From IMG/VR virus record IMGVR_UViG_3300045995_000065, positions 1 through 64,000 of that record: a stretch of DNA of 64,000 bases; one strand, given 5' to 3'. Source of the DNA: a virus. The notes under the pieces were generated by a model. The model ran no database searches, was not told the DNA's origin, and saw only the letters and a program-made list of their open reading frames with translations. Made by a program: the position numbers and the translations under genes. Shown one piece after another: positions 1 to 64,000 of the stretch (within the stretch, counting starts at the first letter, position 1; every line of letters starts with the position of its first letter).

Positions 1-909
1 AAGCTTTCCTATTGACAATACAGTAGGTGTGATACGAAGTTGAGATAGCCACCCGTGCTTGTTTGCAATTTGCAACCACCTATCCATCAACATAGTTACA
101 GTACCAATATTAGACGGATATCTAATGTAGTCATTGAGCGCAGATAAACATTCAACGCTTAATCCCATGTTTACTTCTTTGAATTGTGCTAATGCATCTA
201 CTAACTCGTCATCCCAATCTGTCAGCCCAGTAGTAAATCCAATGGAAATTTGATCATTTAATCCAGCATCTATTAGCGATTGCAGAATACGCTTAAATGC
301 GGGGTTAATGACTAGCTCGCCACCAATGAAATGGATGTACGCAATACTCTTGCTTGCAGACAATGCATCCAACATGCTTTTGACTGCGGCTTCATCATTG
401 ACCCACTGTTTGTTATTGATTGTGGTGACGATGTTTAACTTTTTCCACTCCACCCCTACACGCGAACTTGCGTAAGGATGGCAAAAGATGCAGGCACTAT
501 TACATAAATTGCCTAAGTCAATTTGCCAATCTTGGGGGCTTAGGTTTGACACACCACGATTAGCTTCTGTACTAATTATTTCGTCACGCCATGGACTACT
601 AGCAAACGATTTGTCATAGTAATCGTCACGCACACCAATTTTAAGTAGTTGCCGCTGCCTTCCACCAACTTTTTCGTGTTGCTGCATTGTATCGCACATA
701 GAGCACCCAGCCGGAGATTCACCATTTACCATTGCCAACCGAACTTCAGCCATGTTCTGCTTAAAGAACGTAATGGGTGATGTTGTTTGTATAGAGGGGT
801 GTTCTGCGTCTGGGTCTCTAACTGCCCATCTGCAATACTCATACTGCCCTAGCCCGTTGATACGCATATGGTACCATGGACTAGGGCAAAAGTTATCCTT
901 GAATGCCAT
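1..909 (-). CDS. Radical SAM protein with N-terminal cysteine (twitch/SPASM-like) region, 3' end outside window
   Basis: The reading frame stays open from an ATG at 909 to the window edge (303 codons), so the C-terminus is missing. Cys136, Cys140 and Cys143 form the CX3CX2C motif that binds the radical SAM [4Fe-4S] cluster. Cys8, Cys26, Cys69 and Cys72 near the N-terminus could hold an auxiliary cluster. FIGGEL near residue 200 matches the GGE motif of the SAM site. This arrangement occurs in a radical SAM family common in large phages; its substrate is unknown. The ATG overlaps the clpP stop as TAATG, so the two are probably translationally coupled. Confidence 0.85.
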   Translation of the reverse strand, partial: MAFKDNFCPSPWYHMRINGLGQYEYCRWAVRDPDAEHPSIQTTSPITFFKQNMAEVRLAMVNGESPAGCSMCDTMQQHEKVGGRQRQLLKIGVRDDYYDKSFASSPWRDEIISTEANRGVSNLSPQDWQIDLGNLCNSACIFCHPYASSRVGVEWKKLNIVTTINNKQWVNDEAAVKSMLDALSASKSIAYIHFIGGELVINPAFKRILQSLIDAGLNDQISIGFTTGLTDWDDELVDALAQFKEVNMGLSVECLSALNDYIRYPSNIGTVTMLMDRWLQIANKHGWLSQLRITPTVLSIGKL

Positions 910-1523
910 TATCGCTTTGAAACAACCATGTCAGCGAAGCCGTTGTCCACTGCTTCTTGTGCAGAGAGGAACGTGTCAAACTTCATTGTAGCAAATAGCT
1001 CTTCATAAGTCTTACCTGCGGTGTTATGTTTAACGTACAGTTGAGTTAGGCGCTCATTTACACGTTTGGATTCGTTAAACGAACGAATGGCGTCTTCCAT
1101 TTGCAACTCTTGAACGTGTACAGAGCCGTCAGTGCCATGTGTGCCAGAGGAAACACGGTGAATCATAGTGCGGGATTCTGGAAGCACAATGCGTTTTCCC
1201 GGTGCGCCCGCTTGTGCGAGGAACGATCCCATAGAGCAAGCCTGCCCCATAACGATAGTAGACACATCACATTTGATGAAGTTCATCGTATCGTAGATTG
1301 CAAGTCCTGCACTTACGGAGCCACCTGGGGAATTGATGTAAAACAAAATGTCTGCATCTGGATTTTCGCTCTCCAAGAAGAGCATCTGTGCAACAACAAG
1401 ATTGGCAGAGTTCTCATTGACGTTAGTAGTAAGCATAACGATTCGATCTTTGAGCAAACGAGAGTAAATGTCATAAGAGCGTTCGCCATTTGGAGTTTTT
1501 TCGATTACGATTGGTACTAGCAT
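909..1523 (-). CDS. clpP: ATP-dependent Clp protease proteolytic subunit ClpP
   Basis: 204 aa, colinear with E. coli ClpP. The chymotrypsin-like triad is complete: Ser97 in GQACSMGS, His122 in MIHRV, and Asp183 in KFDTFLSA (aligned with E. coli Asp171). The protein begins [10 protein letters not shown], which matches the mature E. coli N-terminus, so it lacks the 14-residue propeptide that bacterial ClpP removes itself. About 12 extra residues lie in the handle region between His122 and Asp183. ClpP forms a tetradecameric chamber fed by an AAA+ unfoldase; this phage also encodes ClpX. It is translationally coupled to the downstream radical SAM gene. Function is confident; the biological target is unknown. 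Confidence 0.95.
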
Positions 1524-1576
1524 GGTATCCTTAAAAAGTTGTATAAGGACAGTATAGCAGATTTGTTTTTAAATGT

Positions 1577-2062
1577 CTAGCATTTATCAAAAGTTTGGTA
1601 TTTAAACCATCTGCGAATACGTGGTGCAGTTTTTAAGTGCAGTCCATAATGGTCAAATCGGTCTTTCCAGATAAAGAAACTTGGGCCATGAGACATAATA
1701 GCTTCTTGTCCTGCTTCTTCACGTTCAGGCCCTATAACGTCCCATTGATACTGGTGGGCCATTTCATGCGCAAGGATATTCATAAACCAACTTGGCGTGT
1801 ACCACTTGTCGTACAGTCGTATTACGCACATTGAACCAGATGGTTCATATTCAGTACCACCTAAGCACCACCCCCAGGTTTTGCGAAGTGTGGAAAGTTT
1901 GATTTCTGGACGTACTAGCTCGTTTTCAAATACATATTTGTTTAGTGTATTATATGCATACTTTACGAACTCTTCGTCAGGGCGGAATGGCTTGCGCTTT
2001 TGAATCCAGACAGATGGAAGTGGCGTAGCCATAATTGAACGGATAGGATTCGGACGTGCCAT
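1577..2062 (-). CDS. SprT-like zinc metalloprotein
   Basis: 161 aa. It has a zinc-protease motif H99-E-M-A-H103 (in AHEMAHQYQ) and a third likely ligand, His125, in SHGPSFF. This layout is that of SprT/Spartan-family domains. In cells, Spartan proteases cut DNA-protein crosslinks; a comparable role in phage DNA is inference. A TAAATA late box lies about 20 nt upstream, inside the loop of the preceding terminator. It sits alone between clpP and a lipoprotein gene. Confidence 0.75.
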   Translation of the reverse strand: MARPNPIRSIMATPLPSVWIQKRKPFRPDEEFVKYAYNTLNKYVFENELVRPEIKLSTLRKTWGWCLGGTEYEPSGSMCVIRLYDKWYTPSWFMNILAHEMAHQYQWDVIGPEREEAGQEAIMSHGPSFFIWKDRFDHYGLHLKTAPRIRRWFKYQTFDKC

Positions 2063-2065
2063 AGA

Positions 2066-2106
2066 AAACCCCCTGGATAACGTATTTAACGATACCCAAG
2101 GGGTTT
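2066..2106 (-). terminator. Hairpin terminator containing a late-promoter box in its loop
   Basis: Arms 2096-2106 and 2066-2076 pair over 11 bp with one G-T wobble. On the minus strand the 3' arm ends in GTTTTCTAT. It follows the lipoprotein gene ending at 2122. The 19-nt loop holds GTTAAATAC (TAAATA at 2083-2088), a late-type box for the SprT-like gene. Termination and re-initiation may therefore be nested. Confidence 0.6.
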
Positions 2107-2121
2107 AAAGTAGTAGCTTAA

Positions 2122-2646
2122 TTACCGCTTTTGGGCTTGGTGATCAGCGTTCAGTTGGTCTAATTCCTTGAACTCTTGTGCGGCTGTAGTCTTTACAGCT
2201 TTATCGCTTGCGGCACCCTTGTCAAGGGATACAAGTACAAAAGCACGGAACCGCTCACCGTCTCGGACAATGAGTTGCTTTTCGACACTAGCACCGCTTA
2301 CGTCAACGTCTGGGCAGAAGTTGCGAATGGCTGTAGTCGAAACGCTAGAGCTCTTCGATTCAGTATCTTGGCGGAAGACCTTGGTCTGCGAGCGCACAAC
2401 GCCACCAGCAGCTTGGCAAATGCCTTCAAATGCGTTAGCACGGGCATTACCAAGGGCGCCAGAAATGCTGCCGCTTACGCCGTCACCTGCAGATTTATAT
2501 GCAGTGGGCGTGGACGATGCAGCCAAGAACCAATCAGGGACAGTTTTTTCCACGAGCTTTGCGCTTTGCTCTTGCTGTGAAACTGGGGCGGACGAACATG
2601 CAGCAAGGGTGGCGACCATTGCGGCGACGAGGATTAAGCGAGACAT
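2122..2646 (-). CDS. Phage-encoded lipoprotein
   Basis: 174 aa from ATG 2646, chosen because AAAGGA lies 8 nt upstream and the N-terminus becomes a clean lipoprotein signal. That signal has a short basic start, a hydrophobic stretch, and lipobox LAAC with Cys near residue 17. The mature part is polar and Ser/Ala/Lys-rich and contains DGVSGSISG and VRDGERFRAFVLVSL. It loosely recalls small Gram-negative outer-membrane LPP20-type lipoproteins, but I cannot assign a family. A role in superinfection exclusion or envelope change is possible. Confidence 0.7.
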   Translation of the reverse strand: MSRLILVAAMVATLAACSSAPVSQQEQSAKLVEKTVPDWFLAASSTPTAYKSAGDGVSGSISGALGNARANAFEGICQAAGGVVRSQTKVFRQDTESKSSSVSTTAIRNFCPDVDVSGASVEKQLIVRDGERFRAFVLVSLDKGAASDKAVKTTAAQEFKELDQLNADHQAQKR

Positions 2647-2700
2647 TTTGTGTTCCTTTCGAACATGGTTTATCATAGTGTTATATTACATTAATGGGAT

Positions 2701-3210
2701 TTAATTGTCAACTATGGCTTCCCAGCGGGAAGTCTTTTGTTGAGTCCCTTTTCCTGTATTCTGGATGCATTGTGAGCCAGTAGAGGCACCAGCAGTCATG
2801 GACTCGTCCAAATGCAAGCAACCTTGCGGCTGCACTTTCACAGCGTCAGGCATTCCTGGCTGGCAACGTTCCTTGAGCTGCGCAATTAAAATGCGGGCAG
2901 TGTTTTCGTAATTGCCATTTTTGATTGCCCACTGATCCGTCCACGTTCCGTCATTGGCGGTCTTGTACCAGCCAAAAAGCGATGTCATCATAAAGCCATT
3001 GGCAATGCGTTCTTTCTTTGTGGGAATGTGCCAGTTCAAAAACTCGAACTGCTCTTCGGCGCGATTGCAATCCAGCTTGTACATCCCCAAATCTTCCATG
3101 CTCATTCGCGCACGAGGGGTAGTCATCAAAAAGCCTTCCTCACTTGGAGTAGCTGCACATCCAGCGAGTGTTGTCATCATTGCAGCGACAAGAAGCAGTT
3201 TAGTTTTCAC
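2701..3210 (-). CDS. Lipoprotein
   Basis: 169 aa from GTG 3210. This start places a signal sequence (KTKLLLVAAMMTTLAGC) at the N-terminus with lipobox LAGC; longer in-frame starts would bury it. The ribosome site is weak and the gene overlaps the upstream lipoprotein gene by 11 nt, suggesting coupled translation. The mature part has several Cys and FNTA-like polar segments but no domain I recognise. It is one of three consecutive small lipoproteins at 2.1-3.4 kb. Confidence 0.65.
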   Translation of the reverse strand: MKTKLLLVAAMMTTLAGCAATPSEEGFLMTTPRARMSMEDLGMYKLDCNRAEEQFEFLNWHIPTKKERIANGFMMTSLFGWYKTANDGTWTDQWAIKNGNYENTARILIAQLKERCQPGMPDAVKVQPQGCLHLDESMTAGASTGSQCIQNTGKGTQQKTSRWEAIVDN

Positions 3211-3439
3211 GGCAGTAAATTTGTAGTCGCTCAATTTGAATATCAATAGTCGTGTTGAACTTCTTATCTGATATATCGCCTTCACTGTCAAACCTCTTCA
3301 TTTTGGTGAGGTAACGAATTTGAGCGGCTTCGTTGCGGCAGTCAGGGGTAAAATTGGTGACCATCTCGTACACTGGTTTCTGTTGGGTAGCGCAACCTGC
3401 GAGTACCAAACATGCAGCAAGTACGAGATGGATTTTCAT
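3200..3439 (-). CDS. Small lipoprotein
   Basis: 79 aa. MKIHLVLAACLVLAGC is a complete lipoprotein signal peptide with lipobox LAGC, followed by a short charged domain with two Cys. It is first of the three adjacent lipoprotein genes and overlaps the next by 11 nt. Function unknown; periplasmic or outer-membrane location is inferred from the lipobox. Confidence 0.7.
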   Translation of the reverse strand: MKIHLVLAACLVLAGCATQQKPVYEMVTNFTPDCRNEAAQIRYLTKMKRFDSEGDISDKKFNTTIDIQIERLQIYCREN

Positions 3440-3441
3440 TT

Positions 3442-3603
3442 TCAGTGCTTGTGGAAGGTCACTGCGGCCTTGAACGCAGCAACCGCCGTGCGCTCATCAA
3501 CGTTTGCATTGCGGCGAATGTACCGCACTGCATCTCCAGAACTGAACTGGAGCACGAACACTGCCTCATTGGCGAAGCGTTCAACTGAGGAACTAACTTG
3601 CAT
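3442..3603 (-). CDS. Small hypothetical protein
   Basis: 53 aa from ATG 3603, beginning MQVSSSVERFANEAV. The start is set by a strong site, AAAGGAG, 6 nt upstream; an in-frame ATG 36 nt earlier has none. The reading frame overlaps the end of the upstream gene by 11 nt. No family recognised. Confidence 0.6.
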   Translation of the reverse strand: MQVSSSVERFANEAVFVLQFSSGDAVRYIRRNANVDERTAVAAFKAAVTFHKH

Positions 3604-3760
3604 CAAAATCTCCTTTACGATGCTTTGGTTTACGAACATATGCCTTGCGGCTCTTTTCTACCTTATGTCCATAAGGTAAATCTTTGTCAAACAAGGCAAT
3701 GCGATGCGGCTTGCGCTTGTCAAGACCCTCCATTCGCAATATAAATCCTTGTCTGTGCAT
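3593..3760 (-). CDS. Small basic hypothetical protein
   Basis: 55 aa from ATG 3760, preceded by GGAAG. It is rich in Lys/Arg/His (KVEKSRKAYVRKPKHRKG), so nucleic-acid binding is possible but unproven. The longer frame to 3844 crosses the early promoter at 3791-3819 and would not be transcribed from it, which supports the shorter start. Confidence 0.6.
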   Translation of the reverse strand: MHRQGFILRMEGLDKRKPHRIALFDKDLPYGHKVEKSRKAYVRKPKHRKGDFDAS

Positions 3761-3790
3761 TTTAATCTTCCGTTGTTTCACTAAGTAACC

Positions 3791-3819
3791 ATTGTACAAT
3801 AAGTGGATTAAACAATCAA
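3791..3819 (-). promoter_or_regulatory. Sigma70-type early promoter, family copy 1
   Basis: TTGATT (3814-3819), 17-nt spacer, TACAAT (3791-3796) on the minus strand. It is followed by the shared GGTTACTTAGTG-type leader and reads into the gene starting at 3760. Confidence 0.75.
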
Positions 3820-3821
3820 AC

Positions 3822-4055
3822 CTACATCTTGTAGATAACTGCAATGCCTACGCAGGCGCTGGCAAACAGATTCAAATAAGAAGGCCACGCCTGAGCACGC
3901 CAGCCAAAAAACCGTTCAACAATTTGGACATGTACTGTCAAAAAGACTGCGAAGAAAACCACAATGCCAACCATGATGGGGAACATTGCACCACCGGACA
4001 TGCTTTCCCAGAAAGCAGCTTCCATTGGGTTACGGTAAACGATAATAGATTGCAT
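3822..4055 (-). CDS. Small two-helix membrane protein
   Basis: 77 aa. Two hydrophobic segments are visible, about residues 24-45 (MFPIMVGIVVFFAVFLTV) and 60-76 (NLFASACVGIAVIY). It is third gene of a tight early operon from 4650. Its ATG overlaps the preceding stop as TAATG. Function unknown; inner-membrane location inferred. Confidence 0.6.
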   Translation of the reverse strand: MQSIIVYRNPMEAAFWESMSGGAMFPIMVGIVVFFAVFLTVHVQIVERFFGWRAQAWPSYLNLFASACVGIAVIYKM

Positions 4056-4249
4056 TACTTCCTCTTTTCTGGGTTGGTCATCTTGTCAATTACTTCGTGC
4101 AGGCTGTGCTTGGCTTCGTCAAGCAGTGCATACACTTTGTTCAAATCATCTTCAAATCCTGGGGTGTTACCGTGCATAAACTCGTGGGCAATAACTGCCA
4201 TCGCGTCCTTCATGCCGTCCACTGCGGACTTTAGTGCAGTGGCAGACAT
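4055..4249 (-). CDS. Small hypothetical early protein
   Basis: 64 aa from ATG 4249 (MSATALKSAVDGMKDAM), chosen because it forms a TAATG overlap with the upstream stop. The helical sequence contains HEFMHGN, but this is not a zinc-protease motif. Middle gene of a three-gene early operon. Confidence 0.6.
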   Translation of the reverse strand: MSATALKSAVDGMKDAMAVIAHEFMHGNTPGFEDDLNKVYALLDEAKHSLHEVIDKMTNPEKRK

Positions 4250-4650
4250 TATTTCACCAGGGCGTAAGGAGCGTTCCAAGAACCAATGTTGATGTCAACG
4301 TACCAGCCCACGTCAAAGTAGTCAGTTTGGATGTCACTGCGGTCATGGTTGCCGTCGTTCAGTGCGTTGAACAGTTCACTCAGCGCAGCCTTGGCCTTGC
4401 CAGTAAAGTGGTCTTGGTAGTGGTACGGGTTAACGTCAATGTCGTTAGCGGCGACGCGGCCACCGTAACCAGGCATTTGGGAGACAGTGTCGTTGAAGTT
4501 CTTGATGAAGTCGATCGGGCCTTGCTTGATCTTCAGGCACAGCACCATATGGTTGCGCACGGACAAGGAGCCTTTGAGTTTGTACTTTGCCAAGATCTTC
4601 TTGACAACGGGTGCAATCTTTGCTTTCTTCTCTTGACTCATGTATGCCAT
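4249..4650 (-). CDS. Conserved phage protein of unknown function
   Basis: 133 aa from ATG 4650 (MAYMSQEKKAKIAPVVKK); the ACGGAG site lies 6 nt upstream. The sequence GSLSVRNHMVLCLKIKQGPID followed by a DVNPYH segment resembles a hypothetical protein seen in many phages, from memory. First gene of an operon driven by the promoter at 4683-4711. Confidence 0.65.
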   Translation of the reverse strand: MAYMSQEKKAKIAPVVKKILAKYKLKGSLSVRNHMVLCLKIKQGPIDFIKNFNDTVSQMPGYGGRVAANDIDVNPYHYQDHFTGKAKAALSELFNALNDGNHDRSDIQTDYFDVGWYVDINIGSWNAPYALVK

Positions 4651-4682
4651 CTTCAACTCCGTTAATTACTTACTAAGCCACT

Positions 4683-4711
4683 ATTGTACAATAAGTGGAT
4701 TTAATCGTCAA
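4683..4711 (-). promoter_or_regulatory. Sigma70-type early promoter, family copy 2
   Basis: TTGACG (4706-4711), 17-nt spacer, TACAAT (4683-4688). The leader carries the shared GTGGCTTAGTAAGT block and ends in ACGGAG at the start codon of the gene at 4650. Confidence 0.85.
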
Positions 4712-4717
4712 ATCTGG

Positions 4718-5080
4718 TTAAACTGCCGTTTTGGCAACGTAGCCGTAGGGGATGCCCTGCAGGTACTCAAAAAAGTCAATGTCGTCGTTGCCGCCCTCAG
4801 CGTCCTGCAACCACTTGATAGCAGTAGCGCGGTCACCAGCGCCAGCAGCAATAGTCTTAGCCACGGCAGCCTCAAAACGCACAATGCCAACCTGCTCGTC
4901 TGCCTTGCGCTCGTCTTCGCGACGGCCCATAGCAGCGACAAGGCTGTCCCACTCTGCTTGCTTCTCGTCGTCTGTCATCGTCTTCCAAGCAGCATACCAG
5001 TAAGAGGCAGGGCGGAAGCCGTAAGCATCCTTGTGCAAATCACCAATGCAATGCTCATCAAACGTGTAAACTGCGGTCAT
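4718..5080 (-). CDS. Hypothetical early protein
   Basis: 120 aa from ATG 5080 (MTAVYTFDEHCIGDLHKDAYG), with an ACGGAG site. The segment YGFRPASYWYAAWKTMTDDEKQ and the acidic C-terminus resemble a hypothetical protein seen in other phages, from memory. Single-gene unit between two early promoters. Function unknown. Confidence 0.6.
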   Translation of the reverse strand: MTAVYTFDEHCIGDLHKDAYGFRPASYWYAAWKTMTDDEKQAEWDSLVAAMGRREDERKADEQVGIVRFEAAVAKTIAAGAGDRATAIKWLQDAEGGNDDIDFFEYLQGIPYGYVAKTAV

Positions 5081-5112
5081 CTTCAACTCCGTTAACTACT
5101 TACTAAGCCACT

Positions 5113-5141
5113 ATTGTACAATAAAACCATTAAATGGTCAA
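5113..5141 (-). promoter_or_regulatory. Sigma70-type early promoter, family copy 3
   Basis: TTGACC (5136-5141), 17-nt spacer, TACAAT (5113-5118), then the shared GTGGCTTAGTAAGTAG leader into the gene at 5080. Confidence 0.85.
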
Positions 5142-5142
5142 A

Positions 5143-5412
5143 TCAGTCCAAGTACTCAATTTGAGAAGGCTTAACCATTGCGAACTTGCCATCGCGTTGG
5201 ATGACAACGTTGCCAAACTCAACAATGTTGCGCATTGCCCACAACGGAACATCATCGCGCTCGTTGTGCACTGCGACAGCATCCCAAACTTCGTGCGTGT
5301 CGTAGAGCTTGTCTTCTTTGGTGGTGTAAGGAACCCAGCCCATCGTGTTCCAGTGTGTAGTGCTCTTGGCAGCTTGGACTTGGATAACTGTACCAGCTTT
5401 AACTAAAAACAT
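5143..5412 (-). CDS. Hypothetical early protein
   Basis: 89 aa, start ATG 5412 with TTGGAG 6 nt upstream. It looks like a small all-beta protein (alternating hydrophobics in VIQVQAAK, AVAVHNERDD, VVIQRDGKFAMV). No family recognised. Driven by the promoter at 5442-5470. Confidence 0.6.
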   Translation of the reverse strand: MFLVKAGTVIQVQAAKSTTHWNTMGWVPYTTKEDKLYDTHEVWDAVAVHNERDDVPLWAMRNIVEFGNVVIQRDGKFAMVKPSQIEYLD

Positions 5413-5441
5413 CGCTCACTCCAATAACTTACTAAGTCATC

Positions 5442-5470
5442 ATTGTACATTAAAGCCATTTATGGGTCAA
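5442..5470 (-). promoter_or_regulatory. Sigma70-type early promoter, family copy 4
   Basis: TTGACC (5465-5470), 17-nt spacer, TACAAT (5442-5447). The leader is a variant, GATGACTTAGTAAGT, ending in GGAG. Confidence 0.8.
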
Positions 5471-5721
5471 TTCGGCTGCGAGAGCAGTTTCAGCACGTAT
5501 TCTTGGGCAGTAATGCAAACTGGAGGAGGCGCAGGATGAATGGGCTTCCCACCGTATTTCATTCGCATCTGCATTGCTGCACGGTTAGCCTCTTGGGCGC
5601 ACGTAAAACAAACCCAACTGCCATTGGTAGTGTTATACCAAGTTGCCTTGGGTTTTATGCGACCGTAACTGCACCTAATAGTGGCGCAGTGTCCGTCCAT
5701 TTCAGATTTGGAATTGAACAT
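5467..5721 (-). CDS. Putative small zinc-binding protein
   Basis: 84 aa. Cys12, Cys17, Cys38 and Cys41 (CFTC knuckle) could form one zinc site. The start is 2 nt after the stop of the gene at 5724, so it is the second gene of that operon. Its 3' end overlaps the -35 box of copy 4. Function unknown. Confidence 0.55.
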   Translation of the reverse strand: MFNSKSEMDGHCATIRCSYGRIKPKATWYNTTNGSWVCFTCAQEANRAAMQMRMKYGGKPIHPAPPPVCITAQEYVLKLLSQPN

Positions 5722-5723
5722 AC

Positions 5724-6401
5724 TTACAGTTTCTTTACAAAGTTAAGGCTCGTAACGCGAGCACCATTGTGATACTTGCTTTCCTGGACGGACTTGATTT
5801 TGCCGCTGTAATTGCCGGAGACAGTGCAATCTTCTCTTGCAGTGAGGAAGCTGACGAGGTTATTGCTTGCGTCAGTGCCTGTCACGGAGAAGCAATTGAT
5901 TTGCTGAAGGAAACGCTTGTCCATTACAGTTAGCACAAACGTAACCTTATCGCCCGGTTTGCCCAAGTATTCGCTAGTTACGGACAGTTCTGCAATGGTT
6001 TCTTGCTTGGTTTCGCGCTCTTTTAGTTGGTCATACGTATTGGGTACATATGCGACAAGGCCAGCGTCAGACATTGTGCCCATGTCCTTTTCCAGCAGTG
6101 CAAACATGGACGATTGGAAGCCCGTAGCAGGGGCGCCACCTTTAAGCAGGCGCAGTGTATTGGAAAGGAGGATAGCGTCCCTGGCAGTTTCTGCGAGGTC
6201 GTAGTCAGCTTGCGTAGGAAGTATGTCGCCCAAGAGGACATGCTGGATGAGCTCTTTGTTAGTGGTCACTTTAGTGAGTGTTTGGGCAGTCTCGTCCCAA
6301 ACTTCGGAGTTCTTGACCATGTCGCCGTTTATGCGTTGCGCAACGAAAGCAGCAACGACGAGTTCCTTAACTGCAACGGGCTTGGGTACATAACGAGCCA
6401 T
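5724..6401 (-). CDS. Hypothetical early protein, possible C-terminal OB-like fold
   Basis: 225 aa from ATG 6401 (MARYVPKPVAVKELV). The N-terminal half is helical and the C-terminal half (from about residue 145) is strand-rich. The tail SGKIKSVQESKYHNGARVTSL resembles a terminal strand-loop-strand seen in phage nucleic-acid-related OB folds; this is a weak inference. First gene after the promoter at 6431-6459. Confidence 0.55.
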   Translation of the reverse strand: MARYVPKPVAVKELVVAAFVAQRINGDMVKNSEVWDETAQTLTKVTTNKELIQHVLLGDILPTQADYDLAETARDAILLSNTLRLLKGGAPATGFQSSMFALLEKDMGTMSDAGLVAYVPNTYDQLKERETKQETIAELSVTSEYLGKPGDKVTFVLTVMDKRFLQQINCFSVTGTDASNNLVSFLTAREDCTVSGNYSGKIKSVQESKYHNGARVTSLNFVKKL

Positions 6402-6430
6402 CTTCAACTCCAATTAACTACTAAGCCATT

Positions 6431-6459
6431 ATTGTACAATAAAGCCATTTTAGGGTCAA
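6431..6459 (-). promoter_or_regulatory. Sigma70-type early promoter, family copy 5
   Basis: TTGACC (6454-6459), 17-nt spacer, TACAAT (6431-6436), with the shared leader running to TTGGAG before the gene at 6401. Confidence 0.85.
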
Positions 6460-6510
6460 ACTTAACGTAGGACAATTTAACTGCATATATTGGGAAACCG
6501 CTGGACTTAA

Positions 6511-6516
6511 TAAATA
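6511..6516 (+). promoter_or_regulatory. Late-type TAAATA promoter box
   Basis: TTAATAAATACTGC on the plus strand, 22 nt before the ATG at 6538. Matches the T4 late -10 consensus TATAAATA at 7 of 8 positions. Confidence 0.55.
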
Positions 6517-6537
6517 CTGCTATATAAGAGCAACAAT

Positions 6538-6888
6538 ATGGCAACTCTAGAAACACGAACCGCAGTACTCGAAAAAATCGCAGAGTCACACGACAAACGC
6601 ATTGGCGATATGGAAGATTTCCAGCGTAATGTTGTGGATCGTCTTGACCAAAAGATCCAAATGGACTTGGCATCACAAATCAGCTTAGAGCGAACTCTAA
6701 CTCGTGCTGTTACGAGTTTAGACACATTATCTGTTGCTGTTAAAGACGCAGGGATTAAAGCTGACGAAGCATCAACGATGGTTAAGAAACACGAGACAAT
6801 TGGGTTAACCATAATGAAGGTTGGCACTATTCTTGCGGTAGTGATCTCGGCTGGATGGGCGGTTTTAAAATACGTTCTTCCACAGTAA
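6538..6888 (+). CDS. Coiled-coil protein with C-terminal membrane anchor
   Basis: 116 aa. A long heptad-rich N-terminal region (residues 1-80) is followed by one hydrophobic helix (IMKVGTILAVVISAGWAVL, about 92-112). This layout resembles XhlA-type phage membrane proteins and some lysis accessory proteins, but there is no lysis gene nearby. Transcribed from the TAAATA box at 6511 together with the BLUF gene, 8 nt downstream. Confidence 0.6.
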   Translation: MATLETRTAVLEKIAESHDKRIGDMEDFQRNVVDRLDQKIQMDLASQISLERTLTRAVTSLDTLSVAVKDAGIKADEASTMVKKHETIGLTIMKVGTILAVVISAGWAVLKYVLPQ

Positions 6889-6896
6889 GGAGTCTT

Positions 6897-7370
6897 ATGC
6901 TAGTCCAATTAATTTACGTCTCGACACCAGTTGCGGAAAAGATAGGGGAGGTTAATGCTTCCTTGCCTGGTAACCAACTACGTAACAAAGAACGTGGCAT
7001 CAGCGGTTTAGTGCTGTCTCACCCTAAGTTTTACTTGCAAATTTTAGAAGGTGAACGCATTGCGGTAAGCAAGTTATTTCACAAGATTATGTGCGACAAG
7101 CGCCACCAAGACGTTACTATCATACGCTTCCAAGAAGCCATGCGCTCTGACTTTTCTCGTTGGGACTATGCTATCATTGACGAAAATCTTGACACGGACT
7201 TTTACGAGAACATACGTGATTTACTTGATTTTGAAATCGACTTTAAGCGAGATATGTCAAGCTCGTGTGCAATGGCTGTATTGCGCAGAGCATTTGCAAT
7301 TATAACAATGAAGCAAATTCCCAACCGCCGCTCAACTGATATTAAAGACTTACCTCAGGTCCGTGCTTAA
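6897..7370 (+). CDS. BLUF-domain blue-light sensor protein
   Basis: 157 aa from ATG 6897, with AAGGAG 5 nt upstream. Residues 1-95 match the BLUF (blue light using FAD) fold. Tyr7 lies in the first strand LIYVS, Asn30 sits four residues before GISG, and Gln48 lies in FYLQILEG. These three correspond to the flavin-network residues Tyr21, Asn45 and Gln63 of AppA. Trp89 matches AppA Trp104, while Tyr91 replaces the usual Met106. A C-terminal extension (about 95-157) is helical and of unknown type. The gene follows a coiled-coil membrane protein and overlaps the opposing glycosyltransferase-like gene by 29 bp. Confidence 0.85.
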   Translation: MLVQLIYVSTPVAEKIGEVNASLPGNQLRNKERGISGLVLSHPKFYLQILEGERIAVSKLFHKIMCDKRHQDVTIIRFQEAMRSDFSRWDYAIIDENLDTDFYENIRDLLDFEIDFKRDMSSSCAMAVLRRAFAIITMKQIPNRRSTDIKDLPQVRA

Positions 7371-8643
7371 GGAAAACTTCTGACTGCGGCGGTAGCGTTG
7401 GGACAAAGTAACTCAATTGGTCAACTCCAATTTCGTCTAGTACCATTATAGGTAAATTACTCCAGTGGGCATACTCAGGCCAATCACTGCCTTTAACAGT
7501 GTCGTAAAACATCTTCCATTCAGCATCTTTTAATTCTGTTTCTTTTATTAATGCTCTAGCAACTAAGCCCTCACGCATCTTGCACACATCCGCAGTGCCA
7601 CGATTCAGCAATGAGTTCATGAGTGTTGGCACATTAAATTTAGTCGCAGTATCGTTTACGATTTTTATTGCGCCTGCTGCAAGCAATTCAAATTGTTTTT
7701 TGTTTTGCTCAATGACTTCTGATATCTCGTCATCATTTTCTTGATGATGCAAAATCCAATCTATGTTGCTCAGTGCATTGTCAACTTGTGCCTTGGTAAG
7801 TTCATTACCTATTTCCACTGTGGAAGGGAAAAACTTAGTGAATGCTGAGACTCCGATGGACTCTAAATATTCATGCGTACCAGGGATCGCAAGCAGTACA
7901 AATGGGTGACTGAATGCGATTGCCTTCCATACCTTTTCTGTTATGGTGGGCATAGTTCGAGTGGCAGATTCAGACACTAAACTGACGCGGGTATCAGTGT
8001 ACATTGATGGGTCGACAATATCACAAAAAAATTCAAAATCTTTAAACCCAACACGAGTGGTTGGTATGTTAGTGGGTTCCAAATCAGTTATGCCACGATG
8101 CTGCAAAAGATATTGCATTAGCTCGCCGTCGTCTAAATCCCATTGGGTGATAATGTTTTTACTCTCGTCGTCGAATTTTTCATTCGCATACATGAACGAG
8201 TATTTCAACTTAGATATAATACCAGACTTAACCGCAGATGCCAGCGCACCAATTCGGTTTAAGTAATGCATTTTTCCAGTTAAGAACAATGCTTTGTCAG
8301 CATTGCGATTCCACTCAGTGTCTGGTGGGTTAGACAACACCTTGACAAACATTGCCCAGTAACTAATATAAACGATGTCTATACCTTCCCACAGGTGCGA
8401 AAATTGCTTGTACTGATCGTCAGCGATGACTGTTAGTTTCTTGTTTTTATTTTTGGCCAATTCACGTATGCATGTGAGTGTTTCTATTACCTCTGGGGTA
8501 CCAGGAAAGAACTCGTAAATTAAAAAAGCTATAACATGGTCTGCCTCACTGTTGGAGTCAAACCATGCTTCTAGCTCAATGCTTAATAGTTTTGGGTGGG
8601 CGAAACACATAAAAGAATGTAATTCCAGCAATGACGTTATCAT
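7342..8643 (-). CDS. Glycosyltransferase-like protein (GT-B C-terminal motif)
   Basis: 433 aa. The segment TEKVWKAIAFSHPFVLLAIPG (about 240-262) resembles the donor-binding helix-loop of GT10/exostosin-like glycosyltransferases (T/YEK..kAi...PfvLl..pg). It is shared with the plus-strand gene at 13945, so the two look like distant paralogues. The ATG at 8643 sits 4 nt after a TAAATA box, so the mRNA may be leaderless. The 3' end overlaps the BLUF gene. Acceptor and sugar are unknown. Confidence 0.55.
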   Translation of the reverse strand: MITSLLELHSFMCFAHPKLLSIELEAWFDSNSEADHVIAFLIYEFFPGTPEVIETLTCIRELAKNKNKKLTVIADDQYKQFSHLWEGIDIVYISYWAMFVKVLSNPPDTEWNRNADKALFLTGKMHYLNRIGALASAVKSGIISKLKYSFMYANEKFDDESKNIITQWDLDDGELMQYLLQHRGITDLEPTNIPTTRVGFKDFEFFCDIVDPSMYTDTRVSLVSESATRTMPTITEKVWKAIAFSHPFVLLAIPGTHEYLESIGVSAFTKFFPSTVEIGNELTKAQVDNALSNIDWILHHQENDDEISEVIEQNKKQFELLAAGAIKIVNDTATKFNVPTLMNSLLNRGTADVCKMREGLVARALIKETELKDAEWKMFYDTVKGSDWPEYAHWSNLPIMVLDEIGVDQLSYFVPTLPPQSEVFLKHGPEVSL

Positions 8644-8647
8644 GCTG

Positions 8648-8653
8648 TATTTA
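8648..8653 (-). promoter_or_regulatory. Late TAAATA box 4 nt before an ATG
   Basis: Minus strand reads AATAAATA-CAGC-ATG for the gene starting at 8643. One of five cases with exactly this spacing. Confidence 0.65.
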
Positions 8654-8673
8654 TTTTCGCCACTATACCCGTA

Positions 8674-8919
8674 TTATTTTGCAGTCTTAAAATACTTAGC
8701 AAAGTCTTGGTTCACAAACTTTTGCGATGCTGTCACGGTTTCGGAATACAAAGACGTACCAACATCAGTGAAAGCCTTTACAGCTTCCTTAGTGTAAGTT
8801 GCTTGCGTGTCGACAAACTTGTTCATTGCCTTTGCAGCCGCTTCATTCTTGACGAATGTAGTAACGAATTGCTTCTTGGACTTAACGACGGAATTGATGA
8901 AATCTTCTGGTGTAAACAT
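8674..8919 (-). CDS. Phasin-like helical protein
   Basis: 81 aa from ATG 8919, preceded by AAGGAG. Two amphipathic helices without Cys or aromatic core (MFTPEDFINSVVKSKKQF, and YTKEAVKAFTDVGTSLYSE) resemble short phasin-family proteins that coat polyhydroxyalkanoate granules. The family call rests on general pattern only. The strong site, late box at 8982 and structured leader suggest high late expression. Confidence 0.45.
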   Translation of the reverse strand: MFTPEDFINSVVKSKKQFVTTFVKNEAAAKAMNKFVDTQATYTKEAVKAFTDVGTSLYSETVTASQKFVNQDFAKYFKTAK

Positions 8920-8950
8920 AATATTCTCCTTAGACGAATGTTTAATACTA

Positions 8951-8976
8951 TGCAGCCCACGGAATGTAGCACTGCA
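8951..8976 (-). promoter_or_regulatory. 5' leader hairpin shared with hsp20
   Basis: Outer arms TGCAGTGC and GGGCTGCA are identical to those at 22252-22276 while the inner stem differs but still pairs (TAC with GTG). It lies just after the TAAATA box, so it would be at the very 5' end of the mRNA. Confidence 0.65.
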
Positions 8977-8981
8977 CAAAG

Positions 8982-8987
8982 TATTTA
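8982..8987 (-). promoter_or_regulatory. Late-type TAAATA promoter box
   Basis: CATAAATACTTTG on the minus strand, upstream of the leader hairpin of the phasin-like gene. Confidence 0.65.
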
Positions 8988-8993
8988 TGTATT

Positions 8994-9010
8994 ATGCTGC
9001 ATTGCAGCAT
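8994..9010. repeat. Palindrome between divergent late promoters
   Basis: ATGCTGCA-T-TGCAGCAT, 8-bp arms, perfectly symmetrical, followed on the plus strand by TTTTT. It lies between the minus box at 8982 and the plus box at 9045. It could insulate or act as an operator. Confidence 0.5.
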
Positions 9011-9044
9011 TTTTAGCAAGTATTCTGGCTAAATTGCTTTGCGC

Positions 9045-9050
9045 TAAATA
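9045..9050 (+). promoter_or_regulatory. Late-type TAAATA promoter box
   Basis: GCGCTAAATACTTG on the plus strand, 28 nt before the ATG at 9079, with AAGGAG between. Confidence 0.65.
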
Positions 9051-9078
9051 CTTGCTACATCATTTAAGGAGAATATAG

Positions 9079-9345
9079 ATGTTTAAGAAAATTATTGACG
9101 CTACAGTTGCGTTTTTCAAAGGACCACAAATTGCGCCAGTTGTTCCTGAAGCACCTTACAAATTGGAGGCACCAGTTGTTGTAGAAACTCCTATGGTAAA
9201 TCCAGTACCCGAAGTAGCACCAGTGGTTGAGGCAGTTAAAAAGCCACGCAAGCCAAGAGCACCTAAAGTCGAAGTTAAACCAGTCGCAAAAAAGCCAGCT
9301 GCTAAAAAAGCGCCGGCTAAGAAAACTACTAAGCCTAAAGCTTAA
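9079..9345 (+). CDS. Small protein with histone-H1-like Lys/Ala/Pro tail
   Basis: 88 aa. A short amphipathic N-terminus (MFKKIIDATVAFFKGPQ) is followed by a Pro/Val/Glu linker (20-55). A basic tail contains repeated AKKPAAKK, APAKK and PRKPRAP motifs, like eukaryotic H1 tails and bacterial AlgP/HctB-type proteins. DNA binding is likely, and a role in DNA condensation or virion DNA is inference. Strong AAGGAG site and late box. Overlaps the convergent fibre-like gene by 4 bp. Confidence 0.6.
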   Translation: MFKKIIDATVAFFKGPQIAPVVPEAPYKLEAPVVVETPMVNPVPEVAPVVEAVKKPRKPRAPKVEVKPVAKKPAAKKAPAKKTTKPKA

Positions 9346-10298
9346 TCTAGTATCCCAAAGTTTGCCCAATTAGCGGCACCCAGACAAACCCAACCCATTG
9401 GTCCGCCCAAGGTTGGGTTTGTGTTGAATACAATGTGACCTTTTGTGCTGGTGTATGATGGCGGCTGATTTGCCGCACTCAGCTTAACACTGCCTATACG
9501 CAAGTCGGATATTTCAGTTGTGCCATCAGTATTCAATGTGATGTTATGTTTGTTGTTGGAAGATAATACCACAGCTTGTGCACGTGGTGTACCAATCTTA
9601 GCAACGCCCTCTTTATCCTTAGACACAGTGACTTCTACTTCTTGATCCCAAATACTGAGTGCAGCAGATGGCTCTAAAGTATTGATGCCCACTCGTTTCT
9701 TCGTTACGTACAGTGTATTGGCAAGCACTGATTCTCCGTCTACTTGTAATTCACGCAACGCTCCTACTTTTTGCAAAAAGCTTTCGGTAATATCAAAGCC
9801 AAGCATCTTGCCTTCAATTACCGTAACACCATCAATAGTAATCTTCTTTAAGTCGATTCCGTCTGCTTTGATAGTGTCGGTTACTTTTTGCGTGAAGCCT
9901 GCAAACATGTCAGCTTCCAATGATGCTTGAACATTAGCAGTAACCGTTGATGACAATTGTTTGTAAAACACAGAATCTTCTGGTACCGGGCCTTCAACAA
10001 TGAACTTGCCCTTGACAGTTAAGTCCTTGGTAAGCAAATTGTTTTCCACGACGGTAACATCGTCCATCAGTGTAAGTACGCATTCAGATGCACGATCGTC
10101 TATACCAGTAGAAGAGAAGTTAGCAATGATGCCGCCTTGAATCTGCTCGCCAGTAATCGTGATCTCGCGCTGTCTAACCGCTACAGCAGGAATGCTTGCA
10201 GTTGGATATTTTTCGCGCTTAAGGAGTTTTGCTGTAACAAAATCCTCGATGTATTGTTTAATCTCGTCTGTCAGTTCTGTTTGTGTTGAATCGGTCAT
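9342..10298 (-). CDS. Putative virion/tail-fibre-associated protein
   Basis: 318 aa. The segment TLYVTKKRVGINTLEPSAAL matches the fibre motif (v.vg.kvGIgt.~P~a.L) seen in phage tail fibre proteins. The C-terminus GPMGWVCLGAANWANFG resembles glycine-rich fibre tips. N-terminal residues 1-30 form a helix and then beta-rich repeats follow. It overlaps the upstream gene by 41 nt. Adhesion or fibre role is inferred. Confidence 0.55.
   Translation of the reverse strand: MTDSTQTELTDEIKQYIEDFVTAKLLKREKYPTASIPAVAVRQREITITGEQIQGGIIANFSSTGIDDRASECVLTLMDDVTVVENNLLTKDLTVKGKFIVEGPVPEDSVFYKQLSSTVTANVQASLEADMFAGFTQKVTDTIKADGIDLKKITIDGVTVIEGKMLGFDITESFLQKVGALRELQVDGESVLANTLYVTKKRVGINTLEPSAALSIWDQEVEVTVSKDKEGVAKIGTPRAQAVVLSSNNKHNITLNTDGTTEISDLRIGSVKLSAANQPPSYTSTKGHIVFNTNPTLGGPMGWVCLGAANWANFGILD
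9384..9422. repeat. 12-bp perfect inverted repeat inside fibre-like gene
   Basis: Arms 9384-9395 (ACAAACCCAACC) and 9411-9422 (GGTTGGGTTTGT) flank a 15-nt loop near the 3' end of the gene at 9342. A strong hairpin would form in either transcript. Confidence 0.6.
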
Positions 10299-11034
10299 AG
10301 GTCTCGTCGAATTTAATGCTAACTACGTGTTCGTAATTCTTCTTGATAGGGCTCTTGTACATCAAATTCTTGTGTACAATGAAGTCGTCTGCGCCTGCGT
10401 CCATACTAAACTTTGCTAACTGTTTGAAGTACATTGTGTGGCGTTTGAATGAGCCATACACTGTCAACGAATCAGTCGCATTGTTAATCTCGTATACTTT
10501 GGATTCCCATTGTGTACGACTTGTTGTCGTCCAATTATGGAACTCATTGAATACCAAACTGTCTGCACCGTTACGGATAACTGCTGGTGTCGAAAACTCT
10601 CTATCTTTGAAATCTTGATTTTTGTAATCGCGTAATGTACTTATCACAAATTCTTTAGCCAAAGAACAAATCTTGCTCACTTTGTCAATTTGAGTTTGTG
10701 AATTGGTGGCATAGGTGAAATACTCATCAGCAGCCACGACGACATCATAAGACTTTTCAATCGCAGCCAATTGTATGTAGGTGTACTTGACTTTTTTCTC
10801 GTCTAAATAAGCACGGGCAGCATCACTTATCTCAGTGACGAATATTTCCTGCTTTACATTACTGCTAATAATTGCTGGATTAAATCCGCAAAAAAGCACA
10901 GTACCAGGAATGAAATTGTAGTAGTCATAAACACCGTCTAGTATAGCTTGTTTTTTAAGTATGATCTCGGCTGCTTTGCTCGAAGCCTTTAATGCGGATA
11001 AGTTAGCGTCAGTATAGTTTGTAAAATCAGTCAT
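10258..11034 (-). CDS. Methyltransferase-like protein (Rossmann-type N-terminus)
   Basis: 258 aa. GTVLFCGFNPAIIS (about 44-57) followed by IFVTEIS and YDVVVAADEYF spaced along alternating helices and strands resembles a class I SAM-dependent methyltransferase core, with a degenerate glycine motif. The C-terminal 100 residues are a separate strand-rich part (WESKVYEI, YGSFKRH). Adjacent to the fibre-like gene, so a virion-linked role is possible. Moderate uncertainty. Confidence 0.45.
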   Translation of the reverse strand: MTDFTNYTDANLSALKASSKAAEIILKKQAILDGVYDYYNFIPGTVLFCGFNPAIISSNVKQEIFVTEISDAARAYLDEKKVKYTYIQLAAIEKSYDVVVAADEYFTYATNSQTQIDKVSKICSLAKEFVISTLRDYKNQDFKDREFSTPAVIRNGADSLVFNEFHNWTTTSRTQWESKVYEINNATDSLTVYGSFKRHTMYFKQLAKFSMDAGADDFIVHKNLMYKSPIKKNYEHVVSIKFDETYDRFNTNRTDRRD

Positions 11035-11059
11035 GCCATTATTGTAATAGTTGTGTAAC

Positions 11060-11065
11060 TATTTA
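11060..11065 (-). promoter_or_regulatory. Late-type TAAATA promoter box
   Basis: CCATAAATAGTT on the minus strand, 25 nt before the ATG at 11034; it overlaps the stop of the amidinotransferase gene. Confidence 0.5.
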
Positions 11066-11980
11066 TGGCGAGCGCACTAAATCTAACGTAACGCAATGGA
11101 AGCCACCGCCCAACGTGCGTGAATGACGCAATTCAAGGGGAATAGATTCAATTTTGTACTTCTTTAGTGTTTGCATTAACGATGATTGTTTTTTATCTAC
11201 TATTACCAAATTAGGATTGACCACTAGCATGTTCATGGCAATCCATTTGCTTGCGTAAGGATACTCGTAAAATTGTTGCGGGACTACATCAGAATGTGAC
11301 ACCCAAATCTTTTCCCAATTTTCAAAAGCCTTAGGAACAGTTGTTGGATGCACACGGGATGCATTGAGCATTACGAGACCTTCACGTAGCGGCACTATAG
11401 TAGAGTCAATATGTACGCCGCTGTAAAAGTTACAAGTTTCTATTGTAACATGGGGGAGGATGCTTTGCAACCAGTCAGCAGCCGCTTTGTTGCCACTTGC
11501 GCTTTCCAGCACGACATAGGTGTCATTTAGTCTGCATACGTTAGCAGCATCAAGAACCATACCTTTGTTGCGCGGCATTTCGTAAACTACGCCACGCTTA
11601 GTGACATCTTTGAGTGCTCTGGTTTCCATGTCCCTGCATGGATACATCATTACTGGGTCAATGATCTTTGTGCCCGCAATGAGCAGCCTGTCTCGCGGAC
11701 AGTAATTGTACATACCACCTTCATAACCAAAGTCCATTTCTGCGGGACGCAGGACTTCTACGCCAAGGTTGCGAAGTGTGGTTGAGAGGGTTTCTAAGTC
11801 CTCGTTTGATTCGTCAACAACGTGCTTAGGTACACGACCAGACGGAACAGGAGTTTCGTGCCAGGTTGTTTTATATTTTTCTTCAGCAAAGACTGGATCT
11901 TTGGTGGGCCAATGTGCGTGGGTGGCATCACCTACTACGCAAACTTTAAGAGGGTCCCATTCGTTGTGTGAGTGTATCAT
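11063..11980 (-). CDS. Amidinotransferase-like enzyme
   Basis: 305 aa, about the length of an amidinotransferase catalytic domain. The catalytic Cys is Cys296 in TLGGGFHCVTLDL near the C-terminus. The His/Asp partners lie in SGVHIDSTI (about 195) and near EGGMYNYCPRD. This guanidino-modifying-enzyme family (glycine and inosamine amidinotransferases) moves an amidino group from arginine to an amine via a Cys-amidino intermediate. The acceptor here is unknown. It shares an operon with a 2OG oxygenase and a nucleotide-sugar dehydrogenase, so an amino-sugar or other small-molecule modification is plausible. ATGA overlap with the upstream gene. Confidence 0.8.
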   Translation of the reverse strand: MIHSHNEWDPLKVCVVGDATHAHWPTKDPVFAEEKYKTTWHETPVPSGRVPKHVVDESNEDLETLSTTLRNLGVEVLRPAEMDFGYEGGMYNYCPRDRLLIAGTKIIDPVMMYPCRDMETRALKDVTKRGVVYEMPRNKGMVLDAANVCRLNDTYVVLESASGNKAAADWLQSILPHVTIETCNFYSGVHIDSTIVPLREGLVMLNASRVHPTTVPKAFENWEKIWVSHSDVVPQQFYEYPYASKWIAMNMLVVNPNLVIVDKKQSSLMQTLKKYKIESIPLELRHSRTLGGGFHCVTLDLVRSP

Positions 11981-12216
11981 TCGTATTTCAACTTTGCCCA
12001 GAGGCGGTGAGTTTCGTTTGGTATATGGAAGCTTGCACAGTTTCCCTTTTCGTCGGTCCAGTGGTTAAAGAACTCTGCTTGCACTTTTTGCATTTCGCAC
12101 CAATGGTGAAATTCATCAAACCATGCTGTAATGCCATCACGATCGCAGTTCATTTTAGCCACTATTATTTCGTGAGTGGGAACATTTAGTCGAAGCTCAA
12201 ATGGCGTTAATGTCAT
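11977..12216 (-). CDS. Small hypothetical protein in sugar/amidino operon
   Basis: 79 aa from ATG 12216, chosen for its ATGA overlap with the upstream stop. WFDEFHHWCEMQKVQAEF and HIPNETHRLWAKLKYE show many His/Trp/Glu residues but no known motif. Coupled at both ends, so probably part of the same pathway. Confidence 0.55.
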   Translation of the reverse strand: MTLTPFELRLNVPTHEIIVAKMNCDRDGITAWFDEFHHWCEMQKVQAEFFNHWTDEKGNCASFHIPNETHRLWAKLKYE

Positions 12217-12731
12217 CGCCAACCTGTAATTTGCAGTGTGTAGCGATCTTCTTCGCCTAAGTTAGCCGCAGCATGTGGTGTGTCGTATTCCCACCACGCA
12301 GTTTGTCCAGCTTTCCAATCAACGATTGGTTTGCCATTTACTTCGGAGTAATGACCGCTTTTCCAATCTTCTAGGAATACCACGGCACGATTGATTCTGT
12401 GTTCGGCTCCAGCGAGACTATGTAGTTGAATATATTTGACATATAGATCAGAGTGATTTGGCATGACGGTGCCAGTGGCCATACGGTAATAAGAAGTCCC
12501 AACATTTTTCCATCCCATTGCTTCAAAGATTTTAATAAACTTTTTGTTCCAACTTGGCTGCTCTGAGCGCATATCGCACATAGCACCTGTGATTTTGTCG
12601 CTGTAACCCATTGCGAGCCACCTGCGTACACTCTCCTGGTCGTTAAACGGCTCGTGTATGTAATCTAAAGATTTAAATTCGTCGTCCCAAAATTTTGGGA
12701 GCATGAATTTATTTGATACGTGTGTTGCCAT
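12213..12731 (-). CDS. 2OG-Fe(II) oxygenase-like protein
   Basis: 172 aa. His93-x-Asp95 (PNHSDLYVK) and His153 (DTPHAAANLG) form a 2-His-1-carboxylate iron site, and Arg163 (DRYTLQ) would bind 2-oxoglutarate. The spacing fits the double-stranded beta-helix of aspartyl/prolyl hydroxylase-like oxygenases that are frequent in aquatic T4-like phages. Likely hydroxylates a protein or sugar/nucleotide intermediate. Overlaps the dehydrogenase gene by 23 nt. Confidence 0.7.
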   Translation of the reverse strand: MATHVSNKFMLPKFWDDEFKSLDYIHEPFNDQESVRRWLAMGYSDKITGAMCDMRSEQPSWNKKFIKIFEAMGWKNVGTSYYRMATGTVMPNHSDLYVKYIQLHSLAGAEHRINRAVVFLEDWKSGHYSEVNGKPIVDWKAGQTAWWEYDTPHAAANLGEEDRYTLQITGWR

Positions 12732-13944
12732 AATGGATCACCTTAATGTTTTTGTTTGTGGATGTATAAGTACGCCACGGATCAACCACAATGCTTCCGT
12801 CGTGTATGTCACAGTAGACACCTTGCTTTTGTCCACCTGCGTAACCGTAAGTTACGTTGGCATTATGCGCCAATAAAACTACACCAACTACTGGCTCAGT
12901 AGCGATATCGTTTGTTAACGGATCAACATAGAATGGCTTTGTGCCTGTTAACTGCTCTATGTAATGTCCTACTAGCAAGCTATACGACCCATCAGTGTAC
13001 GACACGTTAGGCTTGTATGCTTTGCCGTGTATGAAGATAGGCAAGTCATTGAATGCTGCTTTTTTAACCAGGAACAAAGCAAGGTTCTCTGCTTGAATTT
13101 CTCTGGCATGCATAATTGCGTCAAAGAGATCGTAACCTAAATTCAACTGCTCTGCTAAATGCCTTAGTGCAATGTTGTCACGTGGGTGGCAGGGCCCGGC
13201 ATCTCCCATCCCTGCGGTCATGTACTTGGGACCCATTATCCGCATCGTACTTTTTGCGAGCGCTGTGGTAACTACATCTACATTAATGTTACCTTGTTTG
13301 ATGGCCACATCTTGAATCATGTTGGCTAAACCAATCTTCGCGCTTATATAAGTGTTGTAGAACACCTTAATGCACTCTGCTTCGTCCCACGTTCCAACCT
13401 CGTAGCGAGGATCGTTTTGCATGATGGGCTTATAGAAGTCAATAAGCGTCTTAGCATCACCAGTCAACGATCCATCCTCTGTTCCTATGATGACCATTTC
13501 TGGATTAACCATATCCCACGCAACTGATCCCATTGCGATTAGGTATGGATTGTAAATAAACTTTGCATTATAAATGAGTGGTTGCAACTCACGGCGAACT
13601 GTACCTGGTAGCACAGTGGAAATGAGCACTACTAACTGATGCGACAGTGCAACTTTGTTGATTTCGAATAAAACATCTTTAACTGTCGCGTAATCAAAGT
13701 CTTTGTTTGGTAAATGGGCAATTGGTGCTGAGCCATCGTAAGCAGGATCGTGCGGCGTTTGCACTGCGACAAAAATGATATCTTGCCCCAAAACGGCTTT
13801 GTGCAGTTTGTTAACGATATTAATCTTGTCACTTGTCTTGGGGTAAATATCGTAACCAGTAACATTATAGTGCTCGCCCATTGCTTCTGCACATGGCATG
13901 CCTAACTTACCAATTCCAATAAACCCTACATTTTTGATTTCCAT
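12709..13944 (-). CDS. UDP-glucose/GDP-mannose dehydrogenase family protein
   Basis: 411 aa. NAD-binding Rossmann motif GFIGIGKLGMP at residues 7-17, central helical domain, and catalytic Cys252 in GDAGPCHPRDNIAL (family: G.GG.CFPKD). These enzymes oxidise the sugar C6 hydroxyl of a nucleotide sugar to a carboxylate in two NAD-dependent steps. CAGGA precedes the start. Next to glycosyltransferase-like genes, it probably supplies a uronic acid for surface or DNA modification. Starts back-to-back with the plus-strand gene in a CATATG. Confidence 0.85.
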   Translation of the reverse strand: MEIKNVGFIGIGKLGMPCAEAMGEHYNVTGYDIYPKTSDKINIVNKLHKAVLGQDIIFVAVQTPHDPAYDGSAPIAHLPNKDFDYATVKDVLFEINKVALSHQLVVLISTVLPGTVRRELQPLIYNAKFIYNPYLIAMGSVAWDMVNPEMVIIGTEDGSLTGDAKTLIDFYKPIMQNDPRYEVGTWDEAECIKVFYNTYISAKIGLANMIQDVAIKQGNINVDVVTTALAKSTMRIMGPKYMTAGMGDAGPCHPRDNIALRHLAEQLNLGYDLFDAIMHAREIQAENLALFLVKKAAFNDLPIFIHGKAYKPNVSYTDGSYSLLVGHYIEQLTGTKPFYVDPLTNDIATEPVVGVVLLAHNANVTYGYAGGQKQGVYCDIHDGSIVVDPWRTYTSTNKNIKVIHYGNTRIK

Positions 13945-15093
13945 ATGATTCCTGTTGATAACTTTTATAATGTATTGTACGCTAATCTATTTAACAAGTC
14001 TATGGACCCTCGGTTCATATATTTCCTAAATTTTACTACCAATGTTACCACATCAGATTTATTTTTGTCGTGGACTCCGATGCCCAGCGTAAACGTGTTG
14101 TCTAAAAATGACATAACTTTGTTTTACGACCAAGAACCAATTTTCTTAGAATCAACCAAGCAAGTGTTGAATTTAGTAATGACTCTGGATGAATGGCAAG
14201 AGCATTCTGGAAATATGATCCTGGGAAATTCGGAATATTCCGACGTAAAAACTAAACTGTGCGCTGAGCATAACTTCAATGATTGGTATTACTTTTACCA
14301 TGGATTTGCAGCACTAGATTGGTACCGGGATTACAAATATTTCCCTAAGAGCAAATTTAAATTTGATAAAGTATTTATGTCTCTTAATCATTTGATGACA
14401 ACTGACAGATCATATCGCTTAACTTTGGTTGCCAACTACATGCAAGAAGGATTAATGGGCAAGGGCATAGTAAGTTTGCCGTTACGTGACAAGAATAGAA
14501 CAATCAATGAAGAGCTATTTTCGCAGGACTCAAAGCTGTCCAAAGCAGCAAAGCGATTAGTGTTTGAATACCTTTCCCCGCTAACACAACCATTTATCGC
14601 TGATACTGAATACCCAGATGGTTATATGAGCGCAGCTACAGATTTTGATTTCCAACGCACAGCATTTTGGCATGTAGTAGCAGAGACTGTGTTCTACCAC
14701 AAGAAGCTGCATTTGACTGAGAAGATATTCAAGCCTATTATTGCTCGCCGTCCGTTCCTGTTAGTAGCAGCGCCAGGTAACCTAGCATACTTAAAGAGCT
14801 ATGGGTTCAAAACGTTCTATAAATGGGTAGACGAATCGTACGACAACGAGCAAGATGATGACAAGCGCATTGCTATGGTCGTCGCACAGCTAAAGAAGTT
14901 GTGCGCAATGAACAAGGACGACTTGTATGAGATGCAGCAAGAGATGGACGACATACTGGACTACAACTTCAATCACTTCTACGGCAATTTTAAGCAGATT
15001 ATTGTTACTGAAATGCTTGATAACTTCAAGAAACTACCTATTAACCACGGAGACATTAACTTCACAGAAGTATACGATCGCCTAATGCGCTAA
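13945..15093 (+). CDS. Glycosyltransferase-like protein
   Basis: 382 aa. The segment HLTEKIFKPIIARRPFLLVAAPG (shortened motif TEKIFKPI..RPFLL) is shared with the minus gene at 7342 and resembles the donor-site region of GT10/exostosin-like enzymes. The ATG at 13945 has no visible ribosome site; an ATG at 14002 (MDPRFIYFL) lies 30 nt after a TATAAT at 13966 and may be the real start. The last codons supply the TAAATA box of the next gene. Confidence 0.55.
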   Translation: MIPVDNFYNVLYANLFNKSMDPRFIYFLNFTTNVTTSDLFLSWTPMPSVNVLSKNDITLFYDQEPIFLESTKQVLNLVMTLDEWQEHSGNMILGNSEYSDVKTKLCAEHNFNDWYYFYHGFAALDWYRDYKYFPKSKFKFDKVFMSLNHLMTTDRSYRLTLVANYMQEGLMGKGIVSLPLRDKNRTINEELFSQDSKLSKAAKRLVFEYLSPLTQPFIADTEYPDGYMSAATDFDFQRTAFWHVVAETVFYHKKLHLTEKIFKPIIARRPFLLVAAPGNLAYLKSYGFKTFYKWVDESYDNEQDDDKRIAMVVAQLKKLCAMNKDDLYEMQQEMDDILDYNFNHFYGNFKQIIVTEMLDNFKKLPINHGDINFTEVYDRLMR

Positions 15094-15096
15094 ATA
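15091..15096 (+). promoter_or_regulatory. Late TAAATA box 4 nt before an ATG
   Basis: GCGC-TAAATA-CTGT-ATG. The TAA is also the stop of the upstream gene. One of five boxes with this exact spacing. Confidence 0.65.
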
Positions 15097-15100
15097 CTGT

Positions 15101-16015
15101 ATGAAAATAAATGAGATCATCTGCGAAGACGTGTCACAAGGCGACTTTGCTCAAATAGAGCGATTTGCTGATGCGCTATGGGGCAGGCTTGGCATTGACG
15201 TAAAATTTACTTGGCACTTCATGCAACGTGTAAACGATGTGCGCAACGGTAAGCCTATCACCACGGCTGAGCTTATTCGTATGTTCAAGAAGGAATATAT
15301 GAAGTACGGCAAAGATGTGTCTAGCATGGACAACTCAGTAGAAGCAGTCTTCAAAGATGCGATGACTGCTATCAACTTGCCATTCGTTATCAAAGACACC
15401 CCGCAAGGTAAAGAGCTTATCGCCAAGACTACGATGCGTAAGCCTAACTTTAAGACTCGTCCCGGCCAACCAACGTATGTCATTGACGATGTTAACTTGC
15501 CTAAAGATCAGTGGGAGACATTGATCTCTACTGCTGACAAAGAGGAGGTTGGTGACAACCTTGTGCAGTTAGTGCAGCAAGCATATAACGCTACACCTGA
15601 AGGTAGCTTTGTAAACAGTATGAAAGACGTCATCCCGTCTGACTGGGAAGTAATTGACTGGGACGGCGACCAAAGTATCAATGCCACAGTATTCTTCCGC
15701 AAGCCACGTGGCAATGAAAACTGGCAAGGCTATAAGATACAAGGGTTGGGTCACGATGGCCAACGTGCGTCTAAGGATCGCGCTATCAAGAAGATGATAC
15801 AGATGCTTGAGACTCGTGGTTATTGGTTAGAAGGATCAGACGCAATGCGGGCAGTGCTTAAACGTTACCAAGTCATTGCAGTGTCAAACGAGCAATTCCT
15901 GCAGCGTCTGTTCAATGACTCACAGCTACGCATGGTGAACCACGACACATACCAACGTAAACTAAGCAACCGTGTCATCACTGAATCTGTCTTTGGAAGG
16001 CCTATTCTGCGATGA
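15101..16015 (+). CDS. MKINEI-type protein, candidate internal head/injected protein
   Basis: 304 aa. The N-terminus MKINEIICED resembles the capsid-targeting sequences of T4 internal proteins (short helix ending I/L-x-E, e.g. Alt MELITELFDE). It is followed by a domain (residues 30-130: KFTWHFMQRVNDVRNGKPIT) that I recall at the ends of other large-phage proteins. The C-terminus has WQGYKIQGLGHDG and SKDRAIKKMIQML. First gene of a five-gene plus-strand operon. Function unknown. Confidence 0.55.
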   Translation: MKINEIICEDVSQGDFAQIERFADALWGRLGIDVKFTWHFMQRVNDVRNGKPITTAELIRMFKKEYMKYGKDVSSMDNSVEAVFKDAMTAINLPFVIKDTPQGKELIAKTTMRKPNFKTRPGQPTYVIDDVNLPKDQWETLISTADKEEVGDNLVQLVQQAYNATPEGSFVNSMKDVIPSDWEVIDWDGDQSINATVFFRKPRGNENWQGYKIQGLGHDGQRASKDRAIKKMIQMLETRGYWLEGSDAMRAVLKRYQVIAVSNEQFLQRLFNDSQLRMVNHDTYQRKLSNRVITESVFGRPILR

Positions 16016-16842
16016 AGATAAACGAGATCATTACTGAATTGCGCAAAGCAAAACCTCGCGAACCAAAAGCAGGTGATACAACTCCGCACGATTACAATCC
16101 TGGGTGGGAGACACTAAACTACCTTAAAGAGCAAGCATTCAAACAAGGTCAGCGTTTAGCTGAAAGCTATCAGTTATTCATGCCACGTAGAAACAATGGT
16201 GCGCAGCCAGCTCGTGATCGCAGGATGGCAAATATAGGAAACAAATGGGCCTGGGACGAAACTGATCCTACACAGCTTAAGCCGCAGTACGCAAGGTGGG
16301 AGCAGGGACAAAAGGATCTAAGTCCCAATGGTATGCAAGATGACGAAGTGACGGAAGCAGCACCAATACTAAAACCAGGTAAGGCAGAGTCTCCCCCTGG
16401 CAATAACAAACCACACGCTGACCTATGGACAAGCACTGCTAAACGTGGTGGTGATGGCGCTTACACAAGTGATTGGGTACGCTATGTCAATGATGCAGGG
16501 CACGATTGGATGGCACCAAAAGGTTACCTATACAAAGTCAAACCTGGTGCATTGATACTAGAATTAAACAGCGACCACGATGCTGAACGTATCTATCAAG
16601 CATTTGAAAGTTTAGGCACAGCACAACCTATTGACTACAGTAGTTCATACGGTAGATTAACAAAAGCATTTCCGTGGGATCAAGTTGTAAAACATTTTGA
16701 TGGTGTGCGCCACGGGGGATACAATAGTCGTGACGATTTTATATACGGTTGGGATTGTGAATCAACTGCATGGTTTAACACTAGCTTCTTAACATTGGTA
16801 GCGGAGGTTCCTATCTCCCGCTACAGGGAAGACGAATACTAA
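16012..16842 (+). CDS. MKINEI-type protein, possibly ART-like C-terminus
   Basis: 276 aa. N-terminus MKINEIITELRKAKPREPKA, then a basic/Pro region, a possible cleavage site DDEVTEAAP near residue 115, and a folded C-terminal part. The latter has DLWTSTAKRG, GYLYKVKPGALILELNS and FDGVRHGGYNS, which loosely follow the strand order of ADP-ribosyltransferase-like folds in phage effectors. ATGA overlap with the gene before. The fold call is weak. Confidence 0.45.
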   Translation: MKINEIITELRKAKPREPKAGDTTPHDYNPGWETLNYLKEQAFKQGQRLAESYQLFMPRRNNGAQPARDRRMANIGNKWAWDETDPTQLKPQYARWEQGQKDLSPNGMQDDEVTEAAPILKPGKAESPPGNNKPHADLWTSTAKRGGDGAYTSDWVRYVNDAGHDWMAPKGYLYKVKPGALILELNSDHDAERIYQAFESLGTAQPIDYSSSYGRLTKAFPWDQVVKHFDGVRHGGYNSRDDFIYGWDCESTAWFNTSFLTLVAEVPISRYREDEY

Positions 16843-16843
16843 A

Positions 16844-17773
16844 ATGAAGATAAACGAGATCTTAACAGAAGAAGAGGCGCCGATCCTTCCCAAGCGAGTA
16901 ACTGACAAGGAGTTGGTTGCGCTATTGGGTAAGGGTAAGACCAATGCTATGCTTCGTCACCCTTGGTTCCAACGCTACTCCAACTATCAAAAGGCATACC
17001 GCTATGCAAAAGACAAATGGGGCTTTGTCACTGTTGACATGTTCCCTTTCTTTGTAGAGCACAATAGAACTCCTGATGGCGGCATTCGTCCTACCATCTA
17101 TGTGTCGTTCATCTTCTCTTACTCTGGTACCAAGGTAGTGCAAGCACATCAGTTTACACGCCCATTGGTGCCTGATGAGTTTGAATTGAATAACAAGATT
17201 ACTGGTGGGTGGCAGCACGGCACGACTTGGAAGGTAGACAAAGTAAAAGAAGATACTTACCAACCACCAGAGCTACACACTGGTGACAAGATTCTCAAGG
17301 GCAAGTTTAAGAACAGTCCCGCCACGATTAAAGGCTTCTCTAAAGACAAACACAACCAGCCAGTGCTAAAGACTGACAAAGGTGCAGTGCAATTGTTCAA
17401 GCCCCGTGTCACGAAGTTGATGACAAACGAATCAGTGATGCCTGGTACTTACGTGCACGAAACATCTCCAGAGAAGGCTGCGCAAATTGCAAAGATGGGG
17501 TTCAAGCCATCGTACGAAGGCATCTTCTTTAACCGCGACGGTACAGGTTACTCGGGTGGTGGTTACGGTGGCGCATTGATAACAGTGCAGCTAAACATCA
17601 CTAAGTTACTTGACATGGACGGTGACGCAGAAATGCCAGAGGACTTAGACGAGTTTGCTGATGGTGAAGAGATTGCCCAGTACGCACGTAGTCACGGTTA
17701 CCAAGCTTGGGCTGATGACTTACAAATCGCTGTACTTGACCCACGTTGCATCAAAATCGTGAGCATTAAATGA
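16844..17773 (+). CDS. MKINEI-type protein with ADP-ribosyltransferase-like domain
   Basis: 309 aa. N-terminus MKINEILTEEEAP. A middle domain (GDKILKGKFKNSPATIKG, LFKPRVTKLM) resembles segments of other large-phage proteins, from memory. The C-terminal domain (about 200-309) follows the ART-like plan: YVHETSPEKAAQIAKMGF (His strand and helix), GIFFNRDGTGYSGGGYG, LITVQLN, GYQAWADD, IAVLDPRCIKIV. T4 packages its ADP-ribosyltransferase Alt with a similar N-terminal signal. A packaged enzyme that modifies host proteins is therefore a reasonable inference. Confidence 0.55.
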   Translation: MKINEILTEEEAPILPKRVTDKELVALLGKGKTNAMLRHPWFQRYSNYQKAYRYAKDKWGFVTVDMFPFFVEHNRTPDGGIRPTIYVSFIFSYSGTKVVQAHQFTRPLVPDEFELNNKITGGWQHGTTWKVDKVKEDTYQPPELHTGDKILKGKFKNSPATIKGFSKDKHNQPVLKTDKGAVQLFKPRVTKLMTNESVMPGTYVHETSPEKAAQIAKMGFKPSYEGIFFNRDGTGYSGGGYGGALITVQLNITKLLDMDGDAEMPEDLDEFADGEEIAQYARSHGYQAWADDLQIAVLDPRCIKIVSIK

Positions 17774-18639
17774 ACCTGTACGACTTATTTGAAGGCGCGA
17801 CAGACGTCTTGTATCACTATACCGGTATTCGCCCGGCTCTTAAAGTTTTGCAAAGTGGAATGTTTGAGCTAAGTCGTTCTACAGGTAATAAGTCTGAAGA
17901 GAACTATGCACCAGCAGGTTACGATTACTTCTTCTCCACTACACGCTCCAAGACTGGCGACTACCATCGCATGGTTGGCAATGGTGCAGTTATGTTCGTC
18001 TTAGACGGGCAGTGGTTTGGCCAACGTTACAAAGTAAAGCCTATTGATTATTGGGATCGCTCTTGGTTGCAAACTCACGACCGGACTCGCGAAGCTGAAG
18101 ATAGGGTATTCTCTAAAACACCTGCAATTCCAATTGGCGGAGTCCGTGCTATACATGCATTTATCAATGAGCATAACGAGTGGCGCTCTCCTGAGTTACG
18201 CACTATGCTATTGCAGGCTAAGAAACTTGGGTTGCCCATTTTTATGTATAATAATGAAGAGGCGTGGCGCTTGCAAGATACACGCAAGGCATTGACAGTG
18301 CAACAGATGGCACCATTGCTTAAGGGTGTTATGCCAGTGGCACACCAGTACAGACCAAGTACAGACTACATTAAGCCATGGCTGGAATTGATCCATAAGA
18401 AGAGCAAAGCAGACTTAAGCCCAGAAGGTGAAAAGTTGCGCTATAACTTGGTATACTACGGATCACGTTACGAGAACGAAGATAGCGGATTGGGCAATGC
18501 ATTGGCTAACGAGCGTAAGCCAGGTAACACTGGGTATGACTCTGCAACCAAGCTGATACAAGCGATGCGCCAATCTAAGTTAAACTCACCACTTGCACTG
18601 AAAAATGCGTTGTGCCAGAAGTGGGAAAATATTAAATGA
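17770..18639 (+). CDS. ADP-ribosyltransferase-like protein
   Basis: 289 aa. N-terminus MNLYDLFEGATD fits the same capsid-signal style. VLYHYTGIRPALKVLQSG (residues 13-30), YFFSTTRSKTGDYH (about 54-67) and REAEDRVFSK (about 109-118) match the order H/R strand, STS loop, E-D/ExE of ART-fold enzymes. Such LYHYT proteins are common in large phages. ATGA overlaps at both ends place it in the same operon. NAD binding is inferred, not seen. Confidence 0.6.
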   Translation: MNLYDLFEGATDVLYHYTGIRPALKVLQSGMFELSRSTGNKSEENYAPAGYDYFFSTTRSKTGDYHRMVGNGAVMFVLDGQWFGQRYKVKPIDYWDRSWLQTHDRTREAEDRVFSKTPAIPIGGVRAIHAFINEHNEWRSPELRTMLLQAKKLGLPIFMYNNEEAWRLQDTRKALTVQQMAPLLKGVMPVAHQYRPSTDYIKPWLELIHKKSKADLSPEGEKLRYNLVYYGSRYENEDSGLGNALANERKPGNTGYDSATKLIQAMRQSKLNSPLALKNALCQKWENIK

Positions 18640-19379
18640 TCACAATAGAACCCTACTTAGAGTTCTACATCACCAACGTTTGTAACTTAGCTTGTAAGGG
18701 CTGTAATAGATTCAACAATTACAAGTTTAAAGGACATCAAACGTGGGCAGACCACGAGGCAGAGTATGCTAAGTGGTCTAAACGTATAACTGCTCCCTTC
18801 ATTACTATCATTGGGGGCGAGCCTACATTGAATCCCGACTTGGAAAACTTTGCTGCTGGTATACGTAAGCTATGGCCCGATAGCGAGGTGATGATTCAGA
18901 CCAATGGCACGTATCAACGCCCACGGCATATCAAATTTTGGAAGAATTACAAAGTGGGATACGGTGTGTCATTGCATGACCCAGCTACTGCTGATGACAT
19001 TAAGAAAACATGGAAGGACCATGGTGGGACATTTGACGCTTACGACTTTCATCAAGCAGCATTGATAGAGGATGGTGATAAGTTTTTACTTCATGACAGC
19101 GTACCGATTACTGCATTTGAGTTTTGCGATATGAAGCACGATCGCACGATGTTTAACGGAAAGCTATTCAAGTGCCCGTCAATGGCAACGATACCCGAGT
19201 TTAGAAAACAGTTTGATGTTGTGCTGTCACAGGATGATGAGACACTACTAACCTCTTACCAACCACTAAGTGCAGATTGCACTGAAGAAGAATTGCAGAC
19301 ATTTTTTATGGACAGGGATAAACCTATTCTGCAATGTAAGTTTTGCCCGCAAAACTTAGTGTGGGCTAAAGCTCTTTAA
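18636..19379 (+). CDS. Radical SAM protein
   Basis: 247 aa. Cys16, Cys20 and Cys23 form the CX3CX2C cluster motif, GGEPT (about 60) is the SAM-binding motif, and IQTNGTY the following strand. C-terminal cysteines (FEFCDMKHD, KLFKCPS, LQCKFCPQN) could hold an auxiliary cluster. Last gene of the MKINEI operon, joined by ATGA. It could modify a protein of that operon, but the substrate is unknown. Confidence 0.8.
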   Translation: MITIEPYLEFYITNVCNLACKGCNRFNNYKFKGHQTWADHEAEYAKWSKRITAPFITIIGGEPTLNPDLENFAAGIRKLWPDSEVMIQTNGTYQRPRHIKFWKNYKVGYGVSLHDPATADDIKKTWKDHGGTFDAYDFHQAALIEDGDKFLLHDSVPITAFEFCDMKHDRTMFNGKLFKCPSMATIPEFRKQFDVVLSQDDETLLTSYQPLSADCTEEELQTFFMDRDKPILQCKFCPQNLVWAKAL

Positions 19380-19542
19380 CAACGTCTGCTAGGTGCGGAT
19401 AAAATTTGCGACCAGCATATCCATTATCGTCACCTAGCTTTGCTGCTAGTTTTTCTTTAATGTCTGCTTGTGCGGCCTCCCAACATTCACGAAGCAATTG
19501 AGAATCACTGTTGTGCTTAGTAGTCCACTGGTCATACGTCAT
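19366..19542 (-). CDS. Short hypothetical protein
   Basis: 58 aa (MTYDQWTTKHNSDSQLLREC...). AGAGGA lies 7 nt before the ATG. It overlaps the upstream minus gene by 11 nt and the convergent radical SAM gene by 14 bp. Helical, with no known motif. Codon phase and ribosome site support it. Confidence 0.6.
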   Translation of the reverse strand: MTYDQWTTKHNSDSQLLRECWEAAQADIKEKLAAKLGDDNGYAGRKFYPHLADVVKEL

Positions 19543-19867
19543 GTTTGTCCTCTAGATTCAAATTTGCACGAGATACAATCTCGCTGTAAAAACTATCTAA
19601 CTCACCACCAAAACTTCCACGCATTATATTGTAATACGCAATGATTGAATCCCATTGTGAATTACGCAATGCATTTAAAAACACCTGGTGGTTTGCTTTT
19701 TGTTCTTGTAGCTTGTCTAAGTCCATGAATGCAAGCTTCTCAACAGGTACTACACAGAACGCAGTTAGTGGCACGTCAGACCCAGGCACATCAAAAGTTT
19801 CTAGCTCAACTAGTGTGTACCGTTGGCGTATTTCTTCTACACTCTCGGGATTAAAGACGATTTGCAT
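19532..19867 (-). CDS. Conserved phage protein of unknown function
   Basis: 111 aa from ATG 19867 (MQIVFNPESVEEIRQRYT). The pattern VELETFDVPG, AFCVVPVEKL and GGELDSFYSEIV resembles a hypothetical protein seen in T4-like phages. It overlaps the exonuclease gene by 17 nt, suggesting coupled expression with it. Confidence 0.6.
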   Translation of the reverse strand: MQIVFNPESVEEIRQRYTLVELETFDVPGSDVPLTAFCVVPVEKLAFMDLDKLQEQKANHQVFLNALRNSQWDSIIAYYNIMRGSFGGELDSFYSEIVSRANLNLEDKHDV

Positions 19868-20393
19868 ACTTGGATAAATCCAACTGCTTGAATAATAGTT
19901 GAACACCCTTGGCTTGCGACTTACAATCCTCTACAGCATTGTGCAGTGTCTTAGATGTCTTGTCGCGTGGGTCTCCCAAAATACTAAACAATGTACGTGA
20001 GTCCATCACTTGCCAGAAGTCCCAGTTACGTGGCAACTCGTACATTTTAAACAATGTCTCAAGGATCGTAATGTCAAAGTGAGGACCTTGGCACCAAATC
20101 TTGTCTACTCCTACTAGGAATTTGTTCAATGCAACCAGTGTGTCGTATACACTGTGGCGGTCATCGGGTGACAAGGCTTCTTCCATAATAGCAGGATCTT
20201 GCTTGCCCCACCATTCCATTGTGTCCTCAGATACTTCACGACCACGCTCAATTTGATCGTCAATGTCCAATCGCATGTACAGTTCTTCGAACGGTTCCTG
20301 CAAAGTGAATGCATTGAATTTAACTGCGCCCAATGTAAGCACTACAGCGTCGTGTCCTGCTGATAGTGTTTCTAAGTCTAACATACAATCCAT
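19851..20393 (-). CDS. DEDDh 3'-5' exonuclease, DexA-like
   Basis: 180 aa. Exonuclease motifs are Asp6-x-Glu8 (MLDLETLS), Asp107 (GPHFDITIL), and His151 with Asp156 (LHNAVEDCKSQA), the DEDDh set of RNase T/DnaQ enzymes. VLTLGAVKF and WWGKQDP match the T4 DexA (exonuclease A) pattern. T4 DexA degrades DNA from 3' ends. TTAGGAG precedes the start. Confidence 0.8.
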   Translation of the reverse strand: MDCMLDLETLSAGHDAVVLTLGAVKFNAFTLQEPFEELYMRLDIDDQIERGREVSEDTMEWWGKQDPAIMEEALSPDDRHSVYDTLVALNKFLVGVDKIWCQGPHFDITILETLFKMYELPRNWDFWQVMDSRTLFSILGDPRDKTSKTLHNAVEDCKSQAKGVQLLFKQLDLSKYANRL

Positions 20394-20412
20394 TATTTTC
20401 TCCTAAATTAGA

Positions 20413-20418
20413 TAAATA
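20413..20418 (+). promoter_or_regulatory. Late-type TAAATA box before HNH gene
   Basis: GATAAATAAAC on the plus strand, 18 nt before the ATG at 20437; a private promoter for an inserted gene. Confidence 0.5.
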
Positions 20419-20436
20419 AACATAACGGGATCAATT

Positions 20437-21087
20437 ATGTTCATTAAAAACAAATATTCTAAATGGTATTATAGCATAATAGCTAATGCAACTACAAGAA
20501 ATTTGAGTACTTCTGTAAAAACTGAAAAGCATCATATTTTACCCAAATCCATCGGTGGCAATAATGAGCAATCTAACTTAGTCAAATTGACTTTGCGCGA
20601 ACATTTTATATGTCATAGATTACTGCCTAAAATGACTACTGGTGTAGCAAGAACCAAAATGATGTACGCAATATGGAAAATGTGTCATTCATCTGGTACT
20701 AAGAAACTTGCGTTCAAATTAAATGCTCGCACATATAGCGCAATTAAAGAAATGATGCGATCAGTTAGAAAGTCTGAGGATTTTACTCCAGAATGGCGGG
20801 CGAAATTATCTAAATCAAGACTTGGAAAAGGCACATGGAACAAGGGAATTGGGCGCACAAACGAAGAGAAAGAGAAAATGTCAGCGACACGGAAAGCAAG
20901 ATCTTCAGACCCGACATGGAATTTACGTCCTCCGTGCAGCGAGGAAAAAGCAGCGAAAATACAAAAAGCCAACTTAGGAAAAAAGTGGGCACACCATAAA
21001 GAAAGTCTCCAGCGAAAATATTTGTCACCAAATGACTTTCTTTCCTATATTACAAACGGATGGGAACCTGGTTTAGGAAAATTTTAA
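20437..21087 (+). CDS. HNH endonuclease, homing type
   Basis: 216 aa. EKHHILPKSIGGNNEQSNLV (residues 30-49) then REHFICHRLL is the HNH motif with His32, His33, Asn49 and His56/60. Repeated basic helices (residues 120-190) such as AKLSKSRLGKG and AAKIQKANLGKKW resemble NUMOD3 DNA-binding modules. It lies on the opposite strand to its neighbours, which is typical of free-standing homing genes inserted between phage genes. Confidence 0.8.
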   Translation: MFIKNKYSKWYYSIIANATTRNLSTSVKTEKHHILPKSIGGNNEQSNLVKLTLREHFICHRLLPKMTTGVARTKMMYAIWKMCHSSGTKKLAFKLNARTYSAIKEMMRSVRKSEDFTPEWRAKLSKSRLGKGTWNKGIGRTNEEKEKMSATRKARSSDPTWNLRPPCSEEKAAKIQKANLGKKWAHHKESLQRKYLSPNDFLSYITNGWEPGLGKF

Positions 21088-21404
21088 TCTTCTTCCAAAA
21101 GTTCTTCGAGTTCAGGCTTCGTAACAAACTTACCACCAAGATCAGGGAACCATGTTGTATGGTACTCCTTGCCACCTAGCTTGTAATAGTCTGTCATTGA
21201 GTGCTGGTTGTTTGTTGATTTGAACGGGTCGATCATCTTGAGCAAAAGCATAATGTCTGTGTACTCTTGCCCTTCAATCTTGCGCATAGGAGGACCCATT
21301 ACACTGCGCAAAAACGCTTTGGCCTTAGCCGGGTCATCGCGCATTTCTTTACGGTGTCTCGCGAGACCTTCTTTGAGTAGAGTTAACTCGCTCTTTTTAG
21401 ACAT
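21084..21404 (-). CDS. Conserved phage protein of unknown function
   Basis: 106 aa from ATG 21404 (MSKKSELTLLKEGLARHRKEM). The start overlaps the end of clpS by 8 nt. Helical, acidic C-terminus; MGPPMRKIEGQEYTDI has no known motif. Co-transcribed with clpS, which makes a functional link possible. Convergent 4-bp overlap with the HNH gene. Confidence 0.6.
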   Translation of the reverse strand: MSKKSELTLLKEGLARHRKEMRDDPAKAKAFLRSVMGPPMRKIEGQEYTDIMLLLKMIDPFKSTNNQHSMTDYYKLGGKEYHTTWFPDLGGKFVTKPELEELLEED

Positions 21405-21714
21405 CAGCTTCAAGCTTGATAGCGAGAGGGAAACCGTTGTTACGTGCAAGCAATGTTACTTCCACGCCTTTTTGTTCTGCCAATTCGTATGGCAATGTTG
21501 CGGCAACTGCGGCGCCGTCTTCATGCACCTTTGTCATAATGTGCTCTGCCGTAACATCATCGTGGCCAAATACTGCCTTCAATGTTTCAATAACGAACTC
21601 CATTGTGGTCACATTGTCATTGACATAAATGACATTGAACAATGGTGGCGGTTGCACATCAGTGCGAGGTTGAATACGAACTTGATTTTGGATTTTGGTT
21701 GATGTAGAGGACAT
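21397..21714 (-). CDS. clpS: ATP-dependent Clp protease adaptor ClpS
   Basis: 105 aa, normal ClpS length. The disordered N-terminal tail (1-22) is followed by the ClpS core: PPLFNVIYVNDNVTTMEFV, HIMTKVHEDGAA and AIKLEADV. The N-degron pocket residues Asn32, Asp33 and His64 match E. coli Asn34, Asp35 and His66. ClpS delivers proteins with Leu/Phe/Tyr/Trp N-termini to ClpAP. No ClpA is visible here, so it must act with host ClpA or with the phage ClpX. Confidence 0.92.
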   Translation of the reverse strand: MSSTSTKIQNQVRIQPRTDVQPPPLFNVIYVNDNVTTMEFVIETLKAVFGHDDVTAEHIMTKVHEDGAAVAATLPYELAEQKGVEVTLLARNNGFPLAIKLEADV

Positions 21715-21729
21715 ATTTGAATCTTAAAT

Positions 21730-21750
21730 GGGGAGGAAAAGTCCCTCCCC
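21730..21750 (-). terminator. Hairpin between hsp20 and clpS
   Basis: GGGGAGG-GACTTTT-CCTCCCC, a 7-bp GC-rich stem located after the hsp20 stop and before clpS. It lacks a long U tract, so it is either an attenuator/terminator or a processing/stability hairpin. Confidence 0.5.
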
Positions 21751-21768
21751 TTGTTGCATTATAGCGTT

Positions 21769-22218
21769 TTACTTGTTAAAAGTCAACGCGATTTTGCGTG
21801 GCTTCTTCTCTTCTGGTACTACGAGTTCCAGAGCAATAGCCAAAATGCCATTTGTGACATTAGCGCCACGAATTTCTACGTGTTCCGAAAGATTGAACAC
21901 ACGTTCGAAATTACGAGTGGAAATGCCTTTGTGAGCATAAGTAAGTTTTTCCTTATCCTCTGTGGCCTTTTTGCCGCTTACGTGCAAAGTGCCGTCCTTC
22001 AATTCTACGTCGAGTTCGTGCTCACCAAAACCAGCGACTGCAACTTCAATAACTGTGTTCGTCTCATCGATGTTTACAATGTTGTATGGTGGGTAGTTCT
22101 CGTTCGACTTGGCGGAATTGGCGAATGTACGATTTAGCTCATTGAACATTCGGTCAAAGCCGATAGCTGTACGATGAATTTCAGGTAGGTTAAGGGTGTG
22201 AATAGAAAAGTTTGTCAT
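21769..22218 (-). CDS. Small heat-shock protein, Hsp20/IbpA family
   Basis: 149 aa. Alpha-crystallin domain spans about residues 40-138 (YNIVNIDETNTVIEVAVAGF, LHVSGKK, GILAIALELVVP). The C-terminal KIALTF resembles the IxI tail that binds neighbouring subunits. It holds unfolding proteins in a refoldable state. T4-like phages of aquatic bacteria often carry an hsp20. It lies between clpX and clpS and has its own late promoter and hairpin leader. Confidence 0.92.
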   Translation of the reverse strand: MTNFSIHTLNLPEIHRTAIGFDRMFNELNRTFANSAKSNENYPPYNIVNIDETNTVIEVAVAGFGEHELDVELKDGTLHVSGKKATEDKEKLTYAHKGISTRNFERVFNLSEHVEIRGANVTNGILAIALELVVPEEKKPRKIALTFNK

Positions 22219-22251
22219 GTTGTTCTCCTGTTAAGCAAGTATGACTTTAAA

Positions 22252-22276
22252 TGCAGCCCGATTATTCGGCACTGCA
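22252..22276 (-). promoter_or_regulatory. 5' leader hairpin shared with phasin-like gene
   Basis: Outer arms TGCAGTGC/GGGCTGCA are identical to those at 8951-8976. The inner stem here is CGA/TCG versus TAC/GTG there, so base pairing is preserved although the bases differ. It directly follows the late box. Confidence 0.65.
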
Positions 22277-22280
22277 CAAA

Positions 22281-22286
22281 TATTTA
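22281..22286 (-). promoter_or_regulatory. Late-type TAAATA promoter box of hsp20
   Basis: AATAAATATTTG on the minus strand, 62 nt before the hsp20 ATG. Confidence 0.65.
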
Positions 22287-22322
22287 TTTTACACTCTTTT
22301 GCATTATATGCAACTATTATGG

Positions 22323-22544
22323 CTATTTTACTACTGTAAACTTTTCAGTAAGTTTTGGTGGGTTCATAATGAAGAACGACAAATCTACAGGATTCGAAAA
22401 ATGGTAATTAAGCTCGTAACCAGCAAGGTCAACTTCAAATTTGATTTCGTAATACGTTAGCCATGTAAGCATTTCACTTAGTACCATCATGCGCTTTGCC
22501 TTCCGCATTGACCCGTTTGGAATAATGAATTGAATATAGTCCAT
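22323..22544 (-). CDS. Small hypothetical protein downstream of clpX
   Basis: 73 aa from ATG 22544, overlapping the clpX stop as TGATG. MDYIQFIIPNGSMRKAKRMMV then a strand-rich part. No known motif. Translation coupled to clpX, so it is a candidate ClpX partner or adaptor by position only. Confidence 0.55.
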   Translation of the reverse strand: MDYIQFIIPNGSMRKAKRMMVLSEMLTWLTYYEIKFEVDLAGYELNYHFSNPVDLSFFIMNPPKLTEKFTVVK

Positions 22545-23734
22545 CAATGTGCATCGCGTACAGTTTGTTCCGTGATCTCTAAGGCAGCGATTCCTTGCGC
22601 TTTCATCTCAGTTAAAGCGTACATATAGGGCATTAACGTGCGTTCCAGGATGCTTTTCAGCCCTCTTGCGCCCGTGCCCTGCTCGTGTGCTAACTCTGCA
22701 CAAGCTTGTATTGCACCGTCTGTGAATTTTAATTCTACGTCGTCAGACTCAAAGTAGAACTTCATCTGTGCGAGTAAGTTGTTGCTTGGTTCCTTAAGAA
22801 CACGAACAAAGTCTTCTACTGTTAGCGCATCAATTGGTACTGCAATAGGGAAACGACCAGTGAACTCTGGGATCATACCAAACTTGATAAAGTCATCAGG
22901 AATGAATGCAGCCGTGTTTACTTTGGTCGCAGTGTTACCAAATCCAATAGCAGAACCTTTTTGTCTACGTTCCACGATCTTGTCAAGGTCAGAAAATGCG
23001 CCGCCCGCAATGAATAAGATCTTGCTTGTGTCAATCTCAACCTGATCCATGGCAGGATGCTTCTTACTGCCGCCCACGCTTACTTTGCATATAGTGCCTT
23101 CTACCAATTTTAGTAATGCTTGCTGGACACCTTCGCCAGACACATCACGGGAGATACTTGCGCTCTCAGACTTCCTGCCAATCTTATCAACTTCGTCTAA
23201 GAAGACGATTCCGTGTTGGCATCGTTCTACATCATTATCTGCTGCACTTAGTAGGCTGCTAACGACACTTTCAACATCGTCGCCCACATACCCTGCTTCA
23301 GTTAGTGTAGTCGCATCTGCTACGACGAAAGGAACATTGAGGTAACGTGCGATTGTCTTAGCAAGCAATGTTTTGCCTGAACCTGTTGGCCCAAAGATAA
23401 GGATGTTAGACTTCTCTAACTCAACAGGGGACTCGAAGTAAATGCGCTTATAGTGATTCACCACGCCCACAGCGATAGCAATCTTTGCTGCATCCTGTCC
23501 GATAACGTACTGGTCAAGATAGGCTTTGATCTTCATCGGATCTAAAGCCTTCGTGATCTTTTTATCTTTGCGTAGAGCATCGTTGTGCTCTTTGTTTAGT
23601 ATGCTTGCACATAGTTCAATGCACTCGTTACAAATTCCCGCATCATTTGCGACAATAAGTTTGTCAACGTCTGAGCGGGACTTCCCGCAGAAGTTACAGT
23701 GAACTAATGGTGTCAGTGACAGATTTGAGTTCAT
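22544..23734 (-). CDS. clpX: ATP-dependent unfoldase ClpX
   Basis: 396 aa. N-terminal zinc domain Cys13, Cys16, Cys35, Cys38; Walker A GPTGSGKT (115-122); pore loop GYVGDD (148-153); Walker B IVFLDEVDK (176-184); sensor GARGLKSILE. The ClpP-docking IGF loop is present at 263-265 (KGSAIGFGNTA). The usual RKH pore loop reads KKH (GGSKKHPAMD). It should therefore be able to feed ClpP, phage or host. Overlaps the upstream gene by 41 nt; ribosome site weak. Confidence 0.95.
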   Translation of the reverse strand: MNSNLSLTPLVHCNFCGKSRSDVDKLIVANDAGICNECIELCASILNKEHNDALRKDKKITKALDPMKIKAYLDQYVIGQDAAKIAIAVGVVNHYKRIYFESPVELEKSNILIFGPTGSGKTLLAKTIARYLNVPFVVADATTLTEAGYVGDDVESVVSSLLSAADNDVERCQHGIVFLDEVDKIGRKSESASISRDVSGEGVQQALLKLVEGTICKVSVGGSKKHPAMDQVEIDTSKILFIAGGAFSDLDKIVERRQKGSAIGFGNTATKVNTAAFIPDDFIKFGMIPEFTGRFPIAVPIDALTVEDFVRVLKEPSNNLLAQMKFYFESDDVELKFTDGAIQACAELAHEQGTGARGLKSILERTLMPYMYALTEMKAQGIAALEITEQTVRDAH

Positions 23735-24086
23735 TTGCGCGATTTACGAAGTAGTCCAACACTGTTTGATGTTTGCGCTCGTTACCTAAATCTCTTGGGC
23801 CATAGTGGTATGCAATTTTACTTGTTGCATAAAATTCTTTAATACCACTAATGCCGTTAGTAACAGTGTTTATGATGATTGCATCTGCTTTGTCAACAGC
23901 TTCTTCAAGCCATGGCAAGTTATTAAGGTCTTCTTTGTATAAGTATACGTTAAAGGACTCGTTGTGGCTGCCGCACAAAAACGCCAGCGTTTCGACATCG
24001 ACTGGATCTACGTCAATTAGTAAAATTGTATGATTAGGTTCGTCAACGAAGTCCGGAGGTGTAATAAAGTTTGTAGTGTTACTCAT
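23694..24086 (-). CDS. Conserved phage protein of unknown function
   Basis: 130 aa. HTILLIDVDPVDVETLAF, ADAIIINTVTNG and KIAYHYGPRDLG suggest an alternating alpha/beta fold of receiver or toprim-like size, without clear catalytic residues. Overlaps clpX by 41 nt and the large membrane-protein gene by 8 nt. Function unknown. Confidence 0.55.
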   Translation of the reverse strand: MSNTTNFITPPDFVDEPNHTILLIDVDPVDVETLAFLCGSHNESFNVYLYKEDLNNLPWLEEAVDKADAIIINTVTNGISGIKEFYATSKIAYHYGPRDLGNERKHQTVLDYFVNRANELKSVTDTISSL

Positions 24087-25962
24087 TTTTGTTTAGGTAT
24101 TCTGCTATTTGATCTTGTTCAGGTTGGGTTAAATCATCCAACGAATATTCGCCGGATTCAATCTTCTCTATTAAGTATTTAACATATTCTTCATTGTACG
24201 TATAAGAATCCGATGCAGTTTTTTCTACGTGCATCCAAGTATTTCCGTTAAACTTAAACAGTCTTGTTGGTAAGTAATCAACTCGTAAATACATATCACC
24301 CTTGTTTGCAATGGCAGGGAATGTTGTCCCAAAATCTGCAGAAACTTGGGCATTACCTTCTAAGTTGTCTGCCTCAATAGGAGCAGGGACCCACTCTTGT
24401 CTAGACGTTTTAATACGTGTATTTGGGTCAACATGATCAACTGTGACTTGTACTAACTCAGGCGGTGCATCAATGTGCTCTACTGCAACTTGAACTATTT
24501 CTGGTAATGCTTCGTCAGTAATGTTCAATATGTCAGGAATTGGTGGAATAGGCTCTAAGCTGCCCATTGCAGTAATAATATCCTCTTCGGGGTCAACTTC
24601 TAATGTGGGAATCTCGTCCGGTAATTCAAAATGCTCGCTGTCAACAAAGTCTATTAACTCGTTGCGTTGTAACGCAGCAGGCATTGTATCCAAATTTGGC
24701 AGCGGCTCGTTGTACATATCTTCAGATACACGCTCTGCAATAATCTCGTCTGCCAATGCAATCATCTCTGGTGTAAACTCATCAGGGGTCGGTTCGTTGT
24801 TATAATTGCGAATACCCTCGTCAATTTTTGCAGATAACTCGTCAACCTTTTCCATTACCGCCAATTCAGCTTGTGTCAATTCTGGTACATCCAATAATGA
24901 TTCCTCAATCGCCGGAGGCGTATCACTAAATGCATGGCGGCTGTCATCCCACTCAGATGACATTTCAAATACTTCTTCTACTGCGTCATCTTCCTCTTCG
25001 CCAGGAATTGGGTCGGGATCTGTGTATGTCGTTGTAGTTGTCCAGTGAATTGGTCCTGGTGTTCCGTGAATATATGGATCGTAAGGCTCAAGGGGCCCGA
25101 CGCTTGGTATAAATGCAGGGACAGGAGGAACTCGTTCGTCTGGAACTTCAGGTAACCCATGCTCTGCAACAACCTCGGGCTCATCGTGCACATAGCCGCC
25201 CTTACCATGCCTTGCCCATTCAAACTGCAATGATGCAGCAAGGATTAAGCACAACGCAAGTGGATCAAACACCATAACGATAAGAACAATAACCCAGCGC
25301 ACCGCTCGCTCAAGCAAGTTGGAATCAGGATTATCCCCGTATATCAAGGCAGCAATGTACTTGATAGGTCCAACTTCAGCTTCAATCTTGCGGGACTGTG
25401 CTGCAAGCGGCGCCCTTTGCTCTTGCAGTTTAGCTATCTCAGTTTGAGCCTTGCCAATCTCGTCCTGTAACCCTGCTCGTTCCTTTTGCTGCCTTTTACG
25501 CAATTGAGACGCAATTTGCACACTTCCCACATCAGTGCTTCGAGTGATGGTTTGATCCACCGTTGCATCCATTTGCTTAAGAGCTAACCGTGCAGAGGCA
25601 ATGTTGTCTTTTTGTGTGGCGATCTTCTCGTCAAACAGTGATACCTGCGCAGTGGAGTCACCTGTTAGTGATGCTTGTTCTAAGTGGGCCTTGGACAAGT
25701 ATCCAAAAATACCCATAGAGGTCAGGAACATTAAGAAGATGATAGCGGGCACGAGATACGTTTTAAACGTCCAGGGTATACGCTTCCAATTATTATGCAA
25801 CCACACTGTGGCAACCACTTTGCCTAAACCAAGTGATGCGCCCATAACGATAACTGGCACCACAGCCGCAGCGAAAATGGCTGTCAATCCCATAATGGAA
25901 TAGTATTCAGCTGTTAAAGAAAGAATGAGGGCCGTAGCCAGAATGATGATTCCGTATAGCAT
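24079..25962 (-). CDS. Large membrane/coiled-coil protein of T4-like aquatic phages
   Basis: 627 aa. Three N-terminal hydrophobic segments (about 1-15, 25-53, 68-90) are followed by a coiled coil (100-215) and a further hydrophobic segment (about 240-262). A long acidic Pro-rich region follows. The C-terminal module DMYLRVDYLPTRLFKFNGNT resembles a conserved structural-type protein of T4-like marine phages, from memory. Virion or membrane-bound; role unknown. TAAATA box 6 nt before the ATG. Confidence 0.55.
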   Translation of the reverse strand: MLYGIIILATALILSLTAEYYSIMGLTAIFAAAVVPVIVMGASLGLGKVVATVWLHNNWKRIPWTFKTYLVPAIIFLMFLTSMGIFGYLSKAHLEQASLTGDSTAQVSLFDEKIATQKDNIASARLALKQMDATVDQTITRSTDVGSVQIASQLRKRQQKERAGLQDEIGKAQTEIAKLQEQRAPLAAQSRKIEAEVGPIKYIAALIYGDNPDSNLLERAVRWVIVLIVMVFDPLALCLILAASLQFEWARHGKGGYVHDEPEVVAEHGLPEVPDERVPPVPAFIPSVGPLEPYDPYIHGTPGPIHWTTTTTYTDPDPIPGEEEDDAVEEVFEMSSEWDDSRHAFSDTPPAIEESLLDVPELTQAELAVMEKVDELSAKIDEGIRNYNNEPTPDEFTPEMIALADEIIAERVSEDMYNEPLPNLDTMPAALQRNELIDFVDSEHFELPDEIPTLEVDPEEDIITAMGSLEPIPPIPDILNITDEALPEIVQVAVEHIDAPPELVQVTVDHVDPNTRIKTSRQEWVPAPIEADNLEGNAQVSADFGTTFPAIANKGDMYLRVDYLPTRLFKFNGNTWMHVEKTASDSYTYNEEYVKYLIEKIESGEYSLDDLTQPEQDQIAEYLNKNE

Positions 25963-25968
25963 AGTATG

Positions 25969-25974
25969 TATTTA
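25969..25974 (-). promoter_or_regulatory. Late TAAATA box 6 nt before an ATG
   Basis: GC-TAAATA-CATACT-ATG on the minus strand. Confidence 0.55.
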
Positions 25975-26029
25975 GCGATGTTTGTACCGCTACTTTACAC
26001 TAATGTATTAGGAAATGCAAGCTTAACGG

Positions 26030-26215
26030 TTATTTCCAGGGACGACCTGGGTTTAATGGAGTAGGACGGGGAGGATCTACCTGCGGATTGTCAATAGTGT
26101 GCAGTGCACGATAACCCACGGTTCCGGTTGCTGCTCGTTTTGCTTGAGCAGCGGCAAGTTTAGCGGCTACACGAGCCGCTTTTGTTGGTAATGTAGAGAT
26201 GCCGTTTTGCGCCAT
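26030..26215 (-). CDS. Small conserved phage protein (MAQNGIST type)
   Basis: 61 aa from ATG 26215 (MAQNGISTLPTKAARVAAKL). The opening and the RPTPLNPGRPW tail resemble small proteins of T4-like aquatic phages, from memory. Leaderless-type late box 4 nt upstream. Function unknown. Confidence 0.6.
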   Translation of the reverse strand: MAQNGISTLPTKAARVAAKLAAAQAKRAATGTVGYRALHTIDNPQVDPPRPTPLNPGRPWK

Positions 26216-26219
26216 CAAG

Positions 26220-26225
26220 TATTTA
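26220..26225 (-). promoter_or_regulatory. Late TAAATA box 4 nt before an ATG
   Basis: AAGC-TAAATA-CTTG-ATG on the minus strand. Confidence 0.65.
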
Positions 26226-26227
26226 GC

Positions 26228-26473
26228 TTAATGGATCAAATCGTCGTCACTAATGTCATTCAGTTCAAGGTTTGCTTCTTCAACCAAACGCAAAATTGCT
26301 TTTCCTAAATCGGCAAACTTGTCTCCGCTTGAAGCCCAATGTTCGGCCAAAATTTGATAGTCACGCAGCACTTGTTCCTGATCTTCGTCGGACAAGTCCT
26401 CTACATTCACTAACCCTGCGTGGATCTGCTGGATTAGTGGAATGTCTTTTTGCTTGTGTTTCTTCTTACCCAT
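26228..26473 (-). CDS. Small acidic hypothetical protein
   Basis: 81 aa. Basic start (MGKKKHKQKD), acidic rest ending ISDDDLIH. ATG overlaps the preceding stop as TAATG. Last gene of the early cluster that runs from 28.3 kb. No motif recognised. Confidence 0.55.
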   Translation of the reverse strand: MGKKKHKQKDIPLIQQIHAGLVNVEDLSDEDQEQVLRDYQILAEHWASSGDKFADLGKAILRLVEEANLELNDISDDDLIH

Positions 26474-26679
26474 TACAGTGCCATAATACGCTTTAGGACC
26501 TTACGTGCATCCTTGAGCCCGGTGCCCATCAACATCTCGTCAGCAGCTTCCGCTTGGAAGTCATTGAAGTCCTTCATGAATGCATCCAACGCACCACCCA
26601 CAAATTCGACCTTGTATGTGGCATTTTGCGCTTGGCAAAAACGTGCAAGTTCTTCTGGGGTCATTTTATCGTGGCTCAT
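26473..26679 (-). CDS. Small hypothetical protein
   Basis: 68 aa (MSHDKMTPEELARFCQAQNA). Mostly helical. ATGA overlap upstream and TAATG downstream show translational coupling. Function unknown. Confidence 0.55.
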   Translation of the reverse strand: MSHDKMTPEELARFCQAQNATYKVEFVGGALDAFMKDFNDFQAEAADEMLMGTGLKDARKVLKRIMAL

Positions 26680-27074
26680 ATAATTCTCACTTTCTGTGGA
26701 TTAGCTCTATCGCTAAAATATTTAGTGCCTTTTTCACGGATTAAATCTACCATGTATTGTGCAGCACCTTCGTCGAACATCTCCCTGATTTCCTCTTCAG
26801 TAATGCCGGCCGGCATACCAATGGAGTATACTTCGTAATGCCGCTGTGGGTTAGCTCGCGCACGAAGCAAAATGCTGTGCATCAAACTGTTCAACTCATC
26901 ACCAGCAGTTACCCCTTTCTTCACATTCTCTGGATCAGGAGCAGAAAGTGTATCCCACATTGCCTGCTTATCTTGATCCAGTTGACGAGATTGGTACTCG
27001 TCAATGTTGATTACAGCCTCGATGCCATCAGAGCACCAAGACAGTAGCCAAGTGGAATGCTTACTCTTGCGCAT
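26676..27074 (-). CDS. Hypothetical early protein
   Basis: 132 aa. WLLSWCSDGIEAVINIDEY at the N-terminus and YSIGMPAGITEEEIREMFDE in the middle. No family recognised. Overlaps the upstream gene by 14 nt. Confidence 0.55.
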   Translation of the reverse strand: MRKSKHSTWLLSWCSDGIEAVINIDEYQSRQLDQDKQAMWDTLSAPDPENVKKGVTAGDELNSLMHSILLRARANPQRHYEVYSIGMPAGITEEEIREMFDEGAAQYMVDLIREKGTKYFSDRANPQKVRII

Positions 27075-27255
27075 GTTGCAGCACAGCCTTGTACTCGTGT
27101 TTCACTGGAGCATTGTCGGAGTGCAGCAAAAACTTCGAGCCCATTGCAGCTTTAACTTCTGCAAGGCGTGCCTCATTACGTGCACGGAGGTCAGCGTTCT
27201 TAGCGTCGACTTCGCGCAGTGCAAATATTTCGTCTGATGTTAGTTCAGGGCGCAT
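27061..27255 (-). CDS. Small hypothetical protein
   Basis: 64 aa, charged helical (ALREVDAKNADLRARNEARL), probably a short coiled coil. Starts just after the entericidin-like gene ends. Confidence 0.55.
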   Translation of the reverse strand: MRPELTSDEIFALREVDAKNADLRARNEARLAEVKAAMGSKFLLHSDNAPVKHEYKAVLQHAQE

Positions 27256-27256
27256 T

Positions 27257-27388
27257 TTATTGTCCAGTCTTAGATTGAATCCATGTACCAGCAGCGGTCA
27301 GGTCCTTGCCTGCACCAGCTACGGCGCCACCAACTGTGCCACATGCTGCGAGCATGGACACAAGAATGAGTGTTACGATTGTTTTCAT
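27257..27388 (-). CDS. Entericidin-like small lipoprotein
   Basis: 43 aa. MKTIVTLILVSMLAACGTVG is a signal with lipobox LAAC (Cys16). It is followed by a Gly/Ala-rich stretch and KDLTAAGTWIQSK, the layout of entericidin A/B lipoproteins (short Cys-anchored amphipathic peptides). AAGGAG lies 7 nt upstream. Entericidins are linked to bacterial lysis and envelope stress; a lysis or exclusion role here is inference. Confidence 0.65.
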   Translation of the reverse strand: MKTIVTLILVSMLAACGTVGGAVAGAGKDLTAAGTWIQSKTGQ

Positions 27389-27391
27389 GAT

Positions 27392-27583
27392 TTACTCCTT
27401 AACGTAAATAGAAATTGGGCGAATCCAGAATTGATACCACTTGGGCTCAGAGTAGCCAAGTTCATTGGCACGTTGCATCAATTCAGTGTGGGTAATGTCG
27501 TAATATGTCATTGCTGTTGCAACTTTACCACTTACGAACCGAGCATGAACGGCATCGTAAAAATCTTGTTGTACCCGTTTCAT
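27392..27583 (-). CDS. Small hypothetical protein
   Basis: 63 aa (MKRVQQDFYDAVHARFVSGK). VATAMTYYDITHTELMQRANELG resembles a short helix-turn-helix-like segment; ends in an aromatic tail KWYQFWIRPISIYV. ATGA overlap with the membrane peptide gene before it. Confidence 0.55.
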   Translation of the reverse strand: MKRVQQDFYDAVHARFVSGKVATAMTYYDITHTELMQRANELGYSEPKWYQFWIRPISIYVKE

Positions 27584-27741
27584 GATTTCTTCTTTCCTGT
27601 GAGTTTAATAAACATCCTGATAGGGAACATCAAAAACGCATTGGGAGATGTTGGCCCAAATGCATAAGTTAAAACGTAGACCACACTGACAAAGCAGTAC
27701 ATGACCAGCGCAATCATAAGCAGTATAAAGTAAAATAACAT
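27580..27741 (-). CDS. Small single-pass membrane protein
   Basis: 53 aa. MLFYFILLMIALVMYCFVSV is a membrane helix; the tail is LTGKKKS. TAATG overlap with the gene before and ATGA with the next leave no intergenic DNA, which supports it as a real gene. Function unknown. Confidence 0.6.
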   Translation of the reverse strand: MLFYFILLMIALVMYCFVSVVYVLTYAFGPTSPNAFLMFPIRMFIKLTGKKKS

Positions 27742-28307
27742 TATGCCATCTCAGCGTAAGCACGGGCGACTTCCTTGCGGAGGTCTTCAATGCGGGTGGT
27801 TAAGTGTACAATGCGCTCTGCAATGCCGCGAGTCATTTTCTCGTCGTCAGCGTCCAGTGTGTCATTGAACTCGTATTGGGCAATGGAGAGTTGCTCTTCC
27901 AGCACCATCAATTCTTCTTGCATGTTGCCAACGTCGCCAACAGGACCAGCGCACTTGTCAGCAATCGCAGCAACCTTAGGAGCAAGGACTGCCTTTGTAG
28001 CGGCCTTGGCCTGCGCAACAATCAGCAGTTGACCTGCATAGATCTCAATGCGCATCTTGCCAGTGCGATCCAGCTTGCGCCAGTAGGCGACTTGCTTGGG
28101 GGAGAGGTAGCCAAAGCGGGAGAAGAAGTTGGCCATGGACGTTCCCATCCGTGCATGGCAAGGACGGAAGCCTTCACCATTGCGGGAGATAACAGTCTCT
28201 TGCACTTGCTCAGAAGCAGTTTGGCGCTCGTTAAGGGCAACCAACGCACGGGCAATAGCCTTGTCGTTTGTCTTGAGCAACGTAACAATTTCTGCTTTGG
28301 TGACCAT
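27741..28307 (-). CDS. Conserved phage protein of unknown function
   Basis: 188 aa. GEGFRPCHARMGTSMANFF (residues 45-63) resembles a motif (G.GF...~AR.GTSMA) that I recall in several phage proteins. A long helical, coiled-coil-like C-terminus follows (125-188). CGGAG precedes the start. First gene after the promoter at 28340. Confidence 0.6.
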   Translation of the reverse strand: MVTKAEIVTLLKTNDKAIARALVALNERQTASEQVQETVISRNGEGFRPCHARMGTSMANFFSRFGYLSPKQVAYWRKLDRTGKMRIEIYAGQLLIVAQAKAATKAVLAPKVAAIADKCAGPVGDVGNMQEELMVLEEQLSIAQYEFNDTLDADDEKMTRGIAERIVHLTTRIEDLRKEVARAYAEMA

Positions 28308-28339
28308 TTTGAACTCCGTTAATTACTTACTAAGCCACT

Positions 28340-28368
28340 ATTGTACAATAAATGGCTTTTTTAGTCAA
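28340..28368 (-). promoter_or_regulatory. Sigma70-type early promoter, family copy 6
   Basis: TTGACT (28363-28368), 17-nt spacer, TACAAT (28340-28345), then GTGGCTTAGTAAGTAATT and CGGAG. Confidence 0.85.
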
Positions 28369-28369
28369 A

Positions 28370-28657
28370 TTAGGCAGTTACGCAGGTACCGCGGATGTAA
28401 GGGCCGTGTTGGTAGCAGCCGCTATTTTGGGGGCCGTCTTGAGTAACGCGGGTATTGGCAGTGAGGCCTTGAGCTTGCAGGAGACGCTCTACTGCGGCAA
28501 CGACAGTTGCGGAAGCGGAGGGCATAGCAAAACCTACAGTGCGGCGATCTCCGCTATTGCGGTTGCTGTTAGTGTAGCTGTCGTAAATGCTGAAACCGTT
28601 GGCACGGGCAATGTAACGAACTGCGGCGCGGAACTGAAGGGTGGTAGCTACTTGCAT
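28370..28657 (-). CDS. Hypothetical early protein
   Basis: 95 aa (MQVATTLQFRAAVRYIARAN), with GGAG before the start. Basic and Ser/Thr-rich; GDRRTVGFAMPSA. No family recognised. Single-gene unit between early promoters copies 6 and 7. Confidence 0.55.
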   Translation of the reverse strand: MQVATTLQFRAAVRYIARANGFSIYDSYTNSNRNSGDRRTVGFAMPSASATVVAAVERLLQAQGLTANTRVTQDGPQNSGCYQHGPYIRGTCVTA

Positions 28658-28690
28658 TTGGAAACTCCGTTAATTACTTACTAAGCCACT

Positions 28691-28719
28691 ATTGTACAAT
28701 AAAACCATTTAATGGTCAA
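28691..28719 (-). promoter_or_regulatory. Sigma70-type early promoter, family copy 7
   Basis: TTGACC (28714-28719), 17-nt spacer, TACAAT (28691-28696), shared leader GTGGCTTAGTAAGTAATTAACGGAG. Confidence 0.85.
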
Positions 28720-28720
28720 A

Positions 28721-28960
28721 TCATGCAAAGTTGTCAAAAGCGTCGTGGCCTACGTCAAAACCGTGTTTCTTGCAGAATACGCTCCAAGCGGGCAGCGACT
28801 TCATGTCATTGTAAGTGTCAACCCAATTGTACATGCGGGTGGACATGGAATAGCCTTTTGCGGCGGTGTTATAATACGCATTTTGGTTCTTGACCAAAAG
28901 CAGTTGGAGACGCTCAAGTTCTGCTACTTGCTTTTCCATGTCCGTTTTACGCTTTGCCAT
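28721..28960 (-). CDS. Hypothetical early protein
   Basis: 79 aa from ATG 28960 (MAKRKTDMEKQVAELERLQL). Helical N-terminus, then an aromatic middle (YYNTAAKGYSMSTRMYNW). Function unknown. Confidence 0.55.
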   Translation of the reverse strand: MAKRKTDMEKQVAELERLQLLLVKNQNAYYNTAAKGYSMSTRMYNWVDTYNDMKSLPAWSVFCKKHGFDVGHDAFDNFA

Positions 28961-28992
28961 TTTCAACTCCATTAACTACTTACTAAGCCATA

Positions 28993-29021
28993 ATTGTACA
29001 TTAAATGGATTATTCAGTCAA
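28993..29021 (-). promoter_or_regulatory. Sigma70-type early promoter, family copy 8
   Basis: TTGACT (29016-29021), 17-nt spacer, TACAAT (28993-28998). Confidence 0.85.
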
Positions 29022-29274
29022 CCCAAGGTCCACGCCGTTTTAGCCCTTTGATCTCAGAATGCTTGCATCGCAGTATGTTGATTTTCTCTTTGCCCACTTT
29101 CATGGGTAGGTCAAGGTGGATAATGTACACTGGCCCTTCTTCTGTGGAGATGAGTGTGTCGTTTCCCACGCTTCCAACGAAGGGAATGTTCTTGTACTTG
29201 CCCTCAACGCGGGCCATGAACTCGTACTTTGCTTTGTATCCGTTCTTCTCAAACCATTCAGTCTGTGTCGCCAT
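29014..29274 (-). CDS. Hypothetical early protein
   Basis: 86 aa from ATG 29274 (MATQTEWFEKNGYKAKYEFM), where AAGGGA gives a proper ribosome site. Small beta-rich protein; ends at the -35 box of copy 8. Overlaps the upstream gene by 17 nt. Confidence 0.55.
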   Translation of the reverse strand: MATQTEWFEKNGYKAKYEFMARVEGKYKNIPFVGSVGNDTLISTEEGPVYIIHLDLPMKVGKEKINILRCKHSEIKGLKRRGPWVD

Positions 29275-29419
29275 TTTGGTCATCCCTTCGCAATTGAATG
29301 GCTTCCTCAATGCCTTCCCAGTTGTCTACACCAGCATCTTCGAGACATTGAAGCCAAAACTGGTCTTTACAAAGTTGGTCGTACTCTGCTTTAGTGATAG
29401 TAATCATTTCTTGTTCCAT
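29258..29419 (-). CDS. Short hypothetical protein
   Basis: 53 aa (MEQEMITITKAEYDQLCKDQF...). Acidic; pattern of a small early regulator-like helix protein. TAATG overlap with the gene upstream. Confidence 0.6.
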   Translation of the reverse strand: MEQEMITITKAEYDQLCKDQFWLQCLEDAGVDNWEGIEEAIQLRRDDQNGDTD

Positions 29420-29580
29420 TATCTTTCCCTATTTAAGTATTCAGTTGCATCTTTTGGGTTACCCACACCTTCAATGTCCCAGCGCAGTGCTTGCAGAATA
29501 TCAAAAAGGAGCTCTCCGGCAGCTTGGTCTGACGAAGTGTGGGTTGCGACGATTTCTTCAATTTCAGCGAGTTGGCTCAT
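29419..29580 (-). CDS. Short hypothetical protein
   Basis: 53 aa (MSQLAEIEEIVATHTSSDQA...). Acidic helical peptide. Coupled by TAATG at both ends (29417-29421 and 29578-29582), which makes it very likely to be translated. Confidence 0.6.
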   Translation of the reverse strand: MSQLAEIEEIVATHTSSDQAAGELLFDILQALRWDIEGVGNPKDATEYLNRER

Positions 29581-29801
29581 TATTTGATTCCTATTAGGTT
29601 GCGAAGTTCTTCCATTGCGCTTCCGCGGCCGTGTTCATACGCTGCATTAAGTAGAGCAGCGATCTTCCATGCGTCTACTTTTACAAGTTCGTCCGCTTCT
29701 AAGACACGGGTGCAAACACCAGGGTCATTGTAGTGCATAAGCAGGACGCGATCGTTACCATCTTCGTCCTCTTTAACTATCCATTGTAGTAGTCGTGCCA
29801 T
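29580..29801 (-). CDS. Small hypothetical protein
   Basis: 73 aa from ATG 29801 (MARLLQWIVKEDEDGNDRVL), 2 nt after the preceding stop. RVLEADELVKVDAWKIAALL has no known motif. Confidence 0.55.
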   Translation of the reverse strand: MARLLQWIVKEDEDGNDRVLLMHYNDPGVCTRVLEADELVKVDAWKIAALLNAAYEHGRGSAMEELRNLIGIK

Positions 29802-29803
29802 AA

Positions 29804-30139
29804 TTAAAACGCGATGTCGTCGTCCATGTCTGCAAAGTAGACGGGTTCCCATACCGGCCCAACATACTTAGGATTGTCGAAGCTGTTAAACACTGTCTGA
29901 TAATCCCAGACACTGTCTCCGCGCAGTCTATCTTGTTCTTCAGTGAGAATTTTTATTCCTGCCCCGACTGGCGTGTCGTCATCGTCGTTCCCGCGTATTA
30001 CGCGGATGTCGCCGTTTGTATATGTGCCGTCCCATCCGCCGTTGATTACACGGAAACTAAAGTTCGCAGGATCAAAGTCGTCCTTGACTGTGACCAGCAG
30101 ACTGGGCCTGCCGTCGCTATCACCAAGCATTAGTCTCAT
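29804..30139 (-). CDS. Hypothetical early protein
   Basis: 111 aa from ATG 30139 (MRLMLGDSDGRPSLLVTVKD), a TAATG overlap with the yqeY-like stop. Acidic, strand-rich, ends DMDDDIAF. No family recognised. Confidence 0.55.
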   Translation of the reverse strand: MRLMLGDSDGRPSLLVTVKDDFDPANFSFRVINGGWDGTYTNGDIRVIRGNDDDDTPVGAGIKILTEEQDRLRGDSVWDYQTVFNSFDNPKYVGPVWEPVYFADMDDDIAF

Positions 30140-30579
30140 TACAGGCAAGCCTTTACAACCTTGGATGCCATGCCGCCGTCATACTTGCCAGCGTGTTTTG
30201 CCTTGAGCGCAGCCATAACTTGGCCCATGTTAGCACCAACACCAAGCTCGTTAAGGATTGCACGTACTGCAATAGTAAGCACGTATTCGTCCATTTGTTG
30301 TGGCATGTAAGGTGCTAGGATAGCGGCTTCGCCACGCAGCATTACAAGTGCTTCGACGTTCTTTGCAGCTTCCATGTACTTGATGGATTCGTTGATACCG
30401 TCAAGGAACTTCTTGACGAGCTTAACCACGTCAGCGTCAGTGACCTCACGGTTGCCATCGTTTTTGCCAATGGCGGTTAGCTCACCAATTAGTGTGGTAA
30501 GCAGAGTTGCAGAGAGACCCATCTTTGCCTTGCGGGCAGTAAGTTGGTCAGCTTTGATTTGTGCAAATAGTGTCATCAT
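30139..30579 (-). CDS. GatB/YqeY-domain protein
   Basis: 146 aa, full length for YqeY. LFAQIKADQLTARKAKMGLSA, VVKLVKKFLDGINESIKYME, ILAPYMPQQMDEYVLTI and MGQVMAALKAKHAGKYDGGM match the family in order. The YqeY domain resembles the tail of the tRNA amidotransferase GatB and may bind tRNA or tRNA-like partners. Its role in phage is unknown. Confidence 0.75.
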   Translation of the reverse strand: MMTLFAQIKADQLTARKAKMGLSATLLTTLIGELTAIGKNDGNREVTDADVVKLVKKFLDGINESIKYMEAAKNVEALVMLRGEAAILAPYMPQQMDEYVLTIAVRAILNELGVGANMGQVMAALKAKHAGKYDGGMASKVVKACL

Positions 30580-30585
30580 CTTTCC

Positions 30586-30822
30586 TTAAAAATCGTTGTC
30601 ATCAATATCCCGCGGCTCAGGCAGCGGTTGTCTCTCGGGTATCTTCCCTTCGTACATTTCAGTCCACTGCACATACACATCCATCGCAGTAGAATGCGAC
30701 AATGCGTGAGCAGCAAGGTGCACCATCATGTGGTTCACGATCATATCAGCGAACTTCTCGTGATCGAAAGTTTCGATGTCAATGGTGCACTGCTCGGCAA
30801 ATTCTACGAACTTTGGATGCAT
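30586..30822 (-). CDS. Small protein of MNxxIxxLA-type phage family
   Basis: 78 aa. HPKFVEFAEQCTIDIETFDHEKFADMIVNHMM follows the recurring pattern of very common small phage proteins (helix, then xFAxxIVxxC/M). One of four relatives in this region. Function unknown. Confidence 0.55.
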   Translation of the reverse strand: MHPKFVEFAEQCTIDIETFDHEKFADMIVNHMMVHLAAHALSHSTAMDVYVQWTEMYEGKIPERQPLPEPRDIDDNDF

Positions 30823-31016
30823 AGTTCAACCCCATAAAATGTCGCAGCATATGCAACTCGCGCTGGACTTGCGGCGTGCGTGTCCATGAGATCGTATGCG
30901 AACTTTTCAATCAGCAACTTAGTAAGACGATCAGTATATTGGTCAATACCGCGCTCACCATTGGCGTCACATTCTTTCAATGCTTCGTCAGCAAGTTTCT
31001 TAATACGTTCGTTCAT
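30804..31016 (-). CDS. Small protein of MNxxIxxLA-type phage family
   Basis: 70 aa. MNERIKKLADEALKECDANG with a C-terminal TFYGVELCIQSS matches the common phage pattern MNERI..LA ... FGVE. Overlaps the next gene by 19 nt. Function unknown. Confidence 0.6.
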   Translation of the reverse strand: MNERIKKLADEALKECDANGERGIDQYTDRLTKLLIEKFAYDLMDTHAASPARVAYAATFYGVELCIQSS

Positions 31017-31240
31017 TCTTTGCCCCTTAGCAGAGTGATTGTCGGGATGTCAGTTATGTCAAGGTGCGTGATTGCCGTGATAACCATATAAACAAGAAAC
31101 ACGACATTTACCACTGGAACAATAGACGCCATAGTAAACATCAACAGATCGCCAAACGACAGATCCATTTTCTCATACCAGTTTATAAAAAGGTTCCCCA
31201 CCAAGCATACCACGACGGTGACTGTGTATACGTTTTCCAT
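31013..31240 (-). CDS. Small two-helix membrane protein
   Basis: 75 aa from ATG 31240, with GGAG 7 nt upstream. Two membrane helices (VYTVTVVVCLVGNLFINWY and LLMFTMASIVPVVNVVFLVYMVI; each quoted in part). Function unknown. Confidence 0.6.
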   Translation of the reverse strand: MENVYTVTVVVCLVGNLFINWYEKMDLSFGDLLMFTMASIVPVVNVVFLVYMVITAITHLDITDIPTITLLRGKE

Positions 31241-31242
31241 CA

Positions 31243-31461
31243 CTAAACTCCAAAATACGCTTCGAGCGATTCTGCAAATTCGGGACCGCCCACATCACGC
31301 AGGTGCTGGCATGATTCCTTAACAACCAACTCAGCAAGAGTGGATGCCATTATAGCAGTCCAAGCGGTATCGTTGCTTTCAACTTTAATGTCATGCTTTT
31401 TGCACATCTCATAGGCAGTTGCGCCTGCTTGCTCAAACAATTTTATTGCACGGCTGTTCAT
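31243..31461 (-). CDS. Small protein of MNxxIxxLA-type phage family
   Basis: 72 aa. MNSRAIKLFEQAGATAYEMC and a C-terminal EYFGV-like end (LEAYFGV) fit the same small phage family. Function unknown. Confidence 0.55.
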   Translation of the reverse strand: MNSRAIKLFEQAGATAYEMCKKHDIKVESNDTAWTAIMASTLAELVVKESCQHLRDVGGPEFAESLEAYFGV

Positions 31462-31473
31462 TTGTTATACCTT

Positions 31474-31656
31474 TTAGTTGTCTTCATCGTCATTTTCGAC
31501 AAAATGGGCAACTTTGTCGCCATTTTTAATCTCACCAGGCGGATTAAACTTTTTCACAAATGCCCGTGCAGCAGCTTCGGTTCGAAACTCTTTAACATCT
31601 TCTAGAAAATCGCCATGATACATATTGGCTTCAAAAATCTCTACATAGTATTTCAT
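31474..31656 (-). CDS. Small hypothetical protein
   Basis: 60 aa (MKYYVEIFEANMYHGDFLED). EFRTEAAARAFVKKFNPPG resembles small one-domain phage proteins with a strand-helix-strand pattern. ATGA overlap with the gene before. Confidence 0.5.
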   Translation of the reverse strand: MKYYVEIFEANMYHGDFLEDVKEFRTEAAARAFVKKFNPPGEIKNGDKVAHFVENDDEDN

Positions 31657-31874
31657 TCTTCTTCCTCACCCTTGAAAAAGTCCCATCCTTTGCCGCCGAG
31701 CTTTTTCCAGTTTTCGTATTTCTGCACTTCTTCTTGACAGCGTCTGGGTTGTCCCACGCTACCAATAACTGCACCGCAATCAAGGCAGCGGTAACCGTAT
31801 CCTGCACCTTCGTCAAATATTGCTACTCCGCCACACGGCGAGTAGATTTGCTTGGGGTTTATGCTGTCGTTCAT
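31653..31874 (-). CDS. Small zinc-ribbon-like protein
   Basis: 73 aa from ATG 31874 (TGATG overlap). Cys in SPCGG and the knuckle RCLDCG suggest half of a zinc ribbon; acidic C-terminus. Metal binding is inferred. Confidence 0.5.
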   Translation of the reverse strand: MNDSINPKQIYSPCGGVAIFDEGAGYGYRCLDCGAVIGSVGQPRRCQEEVQKYENWKKLGGKGWDFFKGEEEE

Positions 31875-32107
31875 CACATCTCGTCAATCTGTACGCTCAT
31901 GTCGCACCAGTTGCCGCAAAGGCCCACAGCGCTCTTCATGCTTGCATTCATACTCTCGAGCGAGCGCAAAGCAGCGGCTACGGCGGCGTTAGTGGCAAGT
32001 TGATCGCCAAGTTGCCAGCGGATTTGCTTTGCAGTAGTGTATACAGACACGCCCTTAACGATGACGCGAAACTTCTGCGATTGTTTGTACTTGAATGTCT
32101 TAGCCAT
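31874..32107 (-). CDS. Small hypothetical protein
   Basis: 77 aa from ATG 32107 (MAKTFKYKQSQKFRVIVKGV), with TTTAAGG upstream. Basic start then helices; LCGNWCDMSVQ near the end. No family recognised. Confidence 0.55.
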   Translation of the reverse strand: MAKTFKYKQSQKFRVIVKGVSVYTTAKQIRWQLGDQLATNAAVAAALRSLESMNASMKSAVGLCGNWCDMSVQIDEM

Positions 32108-32108
32108 T

Positions 32109-32270
32109 TTATGCCTTAAAGATTTCGAATGCACGGGCAAAGCCGCAAGAGAAAGGAACAGGGTGATTGACACCTTGTTGGGCGCATTTGCCGTTAGTAC
32201 CAGATGGGCAACGAGCGCGGAACGGACAGTCCGTAAACGCGGGGATTTTGCCTTGTACTAACTGTTTCAT
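32109..32270 (-). CDS. Short cysteine-rich protein
   Basis: 53 aa. Cys15, Cys21, Cys29 and Cys42 (CPFRARCP, GKCAQ, SCGFAR) could form one metal site. Similar short Cys-rich proteins are frequent in phage early regions. First gene after the promoter at 32300. Confidence 0.6.
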   Translation of the reverse strand: MKQLVQGKIPAFTDCPFRARCPSGTNGKCAQQGVNHPVPFSCGFARAFEIFKA

Positions 32271-32299
32271 CGCTTACTCCATTAACTTACTAAGCCACT

Positions 32300-32328
32300 A
32301 TTGTACATTAAAACGATTAATGGGTCAA
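32300..32328 (-). promoter_or_regulatory. Sigma70-type early promoter, family copy 9
   Basis: TTGACC (32323-32328), 17-nt spacer, TACAAT (32300-32305), leader GTGGCTTAGTAAGTTAATGGAG. Confidence 0.85.
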
Positions 32329-32735
32329 TTCTGAAGAATGTCCCAAACATTTAGCTTTTCCTCTGCCGCTTTGCGCAGTCTCTGCTCGCGGTCCAAACTT
32401 TGCCGTGCGTCTGCTGCTTGTGCTTTTGCCAGTATTAGTTTCTGCTCTTGATCAGCGAGCAACTCAATCACTGTGCGAGTTGTTAGCCGCTTGATTTCTT
32501 CATCCTGCTCTTTGATCATTTCTTCAGCTGAACGGAGGTCACAAGTCACATTGTCGAGTGCTTGGTGAATCTCAGCGGGAGTGTCAAAATCTTCAAACAC
32601 ATCTTGCCACGCTTGCTTATTTTCGATGATTTTCAGTAAACGCTGCACAACGGGGTCAAGTGTGCCAGAGAGGTAAACATAGTTGATAAAATCTTTGTCA
32701 ACTGCAAGTTGCGCGGCAATGTGTAAATGGTTCAT
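32325..32735 (-). CDS. Coiled-coil hypothetical protein
   Basis: 136 aa. The C-terminal half (66-130) is a long heptad region (KEQDEEIKRLTTRTVIELLA). The stop lies in the -35 box of copy 9. ATGA overlap with the gene before. Function unknown. Confidence 0.55.
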   Translation of the reverse strand: MNHLHIAAQLAVDKDFINYVYLSGTLDPVVQRLLKIIENKQAWQDVFEDFDTPAEIHQALDNVTCDLRSAEEMIKEQDEEIKRLTTRTVIELLADQEQKLILAKAQAADARQSLDREQRLRKAAEEKLNVWDILQN

Positions 32736-33013
32736 TGTGTGTACTTAAGTGCGGCCATTGTAAATGCAGCATCAGCTTCATCGTATTTCCAGAAGAACCA
32801 AGTAAAGTCTCGCGGCTGCTTTTTGGCACCTTTTGTTTCGAAAATCATTGCGAGATCGTCAGTGACCCCTTTTATTTCTTCCCAAGTATTTGCGCCAGTG
32901 GACCATTCGCTAAAGTGAATCTCAAACCAAGTCTTTTTGCCAGGCCGCTCTTGCCGCACGAACTCAAACTGTTTCGTTTTCTTTATTACTGTGCGCTTTT
33001 TAACATTTGTCAT
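32732..33013 (-). CDS. Hypothetical early protein
   Basis: 93 aa from ATG 33013 (MTNVKKRTVIKKTKQFEFVR), with AGAAG upstream. Basic N-terminus and aromatic WFFWKYDEADAAFTMAAL near the end. No family recognised. Confidence 0.5.
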   Translation of the reverse strand: MTNVKKRTVIKKTKQFEFVRQERPGKKTWFEIHFSEWSTGANTWEEIKGVTDDLAMIFETKGAKKQPRDFTWFFWKYDEADAAFTMAALKYTQ

Positions 33014-33269
33014 TTTCTTCTCTTTCGAGCCAGGCGTTGTCAAATTCTTCGCGAGTCATTAGCTCAGGATAAGTTAGCTTCAGGTATGTCGCCATTGACT
33101 CATCCCAAAACTTAAATGCAACGTAATTGTCAGTGTCATCAGCAAAGGTGCCATCCCATGTGTTAAGGTAATTTGTCTTACCAAACCGTTCCTCACAGAA
33201 CTTCCATATCACTATCATCTTGTCAAACTCTGTATGTCCCTTACGGCGCATGATAAGATCAACTGACAT
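33000..33269 (-). CDS. Hypothetical early protein
   Basis: 89 aa from ATG 33269 (MSVDLIMRRKGHTEFDKMIV), with GGAG 8 nt upstream; a longer frame lacks one. YLNTWDGTFADDTDNYVAF is acidic and aromatic. Function unknown. Confidence 0.5.
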   Translation of the reverse strand: MSVDLIMRRKGHTEFDKMIVIWKFCEERFGKTNYLNTWDGTFADDTDNYVAFKFWDESMATYLKLTYPELMTREEFDNAWLEREENDKC

Positions 33270-33498
33270 TAACCCACTCCCACTTAAGGATGAACATACT
33301 TGCATCCTTTTCTTCCTTGAATGCAAATACAGTATTACCAAACGTGCAGTGGATAACCCAAAGTTTAGTGCCCATGCCACTCCAGTCTTTGGGTGTTTCG
33401 TAAGTCCATCCGCCATAGCCAATATTCGCAGTGCACCAATCAGTCATCTCAAGATGTTGGTGGTAGCGGTCCTTGCCAAAGCGAACTTCAAAGGTCAT
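33259..33498 (-). CDS. Small hypothetical protein
   Basis: 79 aa (MTFEVRFGKDRYHQHLEMTD). WVIHCTFGNTVFAFKEEKDA suggests a compact beta protein. ATGA overlap with the 223-aa gene. No family recognised. Confidence 0.5.
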   Translation of the reverse strand: MTFEVRFGKDRYHQHLEMTDWCTANIGYGGWTYETPKDWSGMGTKLWVIHCTFGNTVFAFKEEKDASMFILKWEWVNVS

Positions 33499-34166
33499 GC
33501 AAACTCTCGCTCGACTTTACCGTCGGTTAGTACGCCCCACATTTTCATCTTGGAACGCATGTCTGCCATTGCAGGGAAATCAGCAGCATACAGTTTCATG
33601 TCGTATTGGCACTTGCTGCCGCCAGACCCACTACCAGTGTTGATGCCAGTGTCCTTGAAGTAATCAGAGCCGTAGCCGTCACATTCACGAGGGACCTTGT
33701 GATCAGTGGAGCCAGCGTTTACCGTGTAGTAGATATGTCCTTGCCAACCTGGGTAACCTTTGGGTAGGTGTGCATTTTCAGGACGGCTTTGGTTCCAATT
33801 TTGTACACCGTCACGTGGGCAAGAGTGAGTGTTGGATACAGAGTCGCTCCATCGCATGTTTTCAAACCTGACACTGACCAGTGTATGCTTGTTCTTTGGC
33901 TTCTTGTCAAGGTGCCACAGTGAATGTTTCATGCCGTTAGCGAAGAACCAGTCCCAGTTTTTAGCGATAAATTCTTCAAGCTCTTTGATGCTTGTAACAG
34001 TTGCGCCCATGCGCTTGATAAACGATTCGCGCTCTGCTTCCATCTGCCCAATCTTGCGAGCTTGGTTGCGTTGACGAGCGAGTCCACGCAGGTGACTTGT
34101 GTATTTGTTTTTGTCTTCAAAAAGCTTGCCGTCAGCATCGCTTTTCCATACGAGAATTTGACTCAT
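33495..34166 (-). CDS. Conserved large-phage protein of unknown function
   Basis: 223 aa. Basic helical N-terminus (residues 1-60, SHLRGLARQRNQARKIGQME), then a part with WDWFFANGMKHSLWHLDKK and a Gly/Ser-rich linker (GSGSGGSKCQYDMKLYAADF). Resembles a hypothetical protein I recall in several large phages. Nucleic-acid binding is possible. Confidence 0.5.
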   Translation of the reverse strand: MSQILVWKSDADGKLFEDKNKYTSHLRGLARQRNQARKIGQMEAERESFIKRMGATVTSIKELEEFIAKNWDWFFANGMKHSLWHLDKKPKNKHTLVSVRFENMRWSDSVSNTHSCPRDGVQNWNQSRPENAHLPKGYPGWQGHIYYTVNAGSTDHKVPRECDGYGSDYFKDTGINTGSGSGGSKCQYDMKLYAADFPAMADMRSKMKMWGVLTDGKVEREFA

Positions 34167-34378
34167 TGGAATTGTCCTTCACGTTCAGCGCACTTAACAA
34201 TGCCAGGGTTGGTGAATCCACCAAAGCCTTCGCACGGTTCGTCGATGTAAATGCTCTTGGGTGTAAAGCCGTAATTGCGTTGGCAGTATTCGTTGATCTC
34301 AGACTCAGTGGGAGTCACGCCGTCAAAAACGAGTGTAACCCAACCTTCGAGGTAATTTTTGCTGGAATCGTAAATCAT
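34163..34378 (-). CDS. Small hypothetical protein
   Basis: 71 aa (MIYDSSKNYLEGWVTLVFDG). TAATG overlap upstream and ATGA downstream. No motif recognised. Confidence 0.55.
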   Translation of the reverse strand: MIYDSSKNYLEGWVTLVFDGVTPTESEINEYCQRNYGFTPKSIYIDEPCEGFGGFTNPGIVKCAEREGQFQ

Positions 34379-34551
34379 TACAGTTTCCTCGATTCGTCAA
34401 TGTACGTTTGCATACGTTCCAGCTCAGTTTGGGTGCGCCAGAGATTGTAATTGACCTCAGCCGTATCTTTGTTTTGTTCCATAGCGGCGATAGCCTTGAC
34501 CAAAAAGGACATAGCTTGATACGCTATCTGAAGTTTTTGCTTATCTACCAT
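34378..34551 (-). CDS. Small helical protein
   Basis: 57 aa from ATG 34551 (MVDKQKLQIAYQAMSFLVKA). The longer frame begins inside the -10 box of copy 10 and would not be transcribed from it. Helical, no known family. Confidence 0.55.
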   Translation of the reverse strand: MVDKQKLQIAYQAMSFLVKAIAAMEQNKDTAEVNYNLWRTQTELERMQTYIDESRKL

Positions 34552-34580
34552 GTTATCACCATTAGCTTTACTAAGCCACA

Positions 34581-34609
34581 AGTATACATTAAGATGATTT
34601 ATGGGTCAA
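34581..34609 (-). promoter_or_regulatory. Sigma70-type early promoter, family copy 10 (variant)
   Basis: TTGACC (34604-34609), 17-nt spacer, TATACT (34581-34586). It is the only copy whose -10 is not TACAAT. Confidence 0.75.
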
Positions 34610-34797
34610 ATCAAATCTTCAGTGGATTCTCCAGCGTAAACTGCACGGCGATTCCGGTCGCAGCCACAGTTAAACCACGTGGCAAAGTCTTCAGCCTCTT
34701 GCTTGGTGCTGAACTTTTGCTGGTTAAGGACCTTGTAAACATCCTTGGCAAGTTCGTGCCGCGACTTGGCTACGTGGACTTCAACAATGTGTGTCAT
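34606..34797 (-). CDS. Small hypothetical protein
   Basis: 63 aa (MTHIVEVHVAKSRHELAKDV). KFSTKQEAEDFATWFNCGCD is the helix plus Cys pair of a compact one-domain protein. Function unknown. Confidence 0.5.
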   Translation of the reverse strand: MTHIVEVHVAKSRHELAKDVYKVLNQQKFSTKQEAEDFATWFNCGCDRNRRAVYAGESTEDLI

Positions 34798-35006
34798 TGA
34801 TAAGACCTTTCTTGCCCAACTTTTTGCACAGTAGTAGGCAGTTGCCTTATAAGGTTTTGTGACTCTTCAACCTTCCAGCCGCAGATTGGACTCTCGGGGA
34901 AAATTGCACGGGCTTGCTCGATGTCGTCTACTTCATAGTAGCCGTGAAGGTAATAATCAACATTGCCACAAAAGTCTGCGAACCGTGCGTAAACTGCGAC
35001 AATCAT
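34794..35006 (-). CDS. Small hypothetical protein
   Basis: 70 aa from ATG 35006 (MIVAVYARFADFCGNVDYYL), with GGAG 6 nt upstream. YYEVDDIEQARAIFPESPIC. No family recognised. Confidence 0.5.
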   Translation of the reverse strand: MIVAVYARFADFCGNVDYYLHGYYEVDDIEQARAIFPESPICGWKVEESQNLIRQLPTTVQKVGQERSYQ

Positions 35007-35007
35007 T

Positions 35008-35232
35008 TTAACTCCGGAATGTAAGGCGCAATGCTTCCAGATAGTCATCTGTTCCCATTTGCGTGTTGCCATTATCTATTGCATCGTAAATACCCGCACA
35101 CTCACTAACTATTAACTGTGCGAACTTTTCGATGTCATTTTCCCAAAGTACATACGGATCTCTGCGACCATAATGCAGGCTTGTTTTCTGCATCCCTGCC
35201 GCTAAAGCAAGTTTCTCGATTTGTTCGTTCAT
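35008..35232 (-). CDS. Small protein of MNxxIxxLA-type phage family
   Basis: 74 aa. MNEQIEKLALAAGMQKTSLH, IEKFAQLIVSECAGIYDAID fits the common small phage family most clearly of the four in this window. Function unknown. Confidence 0.65.
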   Translation of the reverse strand: MNEQIEKLALAAGMQKTSLHYGRRDPYVLWENDIEKFAQLIVSECAGIYDAIDNGNTQMGTDDYLEALRLTFRS

Positions 35233-35444
35233 ATGCAGTAATCCATCTCTTGTTTAATCATTGCGAACGGAATCAACCATCCGTTGTTCATTGCTTCCAA
35301 GATGTAGTTCTGATGCTTTAGCGGGCAATTGGGATGAATTTCAATTCCCGCAATGTTACACTGTGCAATGCCATCAGTCATTATGAACCGCGGATCATTG
35401 TACGGGATTTTAACAAAGGCTGATGGTTTAGATGTAATAGTCAT
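35229..35444 (-). CDS. Small hypothetical protein
   Basis: 71 aa (MTITSKPSAFVKIPYNDPRF). GIEIHPNCPLKHQNYILEAM has no recognised motif. TAATG overlap with the membrane-anchored gene. Confidence 0.5.
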   Translation of the reverse strand: MTITSKPSAFVKIPYNDPRFIMTDGIAQCNIAGIEIHPNCPLKHQNYILEAMNNGWLIPFAMIKQEMDYCI

Positions 35445-35704
35445 TATTCTTTACTCCAGTATGTACAAAATTTATCGCCAGGTTTCATTGTTGCTTGGTT
35501 GACATTTCTCTTAGATCCGTCTGACAGCAAGACAACCGCGTCTCGATAACGCAACTCCAAAATCTGTGTCACGGTTTCTTCATGCTTGCATACATCTGGG
35601 TGTTCGGCTTCATTCATTGCCAATCCAAGGCATATTAGAATTATGCTGCCAATAAGAATGATTGTCACCAGTGGTGCAACTATTGAAGGTTTGTGGGGGG
35701 TCAT
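35444..35704 (-). CDS. Small membrane-anchored protein
   Basis: 86 aa. Short basic start then one membrane helix (IVAPLVTIILIGSIILICLG, residues 8-27). A soluble C-terminal domain (LELRYRDAVVLLSDGSKR) has a small beta-barrel feel. Periplasmic or cytoplasmic side not determined. Confidence 0.55.
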   Translation of the reverse strand: MTPHKPSIVAPLVTIILIGSIILICLGLAMNEAEHPDVCKHEETVTQILELRYRDAVVLLSDGSKRNVNQATMKPGDKFCTYWSKE

Positions 35705-35877
35705 TTGTAACGCTCCAGTAATTCTTTGTGGCGGGTTTCGATATCCTTCATGTGCACATCAAGTTTCTTTTGTGCGCCATTCCGGTCCTTGGTTTCCTTT
35801 TGCCAAGCTTCCCACAGTTCCAGCGCAGTGCTGCCCTTTGCGAGACCAAGGCCCTTGTATACTACTTGCTTGCTCAT
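35701..35877 (-). CDS. Short helical protein
   Basis: 58 aa (MSKQVVYKGLGLAKGSTALE...). Charged helix from residue 17 on (coiled-coil-like). ATGA overlap with the gene downstream. Function unknown. Confidence 0.6.
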   Translation of the reverse strand: MSKQVVYKGLGLAKGSTALELWEAWQKETKDRNGAQKKLDVHMKDIETRHKELLERYK

Positions 35878-35880
35878 ATC

Positions 35881-36183
35881 TTAACTCCAGTTAGTTCTTC
35901 CTTCTGCATACTTCAAAAGGAAAAATTCCAATTGTTCGTCAGATTTTACAAAGAACGAATGTTGCCCACTATTTTTTTCCAGCTGGTAAGACCACGGAAT
36001 ATTAGTTCTTAAAATGTTCCGGGTATCAACATCATAACTCGGCCCAAACGTTGATGTAAAGAAATCATGCAATTCCCTGAACGAATCTTTGTTTGCTGCC
36101 CATGCGTCAGCTAAAGTAATTTTTTTACGGAATATCCCCGAGGCAACGGAATTACCGTGAATGTCTGAGAGTACGTAGTGCAT
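35881..36183 (-). CDS. Hypothetical early protein
   Basis: 100 aa (MHYVLSDIHGNSVASGIFRK). LSDIHGN resembles the start of a metallophosphatase (DxHGN), but no further metal motifs follow in 100 aa, so it is not called one. Function unknown. Confidence 0.45.
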   Translation of the reverse strand: MHYVLSDIHGNSVASGIFRKKITLADAWAANKDSFRELHDFFTSTFGPSYDVDTRNILRTNIPWSYQLEKNSGQHSFFVKSDEQLEFFLLKYAEGRTNWS

Positions 36184-36184
36184 C

Positions 36185-36496
36185 TTAGTTACTTAGTAAT
36201 GCCCACACGGCAGTCTTTTCCAAATCGTCTCGGAACTCTGGATACACGGTGTGCAGCTTGCTTTCTTCGATCTTAGTGTAGGTCTTTTCCTTCTTTTCCC
36301 ACACCTTACGCATTTGGAAACGATTTATGTCGTAAATCTTAGTAGACAGCTTCTTGCCGCGGCGTCCCCAAAATGAAACATATTTGCCTGGGTCCCAGGC
36401 GAACTCATCGTCGGGCTCGCTAATGCAAATTACGCCCCACACCTTGTCGACGTTTTCCTTCTCGTCGCGTTCCCAGCCGATGAACTCGTATTTCAT
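36185..36496 (-). CDS. Protein with WGR-like domain
   Basis: 103 aa. DKVWGVICIS, then YVSFWGRRGKKLSTKIYDIN, then EKKEKTYTKIEESKLHTVYP follow the WGR pattern (strand, WGR-G core, helical tail). WGR domains in PARPs bind DNA or nucleic acid ends. The match is by eye and partial. Confidence 0.45.
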   Translation of the reverse strand: MKYEFIGWERDEKENVDKVWGVICISEPDDEFAWDPGKYVSFWGRRGKKLSTKIYDINRFQMRKVWEKKEKTYTKIEESKLHTVYPEFRDDLEKTAVWALLSN

Positions 36497-36811
36497 TTAG
36501 ATGTCCTCTTGACATTGACGTGTTGCTTCCTCGTCGCAATGGCAAAGAGTAGTGTAGTCGCCGTGAATATCTTCAGCGTAAGGGCAAGTGTGGCCTTCAT
36601 CTTTGCATTCCACTTTTTGCAGTGACTCAATGAGTTCAACTCGCGACACTAAGCGCCAGCTATCAGCAAACCCAACCTCTACCCAATTTACTGGGGCGAG
36701 CCAACGGTCGCCATTAGGACCTTGCCCAACTGCGGCAAGTGAACTTCCGCCACTCTTCCAGAACAGGCGATACAAACCCAATGCCAACTTCTTTGCTTCA
36801 ACTTTGGTCAT
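36497..36811 (-). CDS. Hypothetical protein with C-terminal cysteine cluster
   Basis: 104 aa from ATG 36811 (MTKVEAKKLALGLYRLFWKS), an ATGA overlap with the upstream microprotein. GHTCPYAED, TTLCHCDEEATRQCQ gives a His/Cys-rich tail that may bind metal. No family recognised. Confidence 0.5.
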   Translation of the reverse strand: MTKVEAKKLALGLYRLFWKSGGSSLAAVGQGPNGDRWLAPVNWVEVGFADSWRLVSRVELIESLQKVECKDEGHTCPYAEDIHGDYTTLCHCDEEATRQCQEDI

Positions 36812-36912
36812 ACGTTTAGAACCCAAAAAATTACTGCGCCCAGCAAACACCCTGATAGGACGACGACCCAGGCACCTGAAATGTCGTCGTCGGGTAACGG
36901 ACGGGAGATCAT
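36808..36912 (-). CDS. 34-residue membrane microprotein
   Basis: MISRPLPDDDISGAW followed by one membrane helix (VVVLSGCLLGAVIFWVL). Its ATG directly follows the upstream stop and its TGA overlaps the next ATG, so the frame fits the operon exactly. Function unknown. Confidence 0.55.
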   Translation of the reverse strand: MISRPLPDDDISGAWVVVLSGCLLGAVIFWVLNV

Positions 36913-37233
36913 TTACTTTGCTCCGAACTTTGCTTGCAACCGCTCAAACTCGCGACGGTCACGGTCTTCAGCCATTGCTGCATAACGTTCTTCTTGCTCG
37001 ATGCGGTACTGCATTTCAGCGTCAGTCTCGGGCTCGTCAACAAACACCCGCAGGTATTTCTGGTCAGAGTCTGAGTATTGTTCGCAAGTTGAATCCAGCG
37101 TAGCATAAAAGCCGTAGGTGTCTAGCAACTTCTTCAGTCGCTCAACTGCTTCCACCAAGGTGCAGCAATCCAGATCAACAGTTTCCTTTTCACGTGCTCG
37201 CAGTATGCGCTCACGGTTTACTTTTAGTGCCAT
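36913..37233 (-). CDS. Hypothetical early protein
   Basis: 106 aa (MALKVNRERILRAREKETVD). Helical C-terminal half rich in Glu/Arg (YRIEQEERYAAMAEDRDRRE). TAATG overlap upstream. Function unknown. Confidence 0.5.
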   Translation of the reverse strand: MALKVNRERILRAREKETVDLDCCTLVEAVERLKKLLDTYGFYATLDSTCEQYSDSDQKYLRVFVDEPETDAEMQYRIEQEERYAAMAEDRDRREFERLQAKFGAK

Positions 37234-37394
37234 TATGAGTTCCCTTCAAATTCGTCAGCGTATTCGTCCATGTCCTCTTGCATCTCGCGCACAACAGTGA
37301 CAGGCAGTTCAAACTCCTTTGCAACGGCAGTCACAGACTTGCCCTCACGCAGCATCTCTTGAACATTGTAATACAGATCTTTCATTGCAGCCAT
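37233..37394 (-). CDS. Short helix-turn-helix-like protein
   Basis: 53 aa. VQEMLREGKSVTAVAKEFEL then PVTVVREM is a plausible DNA-binding helix-turn-helix. TAATG overlaps at both ends. Similar short HTH peptides are common in phages; a regulator is possible. Confidence 0.6.
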   Translation of the reverse strand: MAAMKDLYYNVQEMLREGKSVTAVAKEFELPVTVVREMQEDMDEYADEFEGNS

Positions 37395-37570
37395 TAGCTT
37401 TCTTCCTTAACATTAATCACGACAACTACCATGCCCTTGACGGGATCGTAGTACCAATCTTTGGAAATCATTTCCACCTTAGGGTCAGTGAGAGAGTAAT
37501 CTTTCAACCACTCCCGCATTATAATGTCTATTGAGACTGTGCTTACCAGTTGTTTGTATTCAGTTGTCAT
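37394..37570 (-). CDS. Short hypothetical protein
   Basis: 58 aa (MTTEYKQLVSTVSIDIIMRE...). Strand-rich second half (GMVVVVINVKEES). Coupled to neighbours by TAATG and ATGA overlaps. Confidence 0.55.
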   Translation of the reverse strand: MTTEYKQLVSTVSIDIIMREWLKDYSLTDPKVEMISKDWYYDPVKGMVVVVINVKEES

Positions 37571-37776
37571 TTCATTGCCTTAAATTGTGCGAACTGTTCT
37601 TCTTGCAGAGCGTCATAAACAGTGCCAGCATCAATTGCTACCTGTTTAGTTGGCACTTCGTAAATGAACGCGATGAGTTCAAAATCCACTTGCTGCCACG
37701 GCGCATAGCTGCCACTCATGTAAGTATCAAGTGCCTGCTTTGCTGCAAGCTTGATAACTTCTGCGTAGGATTTCAT
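37567..37776 (-). CDS. Small hypothetical protein
   Basis: 69 aa (MKSYAEVIKLAAKQALDTYM). FELIAFIYEVPTKQVAIDAG suggests a short helical domain. ATGA overlaps at both ends. Confidence 0.55.
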   Translation of the reverse strand: MKSYAEVIKLAAKQALDTYMSGSYAPWQQVDFELIAFIYEVPTKQVAIDAGTVYDALQEEQFAQFKAMK

Positions 37777-37994
37777 GCGTACTGCCCCTTCGTGTTACGG
37801 ACACGGTTTTGGTAAAGATCACGGTAGCTTTGGATACGCGGCTGGTAAACACCAATGTTACGCTTTTCCAGTTTGAATTTTTCGTAAACAAAGTTGCAGC
37901 ACTCGCCTAGGCTGTTGCTTTCAAACAACACCTCAGCGTCATCATCGTGTGCCAGCTTCATTGCTGGATTGAGATAAAAGCACTGATATTCCAT
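37773..37994 (-). CDS. Small hypothetical protein, first gene of early operon
   Basis: 73 aa (MEYQCFYLNPAMKLAHDDDA). AAAGG-type site 9 nt upstream. First gene after the promoter at 38026; the operon it heads runs leftward through about ten small genes. Confidence 0.55.
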   Translation of the reverse strand: MEYQCFYLNPAMKLAHDDDAEVLFESNSLGECCNFVYEKFKLEKRNIGVYQPRIQSYRDLYQNRVRNTKGQYA

Positions 37995-38025
37995 GTCGCT
38001 TGCCTTTGTTACTTACTAAGCCACT

Positions 38026-38054
38026 ATTGTACATTAAAGTGAATATTCAGTCAA
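38026..38054 (-). promoter_or_regulatory. Sigma70-type early promoter, family copy 11
   Basis: TTGACT (38049-38054), 17-nt spacer, TACAAT (38026-38031), leader GTGGCTTAGTAAGTAAC. It begins immediately after the terminator at 38053. Confidence 0.85.
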
Positions 38055-38078
38055 AAAGAAGGGGCCTGGCAAGACCCC
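38053..38078 (-). terminator. Rho-independent terminator
   Basis: On the minus strand GGGGTCT-TGCC-AGGCCCC pairs over 7 bp with one wobble, followed by TTCTTTTT. It ends the late unit at 38100 and separates it from the early operon. Confidence 0.8.
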
Positions 38079-38099
38079 AACTTTAACGGTGTATACTGT

Positions 38100-38432
38100 T
38101 TACTTGAACAGAATAAACGCCAGTGCTGTAGCTTGTGCGATGAATCCAGCGCCGTTTGTTACGACATTGAACATGTTCTTTAGCAGAACTGCGCGAGCAA
38201 ACATAAGCAGTAGTCCAGTCCAAACGAACAGTACCATGTCAAGTGATGGAGCACGGTCTGTTAGACCAGCCATCATTGCCATCATAGTAGGAACTGTTAC
38301 GCAGTGCAGCACCACAATTGCCAACCATTCAAGCGTATCCGCTGTGATCTTTGGGAAGTGATTGAATGCAAAGTTCAAAACTTTTTGGGTCATTGGTACC
38401 ACAGTGGTACCTGCGTCATTAACTTCGTCCAT
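38100..38432 (-). CDS. Three-helix membrane protein, candidate holin
   Basis: 110 aa with three hydrophobic segments (about 35-58, 67-86, 90-110). It follows directly (9 nt) the SleB-type lysin gene. The size and three-helix topology fit class I holins, but no sequence family is recognised, so the role is by context. Confidence 0.45.
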   Translation of the reverse strand: MDEVNDAGTTVVPMTQKVLNFAFNHFPKITADTLEWLAIVVLHCVTVPTMMAMMAGLTDRAPSLDMVLFVWTGLLLMFARAVLLKNMFNVVTNGAGFIAQATALAFILFK

Positions 38433-38441
38433 TTTGATTCC

Positions 38442-39005
38442 TTACTTGTAAAAGATGTGGTGGCCAATTTGTGTAAGCTTTGGCTTACCCCAACCTGGGT
38501 TGATGTAGTCTGCGTGATAGAACATTGCTTCAGTCAGACCAGGCAGTCTAAATTCTTCCAACAATACTTTCTTTGCTACGGCTTCGCTTTCGGCGTAATC
38601 CGCCGTGTGAATTGGTTTGACGCGAGACTTAGTGTCGCATACCCAGCTAAACTGGCATATAACCTTTTCGTAAATTTTGTTCTTTTGGTAAATGACGCCG
38701 CATACGCCGTTACCGAACTTTCCAGACGCTACTCTGTTCATAGTCACTTGCGCGACTGCTACTTTACCTTCGAAGGGTTCATGGCCTGCTTCGTTGTAAA
38801 TATTTTGCGAGAGGCAATCTAATTGCGCTTCACGCTCTGCTGCTGTTACTACTGCTGTACCCGAATTGATACCGCGTAGGCTGTCTAGTTTCAAATGTGT
38901 AACATGTGCCAAAATGTACATCACTAAAACGAATCCAAGCAATGCTAGTGCATTACGTGTGACCTTTGTCCAGTTGACCTGGATTGGGTTTTCCGTTGCT
39001 GTCAT
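38442..39005 (-). CDS. SleB/CwlJ-type cell wall hydrolase (endolysin)
   Basis: 187 aa. One N-terminal membrane segment (residues 19-36, NALALLGFVLVMYILAH). Hydrolase_2 domain follows from about 60: CLSQNIYNEAGHEPFEGK with the likely catalytic Glu72, then VAVAQVTMNRVASGKFG and CQFSWVCD. These enzymes are lytic transglycosylases that cut peptidoglycan. The N-terminal helix may be a signal anchor, allowing export without a holin. AAAGGAG precedes the start. Confidence 0.85.
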   Translation of the reverse strand: MTATENPIQVNWTKVTRNALALLGFVLVMYILAHVTHLKLDSLRGINSGTAVVTAAEREAQLDCLSQNIYNEAGHEPFEGKVAVAQVTMNRVASGKFGNGVCGVIYQKNKIYEKVICQFSWVCDTKSRVKPIHTADYAESEAVAKKVLLEEFRLPGLTEAMFYHADYINPGWGKPKLTQIGHHIFYK

Positions 39006-39029
39006 TGTATATCTCCTTTTCGTGTGTAA

Positions 39030-39053
39030 AACGCCCTGAAAATTTCGAGGCGT
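39030..39053 (-). terminator. Hairpin with T-run upstream of lysin gene
   Basis: ACGCC...GGCGT with inner GAA/TTC pairing on the minus strand, followed by TTTTACAC. It sits 25 nt before the lysin start, so it may terminate or attenuate read-through into the lysin gene. Confidence 0.5.
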
Positions 39054-39059
39054 ACTTTA

Positions 39060-39095
39060 TATAGCAGTATGAATCCTAAGATAAACACTGCTATA
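39060..39095. repeat. 9-bp inverted repeat in lysin upstream region
   Basis: TATAGCAGT (39060-39068) and ACTGCTATA (39087-39095) with an 18-nt loop. Part of a 157-bp region packed with hairpins; no gene inside. Confidence 0.5.
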
Positions 39096-39134
39096 AGCTT
39101 ATATAGTAGCATAAAACTACTAAATCGTGGAATG

Positions 39135-39155
39135 AAACGGCTAGATTTGCCGTTT
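39135..39155 (-). terminator. Hairpin terminator after PAAR gene
   Basis: AAACGGC-(7 nt)-GCCGTTT, 9 nt beyond the stop of the PAAR gene. On the minus strand it ends in GTTTCATT; on the plus strand in GTTTTG. Confidence 0.6.
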
Positions 39156-39163
39156 TGTGTTGT

Positions 39164-39472
39164 TTATCCGCAAATAACGTCCGGACTTCCGCCCGCTAAC
39201 GCATCACCATCGCTGGTTGCGTCACCAATTCTGGCCAATGGTTGGCCATTTACGAACACGGTTGCAGAGCCTGCTGCTTGTGTGTTTAATCCGCTAGGTG
39301 GGTTGTCATCGTGGCCCGAATTGTCGACGTGAGTAGGCCAATGATCACCTACTCTAAGTGCAGGTGACCCATTGATGATGACATCTCCGCTACCTTCCAC
39401 TGCACCTGGGCGTGGTGGAAAACTTGCATGTCCTGTGCTAGGATCTACTCCTGCTCTTCCTGCTGCTGGCAT
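39164..39472 (-). CDS. PAAR-repeat baseplate spike tip protein
   Basis: 102 aa, right length for a lone PAAR protein. MPAAGRAGVD, GSPALRVGDHWPTHV and VFVNGQPLARIGDATS are typical PAAR repeats with His residues for an iron/zinc tip. T4 gp5.4 is such a tip on the gp5 needle. TAATG overlap with the gene upstream. Confidence 0.85.
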   Translation of the reverse strand: MPAAGRAGVDPSTGHASFPPRPGAVEGSGDVIINGSPALRVGDHWPTHVDNSGHDDNPPSGLNTQAAGSATVFVNGQPLARIGDATSDGDALAGGSPDVICG

Positions 39473-39966
39473 TAAAATATTCCTTTCGGTACTGCGGCTT
39501 GCAATGCGTCTTTGCCAGCCGTGTAATCGTTTGTCACTGTCTGCGAGATTGTTCCAGCAAACACATTGCTTTGTGCGCCAGCGCCACTCTCAGATGTTGC
39601 ATTGCCTGTTGTGTCGGCATAGACAAAATACTGTGCATTTACAGACGAAGATTGCGATGCAGTGTAGTTGGTAAGTAGGAAAAACTTTTCAGGTAAGTCC
39701 TCAAACTTAGAGACAGTCTGCGCAACACGGTCAACGTCTAAGTAAGTAATAGATTTTGGAAATACGCTTGAGTATGCTCCATTAATGCTTATGCTACTAC
39801 CGTTGATGGTAATGTTTGTACCTGTTGCATACTGCCCGCGAAAAACTCGCACAGATGTTACACTACCGTCAATCGATGCATTGGCAGTAACAGTCGCAGT
39901 AATGTTCACCCCTGAAACATATTCATTGAAGGGAATAGAATTGCCGCTAACTGTTAGTCCTGGCAT
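39472..39966 (-). CDS. Putative virion protein next to PAAR tip
   Basis: 164 aa, Ser/Thr/Asn/Gly-rich and strand-rich (VNITATVTANASIDGSVTSV), typical of phage structural proteins. Coupled by TAATG to the PAAR gene and to the gene upstream. Baseplate role inferred from position. Confidence 0.5.
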   Translation of the reverse strand: MPGLTVSGNSIPFNEYVSGVNITATVTANASIDGSVTSVRVFRGQYATGTNITINGSSISINGAYSSVFPKSITYLDVDRVAQTVSKFEDLPEKFFLLTNYTASQSSSVNAQYFVYADTTGNATSESGAGAQSNVFAGTISQTVTNDYTAGKDALQAAVPKGIF

Positions 39967-40265
39967 TACGTCTTAATAAGTTGGATACCAGACGTGGTAG
40001 ACAAGTAATGCTTTACCATTTCTTCCACTGCTGGTGCTGCCATCATTACGTGCGCTTTAGCGACAGTGATGATGTGGTCGTCCTTTGCAGTAAAGAGCGC
40101 AGGCATTAAGCCCATACCCTTTGCGCTTGGCACGACTGTTTGCGGCTTCTTGACACGATAGTCAGACGCCGCATCCTCGATGATCTCTGTTACGATCTCA
40201 TCACCGTTTACCATTTTGAAGACGACGATGTCGCCCTTGTCGAATTTTGAATTGTTGATTAGCAT
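39966..40265 (-). CDS. Sm-like-fold phage protein (tentative)
   Basis: 99 aa. GDIVVFKMVNGDEIVTEIIE, YRVKKPQTVV and GMGLMPALF resemble Sm/LSm-type small barrels found in T4-like aquatic phages. Function unknown; in an operon with virion genes. Confidence 0.4.
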   Translation of the reverse strand: MLINNSKFDKGDIVVFKMVNGDEIVTEIIEDAASDYRVKKPQTVVPSAKGMGLMPALFTAKDDHIITVAKAHVMMAAPAVEEMVKHYLSTTSGIQLIKT

Positions 40266-40274
40266 TTTGTTTCC

Positions 40275-40925
40275 TTATAACATTCTTGGATTAAGTTCTC
40301 GCATTCTACGAGTATTGAAAAATGAGCGTGTTTCAGCATATGATGCAGACTCAGAAATAACATATTGCCACTGTTGAAAATTAATATTGTCATCTTGGAA
40401 GTACTGAAGTAGCTCTTCCTCGGAAGTAATTTCAATGAATGATTGCCCAGGCTCTTTATTATTGTACACTGAAATTTTGTGGCCCTGAGCCAATAATCGT
40501 TGCCATATTTTGATGCCATCGTCACTAAGTTGCCTGTCACTCATCAACCGAATAGAATTTACTGACCCTGCAATATTTTTCCTGTCAGCCAATACTGCAT
40601 CGTACAAATCAGTGGCAAACGGTGGCCGACCTTTATTAAATTTACCTACGGCATTCACTATTAATGCTTGCGGCCCTTTAGTAAATTCGATAGCTAACAG
40701 TATATTGCCATTTTTTTCATACCAATAGTATACAGTTTGAACACCTTCTATCTTCATCAGCCCATTACCTAAATTTACAGGAACAGACCCGTGCTTAATT
40801 CGATCTTTTATCCCGTATGCGACAGTATCAGCCAATTCAAAAGATCCGATTCCCTCGGGCATTTCAGTTAGCCAAGTGGACTCAAAATCAGCTCTACTGT
40901 TTCTAACGACCTCAGTGATTTTCAT
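40275..40925 (-). CDS. MKITEV-type protein, candidate internal head protein
   Basis: 216 aa. N-terminus MKITEVVRNSRADFESTW resembles MKINEI capsid-type signals, and LTEMPEG near residue 19 offers a possible L-x-E processing site. The C-terminal module NSIRLMSDRQLSDDGIKIWQ, HKISVYNN resembles segments I recall in other large-phage proteins. Separated from nrdB/grx only by gene order. Confidence 0.45.
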   Translation of the reverse strand: MKITEVVRNSRADFESTWLTEMPEGIGSFELADTVAYGIKDRIKHGSVPVNLGNGLMKIEGVQTVYYWYEKNGNILLAIEFTKGPQALIVNAVGKFNKGRPPFATDLYDAVLADRKNIAGSVNSIRLMSDRQLSDDGIKIWQRLLAQGHKISVYNNKEPGQSFIEITSEEELLQYFQDDNINFQQWQYVISESASYAETRSFFNTRRMRELNPRML

Positions 40926-41164
40926 TAGTCTGCCATTAGTTCGGCTTCGTTGAGAGAGCGTAGACCTTGAAATCCGCCCTTAACAAATAGCTTGCCGTCC
41001 TTGTAAATTTGCGGCACAGTACGATGCCCTTCGCTCACGATAAACTCACGTGCTGATTGATCTTCGTCAATGCGAACTTCCGTGAATGGAATGTCTTTGC
41101 TCTTTAGTAGAGCTTTAGCTTGGTCGCAGTATGTGCATTGTGCTTTAGAGTAAATTGTCAACAT
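40925..41164 (-). CDS. Glutaredoxin
   Basis: 79 aa. Active site Cys10-Thr-Tyr-Cys13 (SKAQCTYCDQAK), cis-Pro in RTVPQIYKDG, GSH-site GGFQGL. It likely reduces the adjacent ribonucleotide reductase, as T4 NrdC does. 11 nt downstream of nrdB. Confidence 0.9.
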   Translation of the reverse strand: MLTIYSKAQCTYCDQAKALLKSKDIPFTEVRIDEDQSAREFIVSEGHRTVPQIYKDGKLFVKGGFQGLRSLNEAELMAD

Positions 41165-41175
41165 TGTTTTTCCTT

Positions 41176-42276
41176 TTATAAATCTGGCAGCTCGTCGTAA
41201 TTGAGATCGGAACTCATCACGCCAAGCACGTAATTGGTGCTTTCGCTTTCTTGTAGCGCAGTTTGCTTCTTGTCAATTTGCGTATGCTTAGTAAACCATG
41301 GAATTGGTGTATTACGCGGTGCAGGTGCACGGTACTTAATGCCGATGATCTTCAATGCATCAGCCGCAGTGTAGTCAACGAAGTCCTTGAGAATGCCGGC
41401 ATTAAGACCAATGACAGGGCCCTTCTTGAAGAGGTAATCTGCCCATAGTTTTTCTTCGCGGATGACATCAGCGTACATCGCGTAAACTTCTTCTTCACAT
41501 TCGGCCTTAATAGCTGCGAACCTTGGATCTTCCTTGATAACAGTGTTAAGCAAGTACGCAGTCCAATCCTTATGATTCAATTCGTCTTGAAGAATAAGGG
41601 AGATAACGTTTCCGTTACCTATGAAGATCTTATTCTCAACCATTGCCAACGATGTGGCAAAGGAAACCATGAAGCGAAACGCTTCAAGGCCATAACTTGC
41701 GTGTAGTGCTAACCAAATCGCTTTGATGTGTTCAGTCTCACTGACCGGCAACCCGCATTCCTTTTTGCAGTTAAGCAGGTGCAGGTCGTCGTAATACTTA
41801 CCAATAGTCGATGCCATGTCGATAATTTCTTGCGTGTCATGGATAGTATTAAACACATCCTTCGGCACCGAATAGATGTTTCGAATAATATGACTATATG
41901 ACTTGCTATGAATGTTTGATTCAAAGAAGCCCCAGTTAAAGCATAGGACTTCCAGTTCAGGCAACGAGACAACTGGAGTAAAAACTTGTGCAGGGCCACG
42001 GCCCTGGATACTATCTAACGCTGTTTGGCGTAGTAGGTTACTTGTAAAGATGTGCTTGATGGATTCAGATGCTTCCTTAAAGTCATTAGCATCTTTAGTG
42101 AGACTAATTTCTTCTGGTTGCCAAAAGAAGCCACGAGCAGTTTCTTCATATTGCGCAATGCGAGGATATTTTACTTCCTCGAATCGCTGCACAGTAACAG
42201 GCCCTGCCGGGTCAAGAAACATCTTGCGCGACAGGTAATTTGTTTTGGTTTGTAAATTATACGATTGAATTGACAT
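41176..42276 (-). CDS. nrdB: Class Ia ribonucleotide reductase, small subunit NrdB
   Basis: 366 aa (E. coli 376). Radical tyrosine Tyr127 (SKSYSHIIRN) corresponds to E. coli Tyr122. Iron ligands Asp88 (ALDSIQ), Glu119, His123, Glu198 (GLEAF), Glu232 and His235 (DELNHKDW) are all present. It makes the diferric-tyrosyl radical for NrdA. 12 nt after nrdA. Confidence 0.95.
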   Translation of the reverse strand: MSIQSYNLQTKTNYLSRKMFLDPAGPVTVQRFEEVKYPRIAQYEETARGFFWQPEEISLTKDANDFKEASESIKHIFTSNLLRQTALDSIQGRGPAQVFTPVVSLPELEVLCFNWGFFESNIHSKSYSHIIRNIYSVPKDVFNTIHDTQEIIDMASTIGKYYDDLHLLNCKKECGLPVSETEHIKAIWLALHASYGLEAFRFMVSFATSLAMVENKIFIGNGNVISLILQDELNHKDWTAYLLNTVIKEDPRFAAIKAECEEEVYAMYADVIREEKLWADYLFKKGPVIGLNAGILKDFVDYTAADALKIIGIKYRAPAPRNTPIPWFTKHTQIDKKQTALQESESTNYVLGVMSSDLNYDELPDL

Positions 42277-42288
42277 AAATGATTATAC

Positions 42289-44619
42289 TTAAAGTTTGCA
42301 AGCTTCGCAATCTTCTTGATCGTCGAAGTCGATAGGTTCCAGCGCCGCTGGTGCATGTTCTGTATCTTCGCCCTTTGCACCTTTCTTGTTGATCAAGCTG
42401 TAGTAGAATGTCTTAATACCCCACTTGTGCGCTTGCATCAAGTTCTTTGCAATCAATGTAGTTGGTACTTTACGGTTTGGGAAGTGAGCTGGATTGTAGA
42501 ACGTATTTGTCGAAATACTTTGATCCATGTATGCAGCAATAACGGCTGCGGTCTTCAAGTAACCAGTGCAATCCTTTTGGTCCCACATCAATTGATAGTT
42601 CTTGCGTACTTTCAAATTTTGATATTCAGGCACAACTTGCGTAAACGATCCTGCTTTGCTTTCCTTAACGGTAATCAGCGACATAGGCATTTCAATACCG
42701 TTTGTACTGTTGATTGCCACAGAGGAAGATTCAACTGGTGCTACTGCACCGTTAGTCGCATTGCGTACACCGTATTCCTTCATATTGCCACGTAGCGGTT
42801 CCCAATCAAGTTCAGGCGTGAAGTCTGTCAACTCGTTTGCACCCTCTGCACGTAGTTCCCAAGGGAATGTGCCTTGTCCGTAACGTGTTAAATGCGAGTG
42901 TTTGCAAGCACCGCGTTCCTTAGCAAGCTCAACGCTCATCTCAGTGAGATAAAACATCTGGTGCTCTGTCCAGCTCTTAACTTCTGCAAGTGCATCCTTC
43001 TCACCGTACTTAAGACCACGCTTGGCGTGCCAGTATGCAAGGTTAGTAATACCAATGCCAAGCGGACGGATTTCGTCGTTGCTCAACTTGGATTGAATGC
43101 TTAGAAAATCCTGATAGTCAAGAATGTTATTAAGAGAGCGATGCAGAATACGGCAAGCCCTTCGCATATCTTCCGGATTCCTAAAGGCGCCCCAGTTGAG
43201 GCTGCCAAGAGTACAGAGCGCGATACGTCCCTCTTCGTCGTCAAGTCGCTTGAATGATTTAGTCGGTAATAAGATTTCACAGCACAAGTTACTCTGGTAG
43301 ATTGTGTGTATCTCGGGATTGAATGGACCTTGATCCATTACGTTATCTACGTACACAAGATAGATACGCCCAGTATCTGTACGCTCCTTCAGGATGCCGC
43401 CTTGGAATACTTCTTCAGCTGACATTGTCTTCTTGCGAAGTCCTGCCTGCTTTTCGTATTTAACATACAGCTCTTCAAATAAAGCTGTGTTAGAATAAAA
43501 TGCTTGATAGAGATCAGGCACTTCATTAGGGTCAAAGAACGTTATGTTCTTTTTGTCTTTGAATCGTTTCCAGAAGAAGGCGTTGAGCACGACGCCGTAG
43601 TCCATTTGTCGGACACGAGTTTCTTCTGTGCCTTGATTGTTCTTAATAACGATAAGGTCATCAAACTGGTGATGCCAAATAGGATAGAAAATTGTAGCAG
43701 ATGCATTGCGGATACCTCCTTGTGAGCATGAACGTAAGTCCCTGTACCACTTGTGCAGGAACGGAAGCATACCAGTGTGCATGATCTCGCCGCCACGAAT
43801 AGGAGAACCCAATGGGCGCAGACGACCAATCTCAAGACCAATGCCAGCACGTTTGCTGGCATACTTTGCCATCATTTCACCCGATGCAAATATACTATCA
43901 AGATCATCGTCAGAGCGTATAAGAACACAAGAGCTAAACTGCTTGGTAGGAGTCCCCAGGCCAGCAAGTACAGGAGTAGCAAGGGTAAACAATCCGTCAG
44001 AAGCTGCATTATAGTATTCTTTAATATAACGTAGTCTTGCTGTGTTGGGCTCTTCTTTATGAAATACAGTAGCGGCCGCAACCATATAGCGAACTTGTGG
44101 TGTCTCATAGATTTCCTTTGTGGCACGATTGCGAACAAGATATTTCTCAATTAGCTGTTCAATAGCAGCATAGCCATACAGCTCGTCTTTGGAGTGGTCG
44201 ATGAACGTGTCCATCTTGTTCCAGTCCTCTTCAGTGTACCAGTCTAGTAGTTCACTTGTGTACAGACCTGTTGCTACATTCTTCTTAACAATGCTGTACA
44301 ACGATGGCGGAACAAACGTACCATATACGTCTTTACGCAACATAGACAAACGTTGCTTGCCTGCTGCATACTGATAGTTAGAATGACCAATACCAGGATT
44401 ACTCTCTGTATCAATCAAGTCCACTAATGCACGTAATGTTAAGTTGTCTACCTCTCTGGTAGTCATGCCGTCATAAAAATGAGGCGATGCTTTAATCTCA
44501 ATCATAGACTGACTGATGTCAGCTACTCCCCTACAAACCTTCTCCACTTGTGCTTGCCATTTAACAATGTCGAGCAATTCTTTCTTCCCACTTCTCTTAA
44601 CGAGCTGTATTTGACTCAT
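42289..44619 (-). CDS. nrdA: Class Ia ribonucleotide reductase, large subunit NrdA
   Basis: 776 aa (E. coli 761). Active site Cys231 (FSSCVLI), Asn444, Cys446 and Glu448 (SNLCCEI). C-terminal shuttle pair Cys771/Cys774 (DCEACKL). N-terminal ATP-cone region begins IQLVKRSGKKELLD. It reduces ribonucleoside diphosphates to deoxy forms for phage DNA synthesis. Forms an operon with nrdB and glutaredoxin. Confidence 0.96.
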   Translation of the reverse strand: MSQIQLVKRSGKKELLDIVKWQAQVEKVCRGVADISQSMIEIKASPHFYDGMTTREVDNLTLRALVDLIDTESNPGIGHSNYQYAAGKQRLSMLRKDVYGTFVPPSLYSIVKKNVATGLYTSELLDWYTEEDWNKMDTFIDHSKDELYGYAAIEQLIEKYLVRNRATKEIYETPQVRYMVAAATVFHKEEPNTARLRYIKEYYNAASDGLFTLATPVLAGLGTPTKQFSSCVLIRSDDDLDSIFASGEMMAKYASKRAGIGLEIGRLRPLGSPIRGGEIMHTGMLPFLHKWYRDLRSCSQGGIRNASATIFYPIWHHQFDDLIVIKNNQGTEETRVRQMDYGVVLNAFFWKRFKDKKNITFFDPNEVPDLYQAFYSNTALFEELYVKYEKQAGLRKKTMSAEEVFQGGILKERTDTGRIYLVYVDNVMDQGPFNPEIHTIYQSNLCCEILLPTKSFKRLDDEEGRIALCTLGSLNWGAFRNPEDMRRACRILHRSLNNILDYQDFLSIQSKLSNDEIRPLGIGITNLAYWHAKRGLKYGEKDALAEVKSWTEHQMFYLTEMSVELAKERGACKHSHLTRYGQGTFPWELRAEGANELTDFTPELDWEPLRGNMKEYGVRNATNGAVAPVESSSVAINSTNGIEMPMSLITVKESKAGSFTQVVPEYQNLKVRKNYQLMWDQKDCTGYLKTAAVIAAYMDQSISTNTFYNPAHFPNRKVPTTLIAKNLMQAHKWGIKTFYYSLINKKGAKGEDTEHAPAALEPIDFDDQEDCEACKL

Positions 44620-44651
44620 CCTGACCTCTATGTAAAAATTCTTGTTGTATG

Positions 44652-45095
44652 TTAATAGTTATCTAACTTTAGATCTGCTTCTTGGAAACTTTGCTTCAGT
44701 TTCCAATCTTTGTCGATTAGTGTTTTATTTACGACCTCATCATCCTCTAAATTAAGCACATATTTCCCGTCGGCGATCCAGACTAAATTGTAGTCGTAAT
44801 TTGTGGTTGGGTCGTGATAGATTCGAAATTCGACAAGGGGATTATGCTTGGTATACTTAATAGTATACAGCATTCCTAATGCTTTTGCAACATCGCAATA
44901 CCAATTTTCAGTCAAAAGAGTCCATGGATCGGGCCAGGACTTTGGGTCGGCGGCATCTAAATAGTATGGAGAAAATGGGCAGTGAGTCCAAAGCTCGTTG
45001 GTAGCTTTGACTGCTTCATCTAAGGTTAATGTATCCAACTGTTTTCGAAAGGCACGCCAACGAACAAGACGCTCGTCAGCAGGTAATTTAAACAT
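44652..45095 (-). CDS. Conserved phage protein of unknown function
   Basis: 147 aa. WRAFRKQLDTLTLDEAVKAT, PFSPYYLDAADPKSWPDPW and DVAKALGMLYTIKY resemble a conserved hypothetical protein I recall in tail-fibre regions of T4-like phages. Adjacent to the tailspike gene. Function unknown. Confidence 0.55.
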   Translation of the reverse strand: MFKLPADERLVRWRAFRKQLDTLTLDEAVKATNELWTHCPFSPYYLDAADPKSWPDPWTLLTENWYCDVAKALGMLYTIKYTKHNPLVEFRIYHDPTTNYDYNLVWIADGKYVLNLEDDEVVNKTLIDKDWKLKQSFQEADLKLDNY

Positions 45096-45105
45096 AGTTT
45101 AAAAA

Positions 45106-46665
45106 TTAAATGTGGTTGATACTGAAACTAAGCACACCAGTTACTGGTGTATTGCATGTTACTATGCCGCTATTTACTGATATAGCAAAGGTGTCAAACA
45201 CGGCATCAGACGCAAATGTATCTTGGTATGATTCAGGAGTAAACACCACTGTACCAGTCCTGTAATTCGTACCATCAGTTACTTGATATGTCATTGCACC
45301 CGCTGTAATATTGTCAGCAGTAAACGTTGACAAACCTATAGGTAAGGTGTAGTAATCACCCATCCCGTATACTGCCTGTCCCAATCGAATCCCTGAATTT
45401 GACTCAATTTGGATATTACGCACTCTACTGAACGATACTTGCAAAATTGTGCCAGCCGCTCTGTCAAAAGAATCATTGATGCTGTAATTACCAGTACCAC
45501 GGAATGTTATAAAAGGAACAACTGGTGACAGTGGTCCGTTTAAATTATTGCCACAGTTGTAAAAACTGTTTCCACTGCTAATGATACCAGAAACTCCAGC
45601 ATAACAATCAATAGCAACGTTACCAATTCTCCTAAATACAGAATTGGTAATCCTGAAATTAGTCGGCTTATTAGGATTACTTGTTTGTCCCAATCTGAAC
45701 GCAGACCACATATTCTCAAATAAGCAGTTATTAAACCGCACGTTTTTAGCATCAACGGCTGCAATAACGGCATACTTTAATTGCTTAAACTTACACGATT
45801 CAAAAGTGATGTTGTCAGGTGACACTTTAGACGAAGCAAAAGTAACTGCGCCGTTAGCCTCGGTTGGGAGTGGTGAATCAACAATGGACCCAATAAATTG
45901 CACTGCGGTAAAATGTAAATTGATGGCATTATCAATATACACTATATCTTTATTGCTACTGTGTGCCAATGAAAGCTGCTCGATACTAACATCAGTTGGC
46001 ATTACTGCCCACGGAGTAGTTCCAATATTAGTTTGATCATATACAAAGGCAGTGTCACTGAATCGAATCACACAATCAGTGTTACCTGGTACCATTGGGT
46101 TGTAAACGCTATTACCAATAATATGTGTGTTGTCAATTCCATCACCTACAATACGGCACCATGGTGGGATAACCAATACACCATATGTATGCTCGGTACT
46201 TGGTGCGACACGATATGTTCCAGCTGGAAAATATATTGTCCTACGTGCACGACTGTTATTTACTACTTCTGACGACTTATAAATTTCAGTCAACGCACGA
46301 TAGATAGCATCAATATCGTTTGTCACTCCGTCACCTACTGCACCAAAATCACGTACCGACACAAAATCATCAAACTTGTTCTGTAATGTACGAACAGTGG
46401 GTGCCGAAATCGTCGGCCCAGTCTGAGAAATAAATCCGCCCTCATGACCCTTAAACGTGTACCATTTAATAACATCAACTAAGTCAGTGTGTTGAGTTAA
46501 AATTTCAGTGACGCCTTGAATAGGTGCACCCTCGCCCAATAAACCGTTACCGATAAACAACCTGCGTTGGTCAATGCTCCAGCCTAACTCAGCTGATGCA
46601 AGTTGTGGTAAGTCTTGTTGTAAGCCTCTGCGCTGTTGAATGCGGCTAATTTGTAATACGGCCAT
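45106..46665 (-). CDS. Tailspike/tail fibre with pectate-lyase-like beta helix
   Basis: 519 aa. The N-terminus ISRIQQRRGLQQDLPQLASA resembles an N-terminal particle-binding region found in many phage fibres. From about residue 105, FVSVRDFGAVGDGVTNDIDA is the opening of a pectate-lyase-3-type beta helix (glycan binding or depolymerase). Repeats follow to about 400. It probably binds or cuts host surface polysaccharide. Confidence 0.8.
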   Translation of the reverse strand: MAVLQISRIQQRRGLQQDLPQLASAELGWSIDQRRLFIGNGLLGEGAPIQGVTEILTQHTDLVDVIKWYTFKGHEGGFISQTGPTISAPTVRTLQNKFDDFVSVRDFGAVGDGVTNDIDAIYRALTEIYKSSEVVNNSRARRTIYFPAGTYRVAPSTEHTYGVLVIPPWCRIVGDGIDNTHIIGNSVYNPMVPGNTDCVIRFSDTAFVYDQTNIGTTPWAVMPTDVSIEQLSLAHSSNKDIVYIDNAINLHFTAVQFIGSIVDSPLPTEANGAVTFASSKVSPDNITFESCKFKQLKYAVIAAVDAKNVRFNNCLFENMWSAFRLGQTSNPNKPTNFRITNSVFRRIGNVAIDCYAGVSGIISSGNSFYNCGNNLNGPLSPVVPFITFRGTGNYSINDSFDRAAGTILQVSFSRVRNIQIESNSGIRLGQAVYGMGDYYTLPIGLSTFTADNITAGAMTYQVTDGTNYRTGTVVFTPESYQDTFASDAVFDTFAISVNSGIVTCNTPVTGVLSFSINHI

Positions 46666-46687
46666 GTCTAAAATCCTGTGTATCAGG

Positions 46688-46693
46688 TATTTA
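46688..46693 (-). promoter_or_regulatory. Late-type TAAATA promoter box
   Basis: AAGCTAAATACCTG on the minus strand, 22 nt before the tailspike ATG; overlaps the preceding gene's stop. Confidence 0.6.
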
Positions 46694-47371
46694 GCTTAGT
46701 TTGTAATACTGTTCTACTCGTTTCAGCCATTCCTCAGTCCAATGATCAAACTCTGCACCCTCGATTACGAACTCTAAGTACTCGTAATCCTTAGTGCACA
46801 TCAAAATAACACCAGTTTTGATGTCTGTTCCGTGCATCTCGTTATGTGCTAGGGCGTATGCCGCAAGCTGTACGAAGTAGTCGTCAATCCATTCCTTCTT
46901 CTTGACCTTGTTAGACTGCTTAAAATCCATGATAGCTGGCTTGCCCTTCCAAGCGCCTACTAAGTCAGTTGTGCCTGCATACAGTCCAGAGAAGTAAAGC
47001 GGGACTTCTGTACCCCAGAACTCAGTGCAGTGCACCAGGCCATTCTCAATGATTTTAGCTGCCATGTCCCAGCTTTGCTTGGAATAGGGATTAGTACCTG
47101 GTAGCTTAACCGTCTCACAAAGCACATAATCTTCAAGCCATTTGTGCATTCTAGTGCCACGACCAGCTGCTTCTGTGGTGATTTCTTGCGCTTTTTGTGC
47201 CCCTACATTTTTCCGCCAGTTAGCTAGTGCGGCACGTGATTCTTCAGATTTAGTTTTGTCTAGGATGGTTGTAACAGATGGAACTTTTGAACCGTCTGGT
47301 AATACGTAGTGCCGTTTACCTTCGATTGTTTCTCTGTCACATGGGGTGTAGTTGAATTTTTTGATGAGCAT
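46691..47371 (-). CDS. PD-(D/E)XK nuclease, MGME1-like exonuclease
   Basis: 226 aa. GRGTRMHKWLEDYV (His76, Glu80), then Glu122, Asp136 (GTTDLVG), Asp149 and Lys151 (IMDFKQSNKVKKKEW) match the RecB/MGME1 nuclease pattern. QLAAYALAHNEMHG is the conserved following helix. It probably degrades or trims single-stranded DNA in replication or recombination. Confidence 0.75.
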   Translation of the reverse strand: MLIKKFNYTPCDRETIEGKRHYVLPDGSKVPSVTTILDKTKSEESRAALANWRKNVGAQKAQEITTEAAGRGTRMHKWLEDYVLCETVKLPGTNPYSKQSWDMAAKIIENGLVHCTEFWGTEVPLYFSGLYAGTTDLVGAWKGKPAIMDFKQSNKVKKKEWIDDYFVQLAAYALAHNEMHGTDIKTGVILMCTKDYEYLEFVIEGAEFDHWTEEWLKRVEQYYKLS

Positions 47372-47393
47372 AGATTAGTATAGCACAGTCGTA

Positions 47394-47425
47394 GAAAAAT
47401 CGCAATAGCTTGCACCATTGCGATT
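47394..47425 (-). terminator. Rho-independent terminator
   Basis: AATCGCAAT and ATTGCGATT pair perfectly (9 bp, 10-nt loop), followed on the minus strand by TTTTTC. It lies 14 nt after the gene at 47439. Confidence 0.85.
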
Positions 47426-47438
47426 CTTCATTTATTGT

Positions 47439-47882
47439 TTAACCGCCAGCAGCTCTTGATGCCATTTGGTCAACTGTATTTTGGCTCTTAACTGCATCAG
47501 CGTCTGCACCAGGTGCTCCGCCCATGCTGTCAACTGAATCATCATCAGTAGTCAAATATACATACTTAACGCCGTTCTCGTCGTCCTTGATATCAGCGAT
47601 AAGGTTCTTGATCGTTTCGTTGCTCTTGCGGGAATCTTCTAATGCCGCAGCATTGAACATTTCACCACCAGGTAAACGCTTGACTAGATTAACTAATGCG
47701 TCTGCACGTACACGTGGAACGGAATGTCCCTTAGCACGATTGCGCAACTCTTCTAGTGCTGTAGCCAAAACCATGTCACCACGAGTTTCGGCTTCGTCCT
47801 CAATCATGTCGTCCATACCGTCGCCACCCATTTCGGACCGACCGTCGAACTCATCTTCTTTGATAATTTCGGACCAACGCAT
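47439..47882 (-). CDS. MRWSEI-type acidic protein, candidate prohead/internal protein
   Basis: 147 aa from ATG 47882 (MRWSEIIKEDEFDGRSEMGG), 1 nt after the preceding stop. The N-terminus is another capsid-signal-like sequence. The rest is acidic and Met/Gly/Asp-rich. Its operon partner (47884) resembles a T4-like phage virion/prohead protein. Confidence 0.55.
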   Translation of the reverse strand: MRWSEIIKEDEFDGRSEMGGDGMDDMIEDEAETRGDMVLATALEELRNRAKGHSVPRVRADALVNLVKRLPGGEMFNAAALEDSRKSNETIKNLIADIKDDENGVKYVYLTTDDDSVDSMGGAPGADADAVKSQNTVDQMASRAAGG

Positions 47883-47883
47883 G

Positions 47884-48582
47884 TTAGCGCATCTCGCGGC
47901 CAAGTTCAGCAGTACCGCCGCCAGCAGCGTCAGTAGCACCAAGGTCGTCGCCCATATCTAAGTCGGACGATACATCACCGCCCATACCAGGACCTAGGTC
48001 AGGAGCAGCGCCCATACCACCTTCCATGCCGCCCATGTCCATTGGCTGGTCAACTTGCTCGCCAGCTAAACCACGTGCTGCGCTGTCTGCTGTTTCGCGA
48101 CCAGCACCAAGAGTTTGTGTCAACTCTTGTAGCAATGGGGAAACTGCGCTCTTGTAGCTTTCAGCTTGCTCTGTGCTTAGTTGGTCACGGATTGTGTCTA
48201 ACAAAGCTGGTAGCTGTTCGTTTTGCATCTTGGATACTTTTTCCAACATGTCTTGAATGGAGTCAACCATGTCTTTAGCTGCAAGGATAGCTTGCGACTT
48301 AGCCATTTCGGACTCAGCAATGAATTGCTCTTTGTTATCACGCATCCAGCTGTGTAACGATTCACGAACCATGAACATTTCCATGTACTTAGGGTTTTGT
48401 TCAACGCTATGTGCGCCGTGTGTACGCTTAACACGATCAAGACTTTCGCTAATAGCGCGAGCCATTGTGTAAGCCTTCTTCAAAGTAAGATTATTGTAAT
48501 CTACTGCAAAACCAAAACGGCTTTCCATTACTTTGTTCATTTGCTTGGAGGTAGGCTTTGCGCCCATTTCAGATAATCTCAT
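47884..48582 (-). CDS. Conserved T4-like-phage protein, likely prohead or virion
   Basis: 232 aa. MRLSEMGAKPTSKQMNKVME, ALLDTIRDQLSTEQAESYKS and a long Gly/Met/Asp tail resemble a conserved protein of T4-like aquatic phages, from memory. Helical core (60-170) and disordered acidic tail suit a scaffold or core protein. ATGA overlap with the gene upstream. Confidence 0.55.
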   Translation of the reverse strand: MRLSEMGAKPTSKQMNKVMESRFGFAVDYNNLTLKKAYTMARAISESLDRVKRTHGAHSVEQNPKYMEMFMVRESLHSWMRDNKEQFIAESEMAKSQAILAAKDMVDSIQDMLEKVSKMQNEQLPALLDTIRDQLSTEQAESYKSAVSPLLQELTQTLGAGRETADSAARGLAGEQVDQPMDMGGMEGGMGAAPDLGPGMGGDVSSDLDMGDDLGATDAAGGGTAELGREMR

Positions 48583-49136
48583 AGTGGTTGTTCCCAGATG
48601 CCTTTAAGGTATTTAGCTTTAATTAATGTTTTCTCAAGATCTTGCTCTGCAAGGTTAAGTAAACTGTCCACTTCAGACATTCTAGCGTCCAAAACATCCA
48701 TAACCAGCGAATCTTTAGACTTCGCTGCTTTTACTTTCCTACTTGCGTAATAAGTTTTATCTTGTTGTAATTTACTTATCCTAGTGTCTTGACGGCGTAT
48801 TTCGGACGCCATTGTGAACCTATTAGTATGCTCTAGGATGCAGTACGTGACTGCACTTTGCTTGCAGGTGAATACATCAACCAACTCTTCAAAGTTGTTG
48901 AATACATGCCAGTCTTTGCCCTTGGCTTTGCAAGCATACTTGCCCACTTGCATACCCCACTTTGTAGGCAGAATGACAAGCTCGTCCTTAACCATTTTTT
49001 GGGCTTCTGTTCGTGCCCAGTGCTGTACGTATTGCTGCGCTAAGTCAGTGATACTTGCAACATCTTTAACCGATGGTGCGTCTTTTGCGGGTTTTTTCTT
49101 TTTAGGTTTAGCGTTTGGAATATACGATTTGGCCAT
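48579..49136 (-). CDS. Conserved T4-like-phage protein of unknown function
   Basis: 185 aa. Basic start (KPKKKKPAKDA), middle ILPTKWGMQVGKYACKAKGK, helical C-terminus. Resembles a hypothetical protein in the same gene order in other T4-like aquatic phages, from memory. Overlaps the next gene by 29 nt. Confidence 0.5.
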   Translation of the reverse strand: MAKSYIPNAKPKKKKPAKDAPSVKDVASITDLAQQYVQHWARTEAQKMVKDELVILPTKWGMQVGKYACKAKGKDWHVFNNFEELVDVFTCKQSAVTYCILEHTNRFTMASEIRRQDTRISKLQQDKTYYASRKVKAAKSKDSLVMDVLDARMSEVDSLLNLAEQDLEKTLIKAKYLKGIWEQPL

Positions 49137-49311
49137 CTTGATTTTTTCTTAAGAGCACATTCTTGTTGACTAATTGGTTAGCCACGTATGCTTCTCGTTC
49201 GTTGAATTCTTTCTTTTGGACAGTAGATTGGTCATGAAAGCGGCCTAATACATCCGCTTCTTCGTTTGTGATTTGCAATTGCAAACCTTGCATTATTTCT
49301 ACTATTTTCAT
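49108..49311 (-). CDS. Small conserved protein (MKIVEIM)
   Basis: 67 aa (MKIVEIMQGLQLQITNEEAD). Starts with the same MKIxEI style as the internal-protein candidates. Leaderless-type late box 4 nt before the ATG. Function unknown. Confidence 0.55.
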   Translation of the reverse strand: MKIVEIMQGLQLQITNEEADVLGRFHDQSTVQKKEFNEREAYVANQLVNKNVLLRKNQDGQIVYSKR

Positions 49312-49315
49312 ATTG

Positions 49316-49321
49316 TATTTA
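49316..49321 (-). promoter_or_regulatory. Late TAAATA box 4 nt before an ATG
   Basis: ATA-TAAATA-CAAT-ATG on the minus strand. Confidence 0.65.
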
Positions 49322-49323
49322 TA

Positions 49324-49773
49324 TTACTTCAACTTGTCAAGATTAATGGCACCAGGAATGAAGTGGATATTCTTGATAGCGCCGTACGGATGAAAAATTG
49401 GTAGCATGAAGCGAGCTGTCTCGTCTAGTCCATTTACAATAGGTACTTGCTCAAAGTCTTTCTCAAGCAATGCGCGATCTTGCCCGTTTGCTAAGAAAAT
49501 ATCTTCGCGATCCACTGCCCAAGTCCACACCCAAACTTTGTGCACACCTTGATACATCTCACCAAATTCTTGGTATTCAGACATGTTTTCTTCTGTGCAT
49601 ACTGGTCCGTTGATATGCAGGGGTTGAGTGCGCAAACCTATAACTTGCAATACAGTTTCCCAATTGCGTTGTTGGTTGCGTTCAAACTCTACCTCGGGCC
49701 TAAAGCGAGTAACCCCAGTGGGGGTAATATCCACTAGGGTCATGCCTGTATAAAAGTGTAATCCATCGCTCAT
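49324..49773 (-). CDS. Conserved T4-like-phage protein of unknown function
   Basis: 149 aa. GMTLVDITPTGVTR, RNQQRNWETVLQVIGLRTQP and WTWAVDREDIF resemble a conserved hypothetical of T4-like aquatic phages, from memory. TAAATA box 5 nt before the ATG. Function unknown. Confidence 0.55.
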   Translation of the reverse strand: MSDGLHFYTGMTLVDITPTGVTRFRPEVEFERNQQRNWETVLQVIGLRTQPLHINGPVCTEENMSEYQEFGEMYQGVHKVWVWTWAVDREDIFLANGQDRALLEKDFEQVPIVNGLDETARFMLPIFHPYGAIKNIHFIPGAINLDKLK

Positions 49774-49778
49774 GCTAA

Positions 49779-49784
49779 TATTTA
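49779..49784 (-). promoter_or_regulatory. Late TAAATA box 5 nt before an ATG
   Basis: TGC-TAAATA-TTAGC-ATG on the minus strand. Confidence 0.55.
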
Positions 49785-49794
49785 GCAGAGCAGT

Positions 49795-50241
49795 TTATGC
49801 TAGTTTGAATCCGTTAACCGAAGATACAGTAGCGCCAGTTGTAGATGTGTTTCCGTACACGCCCTGCGCAGCACCAATGTTAGCACGAATGTATGCTTGT
49901 AAATCAGCATCGGTCCAAGCGGACCCTTCTACTAACACAGACATCTGCCCAGTGCTAGATTCAATTTGATACATTGCGACGGTGTTGCGTTGTTGAATAA
50001 CATCAAGAATACGTGCAACTACACCTACGTTGCCATTGGAACGATTAATACCGCTCTCCACTGTTAAGTTGCTTGCACCGTAGCCAGTGATACCGGTAAT
50101 CTTGTATGCTGTTGGGTGACCGCCTAAACCTGTTGCAATGATGCCAGTAGCTACACGGGCTGCATTGTCTGCATTACCCTCAATATCAAACCCTGCTACT
50201 GCTGTACTATCACCGTTAACTTTAATTGCGCCTAATGCCAT
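49795..50241 (-). CDS. Putative virion protein, MALG(A/Q)I paralogue A
   Basis: 148 aa, Gly/Ala/Ser-rich beta protein. MALGAIKVNGDSTAVAGFD is paralogous at its N-terminus to the gene at 50329 (MALGQIRVNGKASF). SD AGGAG and a late box at 50263. Structural role inferred. Confidence 0.5.
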   Translation of the reverse strand: MALGAIKVNGDSTAVAGFDIEGNADNAARVATGIIATGLGGHPTAYKITGITGYGASNLTVESGINRSNGNVGVVARILDVIQQRNTVAMYQIESSTGQMSVLVEGSAWTDADLQAYIRANIGAAQGVYGNTSTTGATVSSVNGFKLA

Positions 50242-50262
50242 GATGTAAATCTCCTAGTATAG

Positions 50263-50268
50263 TATTTA
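50263..50268 (-). promoter_or_regulatory. Late-type TAAATA promoter box
   Basis: AAGCTAAATACTAT on the minus strand, 21 nt before the ATG at 50241. Confidence 0.6.
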
Positions 50269-50283
50269 GCTTGTTTCAGTCAC

Positions 50284-50306
50284 AAAAAAGCCCTATTGCT
50301 AGGGCT
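50284..50306 (-). terminator. Strong rho-independent terminator
   Basis: AGCCCTA-GCAA-TAGGGCT followed by TTTTT on the minus strand. It separates the two paralogous virion-type genes, so each has its own promoter and terminator. Confidence 0.9.
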
Positions 50307-50328
50307 CTTTGTTACTTACTATTGCTTA

Positions 50329-50670
50329 TTAAGCGAATGTAAATGTACCGTCACCGTTCAATACAGACGATGTTGTTACAGTTGCACCTTGAGCTGCGAA
50401 AGCTGCTGTTAAGCCAACGATGTTTGCAGAAGCGCCGTCAACGATAACGCAGAAGCTGTCGTCGTTTTGTGCGCCCATGAATACGATGGAAGCGAATTGC
50501 ATAACTGTCAACATAGCGTGCTCGTAACCGCCGAATACTAATTCAGCTGGAGCGCCACCAGTGGAAGCTGTGAATTGACCTGTGTGAGCTACCTTAACGA
50601 TAAGTGGTTGGTAACCGTATACTGTTGTGAACGATGCTTTGCCGTTAACACGAATTTGTCCTAATGCCAT
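50329..50670 (-). CDS. Putative virion protein, MALG(A/Q)I paralogue B
   Basis: 113 aa, beta-rich (YGYQPLIVKVAHTGQFTAST). Monocistronic between a late box at 50716 and the terminator at 50284, which suggests high expression, as for a decoration or tail protein. Function inferred. Confidence 0.5.
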   Translation of the reverse strand: MALGQIRVNGKASFTTVYGYQPLIVKVAHTGQFTASTGGAPAELVFGGYEHAMLTVMQFASIVFMGAQNDDSFCVIVDGASANIVGLTAAFAAQGATVTTSSVLNGDGTFTFA

Positions 50671-50715
50671 GATAATTTCCTTTATTAATATGGGCCGCGA
50701 AGGGCCTCATGTAAA

Positions 50716-50721
50716 TATTTA
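50716..50721 (-). promoter_or_regulatory. Late-type TAAATA promoter box
   Basis: CATAAATATTTAC on the minus strand, 45 nt before the ATG at 50670. Confidence 0.6.
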
Positions 50722-50749
50722 TGCAGACTGCAAAAATACTACGAGTTTA

Positions 50750-51871
50750 CTAATCGTTTTTAGCGAAGTTCGCAGCACTAAAGCTTGCTCTGTCCACTAG
50801 TTTGATAAGACCTTGAGAGGTGTTAAACACATATCCTTCACCCCCAGCTTTACCGTTGATACTACTTTGTATTGTGTGCTGTTGCGCATCTAGTTGCTGA
50901 ATCAAGTTTGCCTTGATTAGTACCATGCCCTTAAAGATGTCAAATACTGCTGCTACTGCTGGGCCTTGTACAGTGATAGCGCCACCAGGACCAATCAGAT
51001 TGTCTAGCTTTGCTGCTGTTACGTTAGTCTTAAGCCATGTAGGGAAATCACCAGAAAAACCTTTAACACGGGCGTTGACGTAAGTTTTCATCAATGCGCC
51101 TAAGTTACTGATCTTAGCTGCGGCAAGTAAATCGCTGTGGAACAAGTCCTCAATGATAGGTGCATTCTTACGAATCATGCCTGATACTTGCTGTATAGCT
51201 GCCACTGGACTCTTCAAGTTAACTTGGTCCTGCATATTAGGAGTCATGATTGTTAACGGACCAGATACGTCTAATCCGCCCAAGTCTTTAATCACGACTG
51301 GCTCTTGGTCAAAGTCCGGAAAATATTGGTGTACTACGATGCCACCAATGCTGTGTCCTATACGTTGGCCCAATGCTGTGTTAGTTGCTACAGAGTAAGT
51401 TACAGTGTTAGGCTTGAACATGTACTTGCCGTTAGACGGCGATAGTTTACCTGCCCATAGTAAGTCGCCCCACCAGTAACCTTTAGAGCCGCTTGGTACA
51501 GCTTCTTCAAAAGCAGGCCAAAGAACTTTTAACTTAGCATATAAATCACCACGATTAGCACCACGATTAACGTCATACTGTACAAATGCCTCTACTGATG
51601 TAACACGACCTGAGCCGTCTTTCTTTGTGAACATGTGCTTGTCTGCTACTACTAACTGTCCGTCGTGATTGCGGCCAAACACCATTGCGGGAAAGCCGTC
51701 AAACTTAACTGATAGATTGTGTGGCTCTGCAGCTACTTCTGCTAATGCTTTGAGTGCACGACTCGCGCCTTGAATCCCCTCGTCAAAGATTAAATCTTCA
51801 GGGTGATCAATACGTGCGCCTTCTGTAAGGATACGATTAGTAGGCAGACTGTTGATGAACTCTAATAGCAT
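50750..51871 (-). CDS. KxDG ligase/nucleotidyltransferase-like protein
   Basis: 373 aa. LSVKFDGFPAMVFGR holds Lys56-x-Asp58-Gly59, the motif I lysine of DNA/RNA ligases and capping enzymes. Later GYWWGDLLWAG, EGYVF (about 349) and LIKLVD match ligase motifs III, IV and V in order. The N-terminus MLLEFINSLPTNRILTEGAR includes a signal-like ILTE. It is coupled by TAATG to a polymerase-beta-type nucleotidyltransferase. RNA/DNA joining or nucleotide transfer is inferred. Confidence 0.6.
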   Translation of the reverse strand: MLLEFINSLPTNRILTEGARIDHPEDLIFDEGIQGASRALKALAEVAAEPHNLSVKFDGFPAMVFGRNHDGQLVVADKHMFTKKDGSGRVTSVEAFVQYDVNRGANRGDLYAKLKVLWPAFEEAVPSGSKGYWWGDLLWAGKLSPSNGKYMFKPNTVTYSVATNTALGQRIGHSIGGIVVHQYFPDFDQEPVVIKDLGGLDVSGPLTIMTPNMQDQVNLKSPVAAIQQVSGMIRKNAPIIEDLFHSDLLAAAKISNLGALMKTYVNARVKGFSGDFPTWLKTNVTAAKLDNLIGPGGAITVQGPAVAAVFDIFKGMVLIKANLIQQLDAQQHTIQSSINGKAGGEGYVFNTSQGLIKLVDRASFSAANFAKND

Positions 51872-52629
51872 TATAGTTTACTTTGAATACTTCTAAACCA
51901 ACCCGCTGTACCTGGGTGATGATCTTCCGGCAATGTCATTAAGCCCTTGGCTACGTCTTGACGTGCTTGTGCAAGCTTGCCTTCTTTGTCTGGGTCAGTG
52001 CGCAACTTAGCCATGACAGCTTTAATACTGTCTAAATCTGATTCTTTTGCAGTTGGACCAAGCAATAGCTTTGCTGCTTTCTTGCGTGTGTCAGCGACTA
52101 CTTCGTTGTTATCTCTGCGCATAACAGTACCAGCAAAGCCGTCTACCTTTAGCCCAAGGAACTTGCCAATGCTGTTGTATAACATGAACAACTGGCCGCC
52201 CTTGAACTGTGGGTCATCGTACATGCCACGTGGCCCATGCTGATGCCAAGGTGCAACCTTAACTGCATTCTTGATAACCATCAAGTCAACTTGCACAATA
52301 TGCTTGCCGTCTTTAGCCATGTAAGGCGCACCGACGTGCACGTTACGACCAATGATCTTAACAGGATAGCCCTTAGCTTGCATGAACTGTGCCAGTGCTT
52401 TCTTTGCGCTGACTTCGTCCTGCACACCAAACTTAGCTGCAAGCTGATCGTAGTCAATAAACATGTCCATGTCGCCGCTCGCTACTTTGTAGCCTGCAGA
52501 ACCAATGTCAGGAATAGCTTTGATTCCTGATGGTAAATCTAGTTGAATGTTGTTGACAACGCCTGCAACGTATTCTTTAGGAATATCACCGTCGCCAAAT
52601 ACATTGCCGCCTTCGTATAAGTGCATCAT
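51871..52629 (-). CDS. Polymerase-beta-type nucleotidyltransferase
   Basis: 252 aa. Gly43-Ser44 then Asp53-x-Asp55 (GSAGYKVASGDMDMFIDY) is the GS...DxD core; Asp115 (QVDLMVI) is the third metal ligand. These enzymes add nucleotides to an RNA, protein or small molecule. It stands between the ligase-like gene and a conserved helical gene, coupled on both sides. Confidence 0.7.
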   Translation of the reverse strand: MMHLYEGGNVFGDGDIPKEYVAGVVNNIQLDLPSGIKAIPDIGSAGYKVASGDMDMFIDYDQLAAKFGVQDEVSAKKALAQFMQAKGYPVKIIGRNVHVGAPYMAKDGKHIVQVDLMVIKNAVKVAPWHQHGPRGMYDDPQFKGGQLFMLYNSIGKFLGLKVDGFAGTVMRRDNNEVVADTRKKAAKLLLGPTAKESDLDSIKAVMAKLRTDPDKEGKLAQARQDVAKGLMTLPEDHHPGTAGWFRSIQSKL

Positions 52630-53375
52630 TATCGTTGAATGCTTTCTGTTGGAATTGCACCACCAGTACCATCTAACTTACTTTTTAAGTTTTCAAGTGC
52701 AGTGATCTGGTCTATGTTACCTACTGCTATTGGTGCGGCGGCCGCATTTGCTTTTAACGTCCAGCCTGTCGTTGTCTTGGAAAATATTCTACCGTCAGGT
52801 GCCTCAATTGCCCCATATCTTGGATCGGCCGCGGATGGTGACCACTTACTCTTCGGTGTTGGTGCCGCCGTAGGCGCGGCTACATTATTTGTGCGATTAG
52901 CAAAATGCTGTGCAATCGAGCGTGTAATAAACGGCTTGTATTTTGCAGGATCAACCACATCCGTGTCAGCAGGGAAATCAGCGTCAGATGGTGGATTTAG
53001 TGACGACGCCTCCTTCTTCATAAAGGCAATGAAGTTTTGTTTTGTGACTGGTGCGCCAGCAGTTTGCAAAGTTTTAATTTGTACTGCCCAGGCGTTTAAT
53101 ACTGCATTGGTGATTTTACCAATTTGGCCTGAAGTTTTTTCTGCTTCTGCGTTATTTGCACGATTTGTACGTGCCGTTTGAATGCCAGCTTTTGCAGTTT
53201 GATAACTTTGTATTGGGTGCTTGGCGATTTGCTTACCAGCTTGATATGCACCAGCAGCCTTTTGCTTAACCCAATCCACAGGGCCTTCATTGATTTGCGA
53301 CTCACGTTGAAGCCTACGCTGGGCCATCTCAGCGATAATTTTTGCTGTTTTTTGTTCCGCTGCCTTAGACTTCAT
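52629..53375 (-). CDS. Helical basic phage protein, possible internal protein
   Basis: 248 aa. Starts MKSKAAEQKTAKIIAEMAQR; QINEGPVDWVKQKAAGAYQA is a possible I-x-E processing site. The remainder is helical with an Ala/Pro-rich linker. Same operon as the nucleotidyltransferase pair. Function unknown. Confidence 0.45.
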   Translation of the reverse strand: MKSKAAEQKTAKIIAEMAQRRLQRESQINEGPVDWVKQKAAGAYQAGKQIAKHPIQSYQTAKAGIQTARTNRANNAEAEKTSGQIGKITNAVLNAWAVQIKTLQTAGAPVTKQNFIAFMKKEASSLNPPSDADFPADTDVVDPAKYKPFITRSIAQHFANRTNNVAAPTAAPTPKSKWSPSAADPRYGAIEAPDGRIFSKTTTGWTLKANAAAAPIAVGNIDQITALENLKSKLDGTGGAIPTESIQR

Positions 53376-53616
53376 TACTCTTAGCTTTCTTTATTCCTCT
53401 GGAAAATTTGCTAGGATCTTGTGCCCGGATGCTATTCAATAAGCGGCGTTCAAGTTCAGCGGAAACCTCTGCGTCATAATTCTCGCGAATATAGTTGATA
53501 AGATTGATCGCTCCTGCGATTACATTGCTTGCACGGGATTCTACGAGATTCTCACGATCTCTAGTAACGCTCATGTTTGCGAGTTCATCAAGAATACTGC
53601 GGGTGCGTTTTTGCAA
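53365..53616 (-). CDS. Conserved T4-like-phage protein of unknown function
   Basis: 83 aa with TTG start at 53616 and TGGAG upstream. RTRSILDELANMS, IAGAINLINYIRENYD and LLNSIRAQDPSKFSRGIKK resemble a conserved small protein I recall next to replication genes in T4-like aquatic phages. Upstream box TAAATA at 53639. Confidence 0.55.
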   Translation of the reverse strand: MQKRTRSILDELANMSVTRDRENLVESRASNVIAGAINLINYIRENYDAEVSAELERRLLNSIRAQDPSKFSRGIKKAKSNEV

Positions 53617-53638
53617 AAGATTGCTCCAGTTATTAGTG

Positions 53639-53644
53639 TATTTA
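53639..53644 (-). promoter_or_regulatory. Late-type TAAATA promoter box
   Basis: CAACTAAATACAC on the minus strand, 22 nt before the TTG start at 53616. Confidence 0.5.
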
Positions 53645-53653
53645 GTTGAGTTA

Positions 53654-55132
53654 TTAGTCTTTGCTCTTTAGGCCAGCGAGCATACCCTTGAGGATTGTAC
53701 TTTGTGCTTCGCCCTTAGGTGGCGCCCCACCAGTCCCTGCAAACTTCTTAGTGATGTCAAAGCCTTCCTTGGATTGTGGCTTCTCCCACTTGTCTTTAGC
53801 TTGCCCACTACCACTACCACTACCAGCATGTGATGCTGCGCCACCGCTCTTGATTCGATCCATGATGCTGCTAACTTGATTGCCGTTGCTACTACCGCCA
53901 GAATCACCACCTGCGTCTGTAATACGCATTGTGTCGATGTTGTACTCAAGTTCAATCTTTTGTCCCACGCCTGTAGAGCTACGTGATTTCATACATTGAA
54001 TTTGATACTTGCCACGCTCACGCATAGTACGTGATGTAAAGATACCAAACACATTGTCAGCAGTGTTAATCTTAGAGATACCACCTGAGATGTGCGAGTG
54101 ATCAAACTCTACTTCTTCAACCGCAGAACGATTCAATTGCGAGGCAGTAACAAATAATACACCAAGTTCCTTTGCCAAGTTACGCAATTCTTCCGACACA
54201 TACTTGTCCTTGACGAACAAGTCGTTAGGGTTAACCTTAGCGGATACAGGCATCAACAAGTCCAAATAGTCGACCATCACAAAGTCGATCTTAATACCCT
54301 TCTTGATTTGGAACTCTTTGATGTACGCACGTATGTCATTGATGTTGCTTTGTGCTGGCAGCGACTTAATCTGATACTTACCAAACTTCTTGCCATGCAT
54401 TGCAACCTTAAGTGCAGTGTCGTCAATGCTCTTGCGAATGTCCTTTGTGGAAGCAGACGTCAACATCGCATCAGTACGCAATGAGGTCAGTTCTTCCGAC
54501 AATTCTAGTGTAATGTATATGCCGTTTAATCCAGCTTCCAGCCAGCTCAGTGCGATATTCATCATCACAAGTGACTTACCTGAACCAGACCCACCTGCAA
54601 AAATATTCAATTCACCACGTGAGAATCCGCCGTACAGTAGCCTGTCCATTTGCGGCCAGCCCGTACTAACTTGTCCACCTGCTGTAAAGTATTTGTTTAG
54701 TCGTCCTGCAGGGTCAGCAAAGTAATCAGTACCCATGTCCTTAGTAAGACTGATTTGTACTGCATCCTTGATAAGCTTTTCAACCGGATCGTAGTCTCCA
54801 TCTTCAAGTAAGTCTGCTGCTTTAAGAATTGCTCGCTCTAGTTCCTTCCGTCGAGTAAAGCTTTCAAACTCGTTTAAAAACCACTCTGAATGTCCCTCGT
54901 CCCATTCAGGGATAGGCTTTAAGTCTGCACCCGTTAATGCTTTGATCTGCTCGTACCGCGGCAATATGCTGTACTCTTCAGAGTGCGTCTTTAAGAACCT
55001 TGCTGTTTCCTGAAGGCTGCGATCAAAATTCTCGGGGTTGTAAATGTTCTGAACGCGAATGAAGTTCTCCGCATTGTGCAACATTACTTCTAGAAAAAAC
55101 TTTTGTATGTCAGTGCTATAATCTTTTGCCAT
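53654..55132 (-). CDS. Replicative DnaB-family helicase (T4 gp41-like)
   Basis: 492 aa. Helical N-terminal domain to about 150; RecA-like core with Walker A GGSGSGKS (about 180-187), TLELSEEL, Walker B FVMVDYLDLL, TASQLNRSA (H3) and the arginine-bearing KSRSSTGVG. A Gly/Ser-rich linker and a C-terminal KGMLAGLK tail. It forms a ring hexamer and unwinds DNA at the fork with the primase encoded just upstream. Confidence 0.9.
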   Translation of the reverse strand: MAKDYSTDIQKFFLEVMLHNAENFIRVQNIYNPENFDRSLQETARFLKTHSEEYSILPRYEQIKALTGADLKPIPEWDEGHSEWFLNEFESFTRRKELERAILKAADLLEDGDYDPVEKLIKDAVQISLTKDMGTDYFADPAGRLNKYFTAGGQVSTGWPQMDRLLYGGFSRGELNIFAGGSGSGKSLVMMNIALSWLEAGLNGIYITLELSEELTSLRTDAMLTSASTKDIRKSIDDTALKVAMHGKKFGKYQIKSLPAQSNINDIRAYIKEFQIKKGIKIDFVMVDYLDLLMPVSAKVNPNDLFVKDKYVSEELRNLAKELGVLFVTASQLNRSAVEEVEFDHSHISGGISKINTADNVFGIFTSRTMRERGKYQIQCMKSRSSTGVGQKIELEYNIDTMRITDAGGDSGGSSNGNQVSSIMDRIKSGGAASHAGSGSGSGQAKDKWEKPQSKEGFDITKKFAGTGGAPPKGEAQSTILKGMLAGLKSKD

Positions 55133-55147
55133 GTATTTCCTTATATC

Positions 55148-56215
55148 TTAGTTAGTATGTATGCGTTTCTTCATCAGCTCAATTTTTAGCTTGCTCGTTT
55201 CAACCCCCTCAAGGATTGACTTCATTGTGTACAGCTTGCCATACATTTCAACTGCCTTACTAACATCTTTGTATTTGTCTTTCCAAATTGGAAAGCTAAC
55301 ATGCCACCCATATTCAATTGCAAGGTCAACTAATCGCTCACCAGTCCATACCATCTTGCCACGTACTTCTTTTAGGTCAAAGTCTGGTACAACAATTACT
55401 TCCTTGCCGAGACTTTCGATTAAGTCTACTTGCACTTCGGAAATGTGATCGCCCAATGTAGCGACGCCGTCTACTGCCATTGCATCAAACGGGCCCTCCA
55501 TTACTAGCACAAACTTTGAATCACGTTTCTGTATGTCCATGTTGAAAACAACATTCGCCTCATAGCTATTGTAATACTTGGGCTTAACATTGTCTACTAT
55601 TGCTCTGCCAGTATAGCCTATCACTTGCCCTTTCCAGTAGAAGGGCACGATGACACGCTTATGCAAATTGGATTGGGTCTCTGGAGTGATATAGAATTGA
55701 TACTTTTCCATATCAACCTTACGACTAGTCAAATACTCCACAGTGTTTACAAGTTGCTCGTAATCTTCCTGCTTTACCGTGTCCTCAGTATTCAATGCCA
55801 AAAATGTCATCAACTCAGCAATGCTTATTGCTTCTTCTGGTAATGAACGAGGTTTGACTACAAACTCTTCTTTTACCTTTTCGATTATCTCTGGCGCAAT
55901 CGTATCTTTGATGCGCAGTGCTTCGAATACTAATCGTTTTATCGTATTCTCGTCTGTGCCAAACCATTGCAATAGTTTTCGAAACTTGTACGATATGTGC
56001 CTACCAGGTTCCCACCCAGTAATGAATTGGCAATTGAAACAATGGTACGCTACACCGCCTGTAGGTGTGAGCATTAGTCCACCGCGACCTCGTGTGTCCG
56101 CACTCTCGCCATTATGATGACAACAAGGCGCATTAAACGAAATCCAATTATTCGGACTCGTTTTGCGCTTACCAGGAAGTATTGTTGTTACAGTGTCTTG
56201 AATTGAATTGCTCAC
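55148..56215 (-). CDS. DNA primase (T4 gp61-like, TOPRIM)
   Basis: 355 aa. N-terminal zinc site Cys31/Cys32, His34, Cys59, Cys62 (APCCHHNG, HCFNCQ). TOPRIM core: VLVMEGPFDAMAVDG (Glu of motif) and VVPDFDLKEVRG (DxD). It makes RNA primers for lagging-strand synthesis. 15 nt before the helicase gene, so the two form a primosome pair. Confidence 0.85.
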   Translation of the reverse strand: MSNSIQDTVTTILPGKRKTSPNNWISFNAPCCHHNGESADTRGRGGLMLTPTGGVAYHCFNCQFITGWEPGRHISYKFRKLLQWFGTDENTIKRLVFEALRIKDTIAPEIIEKVKEEFVVKPRSLPEEAISIAELMTFLALNTEDTVKQEDYEQLVNTVEYLTSRKVDMEKYQFYITPETQSNLHKRVIVPFYWKGQVIGYTGRAIVDNVKPKYYNSYEANVVFNMDIQKRDSKFVLVMEGPFDAMAVDGVATLGDHISEVQVDLIESLGKEVIVVPDFDLKEVRGKMVWTGERLVDLAIEYGWHVSFPIWKDKYKDVSKAVEMYGKLYTMKSILEGVETSKLKIELMKKRIHTN

Positions 56216-56258
56216 TAGCTATTGTAGCAGTTTGCAACTACAAATTCAAGACTTTAGA

Positions 56259-57617
56259 TTACCATACATTGGGTAATGCTATGCGTCTCCAAATGGGTGT
56301 GGAGCCATCGTATACAGTGGTGCAGACATACAAATAAATCGAATCCGCTGCAATCATCCCAGCCGTATCTCCAACTTTACCATATTTTGTTGTCGGAACG
56401 GGTTGTACCCCGGACGGTCCTTGCGGTCCAGGAACTGTACTATCAGCACCAGCCGGGCCTTGTAGGCCAATATTACCTTGAATACCTTGCGGACCTGTTG
56501 GACCAGCAACTATACTATCTGCACCTGCTGGTCCAATGTTACCTTGAATGCCCTGCGGACCAGGAACTGTACTAGCAGCACCAGCCGGGCCTTGTGGGCC
56601 AGTAGGTCCTACTAAAGATTGAAGCCAATCTATATTTGTACCGACAAATCCATTGATTGCTGCAACTTGATAAGCAGACAAACCATCATTGCCTGTGGGA
56701 CCTGGAATGCCTTGTATGCCCTGGGGACCTTGAATACCCTGTGTGCCTTGTGGACCTAAATCGCCCTGAATGCCCTGAATGCCTTGTGGACCTAAATCGC
56801 CTTGTACGCCTTGTGGGCCCAACGGACCAATATTACCTTGAATGCCTTGCGGGCCTATCGGTCCGATATTACCTTGAATGCCCTGTAAACCCTGAATGCC
56901 TTGCGGGCCCAAACTGCCTTGAATACCTTGTGGCCCTTGTAAACCTTGTGGGCCAACAATTTTACCAACGTCAACCCAAGCTGAGCCTGACCATGTGTAT
57001 AAATTGCCGTCAGCTTCAACAATGTATGCATCACCGACAACGTTGATAAACATAGGAAGGTCAGCAACCTGTAACACAGACCCCTTAAGATGAACTCCTG
57101 CACCAGCTTCGCCAGTATCACCTTTAGGACCAGCAATTCCCTGTAGTCCTTGTGGGCCAGTTAGACCTTGAATACCTTGCGATCCTTGTGGGCCAGCAAC
57201 TATACTATCTGCGCCAGTAAGCCCTTGGATACCCTGTGGTCCCATCGGACCAATATTACCTTGGATGCCTTGAGTGCCTTGTGGTCCTTCAATTCCTTGC
57301 AATCCTGTAGGGCCAGCAACACCCATTGGGCCCTGCGTGCCTTGAACACCTTGCGGTCCGGCTGGGCCTTGTGGCCCAGCCGGGCCTGTGGGCCCAACTG
57401 CTGTGCCAGCAGGACCTTCAGGTCCTATAGGCCCAGCTGGCCCTGTGGCGCCAACTGATGCAAGTGGGTATGGCAGATCTGTCCAACGTGAAATTCCGTT
57501 ACCGTACTTCACTCTTGAGGTATCTAGTTCTAGACCAGGTTCACCCAAAGCTAAGATAGGATTACGAGCCGTCCAATTAATTGCTAAATCACGTCTAAAT
57601 TTAATCTGTACTGTCAT
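56259..57617 (-). CDS. Tail fibre with collagen-like Gly-x-y repeats
   Basis: 452 aa from ATG 57617 (MTVQIKFRRDLAINWTARNP). N-terminal capsid/baseplate-binding part (1-56), then many GPx/GIQGxxGPQG repeats (about 60-175 and 225-425) broken by a globular insert. Collagen-like triple helices form stiff fibre shafts in phages. 1 nt after the preceding stop. Confidence 0.8.
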   Translation of the reverse strand: MTVQIKFRRDLAINWTARNPILALGEPGLELDTSRVKYGNGISRWTDLPYPLASVGATGPAGPIGPEGPAGTAVGPTGPAGPQGPAGPQGVQGTQGPMGVAGPTGLQGIEGPQGTQGIQGNIGPMGPQGIQGLTGADSIVAGPQGSQGIQGLTGPQGLQGIAGPKGDTGEAGAGVHLKGSVLQVADLPMFINVVGDAYIVEADGNLYTWSGSAWVDVGKIVGPQGLQGPQGIQGSLGPQGIQGLQGIQGNIGPIGPQGIQGNIGPLGPQGVQGDLGPQGIQGIQGDLGPQGTQGIQGPQGIQGIPGPTGNDGLSAYQVAAINGFVGTNIDWLQSLVGPTGPQGPAGAASTVPGPQGIQGNIGPAGADSIVAGPTGPQGIQGNIGLQGPAGADSTVPGPQGPSGVQPVPTTKYGKVGDTAGMIAADSIYLYVCTTVYDGSTPIWRRIALPNVW

Positions 57618-57618
57618 A

Positions 57619-58128
57619 TTATGCTCCACCGCCGTCTAAGACGACATCTCCTGCGTTTATGTTATATATTGTATCTGCGTTGCCCACTTCACCGTTGTAG
57701 TATGCTGGTAGTACCTTCAAGTCCAGTGGTACATCATAGTCTGCATCTACGTAAATTGGCTGCTCTAAGCTTGTTACTGTGTTTATTGTGCGAAATGTTA
57801 GCTTGTAAAAGCGTTGCTCTAATTCGTCGATTGTTGCCCTGTCAATCACAAAATTGCCTTGCCCTAGCGTTACGTTAGCCCAAGTAATAGGAAATGTAGC
57901 TACTGCTACTTTGTTGCTTGGGTCTTGTATCTCTGCGACCATAATGTAGTTCGTTACGTTGACATACTTCTGATCTTGGTTCTTGACAAGCACCTGCATA
58001 GGGTTATCAATACCTTGGTAAACTGTTACTGGTCGTGAATACACTACTCTGTTCCTTGTTGTGAAGATTGAGGGGTCAACTATTTGAGCCACAACTTTAT
58101 TGCTGTATAAATAAGTTTGGATGATCAT
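57619..58128 (-). CDS. Putative virion/fibre-associated protein
   Basis: 169 aa, strand-rich (YSRPVTVYQGIDNPMQVLVK). It resembles a conserved protein next to fibre genes in T4-like aquatic phages, from memory. TAAATA box at 58150. Co-transcribed with the collagen-like fibre. Confidence 0.5.
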   Translation of the reverse strand: MIIQTYLYSNKVVAQIVDPSIFTTRNRVVYSRPVTVYQGIDNPMQVLVKNQDQKYVNVTNYIMVAEIQDPSNKVAVATFPITWANVTLGQGNFVIDRATIDELEQRFYKLTFRTINTVTSLEQPIYVDADYDVPLDLKVLPAYYNGEVGNADTIYNINAGDVVLDGGGA

Positions 58129-58149
58129 TTTAATAGCGTCCCATTTACA

Positions 58150-58155
58150 TATTTA
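58150..58155 (-). promoter_or_regulatory. Late-type TAAATA promoter box
   Basis: TTGCTAAATATG on the minus strand, 21 nt before the ATG at 58128. Confidence 0.55.
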
Positions 58156-58165
58156 GCAAGAGAAC

Positions 58166-58537
58166 GTGGAAGAAATCAAACAACTATTAGAGAAATACCC
58201 CTTCCTATCGTACCTTGTGTATGGCGGGAACGACTACATAGGTATAATTCAAAACGCAGATGAACAGATCACGACGATCTACGACTTTTGCAGCATTAAA
58301 ACGCCAGACCAACGTCAGAGATTCTTAGTATTTGGGGAGCAATGGTGGTGGGAAAGCAATCGCTTGATCCCTATCAACGTGTTTCTGAAAGCAGACTGGT
58401 CTGAATTCAAGCCTTGCGTTAAGACTATGAACTCAAAAGATGTTGAAGTAAAAGTTGGCCCAGCCACGAGCCTAAAAGAAATGGCCCAGAAGCGCAGCAA
58501 GCGCCGTAGTATTACACTGATTAGACGATTACCTTAA
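58166..58537 (+). CDS. Conserved T4-like-phage protein of unknown function
   Basis: 123 aa from GTG 58166, with AAGAGAA upstream. EEIKQLLEKYPFLSYLVYGG, WWWESNRLIPINVFLK and a basic tail resemble a conserved hypothetical. It is the only plus-strand gene in this part, 37 bp from a divergent gene. Confidence 0.55.
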   Translation: MEEIKQLLEKYPFLSYLVYGGNDYIGIIQNADEQITTIYDFCSIKTPDQRQRFLVFGEQWWWESNRLIPINVFLKADWSEFKPCVKTMNSKDVEVKVGPATSLKEMAQKRSKRRSITLIRRLP

Positions 58538-58733
58538 GCAGTAGCGCAGTATAGTCCTCGTCAGATATTCCAATATGCTCAATGATTCCTGCGCTGTAAA
58601 TATGCAGTCCATGGGTATCAAGCGCCCACTTATCAAACACCGAACCAAACTTGTTTTGGGGACTCATTGTCTTAAGCTTCATTAGGAGCCTAAATCTTGT
58701 TTCCTGGGTAAGTTGCTCGCAAAGGTCAATCAT
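58521..58733 (-). CDS. Small hypothetical protein
   Basis: 70 aa (MIDLCEQLTQETRFRLLMKL). Overlaps the convergent gene by 17 bp. No motif recognised. Confidence 0.5.
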   Translation of the reverse strand: MIDLCEQLTQETRFRLLMKLKTMSPQNKFGSVFDKWALDTHGLHIYSAGIIEHIGISDEDYTALLLKVIV

Positions 58734-59349
58734 CTATTAATCCTAATAACTGATCAACAGTTAAACTACTCTTAGCACCTTTTCTACTGTTTTCCTTTGC
58801 CTCAAGTATTTGTAAGTTAGCAGGGTGATTAACAATTTCAATTGCAAGGTTTGCGTGCCATGCATCAAGGATACATAACTTGTGGTCAACATGAAGTGTC
58901 TGCTGTCCTAATATATAACCTTGTTCCTTAGCCCATCGCTGAGCACCCGCTCTAATTCTTCGTGCGTAAGCTCTGTAACTCTTTATATCCCCGGGAGTTA
59001 TCAACCCAGTCTTTTTACGCTTTGTTTCTCTCATCTTATCAATTGTCTCAGTGTTATGCAGACGACGGATCAAATCTTTCTTAGTTTCATTTTTTCGAAG
59101 TTCTGCATTCTGCCAACTTGCCTTAGATCTATTAGATAATTGAGAAATATATGCCGGGCAATTTTGGTATTGCGACTGGCATACATATTTCCCGCCAGTG
59201 TTTTTAGCAATAGCGATGTTGCCGCAACCAAAATGACAGTAAGTTCCGACAGGTACAGCATCATGAGTTTGCTTGTGGTAGTGAAACATAGATGGATTGT
59301 TTGCGGTGTAATCACAATGCAAACATTTTCTTGGATAGATAATACTCAT
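58726..59349 (-). CDS. Homing-type HNH endonuclease with zinc finger
   Basis: 207 aa from ATG 59349. N-terminal C2H2 zinc finger with Cys9, Cys12, His25 and His29 (CLHCDYTANNPSMFHYHKQTH, in part). A C-terminal HNH-like core (about 150-195) has TLHVDHKLCILDAWHANLA and NHPANLQILEAKENSRKGAK. This finger-plus-HNH layout resembles T4-like mobile endonucleases. Leaderless-type late box 4 nt upstream. Confidence 0.65.
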   Translation of the reverse strand: MSIIYPRKCLHCDYTANNPSMFHYHKQTHDAVPVGTYCHFGCGNIAIAKNTGGKYVCQSQYQNCPAYISQLSNRSKASWQNAELRKNETKKDLIRRLHNTETIDKMRETKRKKTGLITPGDIKSYRAYARRIRAGAQRWAKEQGYILGQQTLHVDHKLCILDAWHANLAIEIVNHPANLQILEAKENSRKGAKSSLTVDQLLGLIDD

Positions 59350-59353
59350 CAAG

Positions 59354-59359
59354 TATTTA
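59354..59359 (-). promoter_or_regulatory. Late TAAATA box 4 nt before an ATG
   Basis: GCA-TAAATA-CTTG-ATG on the minus strand. Confidence 0.65.
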
Positions 59360-59374
59360 TGCTATTTTAAAAAA

Positions 59375-59959
59375 CTACACGCCGTCCTGTTCACACAATA
59401 AATTCATATGAACTGCTATCAATGTTGAGTACGAAATTGAATGGCTCTTCTTAAAATAGTAGGAATTGTCAGTGGGCTTGTCCCATATAGTCTTAGCTAC
59501 ATTGGCCCACTTTAGCCCTATTAGGTGGCGTTTTGCAGGGCGAATCGCAGCGATAAACATAGCTAATCGTGGGATACTTGTTACTGCCTCTGGAAACTGT
59601 ATCAGCGTATCGTAATGCCCATTGACGTGCATTAACTTGTTACAAAACTCTTCGTCGTACAGCTTTGCCCAGTCTGGCTCCTTGGCCATCAATGCATCTA
59701 AATGTGCCTCGTCCTTTATCTGCGTATATAATGATACGTTCAAAAAGTCCAGCTTCATGTACCCACGTTCTTCAGCATCCTTGTGATCAATGCTCGCGCA
59801 TCCCACGATTGGGTCATTGGGAATGTCAGTAACGTAAACCCCTGAGTTATGTTTTACTAACTCACCATTACGCATAATGCCCGCAGGATTATGTCGCAGG
59901 TAGGATAACGCTTTGTTTCTATCACCAAAGTCGAGGTCAATGTCTGATTTAAATTTCAT
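59375..59959 (-). CDS. Conserved phage protein with DIDLDFGDR motif
   Basis: 194 aa from ATG 59959 (MKFKSDIDLDFGDRNKALSY), an ATGA overlap with the gene before. The DxDxDF motif resembles the catalytic loop of PolC/DnaE-type DNA polymerases. The protein is far too short to be one, and no other polymerase motif is evident. Function unknown. Confidence 0.55.
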   Translation of the reverse strand: MKFKSDIDLDFGDRNKALSYLRHNPAGIMRNGELVKHNSGVYVTDIPNDPIVGCASIDHKDAEERGYMKLDFLNVSLYTQIKDEAHLDALMAKEPDWAKLYDEEFCNKLMHVNGHYDTLIQFPEAVTSIPRLAMFIAAIRPAKRHLIGLKWANVAKTIWDKPTDNSYYFKKSHSISYSTLIAVHMNLLCEQDGV

Positions 59960-60243
59960 AGAAACTTTAGGCGAAACAGTAAGTATTTCTGATCGTCCAC
60001 TATCTTCAATCCTTTTATACAATGCATCTCCATATCGTATTCATATTTGACTCCCCAGGTGTTCTCAAACCAGTCTACTAGTCTTTCTTCAATTTTGCTA
60101 GTGGTATGGTAAGCCGCAGCCTTCTTTAGGATGACTGCCAACTCTTTCATTTCCTTGCTGTACTGCGTGTCCTTGATAAACCCTCTGAGTTGAGATTCTT
60201 CTAACTCAGTTACTGGATCGTGCACAAACGGTTCATAGTCCAT
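59956..60243 (-). CDS. Small hypothetical protein
   Basis: 95 aa from ATG 60243 (MDYEPFVHDPVTELEESQLR). Helical N-terminus, strand-rich end with VDDQKYLLFRLKFL. Overlaps the methyltransferase gene by 11 nt. Function unknown. Confidence 0.5.
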   Translation of the reverse strand: MDYEPFVHDPVTELEESQLRGFIKDTQYSKEMKELAVILKKAAAYHTTSKIEERLVDWFENTWGVKYEYDMEMHCIKGLKIVDDQKYLLFRLKFL

Positions 60244-60961
60244 ATGCAATAAATTCCCTGCCAGTAATTGAATTTGGTACGATGTTCCACTCCCATAAAT
60301 TTTCTGGCAATTTTGGTAAAGTATGAGTGTCTACGAATCTGGTATTTACTGCACCAATAACAAAACGTTGATGCATAGCACGAGAATCATGATAGAAAGC
60401 TTTGTAAAATACCGTTTGCCATCCATACAATTCCAAAATAATATTAACCCAAGGAAAGTTAGGGACACCAGCCAATATAGATGCATAGCCGTTAAACCCT
60501 GCTTTGTCCCAATCAGTCGTTTCAACATACCAATCCATATTAGGGGTTGAACATTCCGGACCAAATTCAGATTCTAAAATCAAATGCTTGACTTGACTAT
60601 TGCATATGGTTTTTAAAAAAAGATGATGATCAGCTATGTGATAAAACATACCAAAATTAGTAACTGTATCTTTTCCTTCGAGCAGTGCTGTCAAGCTATT
60701 TGCATCTGTCGCATCACCTTTAACAAATGACACCGAGTCCAAGCTATTCAATCGAATAAGATCTTGAGCAATTTCAATTGACTCTGTCCTTGGTTCTAGC
60801 CCCACCACGGATCGCGCCCCCATACACTTAATACTTGCGCTACTTTTACCAGTATACGATGCTATATCAAGCACATCACAGTCTTTAATAAAGAAATTTA
60901 ATGCTTCTGGAATAAAATACTCCATCCCCTGCACCCTAAACCTCGTTGATGAATTCGTCAT
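60233..60961 (-). CDS. SAM-dependent methyltransferase-like protein
   Basis: 242 aa from ATG 60961, ATGA overlap and GAGG upstream. Motif I VLDIASYTGKSSASI, motif II acidic VVGLEPRTESIEIA, then KGDATDANS and FGMFYHIADHHLFLK, the order of class I methyltransferases (CmoB-like spacing). Substrate unknown. Confidence 0.7.
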   Translation of the reverse strand: MTNSSTRFRVQGMEYFIPEALNFFIKDCDVLDIASYTGKSSASIKCMGARSVVGLEPRTESIEIAQDLIRLNSLDSVSFVKGDATDANSLTALLEGKDTVTNFGMFYHIADHHLFLKTICNSQVKHLILESEFGPECSTPNMDWYVETTDWDKAGFNGYASILAGVPNFPWVNIILELYGWQTVFYKAFYHDSRAMHQRFVIGAVNTRFVDTHTLPKLPENLWEWNIVPNSITGREFIAYGL

Positions 60962-61173
60962 AGCCACCTCATTAGTAATACTGATTCCATTGATTCGTTA
61001 TGCTCTTCATGAAATTTAAAGTGCACTTCATTCTCCTTAGACATAAAGAACCAATCAAAATCTTTACCCACAGCAAGCCCACAATCGCGTTGCAGCCAAT
61101 TACTAATAGCCAATGCTTTGCCTGCACGGTTTGACAGTGTTACAGCGGTTAACGGTAGCTTAACGATGTTCAT
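60958..61173 (-). CDS. Small hypothetical protein
   Basis: 71 aa (MNIVKLPLTAVTLSNRAGKA). FDWFFMSKENEVHFKFHEEH gives a compact beta protein. ATGA overlaps at both ends. Function unknown. Confidence 0.5.
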   Translation of the reverse strand: MNIVKLPLTAVTLSNRAGKALAISNWLQRDCGLAVGKDFDWFFMSKENEVHFKFHEEHNESMESVLLMRWL

Positions 61174-61889
61174 AAGTTTGCTGCCTTCAATACTTCTTTA
61201 ACCCAATCAGCATCGTCATCGTAGTCTTTAAACTTACGGTTCCAGTATGCAGGATCAATGAATGGCATTACGAGTTCAAGTTGTGCCTCATCGAGCTTAC
61301 TAAGGAAGTCAACGCCTGAATCACAATTGAAAACGACCCAAGGACTAATACGGGATGTTGCAATGTGATGTATGATACGATTAACATTGCCGTACCTAAA
61401 ATAATCGACAAAACCGTTCTTGAGTTCTGGATGATCTGCTGCATATTGTTGCATCTCCTTCAGTCCACGTTCCAACGCATCTTGGACTGCTTCTTTTTTA
61501 ATGTACTCTGTTACCCACTCAGTGTAAAGCTTGTCTGAGCACCAGTAGTCAAGCTTCTTGTTATTTGTCAGTAGCCACGTTGTAAACTGTATGAAATTAA
61601 CGCATCGTATATCCACGCAATAGCGGCCAAACTTAACGAATGCAATGTAGTACAGTGATGACGCAAACTCTTCATAAGACTTTGCCTTCTTCCCGCCTTG
61701 TGTTATCTCGTAAAAACGTAAGTAAGCTTGGAGGCCCAGCTGAACGCCTTTTTCGCCTTGCTGGTTGTGCCTGCGCTTAGGTTCGCACTGATGCGAAATA
61801 AGACTGTTTTCTCTTGCGAACGACCTATTACAGAATTTGCAGGTGTGCTCATTAGAGTTCTTTTTTAATTCGTTCTTTTGTCCAGCCAT
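61170..61889 (-). CDS. Conserved T4-like-phage protein with N-terminal C2HC-type finger
   Basis: 239 aa from ATG 61889. CKFCNRSFARENSLISHQC is a zinc finger; GVQLGLQAYLRFYEITQG and ISPWVVFNCDSG are conserved-looking helical segments I recall from T4-like aquatic phages. The start overlaps the upstream gene by 38 nt, so it is uncertain. Probably a DNA-transaction protein. Confidence 0.55.
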   Translation of the reverse strand: MAGQKNELKKNSNEHTCKFCNRSFARENSLISHQCEPKRRHNQQGEKGVQLGLQAYLRFYEITQGGKKAKSYEEFASSLYYIAFVKFGRYCVDIRCVNFIQFTTWLLTNNKKLDYWCSDKLYTEWVTEYIKKEAVQDALERGLKEMQQYAADHPELKNGFVDYFRYGNVNRIIHHIATSRISPWVVFNCDSGVDFLSKLDEAQLELVMPFIDPAYWNRKFKDYDDDADWVKEVLKAANL

Positions 61890-62328
61890 GCTGTTCAGCC
61901 AAGTGCTTAAGATCGTCTTTACCGTTGAGTCGTCTGAGGAGGTCAAGTTCATCATCTTTTAAATGGGGGTAAATTTCTTTAAGGAATTTGGTTGCTTTAT
62001 TATCAGTGGCTTCTTTTTTGCTTGCTGCTAACCAGTTATGTCGCTGTTTACCCATTCCAGGACTAACTGTAGATGCAAGTAACCATTGCAACTTCTTATG
62101 TTGGGTGCCGCTAATGTCGAAGTAATGCTTGTTGAGCCTTTCGTTAACGCTCATCAAGTAGTACGATTGCATCTCTGCACCGCCTTCTACTACAGAGCCC
62201 CAACGTATCATAAGGAAAGGAGAAAACTTCTTCTTCTCTTCATCACTTAGCTCGTCAAAGAAGGCCCTGTTCTTGAGATCAAGCTGGGCCATCTCGTTAC
62301 CTATGTATAGCTTATCAGTCGTTGCCAT
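61852..62328 (-). CDS. Conserved phage protein, possible clamp-loader small subunit (gp62-like)
   Basis: 158 aa. FSPFLMIRWGSVVEGGAEMQ, VNERLNKHYFDISG and HKKLQWLLASTVSPGMGKQR loosely follow the spacing of T4-like gp62 (NPFxxxR..N..Nxx ... KKR.KW). The match is weak. Helical C-terminus (KERIKKEL). Confidence 0.35.
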   Translation of the reverse strand: MATTDKLYIGNEMAQLDLKNRAFFDELSDEEKKKFSPFLMIRWGSVVEGGAEMQSYYLMSVNERLNKHYFDISGTQHKKLQWLLASTVSPGMGKQRHNWLAASKKEATDNKATKFLKEIYPHLKDDELDLLRRLNGKDDLKHLAEQHGWTKERIKKEL

Positions 62329-62479
62329 CTTCAGTCCATACTTTAGGTTCCGTGGGCTCAGTGGGCTCAGTGGGCTCTACAAGTATGCCATCTTCCATGT
62401 ACAGTGTCTTTTCAGACTCACCAAACTCACGTGCGTAAACTGTCTTGCCCTTATCGGGACTTTCAAAAATCTTCGTCAT
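62315..62479 (-). CDS. Small phage protein with PTEPTEP repeat
   Basis: 54 aa from ATG 62479 (MTKIFESPDKGKTVYAREFG). TKIFESPDxGKTVY is a short motif I recall in several phages. A tandem 9-nt repeat (62352-62378) codes PTEPTEPTEP. Function unknown. Confidence 0.55.
   Translation of the reverse strand: MTKIFESPDKGKTVYAREFGESEKTLYMEDGILVEPTEPTEPTEPKVWTEDGND
62352..62378. repeat. 9-nt tandem repeat, 3 copies
   Basis: GTGGGCTCA, GTGGGCTCA, GTGGGCTCT in a row, inside the small gene at 62315. Confidence 0.8.
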
Positions 62480-62777
62480 TTGATGCTCCGTTGCTTCGTG
62501 TATTGCGCACATGCTCAATGTCTTGCATCATACGCTTTTCTTGTTGCGTTACTTCACCGTGATTGCGTGGGTTACCGCACAGATAACATTGCGGATTACC
62601 ACAATCCATTGCATGGCGTTTAGCTAGACGATGTGATTGTTTAATGATCAAATCGCTATCAGTGAAACCACTGTTATTAGTGCTACCCTGCTTTGCAATT
62701 TTAACTTGCTTCTTAATCGCATTGTCATCCTTGAGCAACCGCTTAGAATGTTTGAACTTGTCTTCTTCTGTACTCAC
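62463..62777 (-). CDS. Conserved phage protein with CGNPxCxxCGNPR motif
   Basis: 104 aa from GTG 62777, directly after the previous stop. HRLAKRHAMDCGNPQCYLCG then GNPRNHGEVTQQEKR resembles a conserved phage hypothetical; the Cys set may bind zinc. Function unknown. Confidence 0.6.
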   Translation of the reverse strand: MSTEEDKFKHSKRLLKDDNAIKKQVKIAKQGSTNNSGFTDSDLIIKQSHRLAKRHAMDCGNPQCYLCGNPRNHGEVTQQEKRMMQDIEHVRNTRSNGASNDEDF

Positions 62778-63284
62778 TTAGAATGCCTTTCCAAAATCTA
62801 CGACCTCACTTTGTCGCGAAATGTCTTTTACAAAATATGCGCAGAGTGGTTTCTCTACGCCTGCTTCCAATGGAACTGCCAACATTTGCCCAGGCTTCAA
62901 CTTGGGAAAATACCATTTAACGTCTTGATAAATGTCCACGATCTCTATTAGACCAAACGATGGCTTAAAGCTGGAGATAGGGTTAAAGCAAAATGCACTA
63001 AATCCTCTATCGTTAATGCTTGTAAGCGGGACAACCTCTAGGTCACCTAAATCATTTTCGCCAATCAGTATTTGCCAATCCACTGGCATACGGATTATGC
63101 TGTTACCGATCTTTAATACAAGTGCTGGTGCGTTAAAGCTCTCCAAAAAGATTAATGGTATATAAAAGTAGTCTGGGTTCTTGCTATCCGAATTGTCTAG
63201 CACTGCAAAACGCAAATCTCCAACTTCGTCGGGAATTTCGTTTAGCTCATATGCTGCATTTGTGTCGAGGTCTAATATACGCAC
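62778..63284 (-). CDS. Conserved phage protein of unknown function
   Basis: 168 aa, strand-rich (YFYIPLIFLESFNAPALVLK). Adjacent (0 nt) to the zinc-motif gene. Resembles a hypothetical protein near the UvsW-like helicase in T4-like aquatic phages, from memory. Confidence 0.5.
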   Translation of the reverse strand: MRILDLDTNAAYELNEIPDEVGDLRFAVLDNSDSKNPDYFYIPLIFLESFNAPALVLKIGNSIIRMPVDWQILIGENDLGDLEVVPLTSINDRGFSAFCFNPISSFKPSFGLIEIVDIYQDVKWYFPKLKPGQMLAVPLEAGVEKPLCAYFVKDISRQSEVVDFGKAF

Positions 63285-63330
63285 TGGTTATCCTTATTAT
63301 AGTTTATTATAGCTTAAGACTATAATTTAG

Positions 63331-63525
63331 TCAACACCAAGCTAGTCTGAACATGGTGAACTCATCTTCGTTTTTAAACGAAATGGCGTAAGTGTTTACC
63401 ATTTTGCCACATTCACGGTCCTTGCACCATTGAGTCAACTCATTCAATTCAGATCTGGACATGCTACCTAACCGCACGTAAGTATACGTATGACGTTTCT
63501 CAATTTCTCGAATGCTAATCTTCAT
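63331..63525 (-). CDS. Small hypothetical protein
   Basis: 64 aa from ATG 63525 (MKISIREIEKRHTYTYVRLG), ATGA overlap with the helicase stop. NELTQWCKDRECG. No family recognised. Confidence 0.5.
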   Translation of the reverse strand: MKISIREIEKRHTYTYVRLGSMSRSELNELTQWCKDRECGKMVNTYAISFKNEDEFTMFRLAWC

Positions 63526-64000
63526 TGCCATACCGCCTTCTCAATCGTAAACGGATACTGTGCGCTAGTGTAAAACTTCTTACGTGCAGTAAGATGTCGC
63601 TTGGAAAACTTGCAAGTAGACGTAATATCCCAAATGTTTACAGCGTCTTTGTCTTGTGCTTTGCGGAGTCCTCGCCCAATACTCTGGATAACTCGAACAA
63701 AACTCTTGCCCGGTTCAAATAACACAAGATTAAAAATGCGGGGAACGTTAATGCCAACAGCAGCAACACCATAAGTTGCGATAGTGATTTTAGATGTAGA
63801 CGAAGCCATTGAATCATATTCTTCCTTCCGTGTCTTGCCCTTCATTGATCCAGACACAAACGTAATGTCAGGTTTATCGCCAAGCAAGCTAAACAAACTG
63901 CTCAACTCTGCTTGCAATAGCTTTCCAGTAGCAATACGATCCACAAGGATCAGTGTATTGCCTGTCTTAGCCACCCGTTCTGCTAGTCGTGCCACGTATG
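63522..64000 (-). CDS. uvsW: UvsW-like superfamily 2 helicase, C-terminal part (5' end outside window)
   Basis: At least 159 residues; the frame runs off the right edge. Motif IV NTLILVDRIATGKLL, SGSMKGKTRKEEYD, motif V ITIATYGVAAVGIN and motif VI VIQSIGRGLRKAQDKD match T4 UvsW, which drives branch migration in recombination and resolves R-loops. Only the second RecA domain is visible. Confidence 0.8.
   Translation of the reverse strand, partial: YVARLAERVAKTGNTLILVDRIATGKLLQAELSSLFSLLGDKPDITFVSGSMKGKTRKEEYDSMASSTSKITIATYGVAAVGINVPRIFNLVLFEPGKSFVRVIQSIGRGLRKAQDKDAVNIWDITSTCKFSKRHLTARKKFYTSAQYPFTIEKAVWQ

Follow-up and report, generated by a model that had tools for sequence, protein, structure and literature searches.

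PixD (Slr1694) and Tll0078 of cyanobacteria are the short BLUF proteins most similar to the phage protein described here. The contact of PixD with its partner PixE, a response-regulator-like protein, changes with light, and the PixD oligomer is itself light-sensitive, passing from decamer to dimer. BLUF domains bind FAD and undergo a reversible red shift of about 10 nm under blue light. Photoactivation of BLUF proteins needs a Tyr and a Gln but not the Asn, and mutation of the Gln abolishes it (review, PMC5899715). Meanwhile, Met93 of PixD couples the photochemistry to the output: the M93A variant retains the red shift, yet light no longer induces the conformational change, and the protein acts as though locked in the signalling state (PMC5899715). 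In viruses, BLUF genes were reported in 2023, in one sentence, on two large scaffolds of 270 and 496 kb from rain (PMC10564846).

The window, that is, the whole stretch of 64,000 nucleotides analysed in this study, is part of a 72,236-base IMG/VR record. It encodes a BLUF protein that shares the fold, the length class and the residues Tyr, Asn, Gln and Trp with PixD and Tll0078, which were its top matches among the solved structures, with the C-terminal helices aligned. It differs from them in being phage-encoded, in having Tyr at the equivalent of Met93 and in its identity of about 21–28% over the structural match. The partner encoded next to it is a membrane coiled-coil protein, unlike PixE, and a PixE-like response regulator was not found as the BLUF neighbour in the window, where only the adjacent gene was considered. 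Since the neighbour is a membrane protein of helical structure and matches no family, the pair was not classed as a PixD–PixE system. Other short bacterial BLUF proteins (those of Proteobacteria, BlsA, BlrB) have the domain and the pocket residues in common with the phage proteins, but the latter branch apart from them as a clade, are variable at the Met position and are accompanied by a partner gene not found in the bacterial loci. The rain scaffolds resemble the window in carrying PF04940 on large viral contigs; the likeness is one of description, and these scaffolds were linked to a Flavobacteriaceae genome (PMC10564846).

The BLUF gene and the gene upstream of it

The locus contains the following features:

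6508..6516, + strand: TAATAAATA, a motif resembling a T4 late promoter, with a TAAATA core that lies 27 nt upstream of the partner start
6538..6888, + strand: partner gene, 116 aa, whose product is predicted from AF2 and hydropathy to be a long helix, probably a coiled coil, that ends in a membrane segment near the C-terminus (about residues 92–110)
6887..6893, + strand: ribosome-binding-site-like stretch with GGAG upstream of the BLUF start, read from the sequence
6897..7370, + strand: BLUF gene, whose product of 157 aa is of the short PixD-like kind, with the BLUF domain at about residues 2–93 and C-terminal helices at 100–140 (Pfam, AF2 and Foldseek)

The two genes are separated by a gap of 8 nt, lie on the + strand and are flanked by genes of the − strand. 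The GGAG is located 5 nt 5' of the ATG of the BLUF gene. A longer reading frame opening at 6855 was rejected as an unlikely start; the start at 6897 was preferred because the proteins of the relatives begin at the same MLVQL/MLIQL. A convergent gene of 433 aa (7342–8643), to which no function was assigned, overlaps the 3' end of the BLUF gene and is missing at that place in L017, the nearest relative of the window.

The profile HMM check showed a significant match of the window protein to the BLUF family PF04940 over residues 2–90 (E 9.5e-19; 67.8 bits, above the curated Pfam cut-off of 25 bits). In a PDB sequence search, every match at E < 0.06 was a BLUF protein; PixD, BlrB, Tll0078, OaPAC and AppA were among the proteins returned by the PDB searches, and the profile match to Tll0078 extended into the C-terminal helix. 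The AlphaFold2 model, computed from a 16-sequence alignment, had a mean pLDDT of 83 and the order b1-a1-b2-b3-a2-b4-b5 followed by C-terminal helices, predicted at residues 100–107 and 122–140 of this stand-alone BLUF protein. The Foldseek comparison with the PDB confirmed the ferredoxin-like BLUF strand order of the model; its top match was PixD/Slr1694 (2hfo; E 9.9e-11, TM 0.83 by target), with Tll0078 likewise at the top of the matches. The statement of the preliminary description that a phage encodes a 157-aa BLUF protein is therefore supported by the profile, the fold and the residues. No viral predicted structure matched the model at E ≤ 0.001 in Foldseek, and no match to the protein was found among defence systems. 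The protein is matched by PHROG 19899, which is unannotated.

The partner was modelled by AF2 as a single long helix, and its hydropathy over residues 92–110 was 2.01. No recognised family was found for it in the family searches. A match to LeoB (E 0.0075) was set aside as weak and attributed to the coiled-coil composition.

Conservation of the gene pair in phage contigs

When the partner was used as a bait in IMG/VR, three contigs were recovered, L017, L018 (the L004 contig) and L019, all of which carry a BLUF gene immediately 3' of the partner. A BLUF-based pattern independently recovered the same contigs together with a fifth member, L030, in which the partner lies directly upstream. The same two-gene cassette is thus present in 5/5 phage contigs, with gaps of a few nucleotides or an overlap between the genes, and the association with a membrane coiled coil put forward in the preliminary description is conserved in all of them. 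Identity to the window proteins was 55–87% for the partner in the aligned members and 30–41% for the BLUF proteins, and the five phage BLUF proteins formed one clade with a support of 95 in a quick tree. Across 84,980 species genomes of bacteria and archaea, patterns derived from the partner alignment, whose sensitivity is limited, detected no partner, nor was one found in a set of 119 bacterial BLUF loci. Because the two genes stand side by side, probably share a transcript and are kept together, their proteins most likely interact, although gene adjacency is the only ground for a physical contact.

A BLUF pattern search of IMG/VR returned 13 contigs. Twelve IMG/VR contigs (L005–L016), several of them from isolate genomes, carry BLUF genes outside the clade, and some of these may be prophages or host flanks. 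Four matches to the partner patterns in IMG/VR (L020, L022, L024 and L025) were rejected, being without a relative of the partner or of the BLUF protein. Searching IMG/VR with one protein at a time, either P0001 or a BLUF consensus written by hand, gave no matches. On the viral contig L004, two genes resembling multihaem cytochromes c7/c3 (9674–10399 and 10459–11139) lie near the cassette.

The BLUF gene diverges much faster than its neighbours. Between the window and L017, the BLUF proteins are 41% identical (dN 0.55), as against 87% for the partner and 65–90% for the other neighbours (dN 0.06–0.28). We do not claim positive selection, because the synonymous sites of both the BLUF and the partner gene are saturated.

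The preliminary description held that there is no established phage blue-light receptor. This needs qualifying in view of the BLUF genes on the rain scaffolds (PMC10564846) and of the match to the unannotated PHROG. Named phage records, 50,697 in all, yielded no genuine BLUF gene; the only matches were in CAKLQH020000004.1 and CAKLQF020000002.1, both named 'Acinetobacter phage MD-2021a', and the former was rejected as a phage gene since the stretch read is bacterial chromosome by gene content. BLUF was not mentioned in the jumbo-phage papers examined. From these negative results, the brief rain report and the unannotated PHROG, we conclude that the conserved cassette of BLUF and membrane protein seems undescribed in the literature searched, which left most subscription papers and all preprints outside.

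The flavin pocket and the output position

The window protein retains Tyr7, Ser9, Asn30, Gln48 and Trp89, including the photoactive pair Tyr7 and Gln48 and the flavin-side Asn30. The positions given previously for Tyr7, Asn30, Gln48 and Trp89 proved right, as did the replacement of the usual Met by Tyr, which is Tyr91, in strand 5 together with Trp89. Across 5/5 phage BLUF proteins, Tyr7, Ser9, Asn30, Glu51, Gly52, Ile64, Asp67, His70, Phe86 and Trp89 are invariant. Invariance was concentrated in the hallmark columns of the family (10/22 versus 4/70 of the other columns; Fisher p 5e-5). The family, the fold, these residues and the conserved gene pair were all established computationally. As Tyr7 and Gln48 are retained, photochemistry is expected in the window protein, and it most likely binds FAD and responds to blue light.

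The output-coupling position is much less uniform. For comparison, 119 bacterial BLUF proteins were gathered with a pattern that left the Met position unconstrained; 117 of them have Met there, and Tyr, Phe or Ala occurs in none. In the five members from phages, the residues are Tyr, Phe, Met, Ala and Met. The relative encoded in L019 (8017–8448) carries His in place of the essential Gln, and in addition G34 is changed to Asn, G37 to Ser and R69 to Lys. It is predicted to be inactive as a BLUF photoreceptor, which makes it a candidate for a natural light-blind variant.

Such variation raises the question of whether the BLUF fold survives as a module that binds the membrane partner or a host protein, flavin-loaded or flavin-free, and whether light has ceased to be the signal or is so in some cases only. 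The protein would then be constitutive, like PixD locked in one state. The variable Met91 position, the change of Gln to His in L019, the fast divergence of the gene and the locked state of PixD M93A (PMC5899715) all speak for this explanation. What argues against it is that the Tyr–Gln pair is kept in the window protein and in 3/4 relatives and that Asn and Trp are kept in 5/5, because drift at 30–41% overall identity would be expected to erase them. We regard the binding module as possible but doubtful; the balance of evidence favours a working flavin pocket with a variable output.

The quick divergence would also fit a changing target, as if the phage BLUF protein imitated or acted as a decoy of a host BLUF protein and rewired a host blue-light pathway (e.g., attachment, motility or stress response) during infection. 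BLUF proteins are common in Proteobacteria, judged by phage kinship to be the likely host phylum. However, the phage-specific partner gene is always adjacent, which suggests a dedicated effector, and the phage BLUF proteins form a single clade rather than scattered captures from hosts, so that we consider such mimicry unlikely.

Probable late expression, genome context and the proposed light response

The T4 late promoter is TATAAATA, and the TAAATA upstream of the partner gene resembles it. Within 120 nt upstream of 101 gene starts, in a gene list partly filtered by hand, TAAATA occurred 27 times versus about 4 expected. In the window and L002, TAAATA(C) was seen 48 times overall, 27 of them upstream of a start. 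It is a probable late promoter element of the T4 type in this phage group. In 4/4 testable cassettes, the motif lies 27–62 nt upstream of the partner (window 27, L004 38, L019 30 and L030 62 nt). From the enrichment and the motif at the cassette, late expression of the pair is plausible. Of the two-gene late operon described earlier, the two-gene unit thus stands, while 'late' is supported by TAAATA, short of proof.

The partner is small, membrane-located by prediction and probably late-expressed, which would suit a light-dependent regulator of lysis timing, with an antiholin-like membrane protein gated by BLUF. Nevertheless, the lysis genes are found together 31 kb from the pair:

38100–38432: multi-helix holin candidate, adjoining the endolysin in the lysis cassette (38100–39005)
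38442–39005: endolysin, Hydrolase_2, with an N-terminal hydrophobic segment

A direct role in lysis is therefore without positional support. The partner also lacks a convincing holin-family match, the best one being only phrog_689 (E 0.87), and a function as holin or antiholin in lysis timing appears very improbable.

The DnaB-like helicase and UvsW of the window are 45–52% identical to those of the jumbo myoviruses PA5oct, Atu_ph07, Phosso and a Vibrio phage. We conclude from this kinship that the contig is a piece of a jumbo phage genome and not bacterial, the phage being a myovirus with PA5oct and Atu_ph07 among its relatives. Other phage genes encode a ribonucleotide reductase, ClpP, a ClpX-like ATPase, a tail spike and the endolysin. 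Bacterial contamination, an assembly chimera or chance similarity, suggested by the two Acinetobacter records, is scarcely credible: contamination is already contradicted by the synteny with L017, a contig from a different sample in which the genes flanking the cassette are kept, the 237-kb L019 contig bears relatives of terminase and UvsW, and the Pfam E value speaks against chance.

Some further observations were made on the genome. The ClpP and the ClpX-like ATPase, which has a zinc finger, are encoded at 909–1523 and 22544–23734 and possibly make up the phage's own ClpXP protease. A similar short leader (MKINEI, MKITEV or MRLQEL), perhaps a targeting signal, opens several different proteins (window 15101–17773 and 40275–40925; L019 6800–7489). 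The opening motif WDPLKVC.VG is common to the proteins of window 11063–11980 and L002 5792–6919, which are apparent paralogues; the former has no Pfam match.

We propose that the PixD-like short BLUF protein binds FAD, is responsive to blue light and would relay its state to the product of the gene directly upstream. This partner would be a helical coiled coil in the cytoplasm, held to the inner membrane through its C-terminus, and both proteins would be produced late from a promoter of the T4 type. Light would change the binding of BLUF to the membrane coiled coil, as it changes the contact of PixD and PixE, and a membrane-linked step late in infection would be adjusted in this way. FAD binding, photochemistry, physical interaction, late timing and any effect on infection are what we infer here, and we give the explanation as a whole an even chance of being correct. 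With somewhat less than even confidence, we suggest that a clade of jumbo phages senses light with two proteins of its own, a BLUF receptor and, working with it, a phage-specific inner-membrane coiled-coil effector, and that blue light alters late infection in this way.

If the window protein is photoactive, the natural variants, with Tyr, Phe, Met or Ala at the output residue and His at the essential Gln, would allow testing of how the signal leaves the flavin pocket. The cassette would then be a compact new pair of BLUF and membrane protein, and a virus would be sensing light by a receptor of its own, so that the outcome of infection could be tied to light exposure. Some phages may thus read light late in infection.
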